NCBI GenBank assembly: GCA_002067315.1 | Contig: MVRA01000041.1 | Location: 1 to 64,000, forward strand | Source: Methanocella sp. PtaU1.Bin125 | GTDB lineage: Archaea; Halobacteriota; Methanocellia; Methanocellales; Methanocellaceae | Direction of reading: 5' to 3' | DNA length: 64,000 bases | In this document: positions 1 to 64,000 of the stretch, in pieces | How the letters are laid out: every line of letters begins with the position of its first letter | Numbering within the stretch: position 1 is the first letter of the stretch | Program-made: the position numbers and the translations under genes | The notes under the pieces: generated by a model | What the model was told of the DNA's origin: nothing | Seen by the model: only the letters and a program-made list of their open reading frames with translations | Databases searched by the model: none

Positions 1-295
1 CGTCGCGAGCATGCAGTCCCGCGCCCTTGCATACTTATCACAGGACGCCTGAACGGCAAACCATCAGAGACATCCAGCCACCGCCCTTCGATCCCAACCA
101 TGCAGAAGAGTCTAAAAATTTTAAAAGTACTTGGCGCTCTTGGCTACCTGGCGCCCCTGGCGCGAGTGACAGGAGTCACATAGCCTGATCAACAATTTCG
201 ACACAAGCCTTGCCAGGGCTAAGCGACCGGAAATGCAAGAACAGTTTTTAAAGCTCGCCCGGAGCGCCAAGGATTTAAAAAGAATACTTTGATAT
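1..295. other. gene-less left edge with repeat-like fragments
   Basis: No credible gene is seen. Bases 1-20 match bases 48235-48254 at 18 of 20 positions, and the nonamer GCCAGGGCT at 212-220 recurs at 48084-48092, so part of this stretch may be a dispersed intergenic repeat. Bases 132-170 contain several GGCG motifs in the style of the inverted repeat near 38 kb. Confidence 0.4.
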
Positions 296-1249
296 CTAAT
301 AATCAACGCTAATACCCAGGATATCCTTTTTGCCGCCGTGTACATCACGGGCGATCTGCGCGAGTCCGACCGCTGCCGACATCTTCCCCAGAACAGTGAT
401 ATCCTTCTTGACAAGAGTTGAAATGCGGTCCTTGACAATGTCCATGGACCCGACCGAGCCGGCGGTGAAAATGCGAGCGTCCGGGATGAGTAGCTGTAAG
501 GAGGCGACTTCCATGGCCGCGAACACGGCGATAGTATCGAACGCCCAGAGCGCGTCGGGGTCGTTATGTTCAAGGGCGCCGATCAGCACGTCCAGCGTCT
601 TGAAGGGAATAGTCTTCGTCACGCCGGCTGTCGAGAAGGCGTCGTTGGCGGTGGTCAGCCCGGCGTCGACGTCGCGGATGGCCTGGAGGTCCAGCGGCCC
701 GTGGTGCACGCCGGGGGCGAAGATACAGGCGTCGATGGCGCCGAGCATCTTCAGGCCTTTGACGCCCATGGTGACGGTGTTGGAGCTGATGTCGGAGACG
801 ATGAAGTCCCGGTCGCCCGCCATCAGGTAAGCGTTATAGGCGATGCCGAGCTTGTCGGCGCTGGCGCCGTGGGAATAGGCGCGGAAGCACGGGTGGCCGT
901 AGTTGCCCCGGTGGATGCCGGGGACGATCACCGCGGGCAGGCCCGAGGCCGCGATGGCGTCGTAGACGTTGGTGCCGCCGCCGATGTGGACGCCGGCGCC
1001 TTCGCGACTGACGATGCCCCTGTTCTGCACTTTACCGATCGGCGTGATCCGGGAGATGCCATCGCCCATGGAGTAGTTGACGGCGATCAGCTCTACGTCT
1101 TCCTTTTTCACGCCCAGGCCCGTCAGGACTGCGGCTATGATCTCCTCTTTCGTCATGTCCCGGGCCTGTTTCCGGGCGATCTCCACCCATCTGCCTTCCG
1201 TGTCCGCAAAGCGGATGCCAGTGGTGCCGTGATCGACGCCGATGAACAC
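296..1249 (-). CDS. putative methanogenesis marker protein 12
   Basis: The 317-residue product matches the methanogenesis marker 12 family, which is nearly restricted to methanogens and has no settled biochemical role. The N-terminus (FIGVDHGTTGIRFAD) is a phosphate-1 loop of the sugar kinase/Hsp70/actin fold, and later glycine-rich stretches (HIGGGTNVYDA, TAGSVGSMD) fit that nucleotide-binding fold. The start is GTG, supported by GGAAGGTC seven bases upstream. Its length is about that of the family. It stands alone, with no methanogenesis enzyme beside it in the window. Family recognition is from memory of the family; an ATP-dependent role in methanogenesis or cofactor assembly is inference. 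Confidence 0.85.
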   Translation of the reverse strand: MFIGVDHGTTGIRFADTEGRWVEIARKQARDMTKEEIIAAVLTGLGVKKEDVELIAVNYSMGDGISRITPIGKVQNRGIVSREGAGVHIGGGTNVYDAIAASGLPAVIVPGIHRGNYGHPCFRAYSHGASADKLGIAYNAYLMAGDRDFIVSDISSNTVTMGVKGLKMLGAIDACIFAPGVHHGPLDLQAIRDVDAGLTTANDAFSTAGVTKTIPFKTLDVLIGALEHNDPDALWAFDTIAVFAAMEVASLQLLIPDARIFTAGSVGSMDIVKDRISTLVKKDITVLGKMSAAVGLAQIARDVHGGKKDILGISVDY

Positions 1250-1295
1250 AGTATGACCTTCCGTCCAGCTATATGGGCGGCGATGTATTAAACGT

Positions 1296-2210
1296 TTATC
1301 GCGGCCCGGTCAGGCTGTCCGTCTTCTCCAGGGCCAGTCTGAGCCCGGAAGCGAGTTGTTCCGCGTCGCCCGTCGCCCATGCGTGTAAGTAAAAAAGCCG
1401 GGGCTCTTCCGTCAGCATGTGGCTGTGCAGGGCGTCGATCTCGAAGCCCTTTTCCGTCAGCTCCCCGATGACCGGGGTCACCTCGCGGGCCTCCAGCACG
1501 AACTCGCCGATGGCGAGGGCCTTACCGTCGCCCAGGGGCTGGAAGGTGATCTCTGTCGATATGTCCATGTGTGGCGAGAGGGTCATCCCGTCCACGGTCA
1601 CGTTGCCCGCCCGGGGCACAGTATATCCGTAGACGCCTCCTCCGGCCCGGCCCTCCGCTCCCATGATGCGGTCCAGCTTTGCCGTATCGAGGCTCTCGTT
1701 ATCGAACTCGCTTTCGGGGCTTTTGCCCAGCGGCGTGATGACGTCGTTGATGGCCGTAGTAATGTCGACCGGGTCGCCGAAGGCGTGGAAGTGCAGGTAC
1801 ATCACGCCGGGCGACAAGTGCAGCAGGTGGTTGTGGAGTGCCGTCTCACTGATGCCGGCGTCCAGCAGCTTTTTCGTCACGCCGCCGATCTCCTCCGCCG
1901 TCAGCACCAGCTCGCCCACGGCTATTGCCTTATCGCCCACGCTCATCATGCGAATCTCATGAGCGCGGTCGGACCCCGATGCGAGCCTGACACCGTTCAT
2001 CGTAACGGTCAGTTTCCGGGGCACGTCGAAGGTCGCCGTGCCATCCGCGTGATAGTCGCCCGTGACACCGAAAACGTCCTCCGCCTGCGTCCAGGCACTT
2101 TGCATATCCCTTTTATCGGTCTGGCCGCCGGCCGCCAGCGCCGCCATGACAACGGCGAATGTCACGACCATGATCGTGATAGTATGCCTGAAATTTTCCG
2201 CTCCCATCAT
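1296..2210 (-). CDS. exported protein with two DUF1259 (LppY/LpqO-type) domains
   Basis: The 304-residue product has an N-terminal hydrophobic segment (about residues 10-28) that reads as a signal peptide or membrane anchor. Two repeats of a DUF1259-like module follow. Each ends in a similar histidine-rich signature: ALHNHLLHLSPGVMYLHFHA in the first and ALHSHMLTEEPRLFYLHAWA in the second. I chose the ATG at 2210 because AGGTGG lies just upstream; an upstream in-frame ATG at 2315 would add about 35 residues with no ribosome site and would bury the signal peptide. Related proteins occur as lipoproteins in actinobacteria, but no lipobox cysteine is seen here. Function is unknown; the paired histidines suggest metal binding (inference). 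Confidence 0.8.
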   Translation of the reverse strand: MMGAENFRHTITIMVVTFAVVMAALAAGGQTDKRDMQSAWTQAEDVFGVTGDYHADGTATFDVPRKLTVTMNGVRLASGSDRAHEIRMMSVGDKAIAVGELVLTAEEIGGVTKKLLDAGISETALHNHLLHLSPGVMYLHFHAFGDPVDITTAINDVITPLGKSPESEFDNESLDTAKLDRIMGAEGRAGGGVYGYTVPRAGNVTVDGMTLSPHMDISTEITFQPLGDGKALAIGEFVLEAREVTPVIGELTEKGFEIDALHSHMLTEEPRLFYLHAWATGDAEQLASGLRLALEKTDSLTGPR

Positions 2211-2399
2211 TGACCACCTGATCACTAATAATTCACGGTTAGGGATTCCGGATGAAATATTATATATGCGGGAAAAAGCGATCACCGGGTACCCGGGACG
2301 CGCGTTGTCCGCCATGCCGGTCCTGAGCGGTCCTTCCGGGTTATTTTCACGAAACAGAAAAGGATATCAACGATCATGCTTTAGAATCAGCTAACTTTT

Positions 2400-3251
2400 A
2401 TGCCCGATCTGGTACCGTTAATCGACGCGCCCGCGCTGGTCGTGAAAAACGAGGGGGCCTCGCTGGTCCTGGCCGACGTGCACCTCGGCATCGAGCACGA
2501 CCTGTACTACAGCGGAGTCAACATCCCGTCGCAGATAGTGAAGCGGCTCGACCGGGTTCTCGCCTATATCGACGAGGTCAGGCCGGACAGGGTGATCCTG
2601 CTCGGCGACGTCAAGCACAACGTGCCCCGGACCTCCTACCAGGAGGAGGACGAAGTGCCGTACTTCCTCGAAGAGATCGCGAAGCGTGCGGTCATCGATA
2701 TCCTCCCGGGCAACCACGACGGCGGCATCGAGCGGCTGATACCCAAAAACCCGGACATCGTGCTGCATGACTCGCGGGGCGCCGTCATCGACGGCGTGGC
2801 ATACTTTCACGGGCACACCTGGCCCGGCCCGGCGTTGCTCAGGGTGAAGCACTGGGTGATCTCGCACAATCATCCCACTATCAAGCTGACCGACGTCGTC
2901 GGCCACACGCTCACGAAGCAGGCGTGGATACGGGCGCGGCTCGACCGGGACGCGGTCGCGGCGAACTATAAGCCGGAAGAGTTCGAGTGGGCCGACCCGG
3001 AGCTGTTCATCGTGCCCTCCTTTAATGAGCTGTGCGGCGGCATCGCGTTCAACGAGTCGTTCCACGCCGACCTGCTGGGCCCGCTGTTCTCCTCGAAAGC
3101 CGTCCGCCTCGAGGAGGCGGAAGTGTACTTGCTCGACGGCACCTTCATGGGCAGCGTCGACGGGCTGCGGCAGTTTTCCCGGGAGCGGTTCAAGACGCCC
3201 CGGGCGGACAAGAAGATACGCAGGCACCGGCGCCGGCACCCGCGACCATAG
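2400..3251 (+). CDS. metallophosphoesterase, SbcD/Mre11-related archaeal family
   Basis: The 283-residue protein carries the complete calcineurin-like metallophosphoesterase motif set in order: DVHLGIEHD, LLGDVKHN, LPGNHDGG, FHGHTWP and SHNHP, the ligands of a dinuclear metal site. It belongs to the short archaeal SbcD-related phosphoesterases and lacks the capping domain of true Mre11, and no Rad50 gene is adjacent. The C-terminal 20 residues are very basic. No Shine-Dalgarno site is visible before the ATG, so a leaderless transcript is possible. The substrate is unknown; a nuclease or nucleotide phosphodiesterase role is inference. Confidence 0.85.
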   Translation: MPDLVPLIDAPALVVKNEGASLVLADVHLGIEHDLYYSGVNIPSQIVKRLDRVLAYIDEVRPDRVILLGDVKHNVPRTSYQEEDEVPYFLEEIAKRAVIDILPGNHDGGIERLIPKNPDIVLHDSRGAVIDGVAYFHGHTWPGPALLRVKHWVISHNHPTIKLTDVVGHTLTKQAWIRARLDRDAVAANYKPEEFEWADPELFIVPSFNELCGGIAFNESFHADLLGPLFSSKAVRLEEAEVYLLDGTFMGSVDGLRQFSRERFKTPRADKKIRRHRRRHPRP

Positions 3252-3380
3252 CCCGCGGGTAACGGTCGTCTGCGGTTATCGGTTGGTCACGCGCGCGGGC
3301 GGCCGCCATAGACCCGCATGGGCCCCTCTGTAAGCGAAAGGATATTATAGCGTCCGCCCTTTTACCGTATAATACGTCGG

Positions 3381-3671
3381 ATGGCTATGATTCCGTATCC
3401 CGAGATCGGCATTTTCGGCAGCCTGTTGCTGGCCGGAGCGTTCCTTCCCCAGTGCTACCGGCTGCTCAACACGAAGAGCGCGAAGGACATTTCGTTCTTT
3501 TACCCCGCGGTCCTCTCGGTGGGCTCATTCTGCCTGACGGTCTATGGTTACGGCATCCACGACGTGATCGTCTTCACGCTGAACCTGTACGCCACGTTTT
3601 GTAACACGGAGCTGATGCTGCTCAAAGTATATTATGATAGAAAAAACCGTAAAGCGGCTGTCGTTCAGTAG
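3381..3671 (+). CDS. SemiSWEET-type PQ-loop membrane protein
   Basis: The 96-residue product has three predicted membrane segments (about residues 6-24, 38-56 and 62-82) and the PQ-loop signature FLPQCYRLLNTKSAKDIS at the end of the first, the hallmark of the MtN3/SemiSWEET family. Known members dimerise to form sugar uniporters, and the length is typical. No Shine-Dalgarno site is seen; a second ATG lies two codons downstream. Sugar specificity cannot be read. It is convergent with the glutamate synthase-like gene, separated by a shared hairpin. Confidence 0.8.
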   Translation: MAMIPYPEIGIFGSLLLAGAFLPQCYRLLNTKSAKDISFFYPAVLSVGSFCLTVYGYGIHDVIVFTLNLYATFCNTELMLLKVYYDRKNRKAAVVQ

Positions 3672-3710
3672 CCTGACATAAAAAGAGAAAAGCGCCCGCG
3701 TCGAGCGGGC
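3672..3710 (-). terminator. hairpin terminator of the glutamate synthase-like gene
   Basis: GCCCGC (3694-3699) and GCGGGC (3705-3710) form a six-pair stem with a five-base loop. Read on the minus strand the hairpin is followed by a T-rich tract (CTTTTCTCTTTTTATG). It lies nine bases past the stop at 3719 and may also serve the convergent SemiSWEET gene. Confidence 0.6.
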
Positions 3711-3718
3711 ACTCGTGC

Positions 3719-5368
3719 TTATACCTTTGCCTTCTTGCCGGCCTTGCTCCTGACCGGGGCCGCTTCCTCGCCGGAGCCGTCGAGCAGGATCCGGGCCATC
3801 AGGTCGGTCTCGACGTCCTGGAGCATCGGGATGCCGGTGACCCGGGCCGCGCGCTCGCTGATCGAGGCGATGTCGCTCCTGGATATGCAGCTCAGGTTCC
3901 ACTTGCGGGCGCCCGCCATCAGCTGCTGGAGGCCGATGCCGACGCGGTCGTGCCAGTAGGTGTACAGGCCCATCGCGCCCATCGGGATCTTCTTGACGTC
4001 CTTGCCGTATTTCTTCTCGAGGTCGCTGTAAGCGATCATGTACTTGCTCGGGTCCGAGGTGTACGTCTTGGCGAAGCCGGCGGGCAGGTCGCTCTTCTTC
4101 GAGAGCTGGCTGAAGTAGTCGGCCTTCATGACCGCCGTGATCGGAGCCCGGGCCATCGCGATGGCCTTCACCGTCGGGCCGCTGCCGAGGTCGGACATCG
4201 CCATGGACTTGTAGATCTGGGTCTCGTTGACGAAGCCGCCCGCGAAGGCGATGTCGGGGACGTACATGCCGTTCTCCTTCATCATCTTGACACAGGACAT
4301 GACCTGGGCCTGCAGGTACACGGTCGGGGTGGAGCAGTCGTTCATCATCGGGACCGGGCTCATGCCGGTGCCGCCGCCCGCGCCGTCGATGGTGAGTAAA
4401 TCAACCTTCGCGGCAGAGGCGCACTTCAGCGTGAACGCCGTCGCGGCAGGCCTGTACGCACCCGTCTTCAGGAATACCTTCTTCGCGCCCTGGTCGCGGA
4501 GCCACTCGATGTCCTCGACGAAGCCCTTGAATGTCGGGAATCCCACCCGCGAGTGCCGCTCGAACGTCTTGAAGGCGCCGTCCTTGAAGGCCTTCTGGAC
4601 CGCGGGGTCCTCCGGGTCCGGCAGGACTACGTAGCCGCGCTTCTTGAGCTCTAACGCTTTCTTCAGGTCGTAAATCCTCACTTCGCCGCCGATCGCCTTG
4701 GCGCCCTGGCCCCATTTGCGCTCGATGACGTTGACCTCGAGCTTCGAGAGCGCGTAGACGTCGGTGCCGAGGCGCTGGTCCTCGACGTTGGTCTGGACGA
4801 CGATGTCGCCGTTCTTGCCGTCCCAGAACTGGCGGAACGTGTCCACGCGCCACTTCAGCTCGGGGGACCTGGTGACCTTGCCGTTGGTAAAGGTAGATTC
4901 CATGTCCATGCCGCAGATGTTCTCGCCGATCACCTGGATGGAGCCGGAGATCGCCGCGCCGATGGCGAGGCCTTCCCAGTAGTTCTTCGCCACGGCCGTG
5001 GAGCCGAGGCCTGCCGTAAAGACGGGCACGCTGAGGGGGATGCCGCCGACTTTGGTCTTGATGTCGACGTTGGGGAACGTCGCCTTGTCCGGCGTGGCTT
5101 CGATGCCCCTGGCGCCGATCACGTCGGTCAGGATCTGGAAGTCTGACCAGTCGAGGCCGTAGTCCTTGTTGGAAGAGGCAGTCGAGTGCCCGAACGACTC
5201 GGTATCCGGGTATAATACTTCCCTGCCACGCAGGGCCGATTTGCCCACTTCGCACAGTACCTTACAATCGTGTATGCATATCGGGCACATGCCGCTCGTA
5301 GGATTAACGTCCTTCTTACGAACGGAGGTGTCCGTAGTTGACCTGGAGTTAGCGTAGATGTCGCTCAT
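3719..5368 (-). CDS. stand-alone glutamate synthase FMN domain protein
   Basis: The 549-residue protein corresponds to the central FMN-binding alpha/beta-barrel domain of glutamate synthase (GltB domain 2). It has the long barrel region, the glycine cluster DGAGGGTGMSPVP and a typical tail ending in a Lys-rich stretch. The class II amidotransferase domain and the C-terminal GXGXG domain are absent. The N-terminus carries a cysteine cluster (CPICIHDCKVLCEVG, about residues 28-42) that could hold an iron-sulfur centre. The ATG at 5368 is chosen for GGTGA seven bases upstream; an ATG at 5392 is possible. Such proteins occur as archaeal glutamate synthase pieces and as methylamine-glutamate N-methyltransferase subunits. 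The exact reaction is unresolved and no partner gene is adjacent. Confidence 0.8.
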   Translation of the reverse strand: MSDIYANSRSTTDTSVRKKDVNPTSGMCPICIHDCKVLCEVGKSALRGREVLYPDTESFGHSTASSNKDYGLDWSDFQILTDVIGARGIEATPDKATFPNVDIKTKVGGIPLSVPVFTAGLGSTAVAKNYWEGLAIGAAISGSIQVIGENICGMDMESTFTNGKVTRSPELKWRVDTFRQFWDGKNGDIVVQTNVEDQRLGTDVYALSKLEVNVIERKWGQGAKAIGGEVRIYDLKKALELKKRGYVVLPDPEDPAVQKAFKDGAFKTFERHSRVGFPTFKGFVEDIEWLRDQGAKKVFLKTGAYRPAATAFTLKCASAAKVDLLTIDGAGGGTGMSPVPMMNDCSTPTVYLQAQVMSCVKMMKENGMYVPDIAFAGGFVNETQIYKSMAMSDLGSGPTVKAIAMARAPITAVMKADYFSQLSKKSDLPAGFAKTYTSDPSKYMIAYSDLEKKYGKDVKKIPMGAMGLYTYWHDRVGIGLQQLMAGARKWNLSCISRSDIASISERAARVTGIPMLQDVETDLMARILLDGSGEEAAPVRSKAGKKAKV

Positions 5369-5690
5369 GATAGCTTCACCAATAATAGGCATCTGGCTTC
5401 TCATTAATAAAGATTACCGTGTATTAACAAAAAGTTTATAAAGTGTGATAAGCCAGAGCATTCCGATCAATATACTATGCGGTCTATATTCACGCTGAAT
5501 AATATGTATGTGTTTTACGGGCCACGGACACTCTGATGGGCCGGTAAAGCGTAACATTTATATATGCAGGATGCCTGAATTTTATGCCGATTCGCTCGCA
5601 TGACTGTACCTGCACAATGCGACAGGATGGCTACAGGTAAAACTTATAGATCTTTATTCGTATCAACGAGGAAGAAAAAGGAGACATAAG
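5369..5690 (+). promoter_or_regulatory. divergent promoter region before rps6e
   Basis: This AT-rich gap separates the divergent glutamate synthase-like and S6e genes. TATA-like boxes are seen at 5551-5562 (CATTTATATATG) and 5638-5647 (AAAACTTATA), and AAAAAGGAGAC lies just before the S6e ATG. No additional gene or RNA is recognised. Confidence 0.5.
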
Positions 5691-6122
5691 ATGGCAGATT
5701 TCAAGTTAGTGGTATCAGACCCGAAGACCGGCAAAGCGTACAACGTCGACGTGACCGGCGCTAAGTCTAACAAGTTCATCGGCAAGCCCATCGGCTCGGA
5801 GATCGAGGGCGACGCGGCAGGGCTGCCCGGCTACAAGCTGGTCATCACCGGCGGTTCCGATAAGGACGGCATGCCCATGAGGGGCGACCTCCCCGGCGCG
5901 AGCCGCAGGAGAATATTAGTCTCCGGTGGCGTGGGGTATCACCCGGTCGCCGACGGCATGAGGAAACGGAAGCTCCTCCGCGGCAGCGAGGTCACCGGCG
6001 ATCTGGTCCAGCTCAACGCGAAGGTCACCGGCTACGGCGAGAAGCCCCTCGACGAGCTCGTGCCCAAGAAGGAAGCCAAGAAGGAAGGCGCGGCCGCCGG
6101 CGCAAGGCCCGCCAAGAAATAA
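5691..6122 (+). CDS. rps6e: ribosomal protein S6e
   Basis: The 143-residue protein matches archaeal S6e of the small ribosomal subunit. It has the fold-defining stretch VVSDPKTGKAYNVDV at the N-terminus, the conserved GGSDKDGMPMRGDLPG and the basic RKRKLLRGSEV. The last 25 residues are a Lys/Ala-rich tail. Start selection is secure because AAAAGGAG sits upstream. It appears monocistronic, with its own hairpin terminator. Confidence 0.95.
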   Translation: MADFKLVVSDPKTGKAYNVDVTGAKSNKFIGKPIGSEIEGDAAGLPGYKLVITGGSDKDGMPMRGDLPGASRRRILVSGGVGYHPVADGMRKRKLLRGSEVTGDLVQLNAKVTGYGEKPLDELVPKKEAKKEGAAAGARPAKK

Positions 6123-6158
6123 GCCCGGGCTCGCCTCGAACCCGGCTTCGCTCTTTTT
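6121..6158 (+). terminator. terminator after rps6e
   Basis: CCGGG (6125-6129) pairs with CCCGG (6141-6145), extended by AAG/CTT around one bulged base. A run of five T follows at 6154-6158. It begins at the S6e stop codon. Confidence 0.5.
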
Positions 6159-6266
6159 ATTGCTCTTCATTATCTATTGAACGATATTAACGCGGTGGCC
6201 GTCGTGTATATAGTATGCATGTGACAGGTGGAAAGCCTCTTCGGATATTCCGTTATGGGCGTACGG

Positions 6267-6572
6267 CTATCGCTCGCATCCTGCGGCCGGGTTGTGGTCG
6301 CGGGTGCTCACGAAATATTCGAGGTCGTCGTAGTAGTCGGGTATCAGCAGGATGCCGTCGACCTCGTTCAGGATTTTCAGGGTGATCCACTCCAGGTGCC
6401 TGTTGACCAGGCATTCCCGGACCGTGACATCGCTGCTATCGTCAATGTGCAGGTCTATTAGCTGCTTACGCAGCAGCCGGCGGACCGCGTTCTTTACCTC
6501 GTTGATCGATGCGGCCTGCTTGAACTCTTCGCTTTCCAGCACTATCCTGATCAGTTCCTCATCACTGAGCAT
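6267..6572 (-). CDS. small hypothetical protein
   Basis: I do not recognise this 101-residue protein. It is acidic, with a helical N-terminal half (LSDEELIRIVLESEEFKQAA) and an arginine-rich middle (KNAVRRLLRKQL), and has no signal peptide, membrane segment or cysteine cluster. A GGGG stretch lies about ten bases before the ATG. Codon use resembles that of neighbouring genes, which supports it as real. It could be a small regulatory or toxin-antitoxin-like protein, but no partner is visible. Confidence 0.5.
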   Translation of the reverse strand: MLSDEELIRIVLESEEFKQAASINEVKNAVRRLLRKQLIDLHIDDSSDVTVRECLVNRHLEWITLKILNEVDGILLIPDYYDDLEYFVSTRDHNPAAGCER

Positions 6573-6939
6573 CAGTCATACCCCTACCGATGAAAATCGG
6601 ACAGAGTCCTGAACGGACTACATATGTTTTCCGATATAACGTTTTACCCTGTCAAATGAGATGTACTCGCTACGGCAAAACATATTTTTCGGTCCCGGCC
6701 GGCTTTGTGAAAAATGACGTGCTTTGTGAAAAATGACGTCAGACAGCGCCTATCCGGGGATAAGCCCTCTGTCCGCTCTATTCAGGCAATGCTGACTCGC
6801 CTTTACGGGCAAAATGTGCCGGGGCCCTGTCAGTTCCTGTCAATAACCGATCTATTGTGACTGTTATTCACCACAAAAGTAGAAAATATATTTAATTATA
6901 TATTATTAACATTGACTTGCTTATTGAGGAGGGTAGTTA
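6573..6939. other. gene-less leader region of the exported-protein cluster
   Basis: No gene is seen. A perfect 19-base tandem duplication (unit GCTTTGTGAAAAATGACGT) occupies 6702-6739. The 3' third is AT-rich and holds the promoter of the first exported-protein gene. Confidence 0.6.
6885..6894 (+). promoter_or_regulatory. TATA-like box of the first exported-protein gene
   Basis: AATATATTTA starts 55 bases before the ATG at 6940. The identical decamer starts 54 bases before three other cluster genes (8791, 10191, 11012), and AATATATTAA occurs at 7538 and 8160. It is interpreted as the archaeal TATA element, giving leaders of about 25-30 nt. Confidence 0.65.
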
Positions 6940-7335
6940 ATGAGAAAGGTTATTGCATACGGAATTCTGTGTGTGCTGGCGCTCAGCTTTATTGTGCCGG
7001 CAAGTGCGAACCTGGTCGGGACTGCGTTCGGTTTCCCGACGATCCTGCAGACTGGCACGACGACTGCGTTCAACAGGGACACGGCTGCCGCTACGGACAC
7101 TGAGGCGTTCGCCCTGTCGTTCCCGACGACCGCCGATTCGGCATTCTGTCCGCTGCCCGGTCTCCCGGCCGGTGGCGCGTTCAACCTGGCGTTCCCGAGC
7201 ATTGCGCAGACGGTAGCCCAGACGCAGGTGCTCACGCACTGCGACTTTGCCACGACCACTGAAGAGGCCGCGTTCGCGTATCCGTTCGTCGGCGTCGGCG
7301 GCGTAGCCATCCCCGGCTTCGGCTTCGGGTTCTAA
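6940..7335 (+). CDS. small exported Phe/Pro/Gly-rich protein, copy 1
   Basis: The 131-residue product has a clear signal peptide (basic MRK, hydrophobic core, cleavage near PASA at residue 23). The mature part is 108 residues, rich in Phe, Pro, Thr, Ala and Gly, and ends in GFGFGF. Phe-Pro motifs recur: FGFPTI, LSFPTT, LAFPSI and FAYPFVGVGG. Two mature cysteines are present, and there is no membrane anchor or known sorting tail. GAGGAGG lies seven bases before the ATG within the leader GAGGAGGGTAGTTA, shared with copy 2 and others. I know no family for it. An extracellular or surface-associated structural role is inference. Confidence 0.8.
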   Translation: MRKVIAYGILCVLALSFIVPASANLVGTAFGFPTILQTGTTTAFNRDTAAATDTEAFALSFPTTADSAFCPLPGLPAGGAFNLAFPSIAQTVAQTQVLTHCDFATTTEEAAFAYPFVGVGGVAIPGFGFGF

Positions 7336-7365
7336 GCGGAATTACGTCAGTGAACGAGGAGTGAT

Positions 7366-7402
7366 GGCAGGAGATAACTATCTTCTGCCCTTAATTTTTA
7401 TC
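7366..7402 (+). terminator. terminator after exported-protein copy 1
   Basis: GGCAGGAGATA (7366-7376) pairs with TATCTTCTGCC (7379-7389) through eleven pairs including one G-T wobble. Pyrimidine-rich TTAATTTTTATC follows. It separates copies 1 and 2 transcriptionally. Confidence 0.6.
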
Positions 7403-7518
7403 ATTTTTTTGCCTGTGCCTTTCTGCAGTCATCGCTGTGGCACGCAGCTTACGGGTGACATGCAAATAACGGCTAAATGTAACCGTAAACTGAATTTATT
7501 CTCTTTTAATTGCCGTTA

Positions 7519-7547
7519 TTTCGTTATAATAACTGATAATATATTAA
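7519..7547 (+). promoter_or_regulatory. promoter of exported-protein copy 2
   Basis: AATATATTAA (7538-7547) starts 55 bases before the ATG at 7593. The upstream 14-mer TTTCGTTATAATAA (7519-7532) recurs exactly before the gene at 8845 (8772-8785), at the same 19-base offset from that gene's box. Confidence 0.6.
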
Positions 7548-7592
7548 TCGAGGCTTGCCAATAGAACTTTTAATAATTGAGGAGGGTAGTTA

Positions 7593-7988
7593 ATGAGGAA
7601 GTTTATAACATACGGAATTCTGTTTGTGCTGGCGCTCGCTCTCGTGTTGCCGGCTGGCGCGAACCTGGTCGGGACTGCGTTCGGTTTCCCGACGATCCTG
7701 CAGACTGGCACGACGACTGCGTTCAACAGGGACACGGCTGCCGCTACGGACACTGAGGCGTTCGCCCTGTCGTTCCCGACGACCGCCGATTCGGCATTCT
7801 GTCCGCTGCCCGGTCTCCCGGCCGGTGGCGCGTTCAACCTGGCGTTCCCCAGCATTGCGCAGACGGTAGCCCAGACGCAGGTGCTCACGCACTGCGACTT
7901 TGCCACGACCACTGAAGAGGCCGCGTTCGCGTATCCGTTCGTCGGCGTCGGCGGCGTAGCCATCCCCGGCTTCGGCTTCGGGTTCTAA
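7593..7988 (+). CDS. small exported Phe/Pro/Gly-rich protein, copy 2
   Basis: This 131-residue protein has the same 108-residue mature sequence as copy 1. The DNA of the mature part (7659-7989 against 7006-7336) differs at only one base, a synonymous change. The signal peptide (LALALVLPAGA against LALSFIVPASA) and the flanks have diverged, while the leader GAGGAGGGTAGTTA is the same. The pattern points to gene conversion or very recent duplication of the mature part. Function is unknown. Confidence 0.8.
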   Translation: MRKFITYGILFVLALALVLPAGANLVGTAFGFPTILQTGTTTAFNRDTAAATDTEAFALSFPTTADSAFCPLPGLPAGGAFNLAFPSIAQTVAQTQVLTHCDFATTTEEAAFAYPFVGVGGVAIPGFGFGF

Positions 7989-7995
7989 AGCGAGT

Positions 7996-8030
7996 AAAGG
8001 GGGCTGATCGCCTCCTTTCATTTCTTTTTC
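7996..8030 (+). terminator. terminator after exported-protein copy 2
   Basis: AAAGGGGGC (7996-8004) pairs with GCCTCCTTT (8010-8018) with one wobble and a five-base loop. CATTTCTTTTTC follows. Confidence 0.6.
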
Positions 8031-8159
8031 CCCTGTTGCCCTGTGATCATTTCCCGATTGCTCCTGCCAAACGACAGCAAATCCAGGACGTCTATGGGTT
8101 CGCGGGCCATAACGTATTTATTATTGATCAATAGCCAATTATTCGTTTTTATGCACGCT

Positions 8160-8169
8160 AATATATTAA
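8160..8169 (+). promoter_or_regulatory. TATA-like box of the third exported-protein gene
   Basis: AATATATTAA starts 59 bases before the ATG at 8219 and is identical to the box of copy 2. The first G of GAGGAGGGTAGTAA follows 41 bases after the box start. Confidence 0.55.
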
Positions 8170-8218
8170 TCTGTATGAGCGATACATATCAACAATCATT
8201 GAGGAGGGTAGTAACATC

Positions 8219-8590
8219 ATGGTGAGAAAATTACTTTCGATAGTGATGCTTTCGCTGGTCATCGGGATTCTCACGGTCCCGGCAGCCGCTTCGCTGGTCC
8301 CTATGTCCTGGGGATTCCCGCAGATGGTACAGGACCACACAATAACGGTGTTCGAGAAGGATTTTGCACTGGCAACGGACGACGAGGCAGCGGCGGTCTC
8401 GTTCCCGACGACGGCAAGCGATCTCTGCGGCACAGCGTTCGGCTCGGCGTTCCCGACCATCACGCAGACAGCAGTCCAGAGCCAGACGCTAAGCAGTGTC
8501 AAGTTCATGAACGAGAACCAGCACTTCGCGTTCGCATACCCGTTCCTGAGCATCGGCGGCTCCCCGCTGCCGGCGATGGGATTCCTTTAA
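8219..8590 (+). CDS. small exported protein, diverged paralogue of copies 1 and 2
   Basis: The 123-residue protein has a signal peptide (MVRKLL, hydrophobic core, VPAAA at about residue 24). Its mature sequence is diverged but has the same plan as copies 1 and 2: WGFPQM, VSFPTT, SAFPTI, then FAFAYPFLSIGG and a short hydrophobic end (MGFL). Conserved landmarks also include an acidic ATD(D/T)EA stretch and one cysteine. The spacer after GAGGAGG is longer here (11 bases) than in the other copies. The conserved landmarks show that this is a protein family under constraint rather than random low-complexity sequence. Confidence 0.78.
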   Translation: MVRKLLSIVMLSLVIGILTVPAAASLVPMSWGFPQMVQDHTITVFEKDFALATDDEAAAVSFPTTASDLCGTAFGSAFPTITQTAVQSQTLSSVKFMNENQHFAFAYPFLSIGGSPLPAMGFL

Positions 8591-8771
8591 GGGTCGCTGG
8601 CTGACGGCCCGGGGCGCACGGCACGGGGACAGAGTCCTCCCTTATTTTCCTTATTTTAACGGACTCCTGTTTTTTACCCGTCATCTGCAGTCTGTATCGA
8701 GTCGCTGCTGTACTTGACATTTCTGCATATTTCGTCACATTGCTGTTATAATAGATTCGAAACCGGTTCGA

Positions 8772-8803
8772 TTTCGTTATAATAAATAATAATATATTTA
8801 TTA
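8772..8803 (+). promoter_or_regulatory. promoter of the Gly/Phe-rich cysteine-containing gene
   Basis: TTTCGTTATAATAA (8772-8785) and AATATATTTA (8791-8800) repeat the promoter arrangement of copy 2 and the box of the first gene. The box starts 54 bases before the ATG at 8845. Confidence 0.6.
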
Positions 8804-8844
8804 TCGTTTCCTTTACTTAATCAATGTCAAGTAGGGGGGATTGT

Positions 8845-9450
8845 ATGAGTTCAATAAAGAAATTAGCCGTACTATCGATGCTGGCCGTCGTTCTCATTGC
8901 GTTCTGTATGCCGGCATCTGCAGTGATCGGCGCAGGTGTAGGTGCTAGCTCCGTTTCGACTGCGGGGATTTCCGCTGCGTCGTCTGTCTCTGCCACTGCG
9001 GCAGGGATCGGCCTGGGTGGAGTCGGCCTGGGTGGAGTCGGCGCGTTCGGTGGGTTCGGTTTCCCGTTCAACTGGGGATTTAGCCAGTTTGGCATCGGTG
9101 CGTTCCCGTTCAACTGGGGTCTGGGCGCAGGATTAGGGCCCTTCGGCCTCGGGTGGAACCAGTTCAGCCCGTGCTTCGGTTCCGGATCGTTCTTCAGCCC
9201 GTGCTTCCTCGGGAGCACGTGTCAGGCGTTGCCGTTTATAACGGGCAAACCTGGCTTCTGTGCCGGGCCTGGCTTCGGGATTACGCCGTGGGCTTTCGGC
9301 CTTGGTGGCTGTACGAGGAGTATGCCTCTGTTCTTTGGCGCGCACGGGTTCGGTTTCCCGTTCACGCTGGGTGCGTGGGGCGCTTCCCTGATCCCGCCAG
9401 TGCCCGTTCTGCCGGCGCTGCCCGCAGCAATACCGTCGACTGTCTGCTGA
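8845..9450 (+). CDS. exported Gly/Phe-rich protein with six cysteines
   Basis: The 201-residue product has a signal peptide ending near MPASA (residue 26). A Ser/Ala/Val-rich spacer follows, then glycine repeats (GLGGVGLGGVGAFGGFGFPF), two copies of FPFNWG and a cysteine-bearing half (SPCFGSG, SPCFLGSTC, GFCAG, GGCTR, terminal C; six in all). The six cysteines would permit disulfide cross-linking outside the cell (inference). I chose the ATG at 8845, preceded by GGGGGGA, over the in-frame ATG at 8824, which would displace the signal peptide. No known family; composition recalls structural or adhesive secreted proteins. Confidence 0.75.
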   Translation: MSSIKKLAVLSMLAVVLIAFCMPASAVIGAGVGASSVSTAGISAASSVSATAAGIGLGGVGLGGVGAFGGFGFPFNWGFSQFGIGAFPFNWGLGAGLGPFGLGWNQFSPCFGSGSFFSPCFLGSTCQALPFITGKPGFCAGPGFGITPWAFGLGGCTRSMPLFFGAHGFGFPFTLGAWGASLIPPVPVLPALPAAIPSTVC

Positions 9451-9680
9451 AATACGCAGGCAGCGTGTAACGTAGCCCGGAGAGGAACACCGGGAATCAG
9501 ACTCCCTGTGGCCTGTTCGGGCCCCCAAAATTTAACAGCATTTTTTTCTTAAGCGTAATATCCCGGGACGCATGTGGAATACATCGATAAATCGAGCTTA
9601 TTTCCTGTTAAAAAGGCCGTAACGTGCTTGTATTATCTTATCATCGTCATAACGGGGCGATTTCGTGAATTTATTATAAT

Positions 9681-9690
9681 AACTTATTTA
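9681..9690 (+). promoter_or_regulatory. TATA-like box of the Trp/Gly peptide gene
   Basis: AACTTATTTA starts 49 bases before the GTG at 9730 and is preceded by TTATAATAA, resembling the promoters of copy 2 and the 8845 gene. It is a looser match than the other boxes. Confidence 0.45.
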
Positions 9691-9729
9691 ATATTACTTG
9701 TGTACTTTCATTTTGCAGGGGGGAATGAT

Positions 9730-9921
9730 GTGAGCTTTAAGAAACTGGCCATATACGTTCTTCTCGTGTTGGCCGCGCTGGCCGTCACCCTGCCCGCAGT
9801 CGCCTGGTGGGGCGGCTGGGGCTGGGGCGGTCTCGGCTGGGGCGGTCTCGGCTGGGGCTGGCCCTCATGGGGCTGGGGCACCGGCCTCTGGTGGCCATCC
9901 TGGGGCGGCTGGTGGTGGTAA
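9730..9921 (+). CDS. exported Trp/Gly-rich peptide, 63 residues
   Basis: Translation starts at GTG, with GGGGGGAAT just upstream. The signal peptide (MSFKKLAIYVLLVLAALAV, cleavage near LPAVA, residue 25) resembles that of the preceding gene. The 38-residue mature peptide contains 15 Trp and 15 Gly, arranged as WGWGG, LGWGG and WPSWG(W/G) units, and ends in WWW. There are no charged residues and no cysteines. This composition matches no family I know. The peptide would be expected to insert into or coat membranes or to assemble through aromatic stacking; both ideas are inference. A hairpin (GGGAG...CTCCC, 9985-10012) followed by T-rich sequence lies downstream. Confidence 0.7.
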   Translation: MSFKKLAIYVLLVLAALAVTLPAVAWWGGWGWGGLGWGGLGWGWPSWGWGTGLWWPSWGGWWW

Positions 9922-10244
9922 ATACTAACCACATGCTATCGATTGCCTGACCTGAGCTACACGAGAAGAAGTGAAAAAATTGGGGAGGGAGCGCTGAGCC
10001 GCTTACTCCCGGTTTCTTTTTAGAACGCGGAAATGGCACGAACGTCACGAATGGCATAAGGCCTCACAGGAACATCATTTAGCAACTTTTTCCTCATTAG
10101 CGGCAATCACTCGGGGCCCGGTATAAATGGCTTCAGTCTACTCCGTGCCCTCTGTGGCCTCTGTGTCCTTAATTCGCTTATTGTTCTACAAATATATTTA
10201 ACAGATATAAATAATATTATACATACAACTTGAGGAGGGTAGTT
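9922..10244. other. gene-less interval with a CTCTGTGG-type repeat
   Basis: No gene is seen. A terminator-like hairpin lies at about 9985-10022. Bases 10143-10169 hold CCGTGCCCTCTGTGG followed by CCTCTGTGTCC, a short direct-repeat motif that reads like a dispersed intergenic repeat. The promoter box AATATATTTA (10191-10200) of the next gene closes the interval. Confidence 0.5.
10191..10200 (+). promoter_or_regulatory. TATA-like box of the 154-residue exported protein
   Basis: AATATATTTA starts 54 bases before the ATG at 10245, the same decamer and spacing as the genes at 8845 and 11066. Confidence 0.6.
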
Positions 10245-10709
10245 ATGGATTTGAGGAAAGCTCCGGTCCTGGTACTGGTGGTAGCCATAGCAGCGTCCTT
10301 TGTGACGCCTGCCGGAGCGTTCATAGGAACGGCGATGACGCTCGACAAGCACCTGGGCGACACGATCACTTTTAACATCGGCAAGCAGGTCCAGGCCGCA
10401 GGCGCTGCCTTCGGGCTCGAGCAGATGGACCTGGGGGTCACATGGGGGGTCGACTATGACCTGAGTACGATTGCTGGCTATCCATATGGCTACGGTGGTG
10501 TGGGTGCACTGACGGATGCCAACATCGGGTATAGCCTGGGCGTGAGCATGGACGAGGCGCACGCGGCCGCCTTTGACGGGTCGCCGTTCGGGGTGCCGCT
10601 GGCCACGGGTGACATGAGCCGGACGACCTTCAACAATTTCATCGCCAAGAACGATCACATCTCGAGCGCACAGGTAGCACTGCCGTTCGCCGGGTTCCCG
10701 GTATTCTGA
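10245..10709 (+). CDS. exported protein of the cluster, 154 residues
   Basis: The start is the ATG at 10245, placed by GAGGAGGGTAGTT; an in-frame TTG at 10230 lies before the ribosome site and is rejected. The signal peptide (MDLRKAPVLVLVVAIAASFV, cleavage near TPAGA) is followed by a mature part with alternating polar and hydrophobic segments, a Tyr/Gly patch (YPYGYGGVG) and the end LPFAGFPVF, which echoes the Phe-Pro ends of the other cluster members. No cysteine is present in the mature part. Likely a distant member of the same exported group; function unknown. Confidence 0.75.
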   Translation: MDLRKAPVLVLVVAIAASFVTPAGAFIGTAMTLDKHLGDTITFNIGKQVQAAGAAFGLEQMDLGVTWGVDYDLSTIAGYPYGYGGVGALTDANIGYSLGVSMDEAHAAAFDGSPFGVPLATGDMSRTTFNNFIAKNDHISSAQVALPFAGFPVF

Positions 10710-10728
10710 ACCCGGGAACGCTTTTTTA
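10694..10728 (+). terminator. terminator overlapping the stop codon of the 10245 gene
   Basis: GTTCCCGG (10694-10701) pairs with CCGGGAAC (10712-10719), and CTTTTTTATC follows at 10721-10730. The stop codon (10707-10709) lies in the loop. Confidence 0.65.
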
Positions 10729-11065
10729 TCCGGCCTGCGTGCGCGCCAGATTATCTGCATGAGCGAGTAAGCTGTCTTTTTAATGGCTCAGTCTCAGAAT
10801 GCGCAGGATATCCGGGACATTATATTGCCGGTTGAGCTTCCTCGAAGCAATCGCAATATAAATATCCATTATTTTACTGATACAAGCAGTAATACGGTAT
10901 ATTTATAACTAATTGCCCATTATTGCCTTTCATTTTTACAATCAGCAATGGATAATACCCGGAATGCGATAAAATACTCCAGTTCGCTTACAATTCGTAT
11001 TTTTAAATAATAATATATTTATTTTGTATGGTTAGAGATAAGAATGCAGTTTCGGAGGTGTAGTT
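10710..11065. other. gene-less interval before the Val-Pro repeat gene
   Basis: Apart from the terminator and the next promoter, the interval is AT-rich with no gene seen. TATA-like sequence occurs at 11007-11023. Confidence 0.5.
11012..11021 (+). promoter_or_regulatory. TATA-like box of the Val-Pro repeat gene
   Basis: AATATATTTA starts 54 bases before the ATG at 11066 and is embedded in AATAATAATATATTTATT. Confidence 0.6.
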
Positions 11066-11845
11066 ATGAATATGGCAAGTAAAGTAACAGTAGCCTTACT
11101 GGTTGTAGCGGCTACTCTATTGGTTACCGCGCCGGCTTTCGCGCTGGGCGGTTTTGGTATTGGGGCTGGATTGGGCATCGGAGCGCCACTGGCCGGCGCA
11201 TGTGGTCCAGCGCCTGTGGCAGTCGGTGCTCCGCAGGATTGCATCGCTCAGGTCTATTGTAACGTCCCGGTCACGACCACCGTGCCCGTCACGGTCCCGA
11301 CGACCGTTCCGCAGCAGGTACCCATCACCGTCCCGGTCGCCGACGTGACTACGGTTACTGTTCCCAGGGCAGTCATCGTGCCCCAGACGGTACCCGTACC
11401 CATCGTCAGGCCCGCGGTAACGTCGACGACGGTCCCGGTCACAGTGCCGGTTCAGTCTAGCGTGCCCGTGACGAGCATGGTCCCGCAAACCTACACGGTT
11501 CCAATGGGATGCCCGCCGTCCGCTGTACCCGCTGCAGCGCCTGCTGCTGGCGTGTGCGCGCCGGGCGTCGGCGCAGGTATCGCCGCTCCCTACGGTGGCT
11601 TCGGTGCAGGCATTGGTACCGGCTTCGGCCTCGGCACTGGCTTCGGAGCTACCGGCTTCGGTGCCGGCTACGGCCTTGGCGCCAGGGGCCTGGGTGTGAG
11701 CACCCTCGGCTCTCAGTTCGGTATCGGCCAGGCAGGCCTTGGCACGGCCGCCGGCCTCCAGATGGCCGGCAGCAGCCTCGGGGCAGCCGCTCCGTCGGCC
11801 ATGACGGGCATGCAGGCTGGAACGGGCGCAGCGAACGTCAAGTAA
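11066..11845 (+). CDS. exported protein with Val-Pro repeats and a Gly-rich domain
   Basis: The 259-residue product has a signal peptide (cleavage near APAFA, residue 26). A Gly/Pro segment with two cysteines follows. Then come roughly 80 residues of valine-proline repeats with Thr between them (VPVTVPTTVP, VPITVPV and variants, about residues 70-150), and finally a Gly/Ala/Phe domain (GFGAGIGTGFGLGTGFGA). Five mature cysteines are present. GGAGGTG lies upstream of the ATG. Val-Pro repeats favour extended or polyproline-like structure, so a spacer or fibre element is plausible (inference). The composition places it with its neighbours, but it is not an obvious homologue of copies 1-3. Confidence 0.75.
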   Translation: MNMASKVTVALLVVAATLLVTAPAFALGGFGIGAGLGIGAPLAGACGPAPVAVGAPQDCIAQVYCNVPVTTTVPVTVPTTVPQQVPITVPVADVTTVTVPRAVIVPQTVPVPIVRPAVTSTTVPVTVPVQSSVPVTSMVPQTYTVPMGCPPSAVPAAAPAAGVCAPGVGAGIAAPYGGFGAGIGTGFGLGTGFGATGFGAGYGLGARGLGVSTLGSQFGIGQAGLGTAAGLQMAGSSLGAAAPSAMTGMQAGTGAANVK

Positions 11846-12375
11846 GTTTGCATCAGACAATAGGTTGGGAAACAAGCAAGAGACTAACGACGGACTGGAG
11901 ACATCCAGTCCGTTTGCGGTCCTTTTCAAGCGTTTTTATAGTCATCTCTCGAATATTTCAAACAGAGGCGCTTTCCTGCAGGCCGGAACGTGTTGCAAGC
12001 CGGATCCCGGGGATGCGGGGGGAGCCGGGCCCTCGATAAGGGGCCCTCCTGTCCTGCACGCGTGCGCACGCGAGACCGTGATAGGACGGAGGGCGCTCGC
12101 ATAAAAGCCACCGGATGCCTCCCGGAGTATTTCGAACCGTTAAGGAATGACTATAAATGGCGGGGTATATCTGCGCCTCACTCACTGTACAGGGCGTCTA
12201 ATCCTCTGCGGCAGGTAGCTATCCGTTGACACAAAAACCGTTAAAATTGCCCTGATTTTATTTTTATGGCATAATGTGCCCTTTACGTCTTATTAAAAGC
12301 CTCTAATCGTTAATATAGCTGGTAATTTATTTAATCAGCGTGGTATACCAGATCATGATGTTGAATGGGTGTTGT
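11846..12375. other. 530-base gene-less interval with hairpins
   Basis: A perfect nine-pair hairpin (CGGACTGGA 11891-11899, TCCAGTCCG 11904-11912) followed by a T-rich tract is a good terminator for the preceding gene. GGGCCC repeats around 12026-12046 could form another stem. No gene or RNA family is recognised. The last 60 bases hold the next promoter (AATTTATTTA, 12324-12333). Confidence 0.5.
11891..11926 (+). terminator. terminator after the Val-Pro repeat gene
   Basis: A nine-pair perfect stem with loop GACA (11900-11903) is followed by TTTGCGGTCCTTTTC. Confidence 0.6.
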
Positions 12376-13017
12376 ATGCTCAGGTATACGTTCTGCCTCG
12401 CCTGTGCCCTTTTCCTGGCTGCGGCATGCGTCCTGCCGGCGGGAGCCAGCAGTGTGGCGAACGTAAACATGTACGGTTACCCCATGATCATGGGGATAGG
12501 CGGCACCGGAGCGGCCGGAGTGCCCGGGGAAGCGTACACGATGACCAACGCCGGCATCGACGGGCTGTCGGACGTAACGTCGAGGTATGGTATCGTAACC
12601 GCGTCCTCGGTCTCGTCGCCGTCCACCCCGAGTAGTTACGGATACTTCGGGCCCAACTGGAATGGCATCACGCTGGGCGTAAACTTCGGCTGGCCCACCG
12701 CCACCCACGACGCGGCCACGACCGCATATGCCAAAGACCTCGCCTACGAAGCCTGCCTGGACAACGCCGCGATCGCCTTCCCGGGCCTCGGTGTCGGATC
12801 GCTGGGCGTCAGCTTCCCCTCCCTGACCAGCAATAAGGCCGATATCAAGTATATGGAAACTGTCCGCTTCACCCTGACTACGGAAAGCGATACGATGCCC
12901 CTCGGCGGCTTCGGCTACCCGCTCGGCCTGGGGCTGGGATATCTGGGCGTCGGCGTCAACGGCGGCCTCGGGACGTCGGGCGGCATCGGCATGCCCTTCT
13001 ATTATTATAACAGCTGA
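12376..13017 (+). CDS. exported Gly/Ser/Tyr-rich protein, last of the cluster
   Basis: The start at the ATG 12376 gives 213 residues with a signal peptide (MLRYTFCLACALFLAAAC, cleavage near LPAGA). The in-frame ATG at 12340 would put charged and polar residues before it. The mature part contains Gly/Tyr/Pro patches (MYGYPMIMGIGG), FPGLGVGSLGVSFPSL, an ending rich in Gly (GFGYPLGLGLGYLGVG) and the terminal FYYYNS. The Phe-Pro motifs resemble those of copies 1-3. The ribosome site is weak. AATTTATTTA starts 52 bases before the ATG. The MscS gene follows 21 bases after the stop and may be co-transcribed. Confidence 0.72.
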   Translation: MLRYTFCLACALFLAAACVLPAGASSVANVNMYGYPMIMGIGGTGAAGVPGEAYTMTNAGIDGLSDVTSRYGIVTASSVSSPSTPSSYGYFGPNWNGITLGVNFGWPTATHDAATTAYAKDLAYEACLDNAAIAFPGLGVGSLGVSFPSLTSNKADIKYMETVRFTLTTESDTMPLGGFGYPLGLGLGYLGVGVNGGLGTSGGIGMPFYYYNS

Positions 13018-13038
13018 ATCTCTCCGGAGAACACGATC

Positions 13039-13854
13039 ATGTTTCAGTCGGCGCATCCCGCAGACGCGACCACCAGGGCCGTCCTCGATCTCGTCGATTT
13101 TTTATACGGCAACTGGAACCGGATCGTGCTCTCGATCGCGATCCTCATTCTCGCCTTCATCGTGATCAGGGTACTGAAATCGATGGTGACCCAGGTGGGT
13201 AAAGACTATCGTTTGCCCGATAGTACCGTACGCCTGATCATCACCGCGGTGACCTACGGCACCGTCATCCTGGCGTTCGTGAACGTGCTCGCCGTCTTCA
13301 ATATCCAGCTATACCCTCTGATCCTGAGCCTCGGCGTACTCAGTGCCGTCGTCGTCCTCGGCTCCCAGCTGCTCATTTCAAACGTGCTCGGGGGCGCCGT
13401 GGTCTACGTGGAAAGGCCGTTCGTCATCGGGGACATCATCAAGGTGGGCGAGAATATCGGCGTCGTGCAGGGCATCAACATCCGGTCGACCGCCCTGAAA
13501 GGGCTGAACGGCCTGGATATCACTATTCCAAACTCTACCTTCCTGACGACCTCGATCACGAACTATACGAAGACCCGGCACTACCTGGTCAAAGTGCCTT
13601 TCACGATGCCGATAAAGGTCGATCTGTCCGGCCTCGCCGAAGCGATCAAGGCCCGGGCCGCTTCCATACCCGGGTTTGCCCCCGACCGTGGCGGTGAGCT
13701 GTATAAAATGGGCATAAGCAAGGTGGATATTCAGTACGAGCTGCACTTCTGGATCTCAGACCCGCGCAAGGCGGATGAGGCGAAGTCCCGGGTCATCGAT
13801 ATTATCAGCCAGGACCTCGGGCACAAAGGGCACTATGGGCTCGGAGGGGAATAG
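13039..13854 (+). CDS. MscS-family small-conductance mechanosensitive channel
   Basis: The 271-residue protein has three membrane segments (about residues 28-48, 64-86 and 90-116), the last being the Gly/Ala-bearing pore helix. The MscS beta-domain signature RPFVIGDIIKVGENIGVVQG, NSTFLTTSITNYT and a soluble alpha/beta C-terminus follow. Length and order match the short MscS type. Such channels open under membrane tension and release solutes during hypo-osmotic shock. CGGAG lies upstream of the ATG. Its position directly behind an exported-protein gene may only reflect gene packing. Confidence 0.9.
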   Translation: MFQSAHPADATTRAVLDLVDFLYGNWNRIVLSIAILILAFIVIRVLKSMVTQVGKDYRLPDSTVRLIITAVTYGTVILAFVNVLAVFNIQLYPLILSLGVLSAVVVLGSQLLISNVLGGAVVYVERPFVIGDIIKVGENIGVVQGINIRSTALKGLNGLDITIPNSTFLTTSITNYTKTRHYLVKVPFTMPIKVDLSGLAEAIKARAASIPGFAPDRGGELYKMGISKVDIQYELHFWISDPRKADEAKSRVIDIISQDLGHKGHYGLGGE

Positions 13855-14073
13855 GGTGGTTTGCATCCCTCGTGCCCTCCGTTTACAATGCTCAAAACCG
13901 AAAACTTCATATGCTCGTATTGCGTTAAGAGATTCGCATCGTCAAATCGATAGCGACATTACCGTAGGATAGGACGCAGTTCTATCCGGCGCATGGACGC
14001 AGGTCCGAACGTGTCGGGCTCTGGCCCGCAGACGCGTGAGTCAGGCCGTATGCGGCCTTACGGAGGCAATGCA

Positions 14074-14436
14074 ATGAAAAGCATCAAAAAGACTAACCCA
14101 AGAATATTGAAGCTCATCGACGACCTCAAAGCGAAGTCCCGGGAGCAGAACGTCGGGATCTGGCGGGACATCGCGCTCAGGCTCGATAAGCCGACGAAGC
14201 ACTATGCCGAGATCAACCTCAGCAAGATCAGCCGGTACAGCAAGGACAACGAGACCGTCCTCGTCCCGGGCAAGGTGCTCGGCACCGGGAACATCGATCA
14301 CCCGGTCACCGTCGCGGCGCTCAATTTTAGCATGACCGCAGAGCAGCTCATCATGGGCGCAAACGGCAAATGCCTGTCCATCGAGCAGCTCATGCAGACG
14401 AACCCCACGGGCAAAGGAGTCCGCATACTCAAGTAA
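14074..14436 (+). CDS. rpl18e: ribosomal protein L18e
   Basis: The 120-residue protein matches archaeal L18e of the large subunit, with KTNPRILKLIDDLKAKSREQ, VPGKVLGTGNIDHPV and the end NPTGKGVRILK. The ATG at 14074 is set by CGGAGG; the longer in-frame reading from 13993 is not supported. It opens the conserved archaeal run rpl18e-rpl13-rps9-rpoN. rpl13 begins 12 bases after its stop. Confidence 0.95.
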   Translation: MKSIKKTNPRILKLIDDLKAKSREQNVGIWRDIALRLDKPTKHYAEINLSKISRYSKDNETVLVPGKVLGTGNIDHPVTVAALNFSMTAEQLIMGANGKCLSIEQLMQTNPTGKGVRILK

Positions 14437-14448
14437 GGAGGATCAAGC

Positions 14449-14868
14449 ATGGTTTTAATCAACGCAGACGGACTGATTGTCGGCAGGCTCGCCAGCATCG
14501 TGGCCAAGAAGCTGCTCGAGGGCGACGAAGTCATCATCACTAACGCCGAAAAGGCGATCTTATCCGGCTCGAAGGCCGCCACCTTCCGCGAGTACCAGGA
14601 GACGTACGTCCGCGGCAGCAAGGAGCACGGGCCGTTCTTCCCGAAGAGGCCGGACGCAATCATCAAGAGGACCGTCCGGGGCATGCTTCCTTACAAGACC
14701 CAGCGGGGCAAGGACTCAATGGCCCGGCTGATGGTCTACATCGGGACGCCTGCCGAGCTCGAAGGCCAGCAGGCCGTGACGCTGGAACAGGCAAGCGTGA
14801 ATCGCCTGAGCTCATACAGGTACATGAAGCTCGGCGAACTGTCAAAGCTGCTTGGATCGAAGTTCTGA
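14449..14868 (+). CDS. rpl13: ribosomal protein L13
   Basis: The 139-residue protein matches archaeal L13 of the large subunit: [20 protein letters not shown] at the N-terminus and [19 protein letters not shown] in the middle. AAGGAGG precedes the ATG. It sits in the canonical order between rpl18e and rps9. Confidence 0.95.
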
Positions 14869-14878
14869 AGGTGTAAAC

Positions 14879-15289
14879 ATGGCAGCTACGAAAGTATTAA
14901 CCACGAGCGGCAAGAGAAAGACCGCAACCGCCAGGGCCACCGTGAGGAAAGGCACCGGCATCATCAGGGTCAACAAGACTCCCGTCGACATCATCCAGCC
15001 GGAGCTGGTCCGGCTCAAGATATCCGAGCCGCTGCTCATCGCCGGCGCCGAGGTCTCGAAGAGCCTCGACATCGACGTCGACGTCCGCGGCGGAGGCATG
15101 ATGGGGCAGGCAGAGGCCGCCCGCTGTGCCATCGCAAGGGGTATCGTCAACTGGACCAACGACGTCGCGCTGCGCGACGCGTACCTGGCCCACGACAGGA
15201 ACCTCCTCGTCAACGACGTGAGGATGAAGGAGTCCAAGAAGTACGGCGGATCGGGCGCAAGGGCCAAGTTCCAGAAGTCGTACCGTTAA
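14879..15289 (+). CDS. rps9: ribosomal protein S9
   Basis: The 136-residue protein matches archaeal S9: [20 protein letters not shown] near the start, [18 protein letters not shown] in the middle and the conserved basic end AKFQKSYR, which reaches the ribosomal P site. The ATG at 14879 follows GAAGGTG; an upstream in-frame GTG-type start at 14852 overlaps rpl13 and is rejected. Confidence 0.95.
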
Positions 15290-15296
15290 AAAAACA

Positions 15297-15316
15297 ATCG
15301 GGGGCTTGCCCCCGAT
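15297..15316 (+). terminator. strong hairpin between rps9 and rpoN
   Basis: ATCGGGGGC (15297-15305) and GCCCCCGAT (15308-15316) form a nine-pair perfect stem with a two-base loop. No T tract follows, so it may be an RNA processing or stability element, or partial attenuator, rather than a full terminator. It lies eight bases after the rps9 stop. Confidence 0.5.
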
Positions 15317-15337
15317 CTCAATTGGAGACAATCATCA

Positions 15338-15553
15338 ATGATACCAGTAAGATGTTTCACCTGCGGCAAGGTCATCTCCGAGGTATGGGAAGAATACAGG
15401 TCCCGTGTCGAGGAGAGGAAGAAGAACTTGCAGAAGGGTGAGGTGCTGAAGGTCGGAGACATACTCGACGACCTGGGAGTCGAGCGGTATTGCTGCAGAC
15501 GCATGCTGCTGTCCCACGTCGAGCTCGTCGATGTCCTCGCGCCGTACCAGTAA
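15338..15553 (+). CDS. rpoN: RNA polymerase subunit N (Rpo10)
   Basis: The 71-residue protein is the archaeal counterpart of eukaryotic Rpb10. It has the zinc-binding motif CFTCGKVI near the N-terminus and the CC pair in [17 protein letters not shown]. It scaffolds assembly of the polymerase core. Length and position after rps9 are typical. Confidence 0.95.
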
Positions 15554-15567
15554 ATAAAGATGTGCAT

Positions 15568-15645
15568 GGGATCGTGGGGTAGCCTGGTCCATCCTTTCGC
15601 GTTCGGGACGCGGAAACCTGAGTTCAAATCTCAGCGATCCCACCA
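15568..15645 (+). tRNA. tRNA-Pro (anticodon CGG), CCA encoded
   Basis: The acceptor stem GGGATCG (15568-15574) pairs with CGATCCC (15635-15641), followed by discriminator A and encoded CCA (15643-15645). The anticodon stem TCGCG/CGCGG carries loop TTCGGGA, so the anticodon is CGG and G37 fits a proline tRNA. The T arm is CTGAG-TTCAAAT-CTCAG. The D arm GGG...TCC is present. It sits between rpoN and rpoK. Confidence 0.92.
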
Positions 15646-15840
15646 CCAATCTTTATTCGCAGCGCGACGCCAGTCCGCGTGAGGCGCTGTGTCGTAACCT
15701 CCCGGGGGGATTCCCGGGGAAAATCCAGGGCAGGATTTACAGACCGGATGTTTACGTCTATTGTACGTGCGATAAAAGTCTTTTCACGTATAGTTCACAC
15801 TATCCACAAGACAGTCTAAGCCACGAAGGGGGCATCTTCG

Positions 15841-16077
15841 TTGAAAATTAACGCAACCAGCAAGCCATCAAAAGATCAGTACACTCGTTACGAGCGCGCT
15901 CGCATCGTAGGCGCCAGGGCGCTCCAGATATCCATGGGCGCGCCCGTGCTCGCCAGAGACGTCAAGACCGTGGAGCCGATCGACGTCGCGCTGGCCGAGC
16001 TGGAGCAGGGGCTCATACCTATCACGGTACGCAAGATCAATAAATCCGCCCGGCGCGAGGCCGCCACGTCTACCTGA
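15841..16077 (+). CDS. rpoK: RNA polymerase subunit K (Rpo6)
   Basis: The 78-residue protein is the archaeal Rpb6/omega counterpart, recognised by [20 protein letters not shown] and [20 protein letters not shown]. The reading starts at TTG (15841) after GAAGGGGGC; no ATG is available upstream of the conserved core. In the 195 bases between the tRNA and this gene, only short GC-rich inverted sequences are seen (around 15701-15720). Confidence 0.9.
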
Positions 16078-16121
16078 TATCGTTATAACGCCCGGGCAGG
16101 ATATCACAGAGGGGAACCACC

Positions 16122-17336
16122 ATGATCATCGACGACATTCTGGCCAGAAAAATCTTCGACAGCCGGGGCAACCCGACGATCGAGGTCGAGGTCTATCTTG
16201 ACGACGGCAGCTACGGCCGTGCCGCGGCGCCGGCCGGCGCATCCACCGGCACCTACGAGGCAGTCGTGATACCGGCGGACGACGCTATCGCCAGGATAGA
16301 GTCCGATATCAGGGACCAGCTTGTCGGCGAGAACGCCGCGGACCAGGAAGAGATCGATGCGGTCCTGCACGAGATCGACGGCACGGACAATTTCGGTAAC
16401 ATCGGGGGCAACACCTCGGTTGCCCTGTCCATGGCCACGGCCTGGGCGGCAGCCGAATCTTTCAGGATGCCGCTCTACCGGTACCTGGGCGGGCAGTATC
16501 CGGCCATGCCGTTCCCGCTGGGCAACGTCATCGGCGGCGGCGCGCATGCGAAAGGGGCTACGGACATCCAGGAGTTCCTGGTGACGCCGGTCGGCGCCCC
16601 GACCATCGACGACGCGGTGCTTGCTAATACGCTTGTCCACAAGCGCGTCAAGAAGATACTGACCGATAAAGGCATCGCCTGCGGGAAGGGCGACGAGGGC
16701 GGCTGGGCGCCGCAGATCAAGGACGCGCTGGCGTTCGAGATCGTGGAACATGCGGTGAACGAGGTCTCGAACGAACTGGAGTTCGAGATACGCTTCGGCC
16801 TGGACGTCGCGGCGTCCGAGCTCTGGGACGGAAGCAAGTACGTCTACAAGGACGCACAGCGCACTCCCGAAGAGCAGGTCGAGTATATCGCAGGCCTGGT
16901 AGACCGGTACAACCTCTACTACGTCGAGGATCCGTTACAGGAAAACGATTTCGAGGGATTCGCGGCGCTGACCGATATGGTGGGAGACCGCTGTATGATC
17001 TGCGGCGACGACCTGTTCGTGACCAACGTGTCCCGCATCAGGAAGGGCATCGAGGAAGTAGCGGCGAACGCCGTACTGATCAAGCCCAACCAGATCGGCA
17101 CGGTCACAGACACGTTCAATGCGATCAGCCTCGCGAAGAACTACGGCTACTCTTGCGTGATGTCCCACCGGAGCGGCGAGACGACCGACTTCACCATCGC
17201 GCACCTCGCGGTCGCCTTCGGCTGCGAGCTGCTGAAGACCGGCGTCGTGGGCGGCGAGCGCATCGCGAAGCTCAACGAGCTGATCCGCATCGGCGAAGAG
17301 ATCGGGAGCGACAGGATCAGGGAAAGTCCCTTGTGA
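16122..17336 (+). CDS. eno: enolase (phosphopyruvate hydratase)
   Basis: The 404-residue protein interconverts 2-phosphoglycerate and phosphoenolpyruvate in glycolysis and gluconeogenesis. Family motifs run in order: [23 protein letters not shown], the metal ligand regions [12 protein letters not shown] and CGDDLFVTN, the catalytic lysine in [13 protein letters not shown], and SHRSGETTD. It is slightly shorter than the usual 410-430 residues because the C-terminus ends early. AGGGGAACC precedes the ATG. Its stop codon lies inside a hairpin. Confidence 0.96.
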
Positions 17337-17344
17337 GGGACTTT
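17323..17344 (+). terminator. hairpin spanning the enolase stop codon
   Basis: AAAGTCCCT (17323-17331) and AGGGACTTT (17336-17344) form a nine-pair perfect stem with loop TGTG. The stop TGA (17334-17336) is in the loop and first stem base. No T tract follows, so a role in mRNA end formation or in separating eno from rps2 is inferred. Confidence 0.45.
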
Positions 17345-17432
17345 CGAGCAAGCCCGATACAGGCTTTCCGTTTACGATCATCCCGTGTATAGACACTGAT
17401 AAAATATCGATAAAGACTAAGGAGAGACAAAA

Positions 17433-18059
17433 ATGGCAGAATCTGCTGAAAATGTGAGAGAAATCCGAGATGAGAATTACCAGTCATTGATACCGATGGA
17501 CGAGTACCTTGCTGCAGGCGTACACATCGGTACGCAGCAAAAGACTGAGGACATGAAGAAGTTCATCTATCGCGTCCGGAGCGACGGCCTGTACGTCTTA
17601 GACGTCCAGAGCACCGACGAGCGGATAAGGGCAGCGGCCAAGTTCCTGTCCCGGTACGACCCGGCCAACATCCTCGTGGTCTGCGCCCGGCAGTACGGCC
17701 AGCACCCGGCGGAGATGTTCGCCAAGGCCATCGGCGCGAAGGAGATCGTCGGCCGGTTCATCCCCGGCAGCCTGACCAACCCCGCGTACATGTTCTTCGC
17801 GGAGCCCGACGTCGTGGTCGTCACCGACCCCATCGGCGACATGCAGGCGGTCAACGAGGCCATCAACATCGGCGTCCCGGTCGTCGCGATGTGCGACACC
17901 AACAACATGACGCAGAACATCGACCTCGTGATCCCGACGAACAACAAGGGCCGCAAGGCGCTGGCGCTGATCTACTGGCTGCTGGCCCGCGAGGTCAGCA
18001 AAGAGCGGGGCGACCAGGGCTTCAGCTATACCGTAAATGATTTCGAGTCGGAGATATAA
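17433..18059 (+). CDS. rps2: ribosomal protein S2
   Basis: The 208-residue protein matches archaeal S2 of the small subunit: [39 protein letters not shown] and [16 protein letters not shown] lies before the ATG. It is followed after 12 bases by the Memo-family gene, as in many euryarchaea. Confidence 0.95.
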
Positions 18060-18071
18060 GCTCAGATCACT

Positions 18072-18860
18072 ATGAGAAGACCGGCTGTCGCGGGGCAGTT
18101 CTACCCGGGCACGGAAGACGCGCTGCGCCGTCTCATCGGCCAGCTAGCGCCGAAGCAGGCGAAGGAGAAGATCAAAGCCTGCGGAGTCGTCGTGCCCCAT
18201 GCGGGCTACGTCTACTCCGGCGCCGTCGCAGCGGACGTCTACGCCTCCATCGAAGGCGCGCAGACGTTCGTCCTGCTCGGGCCCAGCCACTATCTGACGG
18301 GCTCCGCGGTCGCCGTCTCCGGCGAAAGCTGGAGCACGCCCCTCGGCGTGGTCGAGACCGACATTGAGCTGGTCCGGCGGCTGGAGGGCATCGTCGATCA
18401 CGACGAGGCCGCCCACCGCAACGAGCACTCTATCGAGGTCCAGGTGCCTTTTTTACAGTACTTCTTCCGGGACTTCCGGATCGTCCCCATCGCCATCGCC
18501 ATGCAGGACTACGATACTGTAAAGGAGGTCGCCGCCGAGCTCATCAGGGTCCTCGAAGGTTACGATAAGCGTGTCGTCATCGTGGCGTCCAGCGATTTCA
18601 CGCACTACGAGGACGTGGCCGTGGCGAAGAAGAAGGACGCGGCGCTCATCGAAGACATCGAGCGCCTCGACGTGCCGGGCTTCTACGACGACATCTATCG
18701 CCTCGACGCGACGTGCTGCGGCTACGGCCCGATATCGGCCATGATGATGGCCTGCGCGTCACGCGGCGCAAAGCGGGGCCAGCTGCTCCGTTATGCGACC
18801 AGTGGCGACGTGACCGGTGACCGGCAGGTAGTGGGGTACGCGGGTATCGCGGTCGTATAG
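18072..18860 (+). CDS. MEMO1 family protein (AmmeMemoRadiSam system protein B)
   Basis: The 262-residue protein has the family signatures RRPAVAGQFYPG, VVPHAGYVYSG, LGPSHY, NEHSIEVQVPFLQYFF and SSDFTHYE, whose histidines resemble dioxygenase metal ligands. The archaeal family's biochemical role is unsettled, though it is often linked with AMMECR1 and radical SAM partners; neither partner is adjacent here. Conserved placement between rps2 and mevalonate kinase suggests co-expression with isoprenoid synthesis. The mvk start lies four bases after its stop. Confidence 0.9.
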   Translation: MRRPAVAGQFYPGTEDALRRLIGQLAPKQAKEKIKACGVVVPHAGYVYSGAVAADVYASIEGAQTFVLLGPSHYLTGSAVAVSGESWSTPLGVVETDIELVRRLEGIVDHDEAAHRNEHSIEVQVPFLQYFFRDFRIVPIAIAMQDYDTVKEVAAELIRVLEGYDKRVVIVASSDFTHYEDVAVAKKKDAALIEDIERLDVPGFYDDIYRLDATCCGYGPISAMMMACASRGAKRGQLLRYATSGDVTGDRQVVGYAGIAVV

Positions 18861-18863
18861 CCA

Positions 18864-19763
18864 ATGGTCAGGTTTTCAGCCCCCGGTAAGGTCTTTTTGT
18901 TCGGCGAGCATGCGGTCGTCTACGGCAAGAAAGCCGTGGCGTGTGCCATCGACCTGCGCACGACCGTGGAAATCACCCGCAGCGGCAAAGGCATCCACAT
19001 CCAGTCGGCGTTTAAGGACGATCCCGACAAGAACCAGTATATCAAGACGGCGATCAAAAAGTTCCAGGTACGGCACGACGTCAGCGACATCAACATCAAG
19101 GTGACCTCGCAGATACCGGTCGCGTCGGGCCTCGGCTCGTCGGCCGCGGTGACGGTCGCGACGATAGCCGCGCTCAACGAGGAATACCAGGCCGGCATGA
19201 CCCGGGACGAGATCGCGTTCATGGGCTACCAGACCGAGCTCGAAGTGCAGGGCGCGGCCAGCCCGACGGATACGTTCGTGTCGACGATGGGCGGGACCGT
19301 GATCGTGCCGGACAAGCGGAAGCTGCCGCCGATCACCTGCGGCGTCGTCGTCGGCCACACCGGCATCTCGAAGTCTACTTCCCGCATGGTATCCCGGGTG
19401 CGAACGCTGAAAGGCAAATATCCTGAAGTTATCGACGGCATCATGGACTGTATCGGGAATATGTCCGCCCGGGGCGAGGCGCTGGTCCTCAAAAACGACT
19501 ATAAGTCCATCGGCGAGCTGATGAACGTCAACCAGGGGCTGCTGGACGCGATCGGCGTGAACATCCCGGAGCTGTCGCTGCAGATCCACGCGGCGAGGTC
19601 TCACGGGGCCTACGGCGCCAAGATCACCGGCGCCGGCGGCGGAGGCTGCATGGTCGCCATCTGCGATCCGAGCCGGTGCAAAGACATCGCGAACGCGATC
19701 GGGCGGTCTTTCGGGGACAGCTTTATCACGAAACCGACGGCAGAGGGGGTACGGCGGGAATGA
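18864..19763 (+). CDS. mvk: mevalonate kinase
   Basis: The 299-residue GHMP kinase phosphorylates mevalonate on the path to isoprenoid lipid precursors. Visible motifs are GKVFLFGEHAVVYGKKAVA, the ATP loop PVASGLGSSAAVTVA, and KITGAGGGGCMVAI near the C-terminus. Length is typical of archaeal enzymes. Its TGA overlaps the ATG of the downstream kinase (ATGA), indicating translational coupling within the mvk-ipk-fni group. Confidence 0.95.
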   Translation: MVRFSAPGKVFLFGEHAVVYGKKAVACAIDLRTTVEITRSGKGIHIQSAFKDDPDKNQYIKTAIKKFQVRHDVSDINIKVTSQIPVASGLGSSAAVTVATIAALNEEYQAGMTRDEIAFMGYQTELEVQGAASPTDTFVSTMGGTVIVPDKRKLPPITCGVVVGHTGISKSTSRMVSRVRTLKGKYPEVIDGIMDCIGNMSARGEALVLKNDYKSIGELMNVNQGLLDAIGVNIPELSLQIHAARSHGAYGAKITGAGGGGCMVAICDPSRCKDIANAIGRSFGDSFITKPTAEGVRRE

Positions 19764-20593
19764 GCCGCGGTCGAAAGAGTGATGCTCGCACGAACGCCGT
19801 GATCCTCAAGATCGGGGGCAGCGTGCTGACCGACAAAAACCGGGAATCCACTGCCCGGCCCGAACAGATACGCCGTATAGCAGCCGAGATCGGGGCAGCC
19901 AGGGCTTCCCGGCTGGTGCTGGTTCACGGCGCCGGCTCGTTCGGCCACCACCAGGCGAAAGAGTTCGGCCTCAAGGAGGGGCTGAACGGACAGAGCATCA
20001 GGGGCATCATGCCGACCCATAACGCCGTCCGCAGCTTAAGCGATATGATCATCGGCGAACTGTACGCCTGTGGCGTTTATGCGGCTCCCGTGCACCCACT
20101 GTCCTCCTGCACGTTGAAAAACGGCCGGATCGCGCACATCTGCATGGACGTGATCGAGCAGATGCTCGCCTCCGGCATCGTGCCCGTCCTCCACGGGGAC
20201 GTCGCGATGGACACGGCCCGGGGCATCGACGTCCTGTCGGGCGATCAGCTGGTCGTCTACCTGGCGGAAGCGCTCGGCGCGGAGAAGGCGGGCATCGGCA
20301 CGAATGTGGACGGCGTTTATGGGGGCGTCCGGACGGACGTTTCCGGTGAGGGCACAAAGGACTTTAAGGTCATACATGCAATAACCCCATCGAACCTGGG
20401 CGAAGTCAAAGAGTCGCTGTCGGGCTCGGGCGGGGTGGACGTGACGGGCGGCATGTACGGCAAGATCATGGAGCTGGCGGAGCTGGCGAAGGCCGGCATA
20501 CCGTCCTTCGTGTTCAACGCCGAAAAGCCCGGGAACGTGGCCCGATTCCTTCGGGGCGAGCCGATCGAGGGTACTGTCATAAGCGGGGATTGA
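19760..20593 (+). CDS. isopentenyl phosphate kinase
   Basis: The 277-residue protein belongs to the amino acid kinase superfamily: VILKIGGSVLTDKNRES, LVHGAGSFGHHQAKEFGL with the His-Gly signature of the isopentenyl phosphate kinases, HGDVAMD and SGDQLVVYLAEALGAEKAG. It converts isopentenyl phosphate to the diphosphate in the archaeal alternative mevalonate pathway. The start is the ATG of the ATGA overlap with mvk. The gene order with mvk and fni supports the call. Confidence 0.93.
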   Translation: MSRGRKSDARTNAVILKIGGSVLTDKNRESTARPEQIRRIAAEIGAARASRLVLVHGAGSFGHHQAKEFGLKEGLNGQSIRGIMPTHNAVRSLSDMIIGELYACGVYAAPVHPLSSCTLKNGRIAHICMDVIEQMLASGIVPVLHGDVAMDTARGIDVLSGDQLVVYLAEALGAEKAGIGTNVDGVYGGVRTDVSGEGTKDFKVIHAITPSNLGEVKESLSGSGGVDVTGGMYGKIMELAELAKAGIPSFVFNAEKPGNVARFLRGEPIEGTVISGD

Positions 20594-20595
20594 AT

Positions 20596-21669
20596 ATGGT
20601 TACGTCAAAGCGTAAGATCGAACATCTTGACATCTGCGTCAACGAGAAAGTGGAGTCGAGCGGCAACGGCTTCGGCGACGTGGAGTTCGTCCACCGCTGC
20701 CTGCCCGAGGTCGACAAGGCCGGGATATCGGCGAAGACCAGCTTTCTGGGCCACCCGTTCAACGCTCCGATCATGATCGCCTCGATGACCGGCGGGCACC
20801 CCGGCACAAAAGCCGTGAACGCCAGCCTGGCGAAGGCCGCGGAGGCCCTCGGGCTCGGCATCGGCGTCGGCAGCCAGCGGGCCGCCCTCGAGGACAGGAA
20901 GCTCGAGGACTCGTACCGTGTCGTAAGGGACATGGCGCCACATGCGTTCATCTATGGCAACATCGGCGCCCCGCAGCTGTTGAGCTACGACCTCGAGGCC
21001 CTGGAGCGCGCGGTGAAAATGATCGATGCCGACGCGCTGGCTATCCACCTCAACTTCCTGCAGGAAGCTATTCAGCCTGAGGGTGACCTTAACGCGAAAG
21101 GGTGCCTGGCACGTATTGCCGAGGTCGCGTCTGAGCTGTCCGTCCCGGTTATCGTGAAAGAGACCGGCGCCGGGATCAGCCACATGGACGCCTACGCCCT
21201 CCGGAAGGCGGGCGCCGCCGCCCTCGACGTGGGCGGCAAAGGCGGCACCAGCTGGGCCGGCGTGGAAGTGTACCGGGCCCGGATGGAATCGGACAGGATC
21301 GGCGAGCACCTCGGCATGAAGTTCTGGGACTGGGGCATACCCACGGCGGTCAGCGTCGTCGAATCGGACGTCGGGCTGCCCGTCATCGCGACGGGCGGCA
21401 TGCGCGACGGCATCATGATCGCGAAGGCCCTCGCGCTCGGCGCGTCGATGGCGGGCGTCGCGCTGCCCCTCGTGGCCGCGGCCAGAGCCGGCCCCGATAA
21501 AGTAGAGAGCATACTGGAAATGTACATCGAAGAACTGAAAGCTACGATGTTTCTCACAGGCTCACAGTCAATCGAAGATTTAAGGAAGACCCCGGTAGTC
21601 ATCACAGGCAGGACAAGGGAATACCTGGAGGCAAGGGGCTTCAGATGGGCGGCCTATGCTCAGCGATAG
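20596..21669 (+). CDS. fni: type 2 isopentenyl-diphosphate delta-isomerase
   Basis: The 357-residue FMN enzyme interconverts isopentenyl and dimethylallyl diphosphate. Characteristic motifs are SMTGGHPGTKAVN, GVGSQRAALED, GNIGAPQLL, IHLNFLQEAIQPEGD, VKETGAGIS and ATGGMRDG. I prefer the ATG at 20596, since GCGGGGA sits seven bases upstream, over the TTG at 20590 that overlaps the preceding stop. The stop codon falls within the first units of a downstream tandem repeat. Confidence 0.95.
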   Translation: MVTSKRKIEHLDICVNEKVESSGNGFGDVEFVHRCLPEVDKAGISAKTSFLGHPFNAPIMIASMTGGHPGTKAVNASLAKAAEALGLGIGVGSQRAALEDRKLEDSYRVVRDMAPHAFIYGNIGAPQLLSYDLEALERAVKMIDADALAIHLNFLQEAIQPEGDLNAKGCLARIAEVASELSVPVIVKETGAGISHMDAYALRKAGAAALDVGGKGGTSWAGVEVYRARMESDRIGEHLGMKFWDWGIPTAVSVVESDVGLPVIATGGMRDGIMIAKALALGASMAGVALPLVAAARAGPDKVESILEMYIEELKATMFLTGSQSIEDLRKTPVVITGRTREYLEARGFRWAAYAQR

Positions 21670-21802
21670 CGAGCACTTGCTCAGCGATAGCGAGCACTTG
21701 CTCAGCGATAGCGAGCGCTCTTCGTGATAAAGAGCGCTGTCAGCGGTAGCGAGCACCGTCCGGTGATATCGGGCACGGCCCAGTGATAGCGGGCGTGTTC
21801 GG
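21659..21802 (+). repeat. degenerate ~21-base tandem repeat array
   Basis: About seven units of 18-22 bases begin at the 3' end of fni. The first three are almost identical (CTCAGCGATAGCGAGCACTTG) and later ones decay to CAGTGATAGCGGGCGTGTTC. Many units pair internally (GCTC...GAGC). The best hairpin is AGCGCTCTT (21714-21722) with AAGAGCGCT (21730-21738), nine pairs with a seven-base loop. The array lies between fni and the RNase J gene. Confidence 0.75.
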
Positions 21803-21828
21803 CATTCAAACTCAAAGGTGTAATTAAA

Positions 21829-23166
21829 ATGAAAGATATAGGAATAATTGCAGTGGGCGGCTACGAAGAAGTCGGCCGCAACATGACTGCCATCAGAGTA
21901 GGAAAAGATATAGTCGTCCTGGACATGGGCGTTCGCCTTGATCGCATCCAGATCCATGAAGAGACCGAAATGGAGAAGATGCACTCACTGGACCTGATTC
22001 AGATGGGAGCGATTCCCGACGATAAGGTCATGAACAACGTCGACGGCAACGTCGTGGGCATCGTCTGCTCGCACGGCCACCTCGACCACATCGGCGCGGT
22101 GCCCAAGCTGGCGCACCGCTACAAGGCCCCGATTTACGGGACGCCGTTCACGGCCGAGCTGATCAAGCAGGAGATCGAGTCGGAGCGCAAGTTCGACGTC
22201 GCCAACAAGGTCAACGCCATCAAGTGCGGCGAGATCACCGAGCTGTCCAGGAACGTCTCGATCGAGCTCATCCGGGTGCAGCACAGCATCATCGACTGCG
22301 CCTTCGTCGCCGTCCATACGCCCGCGGGCGTCATCCTGTACGCGTGCGACTTCAAGATCGACCGCACCCCTGTCGTCGGCGAATTGCCGGACTTCAAGCG
22401 GCTCAAGCAGATCGGCAAAGAGGGCGTGCTCGCCATGATCACGGAGAGCACCAACGTCAACCGGTCCGGCAAGACCCCGTCGGAAGCCGTGGCCCGCGAC
22501 CTGGTCTGGGACGCGCTGCTCGGCACCGAGGAAACGGAGAGCGGCGTCCTGGTCACGACCTTCTCCTCGCACATCGCCCGGCTCCAGTCGATCATCGAGG
22601 CCGCGGAAAAGATGAACCGCGTCCCCGTGCTACTGGGCAGCAGCATGGAGCGGTACTACGGCACCGCCCTGAAGATGGGCTACGTCCAGAAGCCGGATAA
22701 CCTCCGGATCTTCGGCTACCGGAAATCCGTCAACAAGGAGTTCAAGCGGATGATGGACGACGGCAAGCACAAATACCTGCCGATCGTGACGGGCCACCAG
22801 GGCGAACCAGGTGCGATTCTCGGAAGGATCGCCAGCGGCGAGGTCGACTACAAGCTCGAGTCCGGCGACAAGATCATCTTCTCCGCGAACGTGATCCCCA
22901 ACCAGCTCAACCAGGCCAACCGCTACGCGCTGGAGACCAAGCTGAAGATGCGTGGGGCCCGTATCTACGACAACGTCCACGTGTCGGGCCACGCGTACAA
23001 GGAAGACCACTGGGAGCTGCTCCGCATGGTCAAGCCGGAGCATGTTATTCCGGCCCACGGCACTCTGGAGATGCACAGCGCGTATGCAGAGATGGCAGAG
23101 GACACGGGATACGAGTTCGGGGAGACCGTGCACATCCTGCGGAACGGGCAGGAACTGAGCCTGTAA
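21829..23166 (+). CDS. rnj: archaeal RNase J-type 5'-3' exoribonuclease
   Basis: The 445-residue beta-CASP metallo-beta-lactamase has the metal motif CSHGHLDHIGAVP, the early DMGVRL, YACDFKID, a beta-CASP region and the late VIPAHGTLEMHSAY and VSGHA motifs. Archaeal RNase J degrades RNA from the 5' end. AAAGGTG precedes the ATG. In many methanogens a prenyl diphosphate synthase (idsA) follows this gene; here it is replaced by repeats, a broken copy of this gene's 3' end and an AT-rich island. Confidence 0.93.
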   Translation: MKDIGIIAVGGYEEVGRNMTAIRVGKDIVVLDMGVRLDRIQIHEETEMEKMHSLDLIQMGAIPDDKVMNNVDGNVVGIVCSHGHLDHIGAVPKLAHRYKAPIYGTPFTAELIKQEIESERKFDVANKVNAIKCGEITELSRNVSIELIRVQHSIIDCAFVAVHTPAGVILYACDFKIDRTPVVGELPDFKRLKQIGKEGVLAMITESTNVNRSGKTPSEAVARDLVWDALLGTEETESGVLVTTFSSHIARLQSIIEAAEKMNRVPVLLGSSMERYYGTALKMGYVQKPDNLRIFGYRKSVNKEFKRMMDDGKHKYLPIVTGHQGEPGAILGRIASGEVDYKLESGDKIIFSANVIPNQLNQANRYALETKLKMRGARIYDNVHVSGHAYKEDHWELLRMVKPEHVIPAHGTLEMHSAYAEMAEDTGYEFGETVHILRNGQELSL

Positions 23167-23232
23167 TCTAATCATACAGGCTCTCAATTTTTTTATTCTT
23201 CTACGCTTTTATGATTGGCACACCGGGATATT

Positions 23233-23304
23233 GCCGGTTAATGTCTATAGGCTCTTGCCGGTTAATGTCTATAGGCTCTTGCCGGTTAATGTCTATAGGC
23301 TCTT
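23233..23304 (+). repeat. 24-base perfect tandem repeat, three copies
   Basis: The unit begins GCCGGTTAATGTCTATAGG and ends CTCTT. It occurs three times without change at 23233-23256, 23257-23280 and 23281-23304, followed by a broken fourth start (GCCGTTA). Confidence 0.9.
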
Positions 23305-23407
23305 GCCGTTAGAATACAATGGTTGATAACTGCAAGGCGCGATTTTCATGGTTGCGACGAACGCAGCGAAAATGGCGATCGATTATGTGCAAGCCAGTCT
23401 AACGCGG

Positions 23408-23490
23408 TGGCCACTGCACTCTGGAGATGGGCCGCGAATATGCTGAGATGGCCGAGGAAATGGGAACAAGTTCGGCGAGACCGCCCCACG
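23408..23490 (+). pseudogene. decayed duplicate of the RNase J gene 3' end
   Basis: The sequence aligns with 23055-23136 of the RNase J gene: GGCCACTGCACTCTGGAGATG against GGCCCACGGCACTCTGGAG, then TATGCTGAGATGGCCGAGG against TATGCAGAGATGGCAGAGG, and GTTCGGCGAGACC against GTTCGGGGAGACC. Translation gives TLEMGREYAEMAEEMG in one frame and KFGET in another, so a one-base frameshift is present. Homology fades after 23490. It is a remnant, not a gene. Confidence 0.7.
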
Positions 23491-23794
23491 TGCCGGTCAT
23501 GCATGCGCGCGCGACTGCCGCATGGGCTGAAGCGTATTTCATGATTGGTTTTATGTAATGCGTGTTCCGGTATGGGCCCATTGTCTGCAGACTCATTGCG
23601 ATACATGAATGCCCTGGCGGTATTAATCGCTGTGCGCAAAGCTATGCCCGGGCTATACTGCTAATATAATCTCTATATGGGCGCCGTGTGATATGTTGCA
23701 GCTTTCCCATTTTTTATTTAATTCCGGGAATCAAAGAAAGATTTAAAATATATCAAATAAAAATAACTTTAACAAGTGGGTGAGGTGTGTACGG

Positions 23795-24604
23795 TTGGTC
23801 CGTAAAAGCTTATTTGATCTTGTTACATTATCGGGTGTACGAAGAGATCTCTTATTTTACCTGGATGAGGGCCCGAAAAGCCTGTCGGATATAAAAGAAT
23901 ATTTAAATACTACATCCCCGGAAGTCTCGCCGAGGTTAAAAGAACTTATTGAACGTAATCTTATCCTATTTGAGGGTAAAAAATATCATTTGACGCCTAT
24001 GGGTAAGACAATTATTACAAATTTCCGACCTTTTTTTGAAACAGTAAGTGTTTTTGAACAAGAAAGTGATTTCTGGAATGAACACGATATAACTTCTATT
24101 CCTAATGAACTGCTACTGCGAATTGGTGAAATTAGAAATTACATGTTAATTGAAGATGATATAAATGATATTAATCGTACTAATACTGAAGTAGCTAACC
24201 TTTTCTCTAACTCAAGTAATATTTTTGGAGTTAGTTGTGTATTCGAATCTAATTATCCTCAAATATGTTTAAATGCTGCAAGAACAAATGTGCCAATTTC
24301 TATTGTATTGTCTAAAAATATATTTAATTATGTGCTAGATGCTTATAAAGATGAGATAAAAGAATTTATAAAAAGTCCCAATGCAGAATTTTATGTTTTA
24401 GATGAAAATATAAAAATATCCCATGTAGTTACTGATAATTGTATGTTACTTACAATGTTCTATAAAAATAATAAATTTGATGCACATACGAATCTTGTGA
24501 GTTATGATAAGTCATCAATTAACTGGGGAAAAGACCTTTTTAATTATTACAAATTAAAAGCGACGAAAATAAATGAAATGATAACTCATTCAAAAAAATT
24601 TTAG
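23795..24604 (+). CDS. winged-helix regulator with FilR1-type (DUF1724) domain
   Basis: Read from TTG at 23795, the 269-residue protein has an N-terminal winged helix (residues 1-80: SLFDLVTLSGVRRDLLFYL, then SPEVSPRLKELIERNLI) and a C-terminal FilR1-type domain. This architecture is common among methanogen transcription regulators. It lacks a receiver domain. GGTGAGG lies nine bases before the TTG; a GTG at 23780 would add five residues. The coding sequence is strongly AT-rich, unlike the preceding genes. Its 3' end overlaps the convergent UbiA-family gene by 15 bases. A histidine kinase lies 1 kb away. Confidence 0.8.
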   Translation: MVRKSLFDLVTLSGVRRDLLFYLDEGPKSLSDIKEYLNTTSPEVSPRLKELIERNLILFEGKKYHLTPMGKTIITNFRPFFETVSVFEQESDFWNEHDITSIPNELLLRIGEIRNYMLIEDDINDINRTNTEVANLFSNSSNIFGVSCVFESNYPQICLNAARTNVPISIVLSKNIFNYVLDAYKDEIKEFIKSPNAEFYVLDENIKISHVVTDNCMLLTMFYKNNKFDAHTNLVSYDKSSINWGKDLFNYYKLKATKINEMITHSKKF

Positions 24605-25498
24605 GTACAGAAATTTGAAAATGACTAGAACTATAGGCCAAAATATACATTCACCATCAACCATTAAATAGGTATATTTATGTAGTTCTTGATTATCATT
24701 TGTATTTCCTTTAGTTAAATAATATAATGTATATACAAAAAATATGGATAAAGCTAAAGTATAAATAGGTAAGATATTGGTATATACGCCATATAATAAT
24801 ATACATAATGATAATATATTTAATATATGTAATAGAATTATCGTTTTCTTTACACCTAATAATATCGGAAAAGTACGCAAGTTATCACGTTTGTCTGATG
24901 AAATATCTTTTATATCAAAAAATATTACATTAATTAAGCCTTTTAAAAATAGGAAGGTAAAATAAAGAAGATAAAAAACCGAAAATTGTAGTGAATAGAA
25001 AAAACTAACACAAAATGTTCCTGCATAAGCCCATACCATTGCTGTATATATGCTTTTAAAGCCAGGAATTGTTCTTGTAAGTACTTTGAAAACAATAGTA
25101 TATAATAATCCTCCAACTAGGATGATTAAAATAAATAGGCTAAATCCGTGATTATTTAAAAATATTAATAATCCTATTAATAATAATATGTATAAACCCA
25201 TTAAATATGGAAATATCCGTTCCCTATTTTTCAAATATTTTACTTTTTCCGGATTGGTAATAATGTCTTTATCTAGCTCTTTTTGATAGTTAAATGAATA
25301 TACGATTAATGGTATAAGATATGTTACAATAAGTGCAAAAAAATCAATTTGAAGATCTAGCAGGATCATTAATGATAGAAACAATGCGGGATAACCTAAT
25401 GACAAGTAATGGGCGCCAAAGATAAATTCATTTTTTATCCATTTTAATATACTATTGATATTATTTATATCTGCCGTTTCATTTTTTATATATGCCAT
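24590..25498 (-). CDS. divergent UbiA-family prenyltransferase
   Basis: The 302-residue protein has eight or nine membrane segments. The second aspartate motif of UbiA enzymes is recognisable (FFDIKDISSDKRDNLRTFPI, near residue 200). The first motif, usually NDxxDxxxD, is degenerate (NYQKELDKDI, near residue 70). UbiA enzymes transfer prenyl chains to aromatic or glycerol-type acceptors, and in archaea one makes the second ether link of membrane lipids. The changed first motif leaves activity and substrate uncertain. Codon use is AT-rich as in both neighbours. Confidence 0.7.
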   Translation of the reverse strand: MAYIKNETADINNINSILKWIKNEFIFGAHYLSLGYPALFLSLMILLDLQIDFFALIVTYLIPLIVYSFNYQKELDKDIITNPEKVKYLKNRERIFPYLMGLYILLLIGLLIFLNNHGFSLFILIILVGGLLYTIVFKVLTRTIPGFKSIYTAMVWAYAGTFCVSFFYSLQFSVFYLLYFTFLFLKGLINVIFFDIKDISSDKRDNLRTFPILLGVKKTIILLHILNILSLCILLYGVYTNILPIYTLALSIFFVYTLYYLTKGNTNDNQELHKYTYLMVDGECIFWPIVLVIFKFLYLKFF

Positions 25499-25600
25499 GA
25501 AATTACAATAAGTAATAGTATAACTACATTATATGCTTGTCTGTCTCTTAGATTATTGAATTTTCTATTTCGTAAAAAGTATTATATTTTATTAAAATGA

Positions 25601-27532
25601 TTATTTTGGAAATAATAATTCAAAGTTAGTGCCGTTTTCTATTTTTATATTTAACTTCCCATTAATTTGCTCAGCCAAGGCATTCACTAAATTAAGTCCA
25701 AGAGTTCTTGTATTTGCCAAATCAAGTCCTGCTGGGAATCCAATACCATTATCTTTGATATTTAATAAATAATAATTGTCTTGTTGTTGATTTATATTGA
25801 TATTAATAACGCCTTTTCTGTTATCCGGGAACGCATGTTTTAAAGCATTGGATAATAATTCATTGATGATTAATCCTAATGGTATTGCAGTATCAATATT
25901 CAATGAAATGTTATCGATATTTTTTTCAATTATAATACGCTCTCTATCAATATTATATGATGTTGAAAGGTTTGAAATTAATGTCTCAATATATTCTTTA
26001 AAGTTGACATTAGCCATATTATTAGATTGGTAGAGTTTTTCATGGATAAGTGCCATTGATTTAATCCTATTTTGGCTATCCTTTAATATTTCATTTAATT
26101 TTTCGTTTTTTACATATGCAGATTGAAGGCCAAGCATACTAGAAATGATCTGCATATTATTTTTCACTCTATGATGGATCTCTTTTAATAGGACTTCTTT
26201 TTCTTTTAATGACGTTGATATCTTTTCTTCAGCTTCTGTATGCTCCTGGATTTCTTTTTGAAGTGCTTGATTTAATATTGAGAGTTCTGCTGTCCTTTCT
26301 TTTACTCGTGCTTCCAATTTATCATTTGCATTTTTCAATTGATCTTCTGCGTTCTTTCTTAATGTAATGTCTTCACCTAAAAATATATATTTAGATATTT
26401 TTCCATCTGATGAAAATGTGGGGAATAATTTTATTGTATAATACTTTAATGTATTCCCTTTTATTAATTCAAAATTTTCTAGTTGTACAGCTTCTCCGTT
26501 TTTAACAATATCAAATGATTTATCCGGGTAATTATAATTGAAAGAAAATATATTATTGGTTTTTATAACTTCTGAATCTAATATTCCAAATGTTTTCAAG
26601 AATTGTTCATTAGCTTTTATAATTTGCCCATCGACATCACACATGCACATTGCATCTGGGGATTGCATAATAAGATCATCAATAACAAGAGATGTATCCT
26701 GTAATTTTTTATTTACTTCCTCAATCGATGTTATTTTAATATTACTAAGTGCATATATTAGAAGAGTAAATGAAATAAATATCAACATAAAGTCGTAAAA
26801 ATACTGTGAGTATTCTAATGTATCGTATAATTCTAAATGACCAAGTAATTTTAATGAATCCCCGATAAAACTTAAAAGGGACATTCCAAATATTATAGAA
26901 AATAGATATCTCAATTTTGTTGGAATATTAATTAATATTAAAATTGTAACGAAACTTAAAATAATTGTGTCGCATAGTGTAGAAATCGTGTATACCATAA
27001 CATAGTCTATACTACTATCGGTACTACTATCGGTATAGCTTGGATAATTGGTTATTACATAATATATTAAAAAAATAGCAAATGCGATATTTATTAAAAA
27101 TATAAATTGTTGAATTATAATGTTTAACTTATTGCGTTGTTCAATATATACTAATAATAAAGCAACAATTAATGGAGCATAACATGCTACCATTATTAAC
27201 ATTCCTAATGGGACTAAAAAGCCCCAATCAATAGACGAAGGTAAAACATACCAAATAATTCCAGATATAAAGAATCCTGTTAAAGTAATTGATAAGCCTA
27301 AAAATATTGTTTTTGCAATTTTATCCGTATTAGATTTATATAATACGATGCACATTGGGACACAAAATAATAACAATAATGCAGCGGAGATGACTGTAGT
27401 TATTGGTAACTCACTATTTACTGATGAAAATAAAAATAACATTGCCGTCATTACTAATAATGTGATTTGTATTGAAATTAGGAAAATAAGTAATAAATTG
27501 AATCCTTTTACCCTTATTATCCCAAAATCCAT
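25601..27532 (-). CDS. membrane sensor histidine kinase (PAS, HisKA_2)
   Basis: The 643-residue protein has about eight N-terminal membrane segments (residues 10-270) resembling an integral membrane sensor, a PAS domain (about 285-400), a coiled coil (400-450), a HisKA_2 dimerisation helix with the phospho-acceptor in EIHHRVKNNMQ (first His at 453), and an ATPase domain with N box INELLSNALKHAFP (from 556) and G boxes DNGIGFP and TLGLNLV. It has no attached receiver, and no receiver-domain gene is in the window. It shares the AT-rich composition of the island (only 10 G/C in 26881-26940). Confidence 0.88.
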   Translation of the reverse strand: MDFGIIRVKGFNLLLIFLISIQITLLVMTAMLFLFSSVNSELPITTVISAALLLLFCVPMCIVLYKSNTDKIAKTIFLGLSITLTGFFISGIIWYVLPSSIDWGFLVPLGMLIMVACYAPLIVALLLVYIEQRNKLNIIIQQFIFLINIAFAIFLIYYVITNYPSYTDSSTDSSIDYVMVYTISTLCDTIILSFVTILILINIPTKLRYLFSIIFGMSLLSFIGDSLKLLGHLELYDTLEYSQYFYDFMLIFISFTLLIYALSNIKITSIEEVNKKLQDTSLVIDDLIMQSPDAMCMCDVDGQIIKANEQFLKTFGILDSEVIKTNNIFSFNYNYPDKSFDIVKNGEAVQLENFELIKGNTLKYYTIKLFPTFSSDGKISKYIFLGEDITLRKNAEDQLKNANDKLEARVKERTAELSILNQALQKEIQEHTEAEEKISTSLKEKEVLLKEIHHRVKNNMQIISSMLGLQSAYVKNEKLNEILKDSQNRIKSMALIHEKLYQSNNMANVNFKEYIETLISNLSTSYNIDRERIIIEKNIDNISLNIDTAIPLGLIINELLSNALKHAFPDNRKGVINININQQQDNYYLLNIKDNGIGFPAGLDLANTRTLGLNLVNALAEQINGKLNIKIENGTNFELLFPK

Positions 27533-27635
27533 AGATTATCTTCCTTTTGATTAATAAACAACTACTCTTTGGTCATTTAGTTTAAAATAACTTTTGATAT
27601 TTTCTTATAAATTCAAAATAATAAGTAACGGGGGT

Positions 27636-28364
27636 TTACATAAGCTTGTTTTTCAACGTTCCGATCTTCTCAATTTCAATCTCGATGATATCGCCCTTGT
27701 TCATGGGCCCCACTCCCGATGGCGTCCCCGTAGCAATGACATCACCCTGCTCCAGTGTCATCACACCTGAAATAAACTCCACGAGCTGAAACGGATCAAA
27801 AATCATATTATCCGTGTTCGACTCCTGCATGACCCTGCCGTTCAGCTTTGACTTGATGGCGAGCTTCCGCGGGTCGATATCTGTAACCACGAAGGGCCCG
27901 ACCGGCGAGAAGGTGTCGAAGCTCTTGGCGCGGGTCCACTGGCCGTCTTTCTTCTGCAAATCGCGGGCCGTGACGTCGTTGAAGCAGGTGTAGCCCAGGA
28001 TGTAGTCTTTAGCGTGGCCCGGTTTGACGTGGCGGGCGCGCTTGCCGATGACGACGGCGAGCTCGGCCTCGTAGTCGACCTGGTGGCTTTGCGGGGGGTA
28101 GATGATGCTGGCGCCGTGGCCGATAACGCTGGAGGCGGGCTTGAGGAAGATGACGGGCTCGTCGGGAAGCTTTTCGTTCATCTCGGCGGCATGGTCTTTG
28201 TAGTTGAGGCCGACGCAGACGACCTTGGTCGGCTTGCAGGGCGGGAGGATCGTTATTTTATCCATCTCGTACTCCCGGCCGCCGATGTGGGAGTGTACCT
28301 TGCCCGCGATTATTTCGCCGGTGAAGTCGACGTGGTTGTGCCTGAATCTGCCGATGACTGTCAT
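27636..28364 (-). CDS. fumarylacetoacetate hydrolase family protein
   Basis: The 242-residue protein has the FAH-family core: CVGLNYKDHAAEMNEKLP, FLKPASSVIG, DYEAELAVVIGK with acidic metal ligands, and FNDVTARDLQKKDGQWTRAK. Members are metal-dependent hydrolases, decarboxylases or tautomerases of 2-oxo acids, including oxaloacetate. The ATG overlaps the pyrK stop (ATGA) and AAGGAGG lies in the end of pyrK, so it is the third gene of a pyrD-pyrK-FAH operon. Substrate is not readable; a clean-up role for oxaloacetate or a pyrimidine-linked acid is speculation. Confidence 0.85.
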   Translation of the reverse strand: MTVIGRFRHNHVDFTGEIIAGKVHSHIGGREYEMDKITILPPCKPTKVVCVGLNYKDHAAEMNEKLPDEPVIFLKPASSVIGHGASIIYPPQSHQVDYEAELAVVIGKRARHVKPGHAKDYILGYTCFNDVTARDLQKKDGQWTRAKSFDTFSPVGPFVVTDIDPRKLAIKSKLNGRVMQESNTDNMIFDPFQLVEFISGVMTLEQGDVIATGTPSGVGPMNKGDIIEIEIEKIGTLKNKLM

Positions 28365-29137
28365 ATGTTAATCCTCCTTCCGCTGGCGTCCCGGGCGTAT
28401 TTGCCCATCTCGGACTTCAGCAGGACGTCGCCGCGGAACACCGGCCCGTCCCGGCAGACCCGCAGGCCGTCGGGGTCCATGCAGCAGCTGCCGCATACGC
28501 CGATGCCGCATTTCAGGTACCGCTGGAGGCTGAACTGGGACTTCTGCGCGACTTTTGCCGCGTCCAGCATGCCGAGCACCCGGGCCATCATCTTTTCCGG
28601 GCCGCAGCAGTATATTTGTGTGTACATACTTAAGTCTATGGACTTCAGCAGGTCGGTTACAAAGCCCTTCTGGCCGTAGCTGCCGTCGTCCGTGGCGATG
28701 AGCGTTTTTCCGGCCTTTTTATACCGCTTCTCGAAGTGTACCTCGTCCCGGGTCCGGTAGCCGGCCACCGTGGTCACCCGGACGCCGATCGACGCCGCTT
28801 TTTCCGCGAACGGGGCGATCGGTGCCGAGCCGACGCCGCCGGAGATGAGCAGGATGTCATCGCCGACCAGCTCCCAGCCGTTGCCGTAGGGTCCGCGTAG
28901 GCCGACGGTGTCGCCGGCTTTCAGCCTGAACATGGCTTCCGTGGCCTGGCCTACCTTCTGGACGGTGATGCCGTTGTCGTACGACAGCGTCATCGGCACC
29001 TCGTCCACGCCCCGGACCCAGACCATCAGGTATTGCCCGGGGTTGCCGTGCAGCCACCGGCCCGTGTCGAGCCGGAAGGTCTTGATCGTCGGCGTCTCGT
29101 CGACGACTTCCGTGATCAGTGTACTGATGGGCCTCAT
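28361..29137 (-). CDS. pyrK: dihydroorotate dehydrogenase electron transfer subunit
   Basis: The 258-residue flavoprotein pairs with PyrD to oxidise dihydroorotate with NAD. It has the FAD region (MVWVRGVDEVPMTLSYD, LKAGDTVGLRGPYGNGW), the NAD loop GGVGSAPIAPF, CCGPEKMM and the [2Fe-2S] cysteines CGIGVCGSCCMDPDGLRVC. Start and stop overlap the neighbours by four bases on both sides. Confidence 0.93.
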   Translation of the reverse strand: MRPISTLITEVVDETPTIKTFRLDTGRWLHGNPGQYLMVWVRGVDEVPMTLSYDNGITVQKVGQATEAMFRLKAGDTVGLRGPYGNGWELVGDDILLISGGVGSAPIAPFAEKAASIGVRVTTVAGYRTRDEVHFEKRYKKAGKTLIATDDGSYGQKGFVTDLLKSIDLSMYTQIYCCGPEKMMARVLGMLDAAKVAQKSQFSLQRYLKCGIGVCGSCCMDPDGLRVCRDGPVFRGDVLLKSEMGKYARDASGRRINI

Positions 29138-30036
29138 TGTCTCACCCTGTGGGCCAGCCCCACGAGGTCTTTCAGCTGCATATTCTTCCGGTCCAGGTAG
29201 TCCGATATCCCCATGGCGACCGCGGCGAAGACGGCGATGTCCTCGTAGACCGCCGAGCCGATCTCCACGGCGCAGGCGCCGGCCATCATCATCTCGACGG
29301 CGTCGGCCCAGTTCGATACGCCTCCGACGCCGATAATTGGTATCTCCAGCGTGTCATACAGGTCGTATACGCACCGGACCGCGACAGGCTTGATGGCGGG
29401 GCCGGAGAGCCCTCCGTGGACGTTGCCCAGGATGGGGTAGCCCGAGTCGATGTCGATGGCCATAGCCTTCAGCGTGTTTACTGCGACGACGGCGTCGGCG
29501 CCGCCTTCCTGCGCGGCCAGGCCGATCTCCCGGATGTCGGTGACGTTGGGCGTCAGCTTCACCCAGACCGGGGTACGGACCGTTTCCTTGACCGCCTTCG
29601 TGATGCTCTTGACGAGGACCGGGTCGGTGCCCACCTGCATGCCGTAGCCGGTGGCGTGCGGGCAGCTGACGTTCAGCTCATACGCGTCTGCCCCGGGCAG
29701 TCCCCGGGCGACCTGCACGAACTCGTCGGCAGAAGCCCCGAAGATGCTGGCGATCACCGGGACGTTGCCTTCTTTAGCGATCTTCAGCTCCTGAGAGAAT
29801 TCCTTATACGACGGGTTGGGCAGGCCCATGGCGTTGATGTAGCCGTTTTCGAGGGCTATCATCGAGGGGTTGGGGTGCCCGTACTTCGGCTCGACGCCGA
29901 TCGACTTGGTCACGACCGCTCCCGCGCCCATGCTGGCGATCCGCTTCAGCGACGCGCCCGTCGTCCCCATGATGCCCGCGGCGAGAATCGCGGGATTGGC
30001 AAGCTTCAGCCCGCCTGCTTCGCACTCGACCTTCAT
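29134..30036 (-). CDS. pyrD: dihydroorotate dehydrogenase, class 1B catalytic subunit
   Basis: The 300-residue FMN barrel enzyme makes orotate for pyrimidines. It shows LANPAILAAGIMGTTGASL, the catalytic cysteine in NVSCPHATGYGMQ, WVKLTPNVTDI, AVNTLKAMAID and GVGGVSNWADAVE. The cysteine in place of serine marks the 1B class, matching the adjacent pyrK. I chose the ATG at 30036, preceded by AAGGAT, over the ATG at 30060. Confidence 0.94.
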   Translation of the reverse strand: MKVECEAGGLKLANPAILAAGIMGTTGASLKRIASMGAGAVVTKSIGVEPKYGHPNPSMIALENGYINAMGLPNPSYKEFSQELKIAKEGNVPVIASIFGASADEFVQVARGLPGADAYELNVSCPHATGYGMQVGTDPVLVKSITKAVKETVRTPVWVKLTPNVTDIREIGLAAQEGGADAVVAVNTLKAMAIDIDSGYPILGNVHGGLSGPAIKPVAVRCVYDLYDTLEIPIIGVGGVSNWADAVEMMMAGACAVEIGSAVYEDIAVFAAVAMGISDYLDRKNMQLKDLVGLAHRVRQ

Positions 30037-30093
30037 TGTATCCTTATTGAAAAGATGCACTACAACAATATAGCTTTCCCTGTGCCACGGCAG

Positions 30094-32190
30094 TCAGAGC
30101 CGGTACGTCGTCCTCTGCGTGACCTTGAAGCCCTCGCGGGCGGCGATGCTGTCGATGATCGCCCGGATGTCGTCCTGCCTGTTGAGCGTCTCCGCCGTAA
30201 CGCCTTCCTCCATCGACGACAGGACGGCTGAGGACAGCATGCGCATGTCCATGAAGTACAGCTCGTAGGCCATCGCGTCCATGAACCTTTTATCCAGGAA
30301 CTCCCGCTCCTCGCCGCTGGCGTCCATGATCAGCCGGGCGACGAACGCAAATGCCTCCTGCACATGCCGGGTAGCGCGGGGGACCGGTAACGCCTCGATA
30401 CTGTAGTTCCTGATGTTGTTCTGGGAGCAGAAGATCTCGAAGTGCCAGTTCAGCACCGACGAGTTCAGGAGCGCGATCAGGTACAGCGGATCGATGTCTC
30501 TGTCGGTGACGACGATCTGCTTGACCGAGTTGCCGCAGAGATAGCCCTCTGGCAATATGGCAAACTTCAATCGCCGGGGGGACGCCTTGTTCCTCGTGTT
30601 CCGGCCGATGATCCTCGGCGAAGCGATCGCCCGGGCCGCGGCAGGCCGTTTCTCCAGGAACTCGTTCTTCCGGACCCATCGCGGCCGCGGACCATCGGGG
30701 CGCAGGTCGACCGCATACTCGTTCAGGTGTATCCCCTTGACGAACAGGTCGCCAGTCGGCATATCAGAAATAAACGCCCTGTCGATGGTCTCGTCCACGT
30801 TGCCCACGCTGATCTCCCCGATCGGCGGGTAGAAAGCGTTGCCGCTGAAGGGCGGTATCCGCCGCAGGGCACTGAGCATGGCCCATTCCAGGTCCGGCGA
30901 CGTGAACAGGGGCACTTCCATTCTCCCGGACGTCATCCGCGAAAGCTCGCCGGCGTCCACCCGTATCGTGCCGTTGCCGTCCAGGTTGTCCATATCCGCA
31001 CCATGCCTGATTCGCAGGCAGCGTGTGGGAGCGCCTTTCCGGCAGGTCAGGATACATGTGGCCTGGTTTATGCCGTGGAACAGCTTCGATCGCTCGGGTA
31101 TCTCGACGATCTCTTCCACGTCGCAGCCGGAAAACAACTGTTGCCGCAGCCGGGTCGAGGTCGTCTCATTGAGGAACGATGACGGGAATATCAGGCACAT
31201 GCTGCCGTCATCCCGCAGCAGCGCGAGGTTGCGCTCGATGAACAGCTTGTAGAGGTTCAGGTTGCCTTCCTGGCACCGGTAGAGGCCGCTCTCCTTCACC
31301 GCCCGGGCGAAGCGGTCTTTCATCGGCTTCCGGTCGCCGGGACCGGCTTCCCGGAACATGCTTTTCACCCGCATGTACGGCGGGTTTCCGGCGATGACGT
31401 CGAAACCGCCAGCCATGGGGCGCTCGTCTTCGGGCAATAGCACATTGGCCTGCGTCAGGTTCATCTTTATCCGGTCGATGGCCGCATCCCGGGGCCTGTT
31501 ATATGACATCAGCCTTAACAGGAGCCGGACCCTGGCGGATTCGACGGAGTAGGCTTCTATGTCCATGCCATAGATGTTTTTCGCTAACGTCTCTGTTGCG
31601 AGCTCGAATAACTGTCGCGGCCTTTGATCGAGCCTGCCGGACACGGCCAGTTGCAGCCTGCAGATCTCTTCAAGGGCCGCTTCGAGAAAGATGCCGGTCC
31701 CGCAGGACGTATCCGCGAACCGCATGTCTCTGAGAAGATCCCGCGCCTTGCGGAGTTCACTTTTATCGCCCCGGGCGATCAGGTCGTCGATCGAGCCGGG
31801 CTCCCCGTCCTGGTGGTATGACAGGTGCCAAGAAAGGTAGCTCCCGATCGCCTGCCTGCACATATAGCGGGCTACCGGCAACGGAGTGTAGACAGCACCG
31901 GCATCTCTGGCAGCTGTCTGCCTGATGCGGGCGGCCGACACGTTACGGGTCTCGTTCACGGCCCCGGCGACGTCATCGACATCTGCAAGGAACTCCTCGA
32001 CATGCCGCATCAGCCCTTCGGGGACCTGTCCTGGAATGGGGCCGGAAGCCCCGGCCATCCCCAGCGCGACTGTCGCCATTGCATCGTCCGCGCAGGCCCG
32101 GGCCGCGTTCAGGTCCCCGGCGAACCGTTGCCGCGCTAACGCGTCGACCAGCAGATCATACCGTCCCGTCAGGCTGTTTCTTGCGGTCAT
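30094..32190 (-). CDS. orphan N6-adenine DNA methyltransferase (Eco57I/TaqI-like)
   Basis: The 698-residue protein contains the SAM-binding motif FADTSCGTGIFLEAALEEI (about residue 155), the catalytic motif GNPPYMRVKS (about 270), a region NLYKLFIERNLALLRDDG, SSFLNETTSTRLR and a C-terminal TaqI-type specificity domain ending with LIALLNSSVLNWHFE. It methylates adenine in a short DNA site. No nuclease motif is visible in the N-terminal 130 residues and no restriction gene lies nearby, so it looks like an orphan rather than a complete type IIG enzyme. AGGAG lies upstream of the ATG. Codon use matches its GC-rich neighbours. Confidence 0.85.
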   Translation of the reverse strand: MTARNSLTGRYDLLVDALARQRFAGDLNAARACADDAMATVALGMAGASGPIPGQVPEGLMRHVEEFLADVDDVAGAVNETRNVSAARIRQTAARDAGAVYTPLPVARYMCRQAIGSYLSWHLSYHQDGEPGSIDDLIARGDKSELRKARDLLRDMRFADTSCGTGIFLEAALEEICRLQLAVSGRLDQRPRQLFELATETLAKNIYGMDIEAYSVESARVRLLLRLMSYNRPRDAAIDRIKMNLTQANVLLPEDERPMAGGFDVIAGNPPYMRVKSMFREAGPGDRKPMKDRFARAVKESGLYRCQEGNLNLYKLFIERNLALLRDDGSMCLIFPSSFLNETTSTRLRQQLFSGCDVEEIVEIPERSKLFHGINQATCILTCRKGAPTRCLRIRHGADMDNLDGNGTIRVDAGELSRMTSGRMEVPLFTSPDLEWAMLSALRRIPPFSGNAFYPPIGEISVGNVDETIDRAFISDMPTGDLFVKGIHLNEYAVDLRPDGPRPRWVRKNEFLEKRPAAARAIASPRIIGRNTRNKASPRRLKFAILPEGYLCGNSVKQIVVTDRDIDPLYLIALLNSSVLNWHFEIFCSQNNIRNYSIEALPVPRATRHVQEAFAFVARLIMDASGEEREFLDKRFMDAMAYELYFMDMRMLSSAVLSSMEEGVTAETLNRQDDIRAIIDSIAAREGFKVTQRTTYRL

Positions 32191-32235
32191 GCGCGTAATC
32201 GCTCCTGAGTGCTATACGCCTGCAATATAAAAAAG

Positions 32236-32517
32236 CTATTTCAGCTGTGTCCGGTGATCCTGGTCCACTACCTCGAAGCACTGCCGGTCCCGGCTGCGGA
32301 ACTCCTTGAACACCAGCGCCTCGCAATACGGGCAGTAGTAGTCGATCTCGCCCTGTGTCTGCTCGTCCATCAGCTCGATGGTCGGGAACCGGTCGAACGT
32401 CTTGTTATACACCGGGCAATTGACCGTCTCTTCGAGATGCGGGATACGTCCCTGCAGGTCCCTCAGGCTCCTGCCCGTGTTGAAAGGTTTCGCGTGCTGC
32501 CCTCGCGGCATTCTCAT
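32236..32517 (-). CDS. small zinc-ribbon-like protein
   Basis: The 93-residue protein has two cysteine knuckle candidates, CPVYNK and CPYCEALVFKEF, with acidic and basic flanks, suggesting a compact metal-binding protein. I do not recognise a family. GGAGCG lies before ATG 32517; the ATG at 32511 is equally possible. It ends 46 bases before the methyltransferase start and could be co-transcribed with it. Confidence 0.6.
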   Translation of the reverse strand: MRMPRGQHAKPFNTGRSLRDLQGRIPHLEETVNCPVYNKTFDRFPTIELMDEQTQGEIDYYCPYCEALVFKEFRSRDRQCFEVVDQDHRTQLK

Positions 32518-32604
32518 CGCTCCAGTCGAGAATCTGCAGGTATATTTAAAACTCTTGCACCAACTTTTGCCGGAACAGACGGCCCTGACGTACCTGGGCC
32601 CGGG

Positions 32605-34257
32605 TCAAATCTTGAATCCTTTGATCAGGTACCTGATGAGCAGGGTGACCGGTATGATCTCGAGCCGGCCGAACCACATATTGACGATCAGGATGATCTT
32701 GCCGAAGTAATGCATGCCGGGATGAATGATGGCGGCCTGCAGGCCGACATTGCCCTGTGCCGAGCAGATCGAGAAAATGATCGTGCTCAAGTCATAAGAG
32801 GACTCGACGACGTGAGACAGCAGCATCACGCTGACCAGGATAGTCACCAGGTACAGGAAGGATACGAGCGCGGCCTCTGATAGCTCTTTCCTGATCACAT
32901 CCTCCGGAAGGCGCTTGTTGCCCAGCTTCAGGGTCACGATCGCATTGCGTGGCAGGAGCGTCCTCTTCAGCCACAGCTCGAACTCGTTGGTCAGGAACAC
33001 GACCCGGGCCACTTTGAGGCCGCCCGACGTGGAGCCGGCGCAGCCGCCGATGATCCCGCCGATCGAAAGGATGAGCAGCGCCGTATGGGACCAGTCGGAG
33101 GACATGCTTGTCGTCTGCAATCCGGTCGTCGTCAGCCCTGATATGAAATGGAACGCCGAAATTCGCAACGACTCGAAGAGATTGCCGTGTTTCAGGTAAT
33201 ACTCGGCCGTGAGAAGCGTCACTCCGAGCACGATGATGACGAAGTACGCCTTGACTTCGCTGTCCATGTTTAAAAGTTTCTTAGGGTTCTTGACCGACTT
33301 GTATATGAATACGATGGGCAGCGCCCCGACGGTCATGATCAGCATACACGCTATCTCGATCGGGACGCTATGATAATGGGCGATACTGTCGGACCATACC
33401 GAGAACCCGCCCGTGCCGATGGCCACCATGCTGTGGTTGATCGAGTCCCAGAGGGGCATTCCCACGACCACCAGCAGCGCGATGCCCAGGATTGTAATCA
33501 CAAGGTATAGTAACCAGATCATGTTGATGGTCGAGCGGATGCTGGGCTTGATCTTTTCTTTGCGGGTCTCGGACTGGTACATGATGTAGGTGCTGGTGCC
33601 CGGCCGGATGAGGATGGTCACCATCAGGAGAATGACGCCGATGCCCCCTATCCATTCCGTGATGCTGCGCCAGAGCTGGATGACATGGGCGCTATTTTCC
33701 GGGTACACGATCATCGTCAGCCCGGTACATGTCCAGCCCGAGATGGCCTCGAAAAACGCATCGAGAGGGGCCATGCGCTCGACCAGGAGGAAGGGGATCA
33801 TGCTTACCGCCGGTACGGCGAGATAGGCCAGCGCCGCCACCAGCATGGCATGCCTCAGTTCCAGCTCTTCGGGGACCGGGTACGCCAGCTTCAGCACGAT
33901 GGCCGCGATGCCGCTGACCAGGAAGCTCATCGCAAAGCCGGGCGCTGCATATCCTTCGCCCAGCAAGAAACAGATCAGGGTCATTGCGGCCATAATGACC
34001 GCGATGACTGCGAAAAGCCCCGTGAGGTTGCTGAGAATAATACGAATGTTTCTATACCGGGACGATTTACCCTTTAAGAGTGCCATTGCAGGATAAACGC
34101 TTCTGCCCGCCTCGGCTCTTCTCCCGGAGAGCGGTCCCGTGGCATCCCGTGCCCCTTCCCTGTCGATCAAGATGACATCTGTGAAAAGTTTCTCATCTTC
34201 ATGTTTTACGACCGGTGAAGCTTTATGTTGTTCAGGCGTAACCACAATCTGCTCCAT
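32605..34257 (-). CDS. trkH: TrkH-family potassium uptake channel subunit
   Basis: The 550-residue protein has four pore repeats of the Trk/Ktr/HKT superfamily with selectivity-filter-like segments (FFEAISGWTCTGLT, GTGGFSVW, FISGLTTTGLQ, SAQGNVGLQ) among about ten membrane helices. It imports K+ and normally needs a TrkA ring, which is not in the window. The first 60-70 residues are a polar extension with no match to the core, and the ATG at 34086 (MALLKGKSS) is an alternative start. Neither start has a clear ribosome site. Confidence 0.88.
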   Translation of the reverse strand: MEQIVVTPEQHKASPVVKHEDEKLFTDVILIDREGARDATGPLSGRRAEAGRSVYPAMALLKGKSSRYRNIRIILSNLTGLFAVIAVIMAAMTLICFLLGEGYAAPGFAMSFLVSGIAAIVLKLAYPVPEELELRHAMLVAALAYLAVPAVSMIPFLLVERMAPLDAFFEAISGWTCTGLTMIVYPENSAHVIQLWRSITEWIGGIGVILLMVTILIRPGTSTYIMYQSETRKEKIKPSIRSTINMIWLLYLVITILGIALLVVVGMPLWDSINHSMVAIGTGGFSVWSDSIAHYHSVPIEIACMLIMTVGALPIVFIYKSVKNPKKLLNMDSEVKAYFVIIVLGVTLLTAEYYLKHGNLFESLRISAFHFISGLTTTGLQTTSMSSDWSHTALLILSIGGIIGGCAGSTSGGLKVARVVFLTNEFELWLKRTLLPRNAIVTLKLGNKRLPEDVIRKELSEAALVSFLYLVTILVSVMLLSHVVESSYDLSTIIFSICSAQGNVGLQAAIIHPGMHYFGKIILIVNMWFGRLEIIPVTLLIRYLIKGFKI

Positions 34258-34484
34258 TTTAGAAAATGTGAATGAAGTTATAAGGCTTCCGAGCGGACTT
34301 TAACTTCCTGTATATAAGGCTATCGAATAATGAGCGTAGACTGATGAGTTTCAAACTCTGCCTTCAGGGGCTGTCAGGCCAGTTCTATGGGTGGCATGGA
34401 TATAACAATACGCTTTTAGTTACCTGCGCAATTTTCCTTTAAAATATATAAAAAGGCCCTTTATAACCGTCATCTCAAATTATC

Positions 34485-35327
34485 CTATCCGGACAGGATG
34501 GTCTTATTTCCATACTTTTTCCATCCCAGACGCTTGCGCCCGTAAGGCCCCGATACCACGATGGCGACCGCCCCGGCCAGGACGATGAGGATTAAGTAGG
34601 CCGGGACAATGCTACTGACCGGAAGGAACCCTACGCTCAACACGTTGTAGCACCAGTGAAACAGGATCACCATCAGCAGGCTGTTGCCGGTGTTGTTCAT
34701 GAGCCAGGTGATATAGACGGACCCCGCCATGATGAACGCCCAGCTCATCAGCCAGTAGCCCGGGCCGAACGTTTCCAGCTCGCCTAAGACCAGCCAGAAG
34801 GGCAGGTGCCACGCCGTCCAGATCGTGCCCAGCATCAGGCTGGAAACGAACGCGGTCCAGCGCTGCTGCATCCGCGGTAGAGCGAACCCGCGCCAGCCGA
34901 TCTCTTCTCCCATGACACTGATCGTCAGGATGATCATTATCGCGATCAGGCTGCCGGCGGTCAGATCAACGGCCGGGAACTGCTGTGCGCCGGGGAGCAG
35001 GCTGTATATGCCGGCCGAGGCCAGCGCCAGCGCGGGGAAAACCAGGGCTGCCGCGGCGTACCACTTCCAGCGGACTCTCCACTTGCCGATTTGTCCAAGC
35101 AGTGCCCTGACCGCAGGCCTGCCGCCGGCGAGGACCGATACCAGGATGGCAGAAGTCGCCGGGCCCAGCGTCCCGAAAAGGCGCAGAAGCATGACAAACC
35201 CCTCCTCAATGCGAACCGGAAATATCCCGTAATAGTTCATGGCAAGGGGAATCCAGATTGCCCAGGAGAGTATAAAAGTCAGCGCAAAGAAAACCAATAA
35301 CTGGTGCGCGCGGAAAAACCTGATCAT
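34485..35327 (-). CDS. CPBP-family intramembrane metalloprotease
   Basis: The 280-residue protein has about eight membrane segments and the CPBP (CAAX protease/bacteriocin processing) motifs: EEIGWRGFALPRMQQRW, TAWHLPFW and LFHWCYN, providing the glutamates and histidines of the active site. Known members cleave prenylated or other membrane proteins; the substrate here is unknown. Neighbours give no clue. Confidence 0.85.
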   Translation of the reverse strand: MIRFFRAHQLLVFFALTFILSWAIWIPLAMNYYGIFPVRIEEGFVMLLRLFGTLGPATSAILVSVLAGGRPAVRALLGQIGKWRVRWKWYAAAALVFPALALASAGIYSLLPGAQQFPAVDLTAGSLIAIMIILTISVMGEEIGWRGFALPRMQQRWTAFVSSLMLGTIWTAWHLPFWLVLGELETFGPGYWLMSWAFIMAGSVYITWLMNNTGNSLLMVILFHWCYNVLSVGFLPVSSIVPAYLILIVLAGAVAIVVSGPYGRKRLGWKKYGNKTILSG

Positions 35328-35482
35328 ATGATAATGGACAATACGCCTGCGTTTATTTATAAGTTGGCCTTTATTGTCCGGGCCCTGATACGGCTATTGA
35401 TACGAGAATGGAAGCGATACAGTTATCGTAGATAATGTTTGATATACGCGTAGCTTTTATGCCTGATAACGCCGGAGGAGAG

Positions 35483-36421
35483 ATGCTTAAGATCAAGACG
35501 CCGTCCCGCATCCATATGACGCTGATCGACATGAACGGCTCCCTGGGCCGCGTCGACGGTAGCATTGGAGTCACGCTCGAGGAGCCGAACATCGTCATTA
35601 CGGCCAAGGAGGCCGATTCGGTCTCCGTTCATGGCGACCCCGAGCTCAACGAGCGAATGAAGAAAGCGTGCGAGATCGTTTGCCCGGGATGCGGCATCGA
35701 GATCAACATCGAAAAGTCTTACTGGAACCACATCGGCCTCGGCTCCGGGACACAGGCGGCGCTCGCCGCAGGCGTGGCCGTATCCACCCTGTACGACCGG
35801 AAGATGTCCCCGCGGGTCATCGCCGAGAAGGTCGGCAGGGGCGGGACCTCGGGTATCGGCATCGCATCTTTCGAGCGCGGGGGCTTCATTCTTGACGGCG
35901 GCCACCGCATGGAAGCGAAAAAGGCGTTTCTCCCCAGCTCCTTTGCCAAAGGCGTGCCGCCGGCGCCCATTCTCTGTCAGCGGGATTTCCCGGCATGGGA
36001 CATCGTGCTGGCCATTCCCCTCGCAAAGGGTGCGCATGACCTGTATGAAAAGGACGTGTTCGCCAACATCTGCCCGATACCGGAGAAAGAGGTGGAGCAG
36101 CTCTGTCGTGTAATCCTGATGCAGATGCTGCCGGCGCTGGCTGAAACGGATATGGACACGTTCGGCCGGGCCGTGAACGCGATCCAGGACATCGGCTTCA
36201 AGCGCCACGAGGTCGACCTGCAGCCCACCGCCCGCGGCCTCATCGAAGCCCTGCGCAACGGGGGCGCTGCCGGAGCAGGCCTGAGCTCGTTCGGGCCGGC
36301 GGTATACGCGATTACTGACCAGCCCCGGAAAGTCGAAGCGGCGGCTAAAAGTTTCGATAAGAACTGCATCGTGATCACGACCCGTGCCAGGAACAGGGGC
36401 GCAGACATACAGCGCGGGTGA
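35483..36421 (+). CDS. beta-ribofuranosylaminobenzene 5'-phosphate synthase
   Basis: The 312-residue GHMP-superfamily protein catalyses the first committed step of tetrahydromethanopterin synthesis, joining 4-hydroxybenzoate or p-aminobenzoate with PRPP. Motifs include TPSRIHMTLIDMNGSLGRVD, WNHIGLGSGTQAALAAG, GRGGTSGIGIASFERGGF and GAAGAGLSSFGPAVYA. The ATG at 35483 follows GGAGGAG; the upstream ATG at 35435 has no such site. Four bases separate it from nop5, suggesting co-transcription. Confidence 0.92.
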   Translation: MLKIKTPSRIHMTLIDMNGSLGRVDGSIGVTLEEPNIVITAKEADSVSVHGDPELNERMKKACEIVCPGCGIEINIEKSYWNHIGLGSGTQAALAAGVAVSTLYDRKMSPRVIAEKVGRGGTSGIGIASFERGGFILDGGHRMEAKKAFLPSSFAKGVPPAPILCQRDFPAWDIVLAIPLAKGAHDLYEKDVFANICPIPEKEVEQLCRVILMQMLPALAETDMDTFGRAVNAIQDIGFKRHEVDLQPTARGLIEALRNGGAAGAGLSSFGPAVYAITDQPRKVEAAAKSFDKNCIVITTRARNRGADIQRG

Positions 36422-36425
36422 GCAA

Positions 36426-37292
36426 ATGACGGCCTGGTTCGGCGAGCGGACGGATGGCCGGTGGGTCGCCGCGGGCGCGACTCCGGAGCAGCTTTCCGCT
36501 TTCGCCGCTGCCCGGGACAGTGCCGATACGGATAAGAATGCTGATTTTGGAAGGGCGGCCATCGGAGCCGGCCTCTGCGCATCGGAATCCGGCTACCGGA
36601 AGCTGATGCACGAGACGGCCATGGTCTTAGCAACTCGCAGGATCGCCGCTATTCTGTCGACCGAAGACGCGGACATCGTGCAGTCGATCAAAGCGCTCGA
36701 CACGGTCATCGACGCATATAACGAGATGAGCGAGCGGCTCGTCGAATGGTACGGCATCCATCACCCCGCGGAAAAAATGCGGCCGCAGGAGATCATCGGC
36801 CGGCTGGAATCCTCCGGGGCTGCTGACCTCGAAGCCTTAAGGAGCTATGCGTTATCCGCAAGAGGACTGATCGAAGAGCGCAAGCGGCTCGAGACGTACA
36901 TAACGGGCTGCATGGAAGACGTCGCTCCCAACCTCTCCGACGTCCTCGGCCCGCTGCTGGGCGCCCGGCTCATCGCCCGGGCCGGCGGGCTCGGCCGGCT
37001 GGCAAGGCTGCCCGCCGGCGCGCTGCAGGTCATGGGCGCGCGCGAGGCGCTGTTCCGGCACATCCGGGAGGGCACGCCGTCGCCCAAGCACGGCTTCATC
37101 TACCGGCACCCGCTGGTGAGCGGATCGCCCAAACGGCTCCGGGGCCGGATCTCCCGCGCGATCGCCGGAAAAGCGGCCATCGCCGCCCGTGTCGATTACT
37201 ACTCGGGCGAGCGGCGTGCCCTGGGCGACGAGGCCCGGGATCGGGTCCGTGCCATCAAGGGTGGAAAAGGGAGGGCGCCTGATGAGCGTTGA
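36426..37292 (+). CDS. nop5: Nop5 (NOP56/58-like) C/D box RNP protein
   Basis: The 288-residue protein is the scaffold of archaeal C/D box RNPs, bridging L7Ae-bound guide RNA and fibrillarin. The coiled-coil segment (about residues 70-170) and the Nop domain (LSDVLGPLLGARLIARAGGL, LPAGALQVMGAREALFRH, PKHGFIYRHPLV, IAGKAAIAARVDYYSG) are clear. It is shorter than crenarchaeal homologues, mainly at the N-terminal domain and basic tail. It overlaps the fibrillarin gene by 11 bases. Confidence 0.9.
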   Translation: MTAWFGERTDGRWVAAGATPEQLSAFAAARDSADTDKNADFGRAAIGAGLCASESGYRKLMHETAMVLATRRIAAILSTEDADIVQSIKALDTVIDAYNEMSERLVEWYGIHHPAEKMRPQEIIGRLESSGAADLEALRSYALSARGLIEERKRLETYITGCMEDVAPNLSDVLGPLLGARLIARAGGLGRLARLPAGALQVMGAREALFRHIREGTPSPKHGFIYRHPLVSGSPKRLRGRISRAIAGKAAIAARVDYYSGERRALGDEARDRVRAIKGGKGRAPDER

Positions 37293-37947
37293 GGTCAGGG
37301 GCGTCAGGCCGACGCGTATCGACAACGTCGTGACGCTCGTCACCGCGCAGGACGAATGGCTGGCGACGCAGACCGCCTTCCCGGAGGACGCACTATCGTA
37401 CGAAGGCAGGCTTTACCGGCCATGGAGCCCCGCGACCAGCAAGCTTTCGTCGATGATCACGAAAGGCATGCAGATCCCGCTGACCGCGCGATCGCGCGTG
37501 CTGTACCTGGGCGCGGCCAGCGGAACTACGGTGACGCACGTATCGGACATCGTCGCCGACGGCATCGTCTTCGCCGTCGAGTTCGCCCCCCGGCCGGCGA
37601 GGGACCTGTTACGCGCCGTAGCCGCCCGGGAGAACGTCGTCCCGATGATCGCCGACGCCCGGCGGCCGGACCTGTATCCCCCGTTCGTCGATCACGTCGA
37701 CTTCCTGTACCAGGACGTCGCCCAGCCGGACCAGGCGGAGATCGCCATCGCCAACGCCGACAAATACCTTACTCCCGGCGGCTATGCCGTCATCGCCATC
37801 AAGGCCCGCAGCATCAGCGCCGGCGGCGACGTGAAAGACATATTCCGGGGCGAAACCGAACGACTCGCGGAGCGCTTTGAGATACTGGAAAAAGTATCGC
37901 TCGAGCCGCTGCACCACGATCACCTGGCCGTACTCTGCCGCTACTGA
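37282..37947 (+). CDS. flpA: fibrillarin, rRNA 2'-O-methyltransferase
   Basis: The 221-residue SAM-dependent enzyme methylates ribose 2'-OH in rRNA under C/D guide RNA control. Motifs: YEGRLYRPWSPATSKL, VLYLGAASGTTVTHVSDIV, VFAVEFAPRPARDLL, DFLYQDVAQPDQAEI and VIAIKARSIS with the catalytic lysine. The ATG at 37282 lies inside nop5, with AGGGAGG upstream, showing translational coupling. Confidence 0.94.
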   Translation: MSVEVRGVRPTRIDNVVTLVTAQDEWLATQTAFPEDALSYEGRLYRPWSPATSKLSSMITKGMQIPLTARSRVLYLGAASGTTVTHVSDIVADGIVFAVEFAPRPARDLLRAVAARENVVPMIADARRPDLYPPFVDHVDFLYQDVAQPDQAEIAIANADKYLTPGGYAVIAIKARSISAGGDVKDIFRGETERLAERFEILEKVSLEPLHHDHLAVLCRY

Positions 37948-37973
37948 AGCCGCCAAGGTTCCAAGAAGAGTCG

Positions 37974-38157
37974 CCAGGACGCCACTGTAGAAACTAAGAG
38001 GCGCCAAGAGGCCAAGATTCATTTTTATTTTCAAGTGGCCAAGGGCCTAAGTGTCTCTGGCTAATTGCAATATGCTATAACTTGGATACTTGGCGCCTTG
38101 ATACTAAAAAAACACTTGGCGTCTTGGCGCCTCTTAGTTTCTACAGTGGCGTCTTGG
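37974..38157. repeat. 43-base inverted repeat around a 98-base centre
   Basis: The left arm 37974-38016 and right arm 38115-38157 are reverse complements with two mismatches in 43. Each contains CACTGTAGAAACTAAGAGGC (left reading) and GGCGCCAAG. The centre and flanks carry further CTTGGCG/CGCCAAG copies. It lies between the convergent ends of flpA and the PqqD-like gene, with no coding capacity seen. A transcript on either strand would form a long stem. Confidence 0.85.
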
Positions 38158-38191
38158 ACCCTTCTCTTGGCCGCTTGGCGGCTTGACGAGT

Positions 38192-38572
38192 TCATGTCAT
38201 GTCGAGGGTGATGAGGTCGCTGCGCATGAGCCGGTTGAGGAATTTTAACAGCCGCTTCTCCATGTCCTTCTCGTTGCCCCGGGTGCGCTGGACGATAATC
38301 TCCTTAATGTCCTGGACTGTGTTATGGCCGTCGCACAGTTCCCAGACCATGGAGCCCATGGGGTTGAACTTGAAGATGCGCTCCTCGGGTATGTCGATGA
38401 AACGCCCGATGAGATTCATGAAAGGCGTCTTCGTAAAAGGCATGTACAGCTTGATGGCATCGTTGCTCGTCCGGTCCCACTCGACTTTCTCGTTGCGCAC
38501 GGGCCGGGACAGCATGAACTTCTTATAGGGCACCTTCGCGCCGTTGCCCTTAAAAGCGACGAACCCCGCCAT
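38192..38572 (-). CDS. PqqD-like domain protein
   Basis: The 126-residue protein contains a PqqD/RRE-like domain in the C-terminal two-thirds (IFKFNPMGSMVWELCDGHNT, then VQDIKEIIVQRTRGNEKDME and FLNRLMRSDLITLD). Such domains bind leader peptides of modified peptides and are often partners of radical SAM enzymes; no radical SAM gene is nearby. A free-standing role in an uncharacterised modification pathway is possible but unproven. Confidence 0.7.
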   Translation of the reverse strand: MAGFVAFKGNGAKVPYKKFMLSRPVRNEKVEWDRTSNDAIKLYMPFTKTPFMNLIGRFIDIPEERIFKFNPMGSMVWELCDGHNTVQDIKEIIVQRTRGNEKDMEKRLLKFLNRLMRSDLITLDMT

Positions 38573-38596
38573 ATGTCTACAAAAGACGTTGATCGG

Positions 38597-38911
38597 CTAA
38601 ATATCTTTCTTTGAATCGGCGTCCGGCCGGGGTACGGCGGCGTCGATCTCGGCGAGGAGCTGGTCTTCCGACTTTCCGTCTACCGGGATTCCCATCTTCC
38701 TGGCTATGTCCACGACCCTCTGCGAAGGCGGCTTCACGACGGGCGCCGATATGATCGCGGCCGGCGACAGCTCGCGCTCGAACTCCCGCTGCGCTTTCTT
38801 GACCTCGGCGTAGAGCTTCCCCAGCTCCCGCAGGTACTGGGGCAGCTTGTCCGGCCCGAACAGCAACAGGGCGACGATGGCGATGAAGACGATCGTGTCA
38901 AAGCCGACCAT
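38597..38911 (-). CDS. tatA: twin-arginine translocase TatA/B-type subunit
   Basis: The 104-residue protein has the N-terminal membrane helix with LLLFGPDKLPQYLRELGKLY, the hinge and amphipathic helix of TatA/TatB, then a charged tail. It would form the protein-conducting part of the Tat system for folded proteins. No tatC is in the window. Confidence 0.85.
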   Translation of the reverse strand: MVGFDTIVFIAIVALLLFGPDKLPQYLRELGKLYAEVKKAQREFERELSPAAIISAPVVKPPSQRVVDIARKMGIPVDGKSEDQLLAEIDAAVPRPDADSKKDI

Positions 38912-39000
38912 AGGAATACCAGTTCATCTATTCTGCGTATTGCGGCTATATATATTTTCTAAGCTACAACTGTAGCCTGGATTGCCTCGCGATGAGTGAA

Positions 39001-39045
39001 TCACAGAAAAAAAGAAGTGACAGCCATCAGCTCGTCGATGGCTGT
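39001..39045 (-). terminator. terminator at the end of the peptide transporter operon
   Basis: ACAGCCATC (39020-39028) pairs with GATGGCTGT (39037-39045). Read on the minus strand it contains the last codons and stop (39027-39029) of the ATPase gene and is followed by TTCTTTTTTTCTGTG. Confidence 0.65.
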
Positions 39046-40067
39046 TTGCTTTCCGGGGTCGCCACCGTGATCGGGACCGGCTGCTTTTCCTTCGGCAGGT
39101 CCATCAGGTGGCATGCGACGAAGTGCTCGCCGCCAATGTCCCTGAACTCCGGCTCCACCTTATCGCAGATGTCCATCCTGTGCTTGCAGCGCGTATGGAA
39201 CCGGCAGCCGCCTGGCGGTTTGATCGGTGTGGGCACGTCGCCCTCCAGGATGATCCGGCTCTTGCGCTTGACCTCCGGGTCGGGCACGGCGATGGCGGAA
39301 AGCAGTGCCTGAGTGTACGGGTGCCGAGGGTTGTCGAATAACTCCTCGGTCTTCGACAGCTCCACGATCTTGCCCAGGTACATGACGGCCACCCTGTCAC
39401 TCAAATACCTGACCACGATCAGGTTATGTGAGATGAACAGATACGTGAGGCCGTACTCCTTCTGCAGGTCCTCGAGCATGTTGAGGATCTGCGACTGGAC
39501 CGATACGTCCAGCGCCGAGGTCGGCTCGTCGAGCACGATGAACTTCGGGCGCAGCGCCAGGGCCCTGGCGATGCAGATGCGCTGCCGCTGGCCGCCGCTG
39601 AACTCGTGGGGGTAACGGTAGTAATGGTTCTCCGACATGCCCACGGCCCGGAGCAGCTCGACCGCCCGGGTCTCCCTGTTCGGGTCTCTCTTCATCCCGT
39701 TGACGATGAGAGGCTCGGCGATGATATCCTTGACCAGCATGCGCGGGTTCAGGGACGAGTTAGGGTCCTGGAACACGATCTGCATGTTCTGCCGGAGCTT
39801 CCTTATCTGCTCCTTGTTGTACTTGAGAATGTCCTCGCCTTTATAGAGCACCTGGCCGTCGGTTGACTCGATCAGCCGCAGTATGGCGCGCCCAACCGTT
39901 GTCTTGCCGCAGCCGCTCTCGCCGACGAGGCCGAGTGTCTCGCCTTCCTTGATGGTAAAGCTGACGCCGTCCACGGCTTTGACATACTCGACGGTCTTGG
40001 CGAAGATGCCGCCCTTGATCGGGTAGTACTTCTTAAGGTTCTTGACCTCGATGAGGTTCCCGGTCAT
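39027..40067 (-). CDS. peptide/nickel-type ABC transporter ATPase (OppF/DppF-like)
   Basis: The 346-residue ATPase shows Walker [19 protein letters not shown] signature [15 protein letters not shown], Walker [16 protein letters not shown] and the C-terminal oligopeptide domain with cysteines in [16 protein letters not shown]. It energises uptake with the second ATPase. It overlaps the preceding gene by four bases and is the last gene of the operon. Confidence 0.92.
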
Positions 40068-41050
40068 TTTTTATCGCCTCCCTCGTAGAGGAAGCAGGAC
40101 ACATAATGTCCTTCTCCCACCTTATACCAGCCCGGCTTTTCTTTACTGCACCGATCCATCGCCTTGTTGCAGCGCGGGTGGAACCGGCATCCGGGCGGCG
40201 GATAGATCAGGTTAGGCACGTTGCCCGGAATGGTCGCAAGCCGGTTACAGTGCTTGGTGTCCAGGGTCGGGATGGCGCAGATGAGACCGACCGTGTACGG
40301 GTGCGAAGGCTTCTTATAGATTGACCCGACGTCCGCCAGCTCCACGATGTTTCCCGCGTACATGACGCCCACGCGATCGCACATCTCCGCGATGATGCCC
40401 AGGTCGTGGGTGATCAGCAGGATGGAGGCGCCGGTCGTGGTCTTGAGTCCTTTCATCAGGTCGAGGATCTGCGCCTCGATCGTGACGTCCAGCGCCGTCG
40501 TCGGCTCGTCCGCGATGAGCAGCTTGGGTTTACAGGACAGCGCCATGGCGATCATGGACCGCTGGAGCATGCCGCCCGACAGCTCGTGCGGGTAGCTCTT
40601 CGCGACCCTTTCCGGCGCCGGGATGCCGGTGAACTTCAGCATCTCGATCGCGTCCTGCCACGCCTCTTTCTTTTTCTTCTTCTGGTGCAGCATGATGACT
40701 TCGGCGATCTGGTCTCCGATCGTGTACACCGGGTTGAAGGCGTTCATGGGCTCCTGGAAGATCATCGAGATATTGTTGCCCCTGATCTTTTGCATGTCTC
40801 TCAGGGGGAGCTTCAGTAGGTCCTTACCGTCGAACGTGATGCTGCCCTCGTCGATTTTACCGGGAGGCCACTGGATGAGCCGGATGATGGACAGCGCGGT
40901 GACAGATTTGCCGCAGCCCGTCTCTCCCACGAGCCCGATGGTCTCGCCCTTGTAGATGTCCAGGTCGATGCCGTCCAGCGCCTTTACCACGCCCGTGTAT
41001 GTGTAGAAGTTCGTCTTCAGGCCCTTGATGCTTAAGAGAACGTCTGCCAT
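40064..41050 (-). CDS. peptide/nickel-type ABC transporter ATPase (OppD/DppD-like)
   Basis: The 328-residue ATPase has Walker [16 protein letters not shown], signature [15 protein letters not shown], Walker [16 protein letters not shown] and the C-terminal cysteine motif [20 protein letters not shown]. It forms a heterodimer with the OppF-like subunit. The permease gene ends one base before its start. Confidence 0.92.
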
Positions 41051-41051
41051 G

Positions 41052-41975
41052 TCATCGCCTCATCTTGGGATCGAGAATGTCCCTGAGCCCGTCGCCGAAC
41101 AGGTTGAAGCCCAGGCACACGATCAGTATGGCCAGCCCGGGGAACGTCGATATCCACGGGGCGTTCAGCAGCTGCGACTGCCCGTCGGTGATCATCCGGC
41201 CCCACTCGGCCTCGCCAGGGCCGGCGCCCATGCCGATGAAGCTCAGCGCTGCCGCAGTGATCATGATGCTGCCCAGGTCCATCGTCGACTGCACGATAAT
41301 CGGGGAGAACGAGTTGGGCAGGATATGCCGGGTCATGATGCGCCAGTCACTGGCGCCCACGGATCTGGCCGCCTCGATGTAGTTGCGCTCCTTGATCGAG
41401 AGCACCTGTCCTCTGATCAGCCTGGCATAAGATGGCCAGCTGACGATAGCCATGGCGATCATGACGTTCATGAGGCCGCTGCCCAGCGCGGCCACGATCA
41501 CCATGCACAGCACCAGGTACGGGAACGCCAGGAAAATATCCGTCACCCTCATCAGGGCCTCATCGACCCAGCCGCCATAGTAGGCAGCGATGACCCCGAC
41601 CAGTGTGCCGAGGGTCACGCAGACGAACACCACGAAAAAGCCGATCAGGAGCGAGGTACGGCTACCCCAGATGATCATACTGAAGATGTCCCCGCCATAG
41701 ATCTCGTTGCCCAGTAAGTGTGCATCGCTGGGCGCGGCGTTCTGCAGCGCGAAGTCCCGCCAGTTCAGCGGGTACGGGGCAAGCATCGGGGCAAAGATGG
41801 CCACCAGGATGAACCCGATGACGATGATCAGCCCGATGACTGCCAGCGGGCTCTTGAAGAACAGCCGGACCGAGTGCCGCCATTCTTTAATCCGGGAGTC
41901 GTTTTTCTCCATCCATCGGTTAATGAACGATTGCTTCTTCGCGATTGTCTCCATACTACCTTCACCCACCGCCAT
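41052..41975 (-). CDS. peptide/nickel-type ABC transporter permease (OppC/DppC-like)
   Basis: The 307-residue permease has the N-terminal OppC segment, a first helix (FFKSPLAVIGLIIVIGFILV) and the EAA-type loop ERNYIEAARSVGASDWRIMT. I choose the ATG at 41975, which follows the OppB stop with GGGTGATACG between; an upstream reading from 42005 overlaps OppB and lacks a ribosome site. Confidence 0.9.
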   Translation of the reverse strand: MAVGEGSMETIAKKQSFINRWMEKNDSRIKEWRHSVRLFFKSPLAVIGLIIVIGFILVAIFAPMLAPYPLNWRDFALQNAAPSDAHLLGNEIYGGDIFSMIIWGSRTSLLIGFFVVFVCVTLGTLVGVIAAYYGGWVDEALMRVTDIFLAFPYLVLCMVIVAALGSGLMNVMIAMAIVSWPSYARLIRGQVLSIKERNYIEAARSVGASDWRIMTRHILPNSFSPIIVQSTMDLGSIMITAAALSFIGMGAGPGEAEWGRMITDGQSQLLNAPWISTFPGLAILIVCLGFNLFGDGLRDILDPKMRR

Positions 41976-41979
41976 CGTA

Positions 41980-43002
41980 TCACCCGTACTTGACCCTCGG
42001 GTCAAGGTAAACGTATAGAATATCCACCAGCAGGTTCGATAGCACGTAGAACAGGACGATCAACAGCGCGAAGCCCATGATCGACGCGAAGTCGGTCGAG
42101 CCGATGGCCTTCACTGAGAACCGGCCGATGCCGGGCCACGCGAAGATCGTCTCCGTCATGACGGCGCCGCTCAGCAGGCCGCCGAACGCGATGCCGGCAA
42201 CGGTCGTCGTCGGGGTCAGCGCATTCCTCAACGCGTGCTTCAGGATGACTTTGCGCTCCGACAGGCCCTTGGCCCTCGCCGTTCTTATGAAGTCCTGCGT
42301 CAGGGTCTCGAGCATGCTGGACCGCATCATCCTGGTCAGGATGGCCAGCGTGATCAGGCCCAGGCAGAATGACGGCAGTATCGCGTGCCGCAGCGCCACG
42401 AAGAAGGTATCGAACTGTCCCGCGAGCAGGGCGTCGAAGGTATACATGCCCGTGACCTTCGGCGGTGCAAGAACTGTATAGGGTAGCCTCCCGTCCAGGG
42501 GGAAGATATCAAATTTGAACGAGAACCAGTACTTCAGGATCAGGCCCAGCCAGAAGATGGGCATGGAAACACCGACCAGCGCCAGTACTCTCACGATGTG
42601 GTCGGGGACCTTGTCTTTGAAGACCGCCGATAGAATGCCCAGCGGTATACCGATGATAATGGCAAAGCCCATACCCAGTATGGCCAGTTCGAGTGTCGCC
42701 GGGAAGTAGTCCTTCAGCGCCTCGATGACCGGTCGTCCGCCCTCGTTTCGTCCGGTTCGTCCCAGATCGAAATGCGCCAGGTCATTCAAGTAATAGAAAT
42801 ATTGTATAGGTAAAGGATCATCGAGATGATGAGCTGCCCTGATCGCCTTGACTGCTTCTTCCTGCCCGATTGTCTTCTCGCCCAGCCATGCGGCAGCAGG
42901 GTCTCCGATCATGTGCGACAGGAAGAATGTGATGAAACTGATCCCGATCAGAACAGGGATTAGTAGTAATATTCGTCTGATAATATAGTCGCGGAGCTTC
43001 AT
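41980..43002 (-). CDS. peptide/nickel-type ABC transporter permease (OppB/DppB-like)
   Basis: The 340-residue permease begins MKLRDYIIRRILLLIPVLIG and carries SHMIGDPAAAW and the EAA-type loop DFIRTARAKGLSERKVILKH. The ATG at 43002 sits behind AGGGGATGTCA. It pairs with the OppC-like permease to form the membrane channel. Confidence 0.92.
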   Translation of the reverse strand: MKLRDYIIRRILLLIPVLIGISFITFFLSHMIGDPAAAWLGEKTIGQEEAVKAIRAAHHLDDPLPIQYFYYLNDLAHFDLGRTGRNEGGRPVIEALKDYFPATLELAILGMGFAIIIGIPLGILSAVFKDKVPDHIVRVLALVGVSMPIFWLGLILKYWFSFKFDIFPLDGRLPYTVLAPPKVTGMYTFDALLAGQFDTFFVALRHAILPSFCLGLITLAILTRMMRSSMLETLTQDFIRTARAKGLSERKVILKHALRNALTPTTTVAGIAFGGLLSGAVMTETIFAWPGIGRFSVKAIGSTDFASIMGFALLIVLFYVLSNLLVDILYVYLDPRVKYG

Positions 43003-43040
43003 TGACATCCCCTTTGAGTTTTTATGGCTTAGTAAAAAGC

Positions 43041-43072
43041 AAGAGGCCGTACATTTACTCGTACGGCCTCTT
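43041..43072 (-). terminator. 12-pair hairpin between the binding-protein and permease genes
   Basis: AAGAGGCCGTAC (43041-43052) and GTACGGCCTCTT (43061-43072) pair perfectly with an eight-base loop. It lies between the substrate-binding protein stop (43099) and the OppB start, a place where such hairpins often protect the binding-protein message or attenuate read-through. Confidence 0.6.
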
Positions 43073-43098
43073 TATATATTTTCGCTTACTCTGTATGC

Positions 43099-44760
43099 TC
43101 ACTTATACAGGTCGTACCACATGAACCCGCTCTGCATCACGTTCCACTGGTAGCCCTTGATGTTCTTGCTGACGGCGTATCCGGCAGCGGGCTGCAGGTA
43201 GACGATGTACGGGTAGTCGGCCAGGTATCCCATCTGGATCTGGTCGCTGATCTGCTTCCTCTCCGCGTCAGACTTGGCGGTAAAGTACTGGTTGTAGTAC
43301 AGGTCGTCGATCGTCGCGTTCTTGTACTTCACCTGCTTGGCGAAGTAGACGTCAGAGATCAGGACGGGGCCGATGAAGTTGTCCGTCGTCGGGAAGTCGG
43401 CCTGCCAGCCGAGGAAGAACATGTCCAGCTCTCCCTTCTTCTGCTTGTCCAGCAGGGTGGCCCAGGTCAGCTCCTGGATATCCAGGGTGATGCCCAGGTC
43501 ATACTTTTCGACCGTGTCCTTCAGCATCAGGCAGCCGGTCTGGCGGCCGGTGTTGCCCTGGTTGAAGGAGATGACGATCGTCTGGGGGTTGGACTTGTTG
43601 AAGCCGGCTTCCTGCAGGAGCTGCTTCGCGTGTTCGGGGTTATACGTTAATACCGGGATGTTCTCGTTGAACCCGGCCAGGCCCCTGGGCACGACGCCGT
43701 GCATGAAGGCGCCGTAGCCGTAACCGACCTGTGTACGATAGGTCTCGTAGTCGAAGGACTCAACGAACGCCTGCCTGACCTTGACGTTATCGAAGGGGGC
43801 ATTGCCCTGATACATGCCGATGAAGCTGATGATCAGCGTGTCGTTGTAGATCTTGAAGTCCGCTCCGGTCGAGTTGCGGAAGACCGGCAGGTTCCTCAGG
43901 TTCTCCTGGCTGATGTCGCACTCGCCCTTGTCGAACGCAAGTACCCTCGAGTTAACGTCGGGGACGGTCCTGACGACCACACGCTCGGCCTTGGCCGGGG
44001 TCTTCCAGTAGTTCTCGTTCCTCACGAACTGGATGTTGTCCTCATGCGCCCAGGAGACGAACTTGAACGGGCCGGTGCCCGACATGTGCTCCTTCAGGTA
44101 GGTGTCGGTCCAGTTGTTGTACTTGTACGGCATGTTGGACTGCTCGAATACCTGGCTGACGATGGCCGTCGCCGGGAACGCGCAGACGTGGTACCAGTCA
44201 GGGTACGACCGGCTCAGCGTGAACTGGACCGTCAAATCGTCGATGACCTTGACCGCCTCGTTGGCGAGGTAGGCCTGGGCGTCCGCTTCGGTATTGTTCG
44301 AGTTCATCCAGTCGTCGCCGCCCTTCAGGAGGCCGCTAATGCCAGCGCCCACCCACGGGCCGTCCGGGTAGTTCATCAGCACGCCGCGGTCGAAGGTGTA
44401 CTTGACCGAGGACGCGTTGAACGCGGAGCCGTCGTGGAACGTCACGTTCGGGCGGAGCTTGAATGTCCACACGGTGAAGTCGGCGTTGTGTTCCCAGCTG
44501 GTAGCCAGTAAGCCGATGGGCTTGCTGACGTCCGGGCCCTCGTACCAGACGAGCGTCTCGTAGACGTTCTGCGTGTTGCTGTAGCACGCAGTATCATACT
44601 CCAGGCCCGGGTCCAGGGACGGCGGGTCGGAAATTGTCATCTCCACAAGTGTAAATGATTTAGTCGGAGCGGGCGTCGGCGACGTACAGCCTGCGATCAG
44701 GACAAAGGCCATGACCAGGACTGCCACGACAAAAATCGCGCTCGCAAATCTCTTATCCAT
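43099..44760 (-). CDS. peptide/nickel ABC transporter substrate-binding lipoprotein (family 5)
   Basis: The 553-residue protein has a lipoprotein signal peptide (VLVMAFVLIAGC, cysteine near residue 24) and a family 5 binding-protein body with ETLVWYEGPD, HDGSAFNASSVKYTFDRGV, and a late AGYAVSKNIKGYQW. It captures peptides, nickel complexes or similar ligands at the outer membrane face. The ATG at 44760 follows AGGTGAAATTT; the reading from 44826 would place 22 residues before the signal. It is the first gene of the five-gene operon. Confidence 0.92.
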   Translation of the reverse strand: MDKRFASAIFVVAVLVMAFVLIAGCTSPTPAPTKSFTLVEMTISDPPSLDPGLEYDTACYSNTQNVYETLVWYEGPDVSKPIGLLATSWEHNADFTVWTFKLRPNVTFHDGSAFNASSVKYTFDRGVLMNYPDGPWVGAGISGLLKGGDDWMNSNNTEADAQAYLANEAVKVIDDLTVQFTLSRSYPDWYHVCAFPATAIVSQVFEQSNMPYKYNNWTDTYLKEHMSGTGPFKFVSWAHEDNIQFVRNENYWKTPAKAERVVVRTVPDVNSRVLAFDKGECDISQENLRNLPVFRNSTGADFKIYNDTLIISFIGMYQGNAPFDNVKVRQAFVESFDYETYRTQVGYGYGAFMHGVVPRGLAGFNENIPVLTYNPEHAKQLLQEAGFNKSNPQTIVISFNQGNTGRQTGCLMLKDTVEKYDLGITLDIQELTWATLLDKQKKGELDMFFLGWQADFPTTDNFIGPVLISDVYFAKQVKYKNATIDDLYYNQYFTAKSDAERKQISDQIQMGYLADYPYIVYLQPAAGYAVSKNIKGYQWNVMQSGFMWYDLYK

Positions 44761-44862
44761 AAATTTCACCTCTCCATAATGACAATGCCAGCATGTCAAA
44801 AGAAACAGCTGGCAACTATCTACCAATATCTCTCTTATTATTACTTATTACTATCGGTTTTA

Positions 44863-44888
44863 TCGCTTAATTTTATATATATAAGCGA
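44863..44888. promoter_or_regulatory. palindromic TATA/operator region between the transporter and thrC
   Basis: TCGCTTA (44863-44869) and TAAGCGA (44882-44888) form a perfect seven-base inverted repeat around an AT-only centre ATTTTATATATA. It lies between the divergent binding-protein gene and thrC, so it could be a regulator site overlapping a TATA box. Confidence 0.5.
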
Positions 44889-45006
44889 ATAATAAATATA
44901 AAAATCGAATTATGGGAAATTTGATGATAAAACCGTGATGGCAAGCCCTGTCATAAAAAGCAAAAGCTTTAAAGGTTAATCAGTCTTCTATAATCCGGAG
45001 AGTCCA

Positions 45007-46212
45007 ATGTATCATCTCGAGTGCATCAGGTGCGGTGCGAAGTACGGGCCGGGTGAAGTCATCTATACCTGCGGAAAGTGCGGGGGCCTGCTGGACGTTG
45101 TTTACGATTATTCGAAGATCAAGCTCACCCGGGACGACCTCAAAGGTCCGATGTCCGTGTGGAAGTACGGGGCGCTGCTGCCGGTCAGCCGCGAGCCCGT
45201 GACGCTGAAGGAAGGCAACACGCCGATTTACAACATCCGGGCGATCGGGAAGGACATCGGCATGAAGGACGCCCATGTCAAGCACGAGGGCATGAACCCC
45301 AGCGGCTCCTTCAAGGACAGGGGGATGACGGTCGGCGTCACGAAGGCGCTGGAGCTGGGCATGAAGAGCGTGGCCTGCGCCTCGACGGGTAACACCTCGG
45401 CGTCGCTGGCCGTCTACGGCGCGCGGGCCGGCATCCCGGTCATCGTGCTGCTGCCCGCCGGAAAGGTGGCGCTGGGCAAGGTCGCCCAGGCGCTCATGCA
45501 CGGCTCGAAGGTCCTGAGCATCCGGGGCAACTTCGACGACGCGCTCCGCCTCGTCCGCGAGATGTGCATCGAGAACGGCATCTACCTGCTCAACTCGATC
45601 AACCCGTACCGGCTGGAAGGCCAGAAGACCATCGGCTTCGAGATCGTGGACTACTTCGGCTGGGAGGTGCCCGACCGGATCATCCTGCCCGTGGGCAACG
45701 CGGGCAACATCACGGCCATCTTCAAGGGCCTCAACGAGCTGAAGAGGCTCGGCATCATCGACCGCATCCCGAAGATGACGGCCATCCAGGCAGAGGGCAG
45801 CGCGCCCATCGTGAAGGCTATCAGAAGCGGCGCGAAAGACATCGTCCCCGAGACGCACCCGGAGACTGTCGCCACGGCGATCCGCATCGGCGACCCGGTG
45901 AACGCGGTCAAGGCGCTCAACGCCATCCGCAGCTCGGGCGGCGCCGCGGAGACGGTAACGGATGCAGAAATCCTGAACGCGCAGAAGCTGCTCGCAGTGA
46001 AGGAGGGCATCGGCGTCGAGCCCGCCTCGGCGGCTTCCGTCGCCGGCCTGATTAAGCTGCGCAACACGGGCGTCATCGATAAAGACGAGCGTGTCGTATG
46101 CGTGACGACGGGGCACCTGCTGAAAGATCCGGAGACGGTCATCAAAATGTGCGACAAGCCCGTCGAGATCGACGCGACGAAGGAAGCGATCTGCAAAGCA
46201 ATGGGATGGTAG
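45007..46212 (+). CDS. thrC: threonine synthase
   Basis: The 401-residue PLP enzyme converts O-phosphohomoserine to threonine. It has an N-terminal zinc ribbon (CIRCGAKYGPGEVIYTCGKC), the PLP lysine in NPSGSFKDRGM, the phosphate loop VGNAGNITA and the late TTGHLLKDPE. CCGGAG lies nine bases upstream of the ATG. It appears monocistronic and divergent from the transporter. Confidence 0.95.
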   Translation: MYHLECIRCGAKYGPGEVIYTCGKCGGLLDVVYDYSKIKLTRDDLKGPMSVWKYGALLPVSREPVTLKEGNTPIYNIRAIGKDIGMKDAHVKHEGMNPSGSFKDRGMTVGVTKALELGMKSVACASTGNTSASLAVYGARAGIPVIVLLPAGKVALGKVAQALMHGSKVLSIRGNFDDALRLVREMCIENGIYLLNSINPYRLEGQKTIGFEIVDYFGWEVPDRIILPVGNAGNITAIFKGLNELKRLGIIDRIPKMTAIQAEGSAPIVKAIRSGAKDIVPETHPETVATAIRIGDPVNAVKALNAIRSSGGAAETVTDAEILNAQKLLAVKEGIGVEPASAASVAGLIKLRNTGVIDKDERVVCVTTGHLLKDPETVIKMCDKPVEIDATKEAICKAMGW

Positions 46213-46358
46213 CTGGTTTTCGCGGGGCTCCCGGGGTAGCGGCACCGGGGGTGCCACCTTCCCTACTTTTCCTTAAAAAGGCCCCCCGGGTCACGACACC
46301 TGCACCCTCTAACTCTCTACAACGTTGTAGTTTGGACTCATCCTGCCATCTGTGCCAA

Positions 46359-46934
46359 TTATTCGAGCAGGAGGAGTGAGATAAGCGAAACGCGATCTTC
46401 TTTCTTGAGCACGTCGATGCCTCTCGCTTCCCAGCCTGCGCGTTCCAGCAGCCTGCCCACGTTAATGCCGCAGGACTCCAGCGACGGCCGGGCCATCAGC
46501 GGCTTTTTACATGCCCCTGTCCCGTCTTCTGCCGCGCATACCTCGCAGCCGGGGCAGTGGTTGATGCCGAAGACGAAGGCTTTTGGATAGCGGTTCAGGA
46601 AGGCGAATCGCTCCAGCCGCAGAAACGCGTCGACGGCTATGTCCATACCGCTGACACCGACCTGTATCTCGGCCTCGCCGGGCCTGGCCGGCGCGTCGTA
46701 CTTGAGCATAAACGCGGTACTGTAGCTCTCCAGCATGGCGCGCATGGCCGGCGGCTCCGGGCTATACGGCGGGCAGGTCAGGCGTCGCCCGTAGTTCGGG
46801 CAGCCGTACTGGCATTTCAGTCGTATCCAGTCCTCCACGCTGATATCCAGCGCGGATATGCGGCGGATCTCCAGGCCCAGCTCCTGTGCCAGGCTTTTCA
46901 GGTGCTGCTCGAAGTCGTCGAAAGGCATAAGCAT
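46359..46934 (-). CDS. DUF2284 metal-binding protein
   Basis: The 191-residue protein matches DUF2284 (predicted metal-binding). Cysteine motifs are CQYGCPNYGRRLTCPPYSPE (about residues 55-75) and CPGCEVCAAEDGTGACKKP (about 130-150), enough to hold one or two iron-sulfur clusters. Function is unknown; members are frequent in methanogens. No strong ribosome site is seen; the ATG at 46928 is an alternative start. Confidence 0.8.
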   Translation of the reverse strand: MLMPFDDFEQHLKSLAQELGLEIRRISALDISVEDWIRLKCQYGCPNYGRRLTCPPYSPEPPAMRAMLESYSTAFMLKYDAPARPGEAEIQVGVSGMDIAVDAFLRLERFAFLNRYPKAFVFGINHCPGCEVCAAEDGTGACKKPLMARPSLESCGINVGRLLERAGWEARGIDVLKKEDRVSLISLLLLE

Positions 46935-47180
46935 GAAAAATCTGTCGCGCGGCTATTTTTACGTTGTTCCCCGCAATGGTGAGCATCCGGCCGGATGCTG
47001 TACAAAAACGCGTTTATATGACAAGAAAGGGCCGAGATGGCTCTCCGGGCAGACATATAGGTCGGGGCTTTAATCGTCCGGTCCGATAGCCTATTCAAGA
47101 CATATACAAAAGCTTTATATGTGTGTAGTTATACTATATACCTATGATAAATAGGTATGACCTGTTAAGGAGGTAAATGA

Positions 47181-47870
47181 ATGGAACAAAATGAAAACTA
47201 CATCGACATGATCATTAACTCGCTGAAGTACGCAATATCGGATGGCGGGGCCCTTCTCTGGGGCGGTGTCGCGGCGCTGGGCAGCATGCTGCTCATCGGC
47301 CTGCCGTTCCTGTTCGGCTACATCACGCAATGCGGCCGATCGGTCCTGCAGGGTAGTGACAAGCTGCCTGCGTGGGACAACCTGGGCGGGAAGTTCACGG
47401 ACGGCATCATGATCCTGATCGTCGGGCTGGTCTTCGCGCTGATCAGCGGCCTGCTGTACGTGCTCGTGATGCCGTTCATCGTCGTCGGCGCCATTATCGA
47501 GAGCGAGCTGCTGCTGTTCGCCGGCATCCTGATGCTGCTGCCCGCCATCGCCATCAGCGCCATCGTCAGCCTGCTGATGCCGGCGGCGTGGGTCGAATAC
47601 GCGGTGACCGGCGACCTGATCCGGGCGATTAACCCGATCTGCGCGCTCCGCCTGGCGGCCAGGAACCCGATCGCGTACATCGGGGCCGTGATCGCGACCA
47701 TGATCGTTAACGCCCTCCTGTCCATCCCGGCCGCGCTGGTCGTTACGGTTCCATGGACGACGTTCATCGGGTACGCCTCGGCCGCGTATGTCTACGCCTG
47801 GTTCTACCGGCAGACGAACCTGGCCGTCCCGGTCACCGGCATGAGCGGCCCGGCTGTCGCGGCTGTATAA
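47181..47870 (+). CDS. DUF4013 membrane protein
   Basis: The 229-residue protein has five or six membrane segments, Gly/Ala/Ile rich, in the arrangement of DUF4013 proteins (PFLFGYITQCGRSVLQG, WDNLGGKFTDGIMI, AAWVEYAVTGDLIRAINP). These occur widely in methanogens and have no known function. AAGGAGG with ideal spacing precedes the ATG and AAGCTTTATATG is a probable TATA region (47110-47121). Confidence 0.82.
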   Translation: MEQNENYIDMIINSLKYAISDGGALLWGGVAALGSMLLIGLPFLFGYITQCGRSVLQGSDKLPAWDNLGGKFTDGIMILIVGLVFALISGLLYVLVMPFIVVGAIIESELLLFAGILMLLPAIAISAIVSLLMPAAWVEYAVTGDLIRAINPICALRLAARNPIAYIGAVIATMIVNALLSIPAALVVTVPWTTFIGYASAAYVYAWFYRQTNLAVPVTGMSGPAVAAV

Positions 47871-47893
47871 CATCAAATACCGTAATAGACATA

Positions 47894-47931
47894 GACACAA
47901 AGTAGCCGAACGCTCTTTGTGTCATTTTTTT
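47894..47931 (+). terminator. terminator after the DUF4013 gene
   Basis: GACACAAAG (47894-47902) pairs with CTTTGTGTC (47915-47923), and ATTTTTTTAC follows. Confidence 0.7.
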
Positions 47932-48110
47932 ACTTATAATAAATTTGGCTCCTGTGCTTTTTTCGGATCGGTCGATTCAATGAATAGGGGCTTCGTTTCC
48001 GGGGCCTGTCGCACTGATTCTCGCGATTCGTCGCGGGTATACCGTCCGTCGCATAGCCTATACAAGGCTACGACGAATGCTTCGCCAGGGCTCAGCGCAG
48101 CGCTACAAAC

Positions 48111-48258
48111 TCGCGACGATCGCGACGAAACGCGACGATCGCGACGTTTCTCAAAGAACGATTAAACAATGTTATCCTTTAACAGTCGTCGCGCCCGTCG
48201 CGTTTCGTCGCCGGACATCAGCAGATGTCCGCGTCGTCGCGGGAATGCAGTCCCACGC
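48111..48258. repeat. CGCGACG-rich inverted repeat element
   Basis: GCGACG units recur through 48111-48147. The left arm 48122-48146 pairs with the right arm 48187-48211 with two mismatches in 25. A small perfect hairpin GGACATC/GATGTCC (48213-48230) and bases 48235-48254, 18 of 20 matching window bases 1-20, follow. This suggests a dispersed intergenic element of which part lies at the window start. Confidence 0.7.
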
Positions 48259-48526
48259 TAAGCCTCCGCAAGAGTAATTCCCGAGGGCTGGACCGGAGTC
48301 CATGAAATGCATCAGTGTAACGATCTGTCAACGTTTAAAATTAGCCGCGTTCGCTGCGTTCGCTGCAGCCTTAACCGCATCCAGCGTTACGCTACATCTG
48401 GTAATGAACTGTTTGCTACCCGTCTCTCTAACCGTTTTTATTCTGGCTTTGAACCCATGCAGGTAGATCGTGAGATAACGTTTATCCGCATGGAGCGCAA
48501 TGATCAGCCAGAACTACGGGTGTTTG

Positions 48527-49390
48527 ATGATGATTAAAGCCGTGAAATGCCTGGCGCTGACAGCGCTTATCCTGGTCATCGTCGCTACTTCGATCAACTG
48601 TGTACAGCAGGGGACGGTAACTCCGGCCGCCCCGTCGCCGTCGCCGTCGCCGTCGCCGGAGCCGCTTCCCGCGGGCAACTTTACCGCGGACGAGCAAATC
48701 AACATTTACAATATCGCGACCTCGAATCCCTATGTGAAGGAGCGCATCCTGCAGACTGCCTGGCGGAGCCAGCATGAGGAAGGCGGCCGGCTGGCGGTGA
48801 ACACCAGCTACACCACGGGCGGCGTCGTCTACATGCGCTTCCACGAGATCGCCCCCGGCGTCGACCGCATGAGGGTGCTCCCGGCCGCGATCATCGTCCC
48901 CGGCAACCCGGAGACGGCCGGCATCAACGTGATCGCGTTCGTCAACGCCAGCGAGAGCCGGGTCGAGTACGTCGGCTTCGTGCCCCGCAGCGGCATGCCG
49001 GTAAACAACGCGACCTACACGTCGACCGAATACGGGCTGGACGAGCGCGACCCGGTGTGGGGCCTGCACCAGTACAACAACGTGACCATCGTCGACACCG
49101 GTTTCGTCCGGGGCATGAGCCTGACCGGGGCCCAGATCGACCAGGCGAACGTGCTGGCCATGACCAACGAGACCGTCCGCGGCTACCCCGGCACCCATAA
49201 CGCCGTGATGCGGAACGTCACCGTCCACGCCTACGAGACCGGCCACCCGTACCGCTACGTGCTGGCGTACCCGATGGTGACTATCGACGTGATGGACGGC
49301 GACACCCGTTACGATACCGTCTTCGTGCTGGCCGACCTGAAAAACAATAAGGTTGCAGGCGTCGAACACGGCCGCTCGTATCTCTGGTAA
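48527..49390 (+). CDS. predicted lipoprotein, hypothetical
   Basis: The 287-residue protein has a signal peptide ending at a cysteine (LVIVATSINC, a degenerate lipobox), then a PSPSPSPSPEP linker and a soluble domain of about 230 residues rich in beta-type sequence. I recognise no family; cysteine-poor, moderately acidic and without repeats. ATG 48527 and 48530 are both possible. GC-rich codon use matches its neighbours. Likely anchored on the outer membrane face. Confidence 0.65.
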   Translation: MMIKAVKCLALTALILVIVATSINCVQQGTVTPAAPSPSPSPSPEPLPAGNFTADEQINIYNIATSNPYVKERILQTAWRSQHEEGGRLAVNTSYTTGGVVYMRFHEIAPGVDRMRVLPAAIIVPGNPETAGINVIAFVNASESRVEYVGFVPRSGMPVNNATYTSTEYGLDERDPVWGLHQYNNVTIVDTGFVRGMSLTGAQIDQANVLAMTNETVRGYPGTHNAVMRNVTVHAYETGHPYRYVLAYPMVTIDVMDGDTRYDTVFVLADLKNNKVAGVEHGRSYLW

Positions 49391-49479
49391 AAGACGATGA
49401 AAAACGGGCCGGGCAACCGACGCATGCCCTGCCGCCGGCCGTGCGTGCGCGCGCGAGCGCCCGCCGGACGGAACATACC

Positions 49480-50652
49480 TTATTTTTGATAAGTGATGCG
49501 GTATATGACGCCGGCTTTGTCGTCGGATAGCAGCATGGACCCGTCGGGCATCTGGAGCAGATCGACCGGACGGCCCCAGGCGGTGTCGCCCTGCAGCCAG
49601 CCCTCGGCGAAGACTTCCCGGCCGGTGACCGTCCTGTTGTCGTCCAGCGTCAGGAGCTCGATCCGGTAGCCGATCGGCGTGTCCCGGTTCCAGGACCCGT
49701 GCTCGGGCACGAAGATGTTGTTCTGGTATTTTTCGGGGAACATGGTGCCGGTGTAGAACTTCATGCCCAGCGGCGACGAGTGCGCGTCCAGCTCGGCCTC
49801 TGGCAACATATAGTTATCCGGGGAGTGGCCTTTGCCGTATTCCGGGTCGATGATCGAGCGGCCGTGGACGTACGGGTACCCGAAGTGCAGGCCGTGCCGC
49901 GGGGCTTTATTGATCTCGTCCGGGGGCGCGTCGTTGCCCAGGTAGTCCCGGCCCATCTCGGCGAACCAGAGCACGCCGGTGAGCGGGTCCCAGTCGAAGC
50001 CCACGGTGTTCCGGATCCCGCGGGCGAAGACCTCATAGCCTGTGCCATCGGGCTTCATGCGGGTGATCGTGGCATACGGGTCGTCCGGGTCGCATATGTT
50101 GCATGGCGCCCCGACCGGTACGTACAACAGGCCGTCAGGGCCGAACGCGATGTACTTCCAGCCGTGCCATTCGTCTTTCGGGTACCGGTCGTATACGACG
50201 ACCGGCGCGGGCGGGTCGTTCAGCCGGGCTTCGATGTCGTCGTACCGCAGTATGCGGCTGATCTCGGCCACGTACAGCGAGCCGTTCCGGAACGCGACGC
50301 CGCTGGGCATGCGCAGGTTTCGGGCGATGGTGACGACCTCGTCAGCCTTTCCGTTCCCGTCATTGTCCCGCACGGCATAGACGCTGCCCGCGTCCCGGGA
50401 ACCGACGAATAGCGTGCCGTTCGGGCCGGGCGCCATGGCCCGGGCGTTCGGGACGTTTTCGGCAAAGATCGTGATCGAAAACCCTTCCGGGAGCCTGATC
50501 TTTTCCAGCGGTAGCGAGGAATCCTCGCCCAGTATGAGGGTGTTGCGGACAGAATCCGGGGCCATCGCCGGCTGCATCAATACAACGATGATCGCTATCA
50601 ATAAAAGGGGTATAGAAATGATCAGGAACTTGATCTCGCTGCTCAGCGTCAT
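49480..50652 (-). CDS. PQQ/sorbosone dehydrogenase-like six-bladed propeller protein
   Basis: The 390-residue protein has an N-terminal membrane anchor (FLIISIPLLLIAIIVVLM) and a glucose/sorbosone dehydrogenase-type beta-propeller: LPEGFSITIFAENVPNARAM, NGTLFVGSRDAGSVYAV, WHGWKYIAFGPDGLLYVPVG, GFDWDPLTGVLWFAEMGRD and PEHGSWNRDTPIGYR. The ATG at 50652 is chosen; the upstream half of the long open reading is antisense to the + strand lipoprotein gene. Soluble PQQ glucose dehydrogenases belong to this fold, but many members have other or unknown activity and archaea usually lack PQQ synthesis, so the reaction is open. Confidence 0.82.
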   Translation of the reverse strand: MTLSSEIKFLIISIPLLLIAIIVVLMQPAMAPDSVRNTLILGEDSSLPLEKIRLPEGFSITIFAENVPNARAMAPGPNGTLFVGSRDAGSVYAVRDNDGNGKADEVVTIARNLRMPSGVAFRNGSLYVAEISRILRYDDIEARLNDPPAPVVVYDRYPKDEWHGWKYIAFGPDGLLYVPVGAPCNICDPDDPYATITRMKPDGTGYEVFARGIRNTVGFDWDPLTGVLWFAEMGRDYLGNDAPPDEINKAPRHGLHFGYPYVHGRSIIDPEYGKGHSPDNYMLPEAELDAHSSPLGMKFYTGTMFPEKYQNNIFVPEHGSWNRDTPIGYRIELLTLDDNRTVTGREVFAEGWLQGDTAWGRPVDLLQMPDGSMLLSDDKAGVIYRITYQK

Positions 50653-50820
50653 GACCTGCACCGCTAAATCCAGAATACGGTTGAAGATGTGCCGATAAAT
50701 GGCTTTGGACACGAAAAAGCAATATATTCTAATATTTTTGGTAAATTTATCATATATTACCAGCAGCAATAAAACAATAAATAATAAATAGGCCATGACA
50801 TATATTGGCATGGAGCTATC

Positions 50821-51909
50821 ATGCGATCGTCTGTGCCATGGCCGGTTGTAGCTGTCTTTGCCGTCATCGTTCTGGCCGTGGCTGTTTCCGGGTGCGACGA
50901 CGACAGCTGGCTGGATTTCTTCGGGTCGTCGGGTAATGATACCAACATTACGACGACGCTGGTCGTCGTAGTCCGGGTAACGGATTTCGACGGCAACCCT
51001 GTGCCCAACGCAACGGTCTTCTTTGGCACGGGCAAGGTGACGTCCTCCGAAGACGTGCCGAAGAACATTGCCCGGGGCACGGCGGTTACCGGGCCGGACG
51101 GTAAAGCGGTCCACGTCGCCACCTACAAGATCGATCACGGCGACGGCATCTGGTACGGGGCGGCGACCTACTCGTCGTACGCCCATTTCCGGAACAGCAT
51201 GTACTCGACGAACAATACCGTCTTCTACGATGCCGCCCAAGGCTTAAGCAAGGGCGGCAAACGCGCGACCGTCGGCGACGAGTTTACCCTCTACCGGATG
51301 ACGGAACGGCAGTTCATCGACGCCGTCGGGGATGCGGCCAGCGAGATCGCCTTCGACATACTCATGGCCGTGATCACCGGAGAAAATCTGGACAAGAATT
51401 CCGGCAGCCATGACGGGGCCAGCCCGACGCCGGTGCCCACCGTCCTGCCGACGCCGACGCCTGTCCCTAATACCGGCCTGAGCAGTAAGATCAAGAACTA
51501 CGGCGTGTCCAGCCAGACCGTGGCCATCGGCGACGACGTATCGGCATATGTAGACCTTGAGAACAACGGCGGTGTCCCGATTAAAACCGTCTGCATGGTC
51601 GGCACCCTGGTCAAGTACAACGAGAAAACCGGGAAATACGAGCCCTTTTCGGTTCTCGGCATGGACTTTTCCTCCATTAGCCAGGACTTCCCTAACGACG
51701 AGTTCCCGGTCGTCGATATACAGCCGGGAGGCACCTTAAGGATCCCCTATAAAAAGAACCTGCCGGACTATGGTCCTCTGACCTCATCGCAATTGCCCGG
51801 AAAGTACAAGCTTTTCGTCAAGATGACGGTGGTCGACGCCGAAGGCAATAATAAGGACATCGGTATCGCATCCACGGACTTTTCAGTCGTCGAGAAAACG
51901 AATGAGTAA
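50821..51909 (+). CDS. predicted lipoprotein with Ig-like regions, hypothetical
   Basis: The 362-residue protein has a lipobox (AVAVSGC, cysteine at residue 25), then a domain beginning VRVTDFDGNPVPNATVFF typical of Ig-like or carboxypeptidase-regulatory folds, a PTPVPTVLPTPTPVP linker (about 205-220) and a second beta-type domain with SSKIKNYGVSSQTVAIGDDV. It is probably surface-exposed. No known family name is certain. The 5' part overlaps nothing on the opposite strand once the propeller gene start is placed at 50652. Confidence 0.75.
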   Translation: MRSSVPWPVVAVFAVIVLAVAVSGCDDDSWLDFFGSSGNDTNITTTLVVVVRVTDFDGNPVPNATVFFGTGKVTSSEDVPKNIARGTAVTGPDGKAVHVATYKIDHGDGIWYGAATYSSYAHFRNSMYSTNNTVFYDAAQGLSKGGKRATVGDEFTLYRMTERQFIDAVGDAASEIAFDILMAVITGENLDKNSGSHDGASPTPVPTVLPTPTPVPNTGLSSKIKNYGVSSQTVAIGDDVSAYVDLENNGGVPIKTVCMVGTLVKYNEKTGKYEPFSVLGMDFSSISQDFPNDEFPVVDIQPGGTLRIPYKKNLPDYGPLTSSQLPGKYKLFVKMTVVDAEGNNKDIGIASTDFSVVEKTNE

Positions 51910-52334
51910 TCTGATAATAGTCGTCCTGAAAGGCCCCTGGCGGTGGCCGGGCGGTGGCCGGGCGGTGGCCGGGCGGTCTCGCGCGCGCATGAGTGACCGG
52001 CCAGAAGGGGACTCTCGTTGAACGACCTGGCTGCCACGTCCCGCCTGCTACGTTCCTGCAGGAAAACACCTCTGTCGTAGCGGTCGTGGCGCGTATGTCG
52101 AGTCAGATGCGGACAGGCGTTTAAAAGTAATACAAATACTACAATCATCTATTATGAATAAAAGTGAGATGGGGGTTATAAAACCCCGTGAAAGTCACCC
52201 TTATTTTAAGCAGGGTGATTACCCATTGATATGGGTAATGAGTACCCATTGATATGGGTAATGGAGGTGATAGTATCCTTGAGACAAGGATACCGGACGT
52301 ATCCTTCGAAGGATACGTTATTGCTACTTTTTGC
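51910..52334. other. gene-less interval with an 11-base tandem repeat and palindromes
   Basis: Bases 51940-51976 contain a GGCGGTGGCCG tandem repeat, about three and a half units. A GC-rich stretch follows. The right end (52218-52317) holds four palindromes described separately. No gene is seen. Confidence 0.6.
52218..52317 (-). repeat. four successive palindromes behind rps10
   Basis: Two copies of one type (ATTACCCAT-TGAT-ATGGGTAAT 52218-52239; TACCCAT-TGAT-ATGGGTA 52243-52260) are followed by two of a second type (GTATCCTT-GAGAC-AAGGATAC 52273-52293; CGTATCCTTCGAAGGATACG 52298-52317). The last is a perfect 20-base palindrome. They lie 18-117 bases past the rps10 stop and would end or protect the polymerase/ribosomal operon message, or act as protein sites. 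Confidence 0.85.
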
Positions 52335-52649
52335 TTAGTCCTTGAGGACGATCTCGATGTTGATGTCCTTCGGCACCTGGATGCGCATGAGCTGGCGCAG
52401 CGCGCGCTCGTCGGCATCGATGTCGATCAGCCGCTTGTGGACCCGCATCTCCCAGTGTTCCCAGGTTGCAGTGCCTTCGCCGCTCGGGCTCTTCCGCGTC
52501 GGGACGATCAGGCGTCTGGTCGGCAGCGGTACGGGGCCGGAAATGCTGACACCGGTCTTCTCTGCGATCTTCTTGACCTGCCCGCATACGTCGTCTAACT
52601 TGGTCGGGCTGGTGCCGGAGAGTCGAATCCTCGCTTTCTGGTTTGCCAT
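52335..52649 (-). CDS. rps10: ribosomal protein S10
   Basis: The 104-residue protein matches archaeal S10 ([58 protein letters not shown]). The ATG at 52649 lies behind GGAGACACACT; the reading from 52724 is longer than the family. It is the last gene of the polymerase operon, with a structured gap before it. Confidence 0.95.
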
Positions 52650-52754
52650 AGTGTGTCTCCTGTGTAAAGATAAGAGGGAAGGCAACGATAGTCGCCGGGG
52701 GACAACAAGGTTGTCCCTCAGCAATATAGTTTGCCTTCCTCTGTATCCGCCTTC
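52650..52754 (-). promoter_or_regulatory. structured gap between tuf and rps10
   Basis: GGGACAAC (52699-52706) and GTTGTCCC (52710-52717) form an eight-pair hairpin with a three-base loop. Outside it, GATAAGAGGGAAGGCAA and TTGCCTTCCTCTG...TTCTTATC make a second, imperfect stem. AGGCAAACTATATTGC on the minus strand could hold an internal TATA box. It may tune rps10 expression. Confidence 0.5.
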
Positions 52755-54038
52755 TTATCTCGCCTTGATGTCTATTACCACGCCGGCGGCGACGGTCTGG
52801 CCCATGTCACGGATGGCAAACCTGCCGAGCTGCGGGATTTCCTTGACCTTCTCGATGGCCATCGGCCTGGTCGGCCTGATCATGACGATGGCTGCGTCGC
52901 CCGTCTTGATGAACGCCGGGTTCTGCTCCTTCACGCCGCCCGTCTTGGGGTCGAGGGTGGCCATGATCTCGGTGATGGTGCAGGCGACCTGGGCCGTGTG
53001 GCAGTGGAACACCGGGGTGTAGCCTGCCGTGATGGCGGACGGGTGCTGCAGGACGACGATCTGCGCCTTGAACTCATCGGCGACGGTGGGCTGCTTGTCG
53101 CCGACCGGGCCGCAGACGTCTCCGCGGCGGACCGCGTTCTTCTCGACGCCTCTCACGTTGAAGCCGATGTTGTCGCCGGGCAGTGCCTGGGGAATCTCTT
53201 CATGGTGCATCTCGATGGACTTGACCTCACCGGAGGCCCCGACGCCGTCGATGCCCGGGCGGAAGATGACCTTGTCGCCCTTCTTCATGATGCCGGTCTC
53301 GACACGGCCGACGGGCACGACGCCGATACCGGAGATGGTGTACACGTCCTGGATCGGGGTCCTCATCGGCAGCTGGGTGGGCTTCTCGGGCTCCTTGAGG
53401 TTGTTGAGCGCCTCGAGGATGGTGACGCCGGTGTACCACTTGGTGTTCTCCGAGTGCTTGGAGATGTTGTCGCCCGCGTACGCCGAGGTCGGGATGAAGG
53501 GGATCGCGTCCGGCTTGAACCCGATCATCTTCAGGATCTTGCTGACGTCCTCCTTGACCTGGTTGTACCTGGCCTGGTCGTACTTGATGGCGTCCATCTT
53601 GTTGACCGCGATGATTAACTGGTTGATGCCGAGTGTCTTGGAAAGGAAGATGTGCTCCTTGGTCTGCTGCATGACACCGTCCGGTGCCGCGACGACGAGG
53701 ATAGCCGCATCAGCCTGTGACGCGCCGGTGATCATGTTCTTGACGAAGTCCCGGTGGCCCGGGCAGTCCACGACGGTGAAGTAGAACTTGTCCGTGTCGA
53801 ACCTGCGGTGGGCGATGTCGATGGTGATGCCTCTCTCACGCTCTTCCTTCAGCGAGTCCATGACCCAGGCGAACTCGAAGGTCGCCTTGCCCTTGGTCTC
53901 AGCCTCCTTCCTGTACTGCTCAATGATGTGCGCCGGTACGGCGCCGGTCTCGAACAGCAGCCTCCCGACAAGGGTCGACTTGCCGTGGTCAATGTGTCCG
54001 ATGACTGCTAAGTTCATGTGTGGCTTGGTTGCTGCCAT
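52755..54038 (-). CDS. tuf: translation elongation factor 1-alpha
   Basis: The 427-residue GTPase delivers aminoacyl-tRNA to the ribosome. Motifs: [36 protein letters not shown] and the C-terminal domains of the family. GGAGGATAAAGT precedes the ATG. A probable internal TATA (GGTATAAAAATAAC, minus strand, around 54089-54105) lies in the gap before it. Confidence 0.97.
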
Positions 54039-54127
54039 ACTTTATCCTCCAATGTTGAATGTAAATGTACTTGCAGACGTAAAGGCATTTGTTATTTTTA
54101 TACCTTTCGTCTGCTCGTCTCCTTTTT

Positions 54128-56326
54128 TCACTCCAGGAAGTCCGACGGCCTCGGTAATTCGGCCTTCAGCCCCTTCCTCTTGCGGATTTCGATCACGATC
54201 TGGTTCTGCAGGTTCATGGGGAGCGGGAAGAACCCGAGGAACTCGGTGTTCCACATGGCTCTGCCTTCCGTCGCGCCGCGGATGTCGCTGGCGAAACCGA
54301 ACAGCTCGGCCACTGGCGCGCTTCCCTCGATGACCGAGAGGTCGCCTTCCTGCTTCATGTCGATGATCGTGCCGCGCCTGCCCTGGATTTCCCGGACGGC
54401 CGCGCCCATGTGGGCCTGCGGGACGCTGATGAAGACCTTCTGCACCGGCTCGAGCAGCGTGGGCTGTGCCATTAAGACTCCGCCCTGCACTGCGCTCCGG
54501 AACGCGGGGATCACCTGGGCGGGGCCGCGGTGCACCGCGTCTTCGTGCAGCTTGACGTCGACCAGCTTGATCAGGATGCCCTGGGCCGGCTCTCTGGCGA
54601 GCGGCCCGTTCTTGAGTGCCTCTTCCATGCCTTCGATGATCAGTTCCATGGTCTCCTTCAGGTACTGGATACCCTTGGTCATGTCGACCAGCATGTTCGT
54701 GCCGTAGACGTGGGTGACGCCCTTGGCGGCTTCCTTGTCCATGCCCAGGCTGATCAGCAGGTTACGGCGGTCGATCTCCTGCATGTTCATGGAGAAGTCA
54801 CCGTTCTTGATCGCGTCGAAGATCGGCTGTGGCATGGGCTCTATGACGATGTAGAACCGGTTGTGCTTGTTCGGGGACTTGCCCTCGACCGGCCCGGCGG
54901 TGGTGCCGATGGTCTCACGGTACACCACGATGGGCGGCGACGTGATGACCTCGATGCCGCGGTCGCGCGTGATCCGGGACTTGGTGACCACCTCTAAGTG
55001 CAGCTCGCCCATGCCCGAGATCAGGTGCTCGCCGGTCTCCTCGTTGATGTCGACCTTGACCGTGGGGTCTTCCTTGGCCACCTGTCTGAGGGCCTCGACC
55101 AGCTTCGGCAGGTCCTTCATGTTCTTGGCTTCGACTGCCACCGTCATGACCGGCTCCGACACGTGCTTGATCGCCTCGAACGGGGTCAGGTCGCGGACCG
55201 TGGAGCCCGTGCTGCCGACGATCGCGTTCCTGAGGCCGGTGAGCGCGGCGATGTTGCCCGCCGTGATCTTCTCGACCTCCATCCTCTCGGCGCCCATCGA
55301 TATAGCGACAGACTGGACGCGGTCCTGGGCCGCGGTGCCCGAGATGTACAGCTCCTGGCCGCGGGTAATCGTTCCCGAGAACAGCCGGCCGACGGCTACT
55401 TCGCCCGCGTGGGGGTCCGTCAGGATCTTGGTGACCATGAAGACGATCTCGCCGTTGGGGTTGCAGGAAATGAGGTCTTTGCCGACCTTGGATTCCTTGT
55501 CGCCCCTCCAGATGACCGGGATACGGAACGGCTGGGCCTGCAGCGGGGTGGGCAGGTGGTGGACGACCGCGTCGAGCAGCACCGCGTGCAGCGGGGACTT
55601 CTCACTCAGCGACTTCATGTCGTTGGCCTTGCAGTAGTCGTAGACCTCGTTGAAGCTGATGCCGGTGTTCTTCATCGACGGCACCGAGACGGCCCACTTG
55701 TAGAGCGCGGACCCGAAGCAGACGTTGCCCTTGGCGGCGTCCAGCTTCCAGCCCTGGGTCTCGTAGTGGTGCGGGGACATGTTCCGGACCAGCTTGTTCA
55801 CGTGGTCGATGACCTTGCCCAGCCGTACGGGCATCTCTTTCTTGTCGATCTTGAGCTCGTTGATGAGCCGGTCGACCTTGTTGATGAACAGGATCGGCTT
55901 GACGTTCTCCCTCAGCGCCTGGCGGAGCACCGTCTCGGTCTGGGGCATGGTGCCCTCGACCGCGTCCACGACGACGACCGCGCCGTCGACGGCACGCATC
56001 GCTCTCGTCACGTCGCCGCCGAAGTCCACGTGGCCCGGGGTGTCGATCAGGTTGATGAGATACTCCTCTCCGCCGACCTCGTGCACCATCGAGACGTTGG
56101 CCGCATTGATCGTGATGCCTCGCGCCTGCTCTTCCTCGTCGAAGTCCATGAACAGCTGCTTGCCGGCGAGGTCCATGGAAATCATGCCGGAGCCGGCCAG
56201 CAGGTTGTCGGATAAGGTGGTCTTTCCGTGGTCGATGTGGGCACAGATGCCGATGTTGCGGATCTGTAAGGGCTTGTCCATCAGGTCCTTGACCCGCTCG
56301 ACCATCTTCTTTCCTCTTGTCGCCAT
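54128..56326 (-). CDS. fusA: translation elongation factor 2
   Basis: The 732-residue GTPase drives ribosomal translocation. Motifs: [41 protein letters not shown], and the diphthamide region [18 protein letters not shown] near residue 600. GGGGAGGAAAATACT precedes the ATG. Length matches archaeal EF-2. Confidence 0.97.
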
Positions 56327-56358
56327 AGTATTTTCCTCCCCAAAAAGTTAAACAGGAT

Positions 56359-56973
56359 TTACCTGGCGGCCTTGGCCACTCTCTCCTTCTCGTCCTTCTT
56401 GCCGACCGAGTAGCTCTTCAGGTCGCCCTTCGCGGCGGCCATGAGCTCGTCCGCGAGCGCCTGCTCGATCGTCTTTTTGCTCTTGAACGAGGCCTTCTCC
56501 GCGCCGGCGCAGATGAACATGAGCGCCTGGTCGACCCGCCTCATCGGGGCGGTGTCTACCGACTTGGGCACGTTGATGCCGCCGTACTTGAGACGGACCG
56601 TCTCTTCGCGCGGGCCGGCGTTCTCGATGGCGTCGACGAGAATCTGCACCGGGTTCTGCTTTGTGCGGGCCGCGATGATCTCGAAGGCGTCGCGCACGAT
56701 GTTGTAGCACTTCATCTTCTCGCCGGTGTTGATCTCGTTGCGCATCATCTTGTTGATGAGCCGCTCGACGATGGGTATCTCGGCCTTGTTGAACTGCCGG
56801 GCCGCCGACTTGCCGCCGGTGTGGGGCACGACGATCGGCTTGAGGTTGATGTACCGCTTGATGCTCGGGTCCTTGATGTTGACCTGCGTCATGTCGTACT
56901 TGCCGAACAGCAGCAGGTTCGGGACCGCCTTGACCTCTGCGTTAGTGTTATTCTCTACGTTTGCTTCTGCCAT
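56359..56973 (-). CDS. rps7: ribosomal protein S7
   Basis: The 204-residue protein matches archaeal S7 ([48 protein letters not shown]-like [40 protein letters not shown]). It lies between rps12 and fusA, four bases from the former. Confidence 0.95.
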
Positions 56974-56977
56974 GGTA

Positions 56978-57406
56978 TTACCTCAGAGGCTTGTCTCTCC
57001 TGCCCTTGACCATCTCGTCCAGCGAGACGTCGTTGACCTTGCATACGCGGAAGCGTACGCCCGGGATGTCGCCGTACGAGCCGCCCATCCGGCCGCCGAT
57101 GCCCTCGATGGTGACCTCGTCGTGCTCGTCGATGAAGTTGATGGCCCCATCGCCGGGACAGAACGCGGTGACCTGCCTGCCGTTCTTGATGAGCTGAATC
57201 CTGATGCATTTCCTGATGGCGGAGTTCGGCTGCTTGGCCTCGACACCGATCTTCTCGAGCACGATGCCCTTGGCCTGCGGGGCTCCCTCCAGCGGGTCTG
57301 CCTTCTCGTCTAAGCGCAGTACCCGGCGAGCGTAGTCCCTGTCACCCCACCTGTATAACTTCCTGTCATGATCGAGCTTGCGAGCTGCGAATTTTCCCAT
57401 TCCCAT
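56978..57406 (-). CDS. rps12: ribosomal protein S12
   Basis: The 142-residue protein matches archaeal S12, the decoding-centre protein: [20 protein letters not shown] and [31 protein letters not shown] precedes the ATG. Position in the operon is canonical. Confidence 0.95.
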
Positions 57407-57418
57407 GATAATTACTCC

Positions 57419-57856
57419 TTACTTCTGGTTGTTAATGACGACGTCGTCAAACTTGTGATGCCTCTGGGCCAGCGACTTCACCTTCTTGATGTTCCGCCCG
57501 TTCTTGCCGATCGCCAGTCCCTTGTCCTTGGACGCGACGTCCACGATGGCCACCTGGCGGTCGCCCTTCGTGGAGATAGAGACGTTCTTGATCGAGGCCG
57601 GCTGGAACAGGTTCTTGATGAACTCCTTCGGATCCTCAGAGTACTCGATGACTTCGACGTGCCTTCCAATCTGCTTGTTGACCCTGTTGATGTTGTTACC
57701 ATTTTTACCGATGGCGAGGCCCATGTCTCCACTCTTGACGACGAAGACGATCCGCTCGTCGTCCATGATGAGACAGTCCTTCGCATGCGCTCCCGTCGTC
57801 TGCTCGAAGAGCGCGATGAACTGCATCGTTTCCGTGGTAAACGTCACATCAGGCAC
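57419..57856 (-). CDS. nusA: NusA-like KH-domain transcription factor
   Basis: The 145-residue protein has two KH domains with GXXG loops (GLAIGKNGNNINRVN and GLAIGKNGRNIKKVK) and lacks the bacterial N-terminal and S1 domains, as in archaeal NusA. It overlaps rpl30e by eight bases. RNA binding is expected; its role in archaeal transcription is less settled. Confidence 0.92.
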   Translation of the reverse strand: MPDVTFTTETMQFIALFEQTTGAHAKDCLIMDDERIVFVVKSGDMGLAIGKNGNNINRVNKQIGRHVEVIEYSEDPKEFIKNLFQPASIKNVSISTKGDRQVAIVDVASKDKGLAIGKNGRNIKKVKSLAQRHHKFDDVVINNQK

Positions 57857-58163
57857 TCTTTACACCTCTGGCCAGCGCCATTATGTCAGAGTCGCCCGGC
57901 TCCAGCACGGTCAGGGCCGAGACGATGTACGGCTTGCCGCACAGCGGTCCCAGGTCGACACTCATGCCCGGAAACTCATACAGCGGTATGTTCGCTCCTT
58001 TGATCTGTTCTTTGACTTCACCGGGACAGTTGGAGGCCACGATGACAAGTTTCGCTACTCCGCGTTTACTTGCTTTGATGGCCTGCCTGGTCCCCACGAG
58101 GACCTTGCCGGTTCTCATCACGCTTCTCAGTGACTTGTCCAGGTCTAATTCCATATTACTCAC
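57849..58163 (-). CDS. rpl30e: ribosomal protein L30e
   Basis: The 104-residue protein matches L30e of the L7Ae/L30e/S12e family ([37 protein letters not shown]). The ATGA overlap with rpoA2 shows coupling. Confidence 0.93.
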
Positions 58164-59311
58164 TTCTTCTTGCTTGTGCTGACAGCCAGCAGTTCAACGT
58201 CGCCGGTGCCTAATTGTATGGGCTGTCCAACAATTACGTTTTCAGTCACACCGGTCAACTCATCGACTTCACCAGCAACGGCGGCATCCAATAAATGATT
58301 TACGGTTACCTCGAACGCGGCCCGCGAAAGTACGCTGGCCTTCTCGCCCGATATGCCGTGCCGGCCGATCTGCTTGACTTCCCCGTCGATGGTCATCATG
58401 TCGGCCACCAGCATGATATGCCGGATGTCGACAGTCAGGCCCTGTTCGGACAGGGTGTCGAGCGCTTCATTGATGATTGCGTTACGCGCGGCCTCGATGC
58501 CGAGCACTTCAGCGATCTCGTTGATGTTGTTCGTCTTCGTCCGCGCGGCGTCCACGCCCTCGATGTTGATGACCTTCTTGAGCATGGAGCCCTGCGTATA
58601 GACGACATATTCGTTCTCTTCCTTGCGGATCACGACGCGGATGATGCCCTTGATGCCCTTGAGGGAGATGGCACGGATCTTCTCCACCAGCTGGAGGAGG
58701 TCGCGGTACGACGGCTCCGCCGGGTGGATGACCAGGCGGCCCTCCCCGGGGGTGACCTCGTAGCCGATCTCCTCGGTTATCCGGTCGGACACCTCCTGGA
58801 GCGTCATGTTACGCTGGATCAGCTGCTTCTCGTTGATATCGATGATGATGGTCATGTCGGCCAGGTTGGTCGACGTCGTGCCCAGGTCGGCGACCGTCGT
58901 CTCCTCGAGCTCCCAGGCGAGCTTCTTGACCGCGTCGCGGTTGCCCGATATCTCGGGGGACAGGTGGATGGTCATCATGGGCGTCGACGGCTCGCGCCGG
59001 GCGTCCACGATCTCGATCAGCCGGGGCAGGCCCAGCGCGACGTCGATTTCGGCCACGCCTGCGTAGTGGAAGGTACGCATCGTCATCTGCGTGCCGGGCT
59101 CGCCGATGCTCTGGGCGGCCACCATGCCGACGGCCTCGCAGTTCTCGACGCGCGCCTTGCCGTAGGCTTCCATCGTCCGCTCGATGATCGTGTCCAGCTG
59201 CTTCTTGGTGATCTTGACGCCCTTCAGGTTGGCCTTCAGGTCCTCGACGATCTTGTACGGCAGCGCTAGCTTATCCAGCTCGGCGTAAATGCTTGACTCC
59301 GACAGGCTCAT
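58160..59311 (-). CDS. rpoA2: RNA polymerase subunit A''
   Basis: The 383-residue C-terminal part of the largest subunit has the bridge/trigger region [40 protein letters not shown] and the jaw and clamp C-terminus. The split from A' is normal for archaea. Overlaps rpoA1 by four bases (ATGA) and rpl30e by four. Confidence 0.96.
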
Positions 59312-61941
59312 TTCGACTCGCCTCCGTTCACCACGCTCTCGACGATACGCGGGACGTTCACGCCCTCGCCGTAGTCGCTCTTCATCGGGTCGACGCCGTC
59401 TTCGCCGTACATGAACTGCACGATCACGCCGCGCGTCTCGCGCACGGAGCCGTCGTACTTGACCTCGAGGTCCTGGAGCGCGTTGACCAGCCTCCGCTGC
59501 AGGTAACCGGACTGCGACGTCCGGACCGCAGTGTCCACGAGACCTTCACGGCCACCCATCGCGTGGAAGAAGAACTCCGTGGGGTTCAGGCCTTTCTTGT
59601 ACGAGGACTCGACGAAGCCCCTCGCGTCCGCGCCCCGGTCGCCCGGGAGGAAGTGGGGTAGCGTCCGGTCGCCGTAGCCTCTCATGATCCGTTCGCCACG
59701 GACCGACTGCTGGCCGACGCATCCGGCCATCTGCGTGAGGTTCAGGAAGCTGCCGCGGGCGCCCGACCGGGCCATGATCACGGCGGAGTTGTCGCCCTGG
59801 CTGCCCAGGAACTTGCCCGCGATGGCGCCGGCCGCGTCTCTCGCCTTGGCCAGCTCCTGCATGATTCTCATCTCCAGCGTCTCGTCCAGCGTACGGCCGG
59901 GCAGCGCCTCGAGCTCGCCCCGGTCGTGGGCCTCGATGAGCTTCCGGACCTGCTTCTCGGAGTTGAGGACGATCTCGGTGATCTGCGCGACCGACTCTCT
60001 GGGGATGTCCGTATCGCTGATGCCGTAGGAGAAGCCCCGGTGGGTGATGGCCCGGATGGCCAGCCGGGTGACCTCGTCCAGGAAGGCGGACGCCGTCTGC
60101 ACGTCCATCGTCTTCACGATGCGGTCCAGGATCTTGCCGCTGAACGCGCCGATCGCCTTCTCGTCGATGGTGCCGCACTTCAGGTCGCCGTCGCGGATGA
60201 CGACGTATGCGTCGCGTTCGCACTCCTCTTTCTTGCAGACATCACAGTTCTCGCAGATCTTCGCCTGGTACGTCATGTCCAGGCCCTTCGGCAGGATCTG
60301 GCTGAAGATCTGCTTGCCGGTCCAGTACTTGACCCCGTCCCTGACCTCGGCGGGCTCCGGGAGCTCGTGCAGCTTCACCTTGCTCAATATCTCCAGCGCG
60401 TCGGCCTCGGAGAACATGCGGTAGCCCTTGGTCAGGAGGTAGATGCCCGAGATGTGGTCGTGCAGGCCGCCGATGATGGGGCCGCCGAACCGCGGGGACA
60501 GGATGTTCTCCTGCACCAGCATGAGGATCCGCGCTTCCGCGAGCGCCTCCATCGTCTGCGGGACATGGAGGTTCATCTCGTCGCCGTCAAAGTCGGCGTT
60601 ATACGGTGCGCAGACCGCCGGGTTGAGCCGGAAGGTCTTGTGTGGCATCACCCTGACGAAGTGGGACATGATGCTCATCCGGTGCAGCGACGGCTGCCGG
60701 TTGAACAGGACGATGTCGCCGTCCTTCAGCTGCCGGTCGATCTTCCATCCGACCTCCAGCGCCTCGGCGAGTTCCGCACAGTTTTTATCGGTAATTTTCA
60801 GCCTGCGGCCGTCGGCACGCTTCACGTAGTTGGCGCCGGGCCAGTTGTCGGAGCCCCGCCGGACGAACTCGCGCACCGCCTCGATGTTGAATGGAGTAAC
60901 CGTCACCGGGACGGTCATCTCCCGGGCGATCTTCATCGGCACGCCGACCTCGTTCACGCTGAGGTTCGGGTCCGGGGAGATCACGGTACGGGCGCTGAAG
61001 TTGACACGCTTACCGGATAAGCTTCCACGGAAACGGCCTTCCTTGCCCTTGAGACGCTGAGACAGCGTCTTGAGCGGGCGGCCGCTCCTGTGCCTGGCGG
61101 GCGGCACGCCCGAGACCGCGTTGTCCATGTACGTGGTCACGTGGTACTGGAGCAGTTCCCACAGGTCCTCGATGATGAGCTGCGGGGCGCCCGCGTCGCG
61201 GTTCTCCTGGAACCGCTGGTTGATGCGGATAATGTCGACCAGCTTGTGGGTCAGGTCGTCTTCGGACCGCTGGCCCGACTCCAGGGTGATCGACGGGCGG
61301 ACCGTGACGGGGGGCACCGGCAGGACGGTCAGCACCATCCACTCGGGCCGCGCGTTCTTCGGGTCCATGCCGAAGACCTCGATGTCGTCGTCCGGGATCA
61401 TCTCGAGCCGGTCACGGACGTCGGTCGGCATCAGCTTGTGGCCGTCCTCTAAATACCCGGTCGGCTTCTCGAACTTGATCTCCTTCTGCTCTTCGCCGCA
61501 GTAGGGGCAGGTCGTAGACTTGGCGTCCTTGAAGACGTTCTTGACGATCTCGTCGATCGGCTGGCCGTACTGCTGGCTCAGCTTGATCTGGCGGAGGTAG
61601 TCGGTCTTGGTCTTCTCGTCCAGCAGCAGCCGGCCGCATTTCCGGCAGGTCGTCCTTAAGATCTTACGGAGCAGCCGCGCGAAGCCCACGTGGATGACGG
61701 GGGCCGCGAGCTCGATGTGGCCGAAGTGGCCCGGGCACTCGCCGGGGCGCCCGCCGCACGTGCGGCATCGCAGGCCGGGGTCGATGACGCCCAGCCGGGG
61801 GTCCATCAGGCCCATGTCGATGGGGTAGCCGTCGTCGTCGTACGTGTCGGCCGTGATGATCTTGGTGACGCTCATCTTCCGTATCTCGGCCGGCGACAGC
61901 AGGCCGAAGCGGATTTTCCTGATTCTCTTCGGGCTCGTCAT
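59308..61941 (-). CDS. rpoA1: RNA polymerase subunit A'
   Basis: The 877-residue N-terminal part of the largest subunit contains the zinc clamp [18 protein letters not shown], a second CRKCGR...CPYCG pair, the catalytic [14 protein letters not shown] holding the Mg aspartates, and [20 protein letters not shown]. Gene and overlaps are standard for methanogens. Confidence 0.97.
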
Positions 61942-63761
61942 ACGGCGTCCTCCAGGTCAAGCCTCGGCGCTATGCCTAAAGCCTTCATCTCGTCTAAGAG
62001 TAACTTGAATGCGTAGCTCATCTCTATCTTGTATATGTTGGTGTCCGCGCCGCAGTTCGGGCAATAGACGACCCGGCGCTTCTTGTCCTCGGTCGCCACC
62101 ATGCCGCAGTTGTTGCAGACGTACTCGAACACCTTGTCAGACTCGTCGAGGAGTCTCTCTTTCAGAGCCATGGCGGCGCCGTGGCCGATCATCACGTCTC
62201 TCTCCATTTCTCCGAACCTGAGGCCGCCTTCCCTCGCACGGCCTTCGGTCGGCTGGCGCGTGAGCACCTGCACCGGGCCGCGGCTGCGGGCGTGCATCTT
62301 GGAGGAGACCATGTGGTACAGCTTCTGGTACAGGATGACGCCGGTGAAGATGTCCGCGACGATCCTCTCGCCGGTGGTGCCGCTGTAGAAGACCTCCTTG
62401 CCGCTGTGCGAGAAGCCGAATTTGGTGAGCGCGTTGCGCAGGTCGTCTTCCAGCTCGTTGTTGAACGGCGTGCCGTCGATGAACCGGCCTTCCATGCTGC
62501 CGACCTTGCCGCCGATCGTCTCCAGGACGTGGCCGATCGTCATACGGGACGGGATGGCGTGCGGGTTGATGATTAAGTCCGGGATCAGCCCGTTCTCGGC
62601 GAACGGCATGTCTTCCTGCGTGGCGATCAGGCCGATGACGCCCTTCTGCCCGTGCCTTGACGCGAACTTGTCGCCGAGCTCCGGGATGCGCTGGTCGCGC
62701 GTGCGCACTTTCGCCAGGCGGCTGCCGTTCTGGGTCGCTGTCAATATGACGGTGTCGACGATGCCCTTCTCGTTGCTGCGCATCGTGACCGAGGTCTCGC
62801 GCCGCTTGAGCGGGGTGATGCCGCCCAGGTCCGTCGGCTCCTCGAGGAACCTCGGGGGGCTGGTTTTCCCGATCAACACGTCATTGGGCCCGACAACCGT
62901 TTCGGGGTTCACGAGGCCGTCCTCGTCCAGCATCGAATAGAACTCGGACTCGCGGGCGCCCCGCACCTCGGCGTCGGGCACCTCGAAGGTGTCCTCCTGG
63001 CCGCCCGGGTACCGGCGCTCTTCGCCTTCGGTGGTCCGGAAGAAGTGTGATCTGCCCAGGCCCCGCTCGATGGAGCCTTTGTTGAAGACCAGCGCATCTT
63101 CAATGTTGTAGCCTTCGTACGACAGTACCGCGACCACGAAGTTCTGCCCTGCCGGGCGATCGTTGAAGCTCACGGCTTCCGCGGCCTGCGTGTTCACGAT
63201 GGCCCGCTGCGGGTAGTGCAGGAAGTGGCCTCTCGTGTCCGGCCTGAGCTTCATGTTCGCCGTGCTCATGCCGAGGCACTGCTTCACCATGCCTGCGCCC
63301 ATCGTTACTCTGGGAGACGCGTTGTGCTCCGGGTACGGGATCATGCCGGCGGCGATGCCCAGGATCAGCGACGGGTTCAGCTCCAGGTGGGTGTGGTCCC
63401 GGGTGAGCTGCGACTCGTCGATGGCGATGAAGGTGTTTTCCTCTTCCTCCGCGTCGATGTACTCGATGAGGCCGCGCCTGACCAGGTCGTCGAACTGTAT
63501 CTCGCCGTTCTTCAGCTGTTCGACGTCTTCCTGGGTGATCAGCGGCTTGCCTTCCCTGATGATGATCAGGGGTCTCCTCGCCCTGCCCATGTCCGTGTTG
63601 ATGATAATCTCGTTCGTTAGCTTGTGGTGGGCGATGTTGATCTGGTGCGATATGATGCCCTGCCTGCGCTTCTCGCGGATGCTCGACACGAGCTCCTCCG
63701 GGTTCTCGTGTGTCCCGACGAGCGCGCCGTTGACGAATACTCTGGCCTTACTCAACGACAC
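61938..63761 (-). CDS. rpoB1: RNA polymerase subunit B'
   Basis: The 607-residue C-terminal half of the second largest subunit has [59 protein letters not shown] and the zinc site CNNCGMVA...CPNCGAD. Separation from B'' is a feature of methanogens and some other euryarchaea. It overlaps rpoA1 by four bases and rpoB2 by 14. Confidence 0.97.
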
Positions 63762-64000
63762 CCCTCCTCAGAGGCCTGACTCCGGCCTCAAGCATGATTT
63801 TCTTGATCGATTCCTCGTCCTCGACGCCGGTGGAAAGCTCCACCGACATGGCGAAGTTCTTCACCAGGCCGCAGTTCGGGCCTTCAGGCGTCTCCGACGG
63901 GCAGATGCGGCCCCACTGGGTCGCGTGCAGGTCACGGGCCTCGAAGTGGGGCTGGGCCCGGGACAGCGGGGATATGACACGGCGCAGGTGCGACAGCATG
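63748..64000 (-). CDS. rpoB2: RNA polymerase subunit B'' (partial, cut by window edge)
   Basis: The last 84 codons of the N-terminal half of the second largest subunit are present, with [20 protein letters not shown] and [19 protein letters not shown], part of the conserved fork/rifampicin-pocket region. The gene continues beyond the window. Its stop overlaps the rpoB1 start by 14 bases. Confidence 0.95.

Follow-up and report, generated by a model that had tools for sequence, protein, structure and literature searches.

A lineage-restricted cluster of small exported proteins in Methanocellaceae with a fixed-length proline-bounded module and a proposed role in an extracellular β fibre or coat

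Self-assembly of secreted proteins at the cell surface is already known as a general idea, and typical archaeal S-layer glycoproteins carry N-glycosylation sequons. Among the described systems closest to the present locus, thread (Saci_0406)-type filaments are made of small Sec-exported subunits with neither a class III signal nor a known dedicated machine (PMC9715654); thread subunits have ~206 aa, are heavily N-glycosylated, and join through a β-barrel head and donor-strand linkage. Epiplastins, protist membrane-skeleton proteins with VPV repeats that include the articulins, have as their defining feature a medial domain with many acid-base dyads and little Ala or Gly (PMC6212826). Long β hairpins act as the assembling element in aerolysin, lysenin, protective antigen and the phage P68 tail. 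Methanocellales, which count as relatively oxygen-tolerant among methanogens, are important producers of methane in rice soils (PMC12904285); their cell covering appears to be undescribed in the literature we searched. Conserved orphan exported proteins, such as those reported here, are candidate genes for the cell-surface make-up of Methanocellaceae.

The window (the whole 64,000-nucleotide stretch that was analysed) belongs to a 3.24 Mb draft genome, hereafter G000. It holds eight consecutive + strand ORFs, with starts from 6940 to 12376 and products of 131, 131, 123, 201, 63, 154, 259 and 213 aa, all present at the starts given by the first-pass annotation. They fall into seven families (A to G) and are followed by a channel gene:

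6940-7335, + strand: family A copy 1, 131 aa; signal peptide at about residues 1-23; Pro-x28-Pro modules at residues 33-62 and 86-115
7593-7988, + strand: family A copy 2, 131 aa; mature DNA 99.7% and signal-peptide part 75.8% identical to copy 1
8219-8590, + strand: family B, 123 aa; diverged A-superfamily protein, with two Pro-x28-Pro modules as in A
8845-9450, + strand: family C, 201 aa; Phe/Gly/Pro-rich and nearly without charge; internal duplication in three orthologues
9730-9921, + strand: family D, 63 aa; mature part 41% Gly and 38% Trp
10245-10709, + strand: family E, 154 aa; single, C-terminal Pro-x28-Pro module
11066-11845, + strand: family F, 259 aa; Val-Pro core at about residues 60-146, then a Gly-rich tail
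12376-13017, + strand: family G, 213 aa; residues 101-183 homologous to A
13039-13854, + strand: MscS-type mechanosensitive channel gene, directly 3' of G, starting 22 bp after G ends

For all eight proteins, a simple rule of our own (not SignalP) predicted an export signal with basic n-region, hydrophobic core and A-x-A-like end, in line with what had been proposed; the signals are of the Sec rather than the class III type, as in donor-strand filaments. When a filter combining export signal, ribosome site and charge below 12% was run over the 64 kb, only these eight ORFs and three likely spurious ones passed. The compositions claimed in the first-pass annotation were recovered as well: the 9730 product is Trp/Gly-rich, the 11066 product is Val-Pro rich, and mature family A (~108 aa) contains 13% Phe, 16% Thr and 18% Ala. 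Its description of the proteins as poor in charges held for most, and more weakly for the 10245 (11.7% charged residues) and 8219 (9.9%) products. The mature parts showed no clear transmembrane-like stretch (highest 19-residue mean hydropathy, 1.47), and there were 0 N-glycosylation sequons in all eight window proteins. Genes for processing enzymes were not found adjacent, and Pfam, NCBIfam and PDB sequence searches with the cluster proteins returned nothing significant, leaving intact the claims that accessory enzymes and a described homologue are lacking. Codon adaptation of the cluster genes was 0.40-0.56 vs 0.66-0.73 for four reference ribosomal proteins; because the values lie below the ribosomal reference, very high expression of the cluster is unsupported. 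An Rfam search yielded tRNA only.

We compared four Methanocellaceae genomes, G000 and three others (G001, G002 and G003). The block A (2-4 copies)-B-C-D-E-F-G recurred in the same order in G001, G002 and G003, with extra A-like genes in G001 (B of G003, at C2:87435-87797, came from a profile search rather than the export filter). In each of the three, the S6e gene lies on its upstream side; in G002 and G003, the L18e and L13 genes follow it (the G001 stretch that was compared ends shortly beyond gene G). For G000 vs G002, dN/dS was 0.13-0.16 for A, 0.25 for B, 0.17 for C, 0.31 for D, 0.10 for E and 0.23 for F (for G, synonymous sites were saturated and no value could be computed), and values of 0.10-0.31 indicate purifying selection on the proteins. 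Because the frames are kept in G001, G002 and G003 and dN/dS stays far under 1, chance ORFs are excluded; judged from these comparisons, the window ORFs are real genes. Intact frames, rather than frameshifted remains, were found in the relatives, and the fixed place between ribosomal-protein genes, together with those frames and dN/dS of at most 0.31, rules out a mobile element or pseudogene origin. The MscS gene adjoins G in G002 and G003 too; the two genes are possibly co-transcribed, and their adjacency hints at a link to envelope mechanics, although we do not claim MscS for the proposed structure. A small uncharacterised protein of ~100 aa encoded 5' of the cluster (6267-6572, - strand) is kept in G001 and G002 and was not found in the G003 stretch.

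Profile searches revealed a narrow lineage range. The A/B profile matched only the four Methanocellaceae among 394 genomes of the phylum, and the C profile only these four among 247 genomes; E gave the four plus one weak match in G246 (E 3e-4), and F matched the four strongly, its weak matches elsewhere lying mostly on the Gly-rich tail. With D compared within the clusters and B and G covered through the A/B profile, restriction to Methanocellaceae applies to A, C, E and F, four of the seven families. Two GTDB contig scans gave no matches, in collections where near relatives may be absent and even the exact-match genomes did not surface; a viral-contig scan and a phage search gave none either. 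We regard the protein families and the module described below as new, in the sense of families and architecture and not of a demonstrated function.

Detailed sequence comparison revealed two prolines exactly 29 residues apart (Pro-x28-Pro, spanning 30 residues), at least once per protein, in all 20 A, all 6 B and all 5 E sequences, each module proline being preceded by an aromatic or aliphatic residue. The module consensus is P-x-I-x-Q-[ST]-x16-E-x5-[FY]-P. A and B have two modules, joined by a linker of variable length, and some members have another residue in place of the first module's end proline. G aligned over the 30 residues without gaps in 4/4 orthologues, with proline at both ends in two, and its profile homology to A was significant (E 1.5e-9). 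Similarity between the A and E profiles (probability 32%, E 5e-4, 41 columns) coincides with the exact 29-residue proline spacing and is only suggestive of homology. The eight are not all unrelated: the 6940 and 7593 products are nearly the same protein, that of 8219 is homologous to them, that of 12376 distantly so over part of its length, and that of 10245 possibly so. The first-pass annotation had missed this superfamily, as well as the conservation of the set in all four genomes and the paralogues and further motif-bearing genes elsewhere. C was rejected as an A homologue, the A-C profile similarity being confined to the signal peptide. A further exported family, H (~300 aa; loci L037:8701-10783, L042:7825-8784, L069, L072 and L075), has an A-like region, and its C-terminal part is conserved, with W-[DR]-[LI] at the end; it was found only in the four Methanocellaceae genomes within a sample of 295, and 5/6 H proteins counted carry 4-10 sequons vs none in the eight window proteins.

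The disparity between mature and signal-peptide identity in the A pair of the window was also seen in G002, whose tandem pair is 100% identical in mature DNA vs 89.4% in the signal-peptide part. In G003, one pair showed 98.0% and 68.2%, respectively, and another the reverse (88.4% and 100%), whereas the tandem copies compared in G001 are ~87% identical without the pattern. Between G000 and G002, mature A is only ~75% identical. The simplest account of the uniform mature copies would be gene conversion, as would befit a subunit whose copies are held alike.

We then consider regulation. Most cluster genes in the four genomes are preceded, ~45-80 nt before the start codon, by an element, TTCG-N13-WAATATATTWA, and the ribosome site GAGGAGGGTA is common to most A, B and E genes. 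Elements in the window are as follows:

6866-6894, + strand: element variant, ATTCA-N13-AAATATATTTA, 5' of 6940 (by eye)
7519-7547, + strand: shared element, 5' of 7593
8141-8169, + strand: shared element, 5' of 8219
8772-8800, + strand: shared element, 5' of 8845
9661-9692 (end approximate), + strand: degenerate element, 5' of 9730 (by eye)
10172-10200, + strand: shared element, 5' of 10245
10993-11021, + strand: shared element, 5' of 11066
12305-12333, + strand: element variant, AATCG-N13-TAATTTATTTA, 5' of 12376 (by eye)

Genome-wide, with two mismatches allowed, 21/30 motif matches fell inside the four clusters, all on the coding strand, and a reversed control pattern gave 10 in total; the motif was derived from these clusters and orthologous promoters are non-independent, so a binomial test overstates the enrichment. 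Matches outside the clusters at G001:2225736, G003:C1:85821 and G003:C10:31264 precede exported aromatic proteins, one of them an F paralogue. Shared control of the cluster genes through this putative promoter element is supported, which bears out the common regulation previously proposed; the arrangement appears to be not one operon but a separate promoter for most genes. A sigma-70 promoter scan was set aside as inapplicable to archaea.

G001 has a further locus at which A, B and E are again found together. The shared element is missing from stand-alone A, B and E paralogues, which have another one in common, TTAA...AAACCTTTAA, ~110 nt upstream (by eye). Winged-helix (ArsR-like) regulator genes, 55% identical to each other, adjoin stand-alone paralogues in G000:C52 and G001, and their product is a candidate for acting on this second promoter type:

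L036:8158-8772 (- strand) and L039:5581-6243 (+ strand): winged-helix regulator genes from two genera, beside stand-alone paralogues (B or E/B/A)

Individual promoter elements for most cluster genes, together with the uneven expansion of A-like genes (from 7 matches in G000 up to 23 in G001), would be expected of independent secreted proteins, i.e., signals, antimicrobials or stress factors that duplication and common regulation have brought together and that build nothing jointly. We consider this unlikely: different families keep strict synteny in four genomes, mature A is homogenised, the members share a low-charge aromatic make-up, and a protein with 38% Trp would be an improbable soluble factor.

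Structure prediction was performed for A and F. AlphaFold on A copy 2 (7593; 25 alignment rows) gave two 26-residue β-strands, at residues 34-59 and 88-113, coincident with both modules; pLDDT in the strand block was mostly 75-89 (mean pLDDT 72, pTM 0.28), and the loop and C-terminus were poor. For F, two 39-residue strands were predicted at low confidence (pLDDT ~53-74), followed by a disordered tail. Alternation of amphipathic faces along the module strands was not significant. Foldseek with the A model returned no significant match (best E-value 0.03); most of the nearest matches were long hairpins from oligomeric pores and from parts of phage tails. These models make it possible that A and F are long-strand proteins rather than relatives of the matched structures. 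Since ring-forming barrels and parts of phage tails supply the best-matching long hairpins, the A hairpins might instead close into oligomeric β-barrel tubes or envelope-spanning pores and not form open fibres. This strikes us as very unlikely, in that an E-value of 0.03 is not significant and any long hairpin would presumably match; the A strands showed no hydrophobic membrane-facing pattern, and A has none of the further domains of pore proteins. A resembles aerolysin, lysenin, protective antigen and the phage P68 tail in its modelled hairpin, but has neither a significant structural or sequence match to them nor their other domains.

We lean, with modest confidence, towards the reading that these Methanocellaceae-specific, co-regulated, Sec-exported proteins build a multi-component extracellular β fibre or coat by self-assembly, where we infer both the assembly and the location. 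Following Sec export and signal-peptide cleavage, A hairpins would pack side by side into a β polymer, with A as the main repeating subunit and its two 30-residue Pro-bounded modules forming one long β hairpin. B, G and perhaps E, as variant or terminal subunits on the A-type module, might cap, branch or vary the polymer; F would supply a second kind of long, extended Val-Pro β element, and the aromatic, Gly-rich and nearly uncharged C and D could act as cohesive filler or adhesive. Spontaneous assembly fits because processing enzymes, anchors and sequons are absent. Conserved order, purifying selection, export signals without transmembrane anchors, the shared element, fixed proline spacing, modelled strands, uniform A and the joint recurrence of A, B and E in G001 argue for a joint structure; the pTM of 0.28, the low-confidence F model, the lack of a significant structural match or significantly amphipathic faces, modest codon usage and the 87% identity of the G001 A copies argue against it. 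The fixed-length module, the hairpin model and the uniform A copies lend indirect support to the secreted or surface layer, fibre or adhesive that the first-pass annotation had suggested. That such a surface fibre or coat follows an undescribed principle, in which an invariant 30-residue Pro-bounded β module is duplicated into a long hairpin and joined by Val-Pro, Phe-Gly and Trp-Gly partners in one regulon, is put forward tentatively and may well not hold. If the hairpin model is true, the fixed-length module would be a new candidate self-assembling protein building block.

The cluster could alternatively provide the main regular wall layer of Methanocellaceae, an unrecognised S-layer substitute rather than a fibre or loose matrix. 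PF07752, the S-layer domain of the neighbouring Methanosarcina and the one S-layer family covered here, was found in 0/4 genomes (the control, Methanosarcina acetivorans, matched), the cluster is present in 4/4, and A is multi-copy and homogenised. Yet the eight window proteins have 0 sequons, unlike typical archaeal S-layer glycoproteins, the subunits are small, and codon usage is unlike that of a dominant protein, and we judge a wall layer improbable. Likeness to the Methanosarcina-type S-layer lies in an exported envelope role, which for the cluster proteins is a proposal.

The preferred fibre or coat would share with threads, archaeal bundling pili and TasA the use of small Sec-exported subunits. 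Mature A, at ~108 aa with 0 sequons, is modelled as a bare two-strand hairpin, in contrast to the larger glycosylated thread subunit; a β-barrel or β-sandwich head with a donor groove was not seen in the A model (pTM 0.28), and the Foldseek matches listed included no donor-strand filament subunits of the thread, bundling pili and TasA class. A class III signal with assembly helix, as in type-IV pilins and archaellins, was not observed: the hydrophobic stretch precedes A-x-A and the mature proteins start with polar or aromatic residues (by eye). F resembles epiplastins and articulins in its Val-Pro rich core with predicted β structure, and its 7, 4, 5 and 7 VPV motifs in the four genomes (whole chain) exceed the >3 that defines the articulin subclass; it differs in being exported, in having 0-1 acid-base dyads and a mature part with 18.5% Gly and 15.5% Ala, and in lacking a Pfam match. 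Membership in the thread-type filaments, type-IV pili, Methanosarcina-type S-layers or epiplastins is unsupported by the features checked.

Paralogues of F were located elsewhere (L143:1210-2049, L141:2077-2667 and L142:1334-1990), and the one at L143 shows tandem expansion of units such as VTVPKQVIVPEQ, giving an articulin-like look without a Pfam match. In G001, the protein encoded at L068:2956-4296 (- strand) joins two A-like segments to a long YVTN-type β-propeller repeat array, as judged from its sequence, which suggests that A modules can be combined with surface domains of other kinds. Elsewhere in the window, an AT-rich island at ~23500-27700 (core GC ~25-27% vs ~60% around), which was probably acquired from elsewhere, encodes a FilR1-type regulator, a UbiA prenyltransferase-family protein and a PAS histidine kinase.

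Follow-up and report, generated by a model that had tools for sequence, protein, structure and literature searches.

A conserved tryptophan- and glycine-rich exported peptide gene in Methanocellales, set in a row of exported low-complexity proteins

Background

The window analysed here, a stretch of 64,000 nucleotides from Methanocella sp. PtaU1.Bin125, contains at 9730-9921 a short open frame whose translation is crowded with tryptophan and glycine. Such a composition raises the question of whether the frame is a freak of a GC-rich sequence or a gene, and of what an uncharged tryptophan/glycine (WG) peptide may do outside an archaeal cell. We find that it is a conserved gene and not a freak, and we propose a structural role for its product.

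A literature search, mostly without subscription papers, returned nothing on the WG peptide or its locus as judged by title or start of abstract, and none of the papers matching the strings WGGWG, GWGGLG or GWGGWG concerns Methanocellales by title. In the M. paludicola genome paper (PMC3146512) none of the terms secret-, glycine, surface or tryptophan appears, and in PMC5368272 the term glycine-rich belongs to a passage on plant wall proteins.

Results

The WG gene and its peptide

The gene and its immediate surroundings comprise the following features.

9662-9690, + strand: promoter-like element of the WG gene, TTCG-N19-TATTTA
9718-9724, + strand: ribosome-binding site GGGGGGA, 5 nt before the GTG, aligned in two relatives (L030 and L034)
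9730-9921, + strand: WG gene for an exported Trp/Gly peptide, 63 residues with a GTG start (sequence and translation)
9730-9804, + strand: GTG start and predicted 25-residue Sec-type signal peptide ending in AVA (AxA motif, AlphaFold helix)
9805-9918, + strand: mature peptide, 38 residues, 15 W and 15 G, uncharged
9957-9967, + strand: 3' untranslated motif CTACACGAGAA, a single occurrence in the whole own genome
9983-10021, + strand: hairpin (9983-10010) and T-rich stretch to 10021, a terminator candidate that recurs after homologues

The translation reads VSFKKLAIYVLLVLAALAVTLPAVA for the signal peptide followed by WWGGWGWGGLGWGGLGWGWPSWGWGTGLWWPSWGGWWW for the mature part. The signal peptide has KK, a long hydrophobic stretch and then P-A-V-A; AlphaFold predicts a helix from residue 3, with confidence for residues 1-20, and gives no confident structure for the mature part (pLDDT 55-61). 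The AxA motif and its conservation point to cleavage before WW. Counting the 38 mature residues (15 W, 15 G, 3 L, 2 P, 2 S and 1 T, with neither charged residues nor His) agrees with the composition given in the original prediction, as do the GTG start and the GGGGGGA site, both of which are kept in relatives.

The original prediction also held this tryptophan density to be very unlikely by chance, and simulation bears this out: among 20,000 simulated 38-codon stretches (order-2 Markov model of the window) the maximum was 6 W, and the next-best 38-codon stretch in the six frames of the whole window has 6 W compared to 15 in the WG peptide. The gene carries a 15-bp tandem repeat in 3.4 copies, and this tandem duplication built part of the tryptophan density. 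Several other frames across the gene are also nearly stop-free, so the openness of the WG frame alone is no proof of coding. Coding is argued instead from the conservation of the signal peptide, the start, the ribosome site and the slot, together with a change that is rich in third positions. We regard it as nearly certain that this is a real, conserved gene for an exported peptide.

The WG family across Methanocellales

We compared four genomes of the order Methanocellales representing three genera. G001 is M. paludicola; G002 is RC-I MRE50, of the same genus as the window's genome, and we take it to be M. arvoryzae. The family profile matches all four genomes and none of the remaining 388 genomes of the phylum (392 examined, E 1e-4). 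A second phylum, reached through L029, gave 0 matches out of 300, a set with no positive control, so this result says little. The gene that occupies the same slot as the WG gene is intact in all four genomes; stops and frameshifts, which the original prediction named as evidence against a real gene, were looked for in these relatives and none was found. A search for W/G-rich exported peptides in the order, suggested at the same time, yielded 11 distinct proteins in the four genomes, namely the four slot genes and seven genes elsewhere.

Family membership was defined as follows. L032 was left out as the same protein as L031. Wider exported relatives (E up to 0.01) that lack a W(W/F)[GS] start or are much longer were likewise left out (L053, L056, L057, L059, L060, L061, L063, L065, L066, L067 and L068); L053, for instance, begins FFFG and ends FPFW. 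L064 is the slot gene of G003, kept as L070, and L069 is the second piece of L058.

After the predicted cut all 11 proteins begin with W(W/F)[GS], a start of which W(W/F) also served as an inclusion criterion, and all 11 end in W, an end that did not; nine of them end in WW. Mature lengths run from 38 to 62 residues, with 29-52% glycine, 20-42% aromatics and 0-3 charged residues. Six of the 11 have 2-4 Cys; the window's mature peptide is free of Q, K and C. It fits the family as defined, with a signal peptide that closes on an A-type motif before W(W/F)[GS], a body of glycine and aromatics, and a C-terminal W.

The nearest orthologue, L030 in G002, shares GTG, ribosome site and signal peptide with the window's gene, and its mature part (38 residues, 16 W, 14 G) has the same WGGWWW end. 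Over the first 43 codons the two genes differ at 9 first, 7 second and 16 third positions. Of the codons that differ, 10 are synonymous changes and 10 nonsynonymous, indicating moderate selection at the level of the letters. In M. paludicola the slot gene encodes 5 W and 13 F, tryptophan having been largely swapped for phenylalanine. Across the family aromatics are enriched at a spacing of 5 (65 against 49.8 +/- 4.6 in shuffles, z 3.3) and depleted at spacings 1, 2, 4, 7 and 9; the spacing-5 trend is weak in the two 38-residue peptides alone (z 1.7). The letters vary from member to member, as do the lengths, and in M. paludicola's slot gene Trp has been exchanged for Phe to a large extent, so what is kept is a grammar of aromatics and glycine rather than a sequence. 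The replacement of Trp by Phe in M. paludicola also makes a stacking grammar a better fit than a Trp-specific binding site.

M. paludicola carries two WG genes, L031 and L032, that lie 41 kb apart and encode the same protein with one synonymous base different in the gene. The two are identical from -152 to +182, yet their 3' ends differ.

The 3' side of the gene

The original prediction included a terminator, and this part is borne out by comparison but not by folding. A hairpin stands at the equivalent place after six homologous genes (L030, L031, L032, L033, L034 and L070), whereas the window's hairpin stretch folded alone is no better than shuffles (z -0.99). The motif CTACACGAGAA recurs, unchanged or altered, downstream of six homologous genes, each time followed by the hairpin, and the stem letters of these hairpins change in step (GTAAGCGC/GCGCTTAC, GTAGGCGT/ACGCCTAC and GTAGGTG/CACCTAC). 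The motif and hairpin together may simply be a terminator that has been passed down with the WG gene.

A syntenic row of exported neighbours

The WG gene occupies the same slot in all four genomes, within a syntenic row of genes whose exported products are of low complexity. The gene order is S6e, x6940-type genes, x8219, x8845, the WG gene, x10245, x11066 and x12370, the neighbours in the window being these:

6940-7335, + strand: exported neighbour of family x6940, conserved across relatives
7593-7988, + strand: exported neighbour, near-identical copy of x6940, promoter box at 7520
8219-8590, + strand: exported neighbour x8219, diverged relative of x6940, promoter box at 8142
8845-9450, + strand: exported glycine/aromatic-rich neighbour x8845, promoter box at 8773
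10245-10709, + strand: exported neighbour x10245, promoter box at 10173
11066-11845, + strand: exported valine-proline repeat and glycine-rich neighbour x11066, promoter box at 10994
12370-13017, + strand: exported neighbour x12370, distant relative of x6940, conserved across relatives

The exported status of the neighbours was assigned by reading their N-termini (pattern and translations), not by a trained predictor. To the right of the row the window, L030 and L070 share the mechanosensitive-channel, L18e, L13 and S9 genes. None of these four has a match in the M. paludicola stretch L034, so the right flank there either differs or lies beyond the stretch. A plain tblastn search with the WG peptide reaches only L030 among the slot genes because the peptide is of low complexity; L034 and L070 were found by profile and reading.

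Like the WG family, the x6940-type profile has matches confined to these four genomes, out of 384 of the phylum, and the x6940 family has no confident predicted structure (mean pLDDT 44.6). The WG peptide and six exported neighbours scanned against Pfam and NCBIfam gave no family above cut-off, nor did PHROGs for the WG peptide and the four neighbours scanned there. The PDB sequences hold no match to the peptide, and Rfam over the window reports only a tRNA at 15568. Viral contigs searched with x6940 and the WG profile contain no relative; neither do phages searched with x6940, nor plasmids searched with the WG peptide, the last result being limited by the BLAST low-complexity filter. A contig scan with the S6e neighbour returned no Methanocellales contig.

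Two further observations concern the row itself. Between 6940-7335 and 7593-7988 there are 17 differing bases, 16 of them within the first 66, and the remainder is identical but for one base; judging from this pattern, the mature parts of the two copies look as if they were kept alike by gene conversion. In addition, the mechanosensitive-channel gene (13039-13854 in the window) adjoins the exported row in the window, L030 and L070.

A shared promoter type

Genes of the exported row share an unusual upstream promoter pattern, TTCG-N16-TATATTWA. With one mismatch allowed, the window has 7 matches compared to 0.22 expected, and 6 of them stand before genes of the row. The exact pattern occurs 7 times in the own genome (reversed control 1), in every case before an exported protein of this style: 5 matches lie in the locus within 3.5 kb, one on C79 precedes a valine-proline repeat protein, and one lies on C126. 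Over the four genomes 22 of the 26 exact matches precede exported proteins of this style, as read by eye from coordinates. The reversed control gives 15 matches against these 26, so the real count is moderately above background and position is better evidence than the raw count.

The match on C126 precedes an exported family of the form AFGFS-FP...AGPG (L106, with relatives L084, L086 and L095 in the other three genomes). This family has the TTCG-N16-TATATTWA promoter in all four genomes, away from the locus.

The strict pattern is not found before the WG gene, the x12370 genes and several of the x6940 copies. What the WG gene has is a variant, with TTCG at 9662 and TATTTA at 9685-9690, in which 19 bases separate TTCG from TWTTTA compared to 18 in the others, that is, one extra base of spacing. 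A relaxed pattern occurs at 5 places in the 64 kb, 4 of them in promoters of the locus including that of the WG gene. TTCG stands at -68 in three of the four slot genes (window, L030 and L070) and this box is missing at -68 from the M. paludicola slot gene. A promoter had been predicted here, and the one found is archaeal in type; a bacterial-type promoter scan was set aside as not apt for an archaeon. From these upstream sequences the genes of the exported row look jointly controlled. The tie of the WG peptide to a conserved locus with a shared promoter type was absent from the original prediction.

Discussion

A possible matrix or coat component

We lean towards the view that the WG peptide acts as a sticker-and-spacer element within an extracellular coat or matrix specific to Methanocellales, and that it belongs to no known family. 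The gene would be expressed and its product exported through Sec and cut between AVA and WW. Outside the cell the chain would be uncharged, very hydrophobic and, through its glycines, flexible, while its Trp or Phe rings would stack with each other and anchor at a membrane, lipid or S-layer interface. We propose that the chain would turn insoluble and glue or fill a layer because its aromatics stack and anchor and its glycines keep it flexible. The other, larger exported proteins encoded in the locus would presumably supply the bulk of such a matrix. The bases of this reading are the intact gene, the signal peptide, the slot in four of four genomes, the exported low-complexity row, the promoter type and the grammar. 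Against it count the low-confidence structure predictions for the mature part and the x6940 family, the absence of the strict promoter before the WG gene and of the TTCG box in M. paludicola, the high reversed-control count, and the equal numbers of synonymous and nonsynonymous codon differences, given that sequences of low complexity may wander and lengthen under little selection.

A bolder version, which we offer tentatively and regard as possible but on balance doubtful, is a Methanocellales protein coat of a kind undescribed in archaea. The locus behind it, under joint control and made up of genes for low-complexity exported proteins (Trp/Gly, Phe/Gly and Val-Pro repeat), would change its letters fast while keeping slots and grammar, as in the epidermal cornified-envelope cluster; the WG peptide would be the aromatic glue, and the coat might aid tolerance of oxygen and drying in soils. 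With these results, proteins without family assignment form a locus that can be put to the test and has a promoter code, and nature supplies Trp/Gly and Phe/Gly versions of a single peptide for comparison.

Other explanations

Of the functional guesses in the original prediction, assembly by aromatic stacking is favoured by the family, by the aromatic/glycine grammar and by the exported low-complexity proteins encoded around it. An antimicrobial role loses ground: the peptide carries no charge, its slot is fixed, and no immunity or transporter gene was recognised next to it. A peptide active on membranes, whether archaeocin-like or self-acting, would insert its tryptophans at the lipid interface of neighbours' membranes; the WG peptide is exported and short, tryptophan is known to bury in bilayers, and on an engineered cationic carrier GWWG tails raise endosomal escape, GWGGWG tails less so (as described in part of PMC5015074). 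Even so we consider this role unlikely: neither the window's slot peptide nor that of G002 carries a charge, the six flanking exported proteins are without a Pfam family above cut-off, and the gene is grouped by promoter type with low-complexity proteins in one slot shared by all four genomes. A hydrophobic surface adhesin, forming a thin film for aggregation with syntrophic partners or for sticking to roots or soil particles, would suit an exported, uncharged aromatic surface and is only somewhat less doubtful; no attachment domain or anchor is seen, nothing links the locus to aggregation, and adhesion is in any case a use of a coat and not a different object.

The density of aromatic rings could also suggest an electron-transfer or redox-protective material in which stacked tryptophans conduct or scavenge radicals at the cell surface. 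This is very unlikely, given that no haem or cofactor motif is seen and that the slot gene of M. paludicola has largely exchanged Trp for Phe, a residue that serves poorly in its place for hopping or for scavenging. In favour, Methanocella withstands oxygen pulses though poor in known antioxidant genes (PMC12904285). The terms Methanocella, tryptophan and aromatic are all absent from a review of methanogen electron transfer (PMC8019784). That no functional protein exists, and that slippage generated a GC-rich repeat that happens to be open, would agree with the 15-bp tandem repeat and the several open frames; it is highly improbable, since conservation covers the start, the ribosome site, the signal peptide, the slot and the two ends of the mature part, third positions carry an excess of change (16 compared to 9 and 7), and a single synonymous base separates the two M. 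paludicola copies over the gene. Least credible of all, and close to negligible, is a Trp-sensing leader peptide for attenuation control of downstream genes. The many Trp codons and the hairpin that follows them speak for it, but the WG gene has a signal peptide, its own promoter and a terminator candidate, the gene after it has a separate promoter box and codes for another exported low-complexity protein, and there are paralogues elsewhere as well as Phe-rich versions.

Comparison with known systems

A close likeness to a matrix or coat component of this kind is found in glycine-loop proteins such as loricrin and the end domains of keratins, which are also low-charge, glycine-rich chains indexed on aromatic or aliphatic residues. 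Glycine loops are defined in part of PMC6447390 as tandem x(y)n, where x is aromatic or aliphatic and y usually Gly or Ser, with loop sizes of 3 to 26 residues in chicken LOR3; the same text places loricrin genes among linked genes for insoluble-envelope proteins, which resembles the WG row. Read against that definition, the WG family follows the x(y)n pattern with n mostly 1-2. The window peptide has one run of 3 (G-T-G) between W/L residues and otherwise runs of 1-2, which fall below the LOR3 range, and its mature part offers no Gln/Lys sites or Cys for cross-linking. It differs further in being archaeal, in having 38 residues and in using Trp instead of Tyr. By analogy, we infer that the WG peptide works like glycine-loop structural proteins but is no member of them, and we do not claim common descent.

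Other comparisons are looser. Sheath proteins of Methanospirillum and Methanosaeta/Methanothrix (MspA) are likewise exported with signal peptides, present as several paralogues and lineage-restricted (PMC6242892); they measure 40.6 and 60.9 kDa compared to the 38 residues of the WG peptide. The word Methanocella is absent from a survey of sheaths (PMC11576556). Trp-rich antimicrobial peptides are also small, exported and Trp-dense (part of PMC6017362), and antimicrobial peptides are described as predominantly short and cationic (part of PMC8583803), whereas the window peptide has no net positive charge. Insect chorion proteins (Pfam PF01723) give a weak match to WG residues 21-50 (E 0.0024). 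Membership in Chorion_1 was rejected, the score being 18.3 bits against a curated cut-off of 22.3, and the match is best read as shared glycine-rich composition.

Among the exported proteins with valine-proline repeats, those at 11066-11845 in the window, L004 on C79 and L044 (G003 C10) have repeats of the type VTVPKxVxVPEQV. By look these repeats are reminiscent of the alveolin/articulin repeats of protist membrane skeletons.
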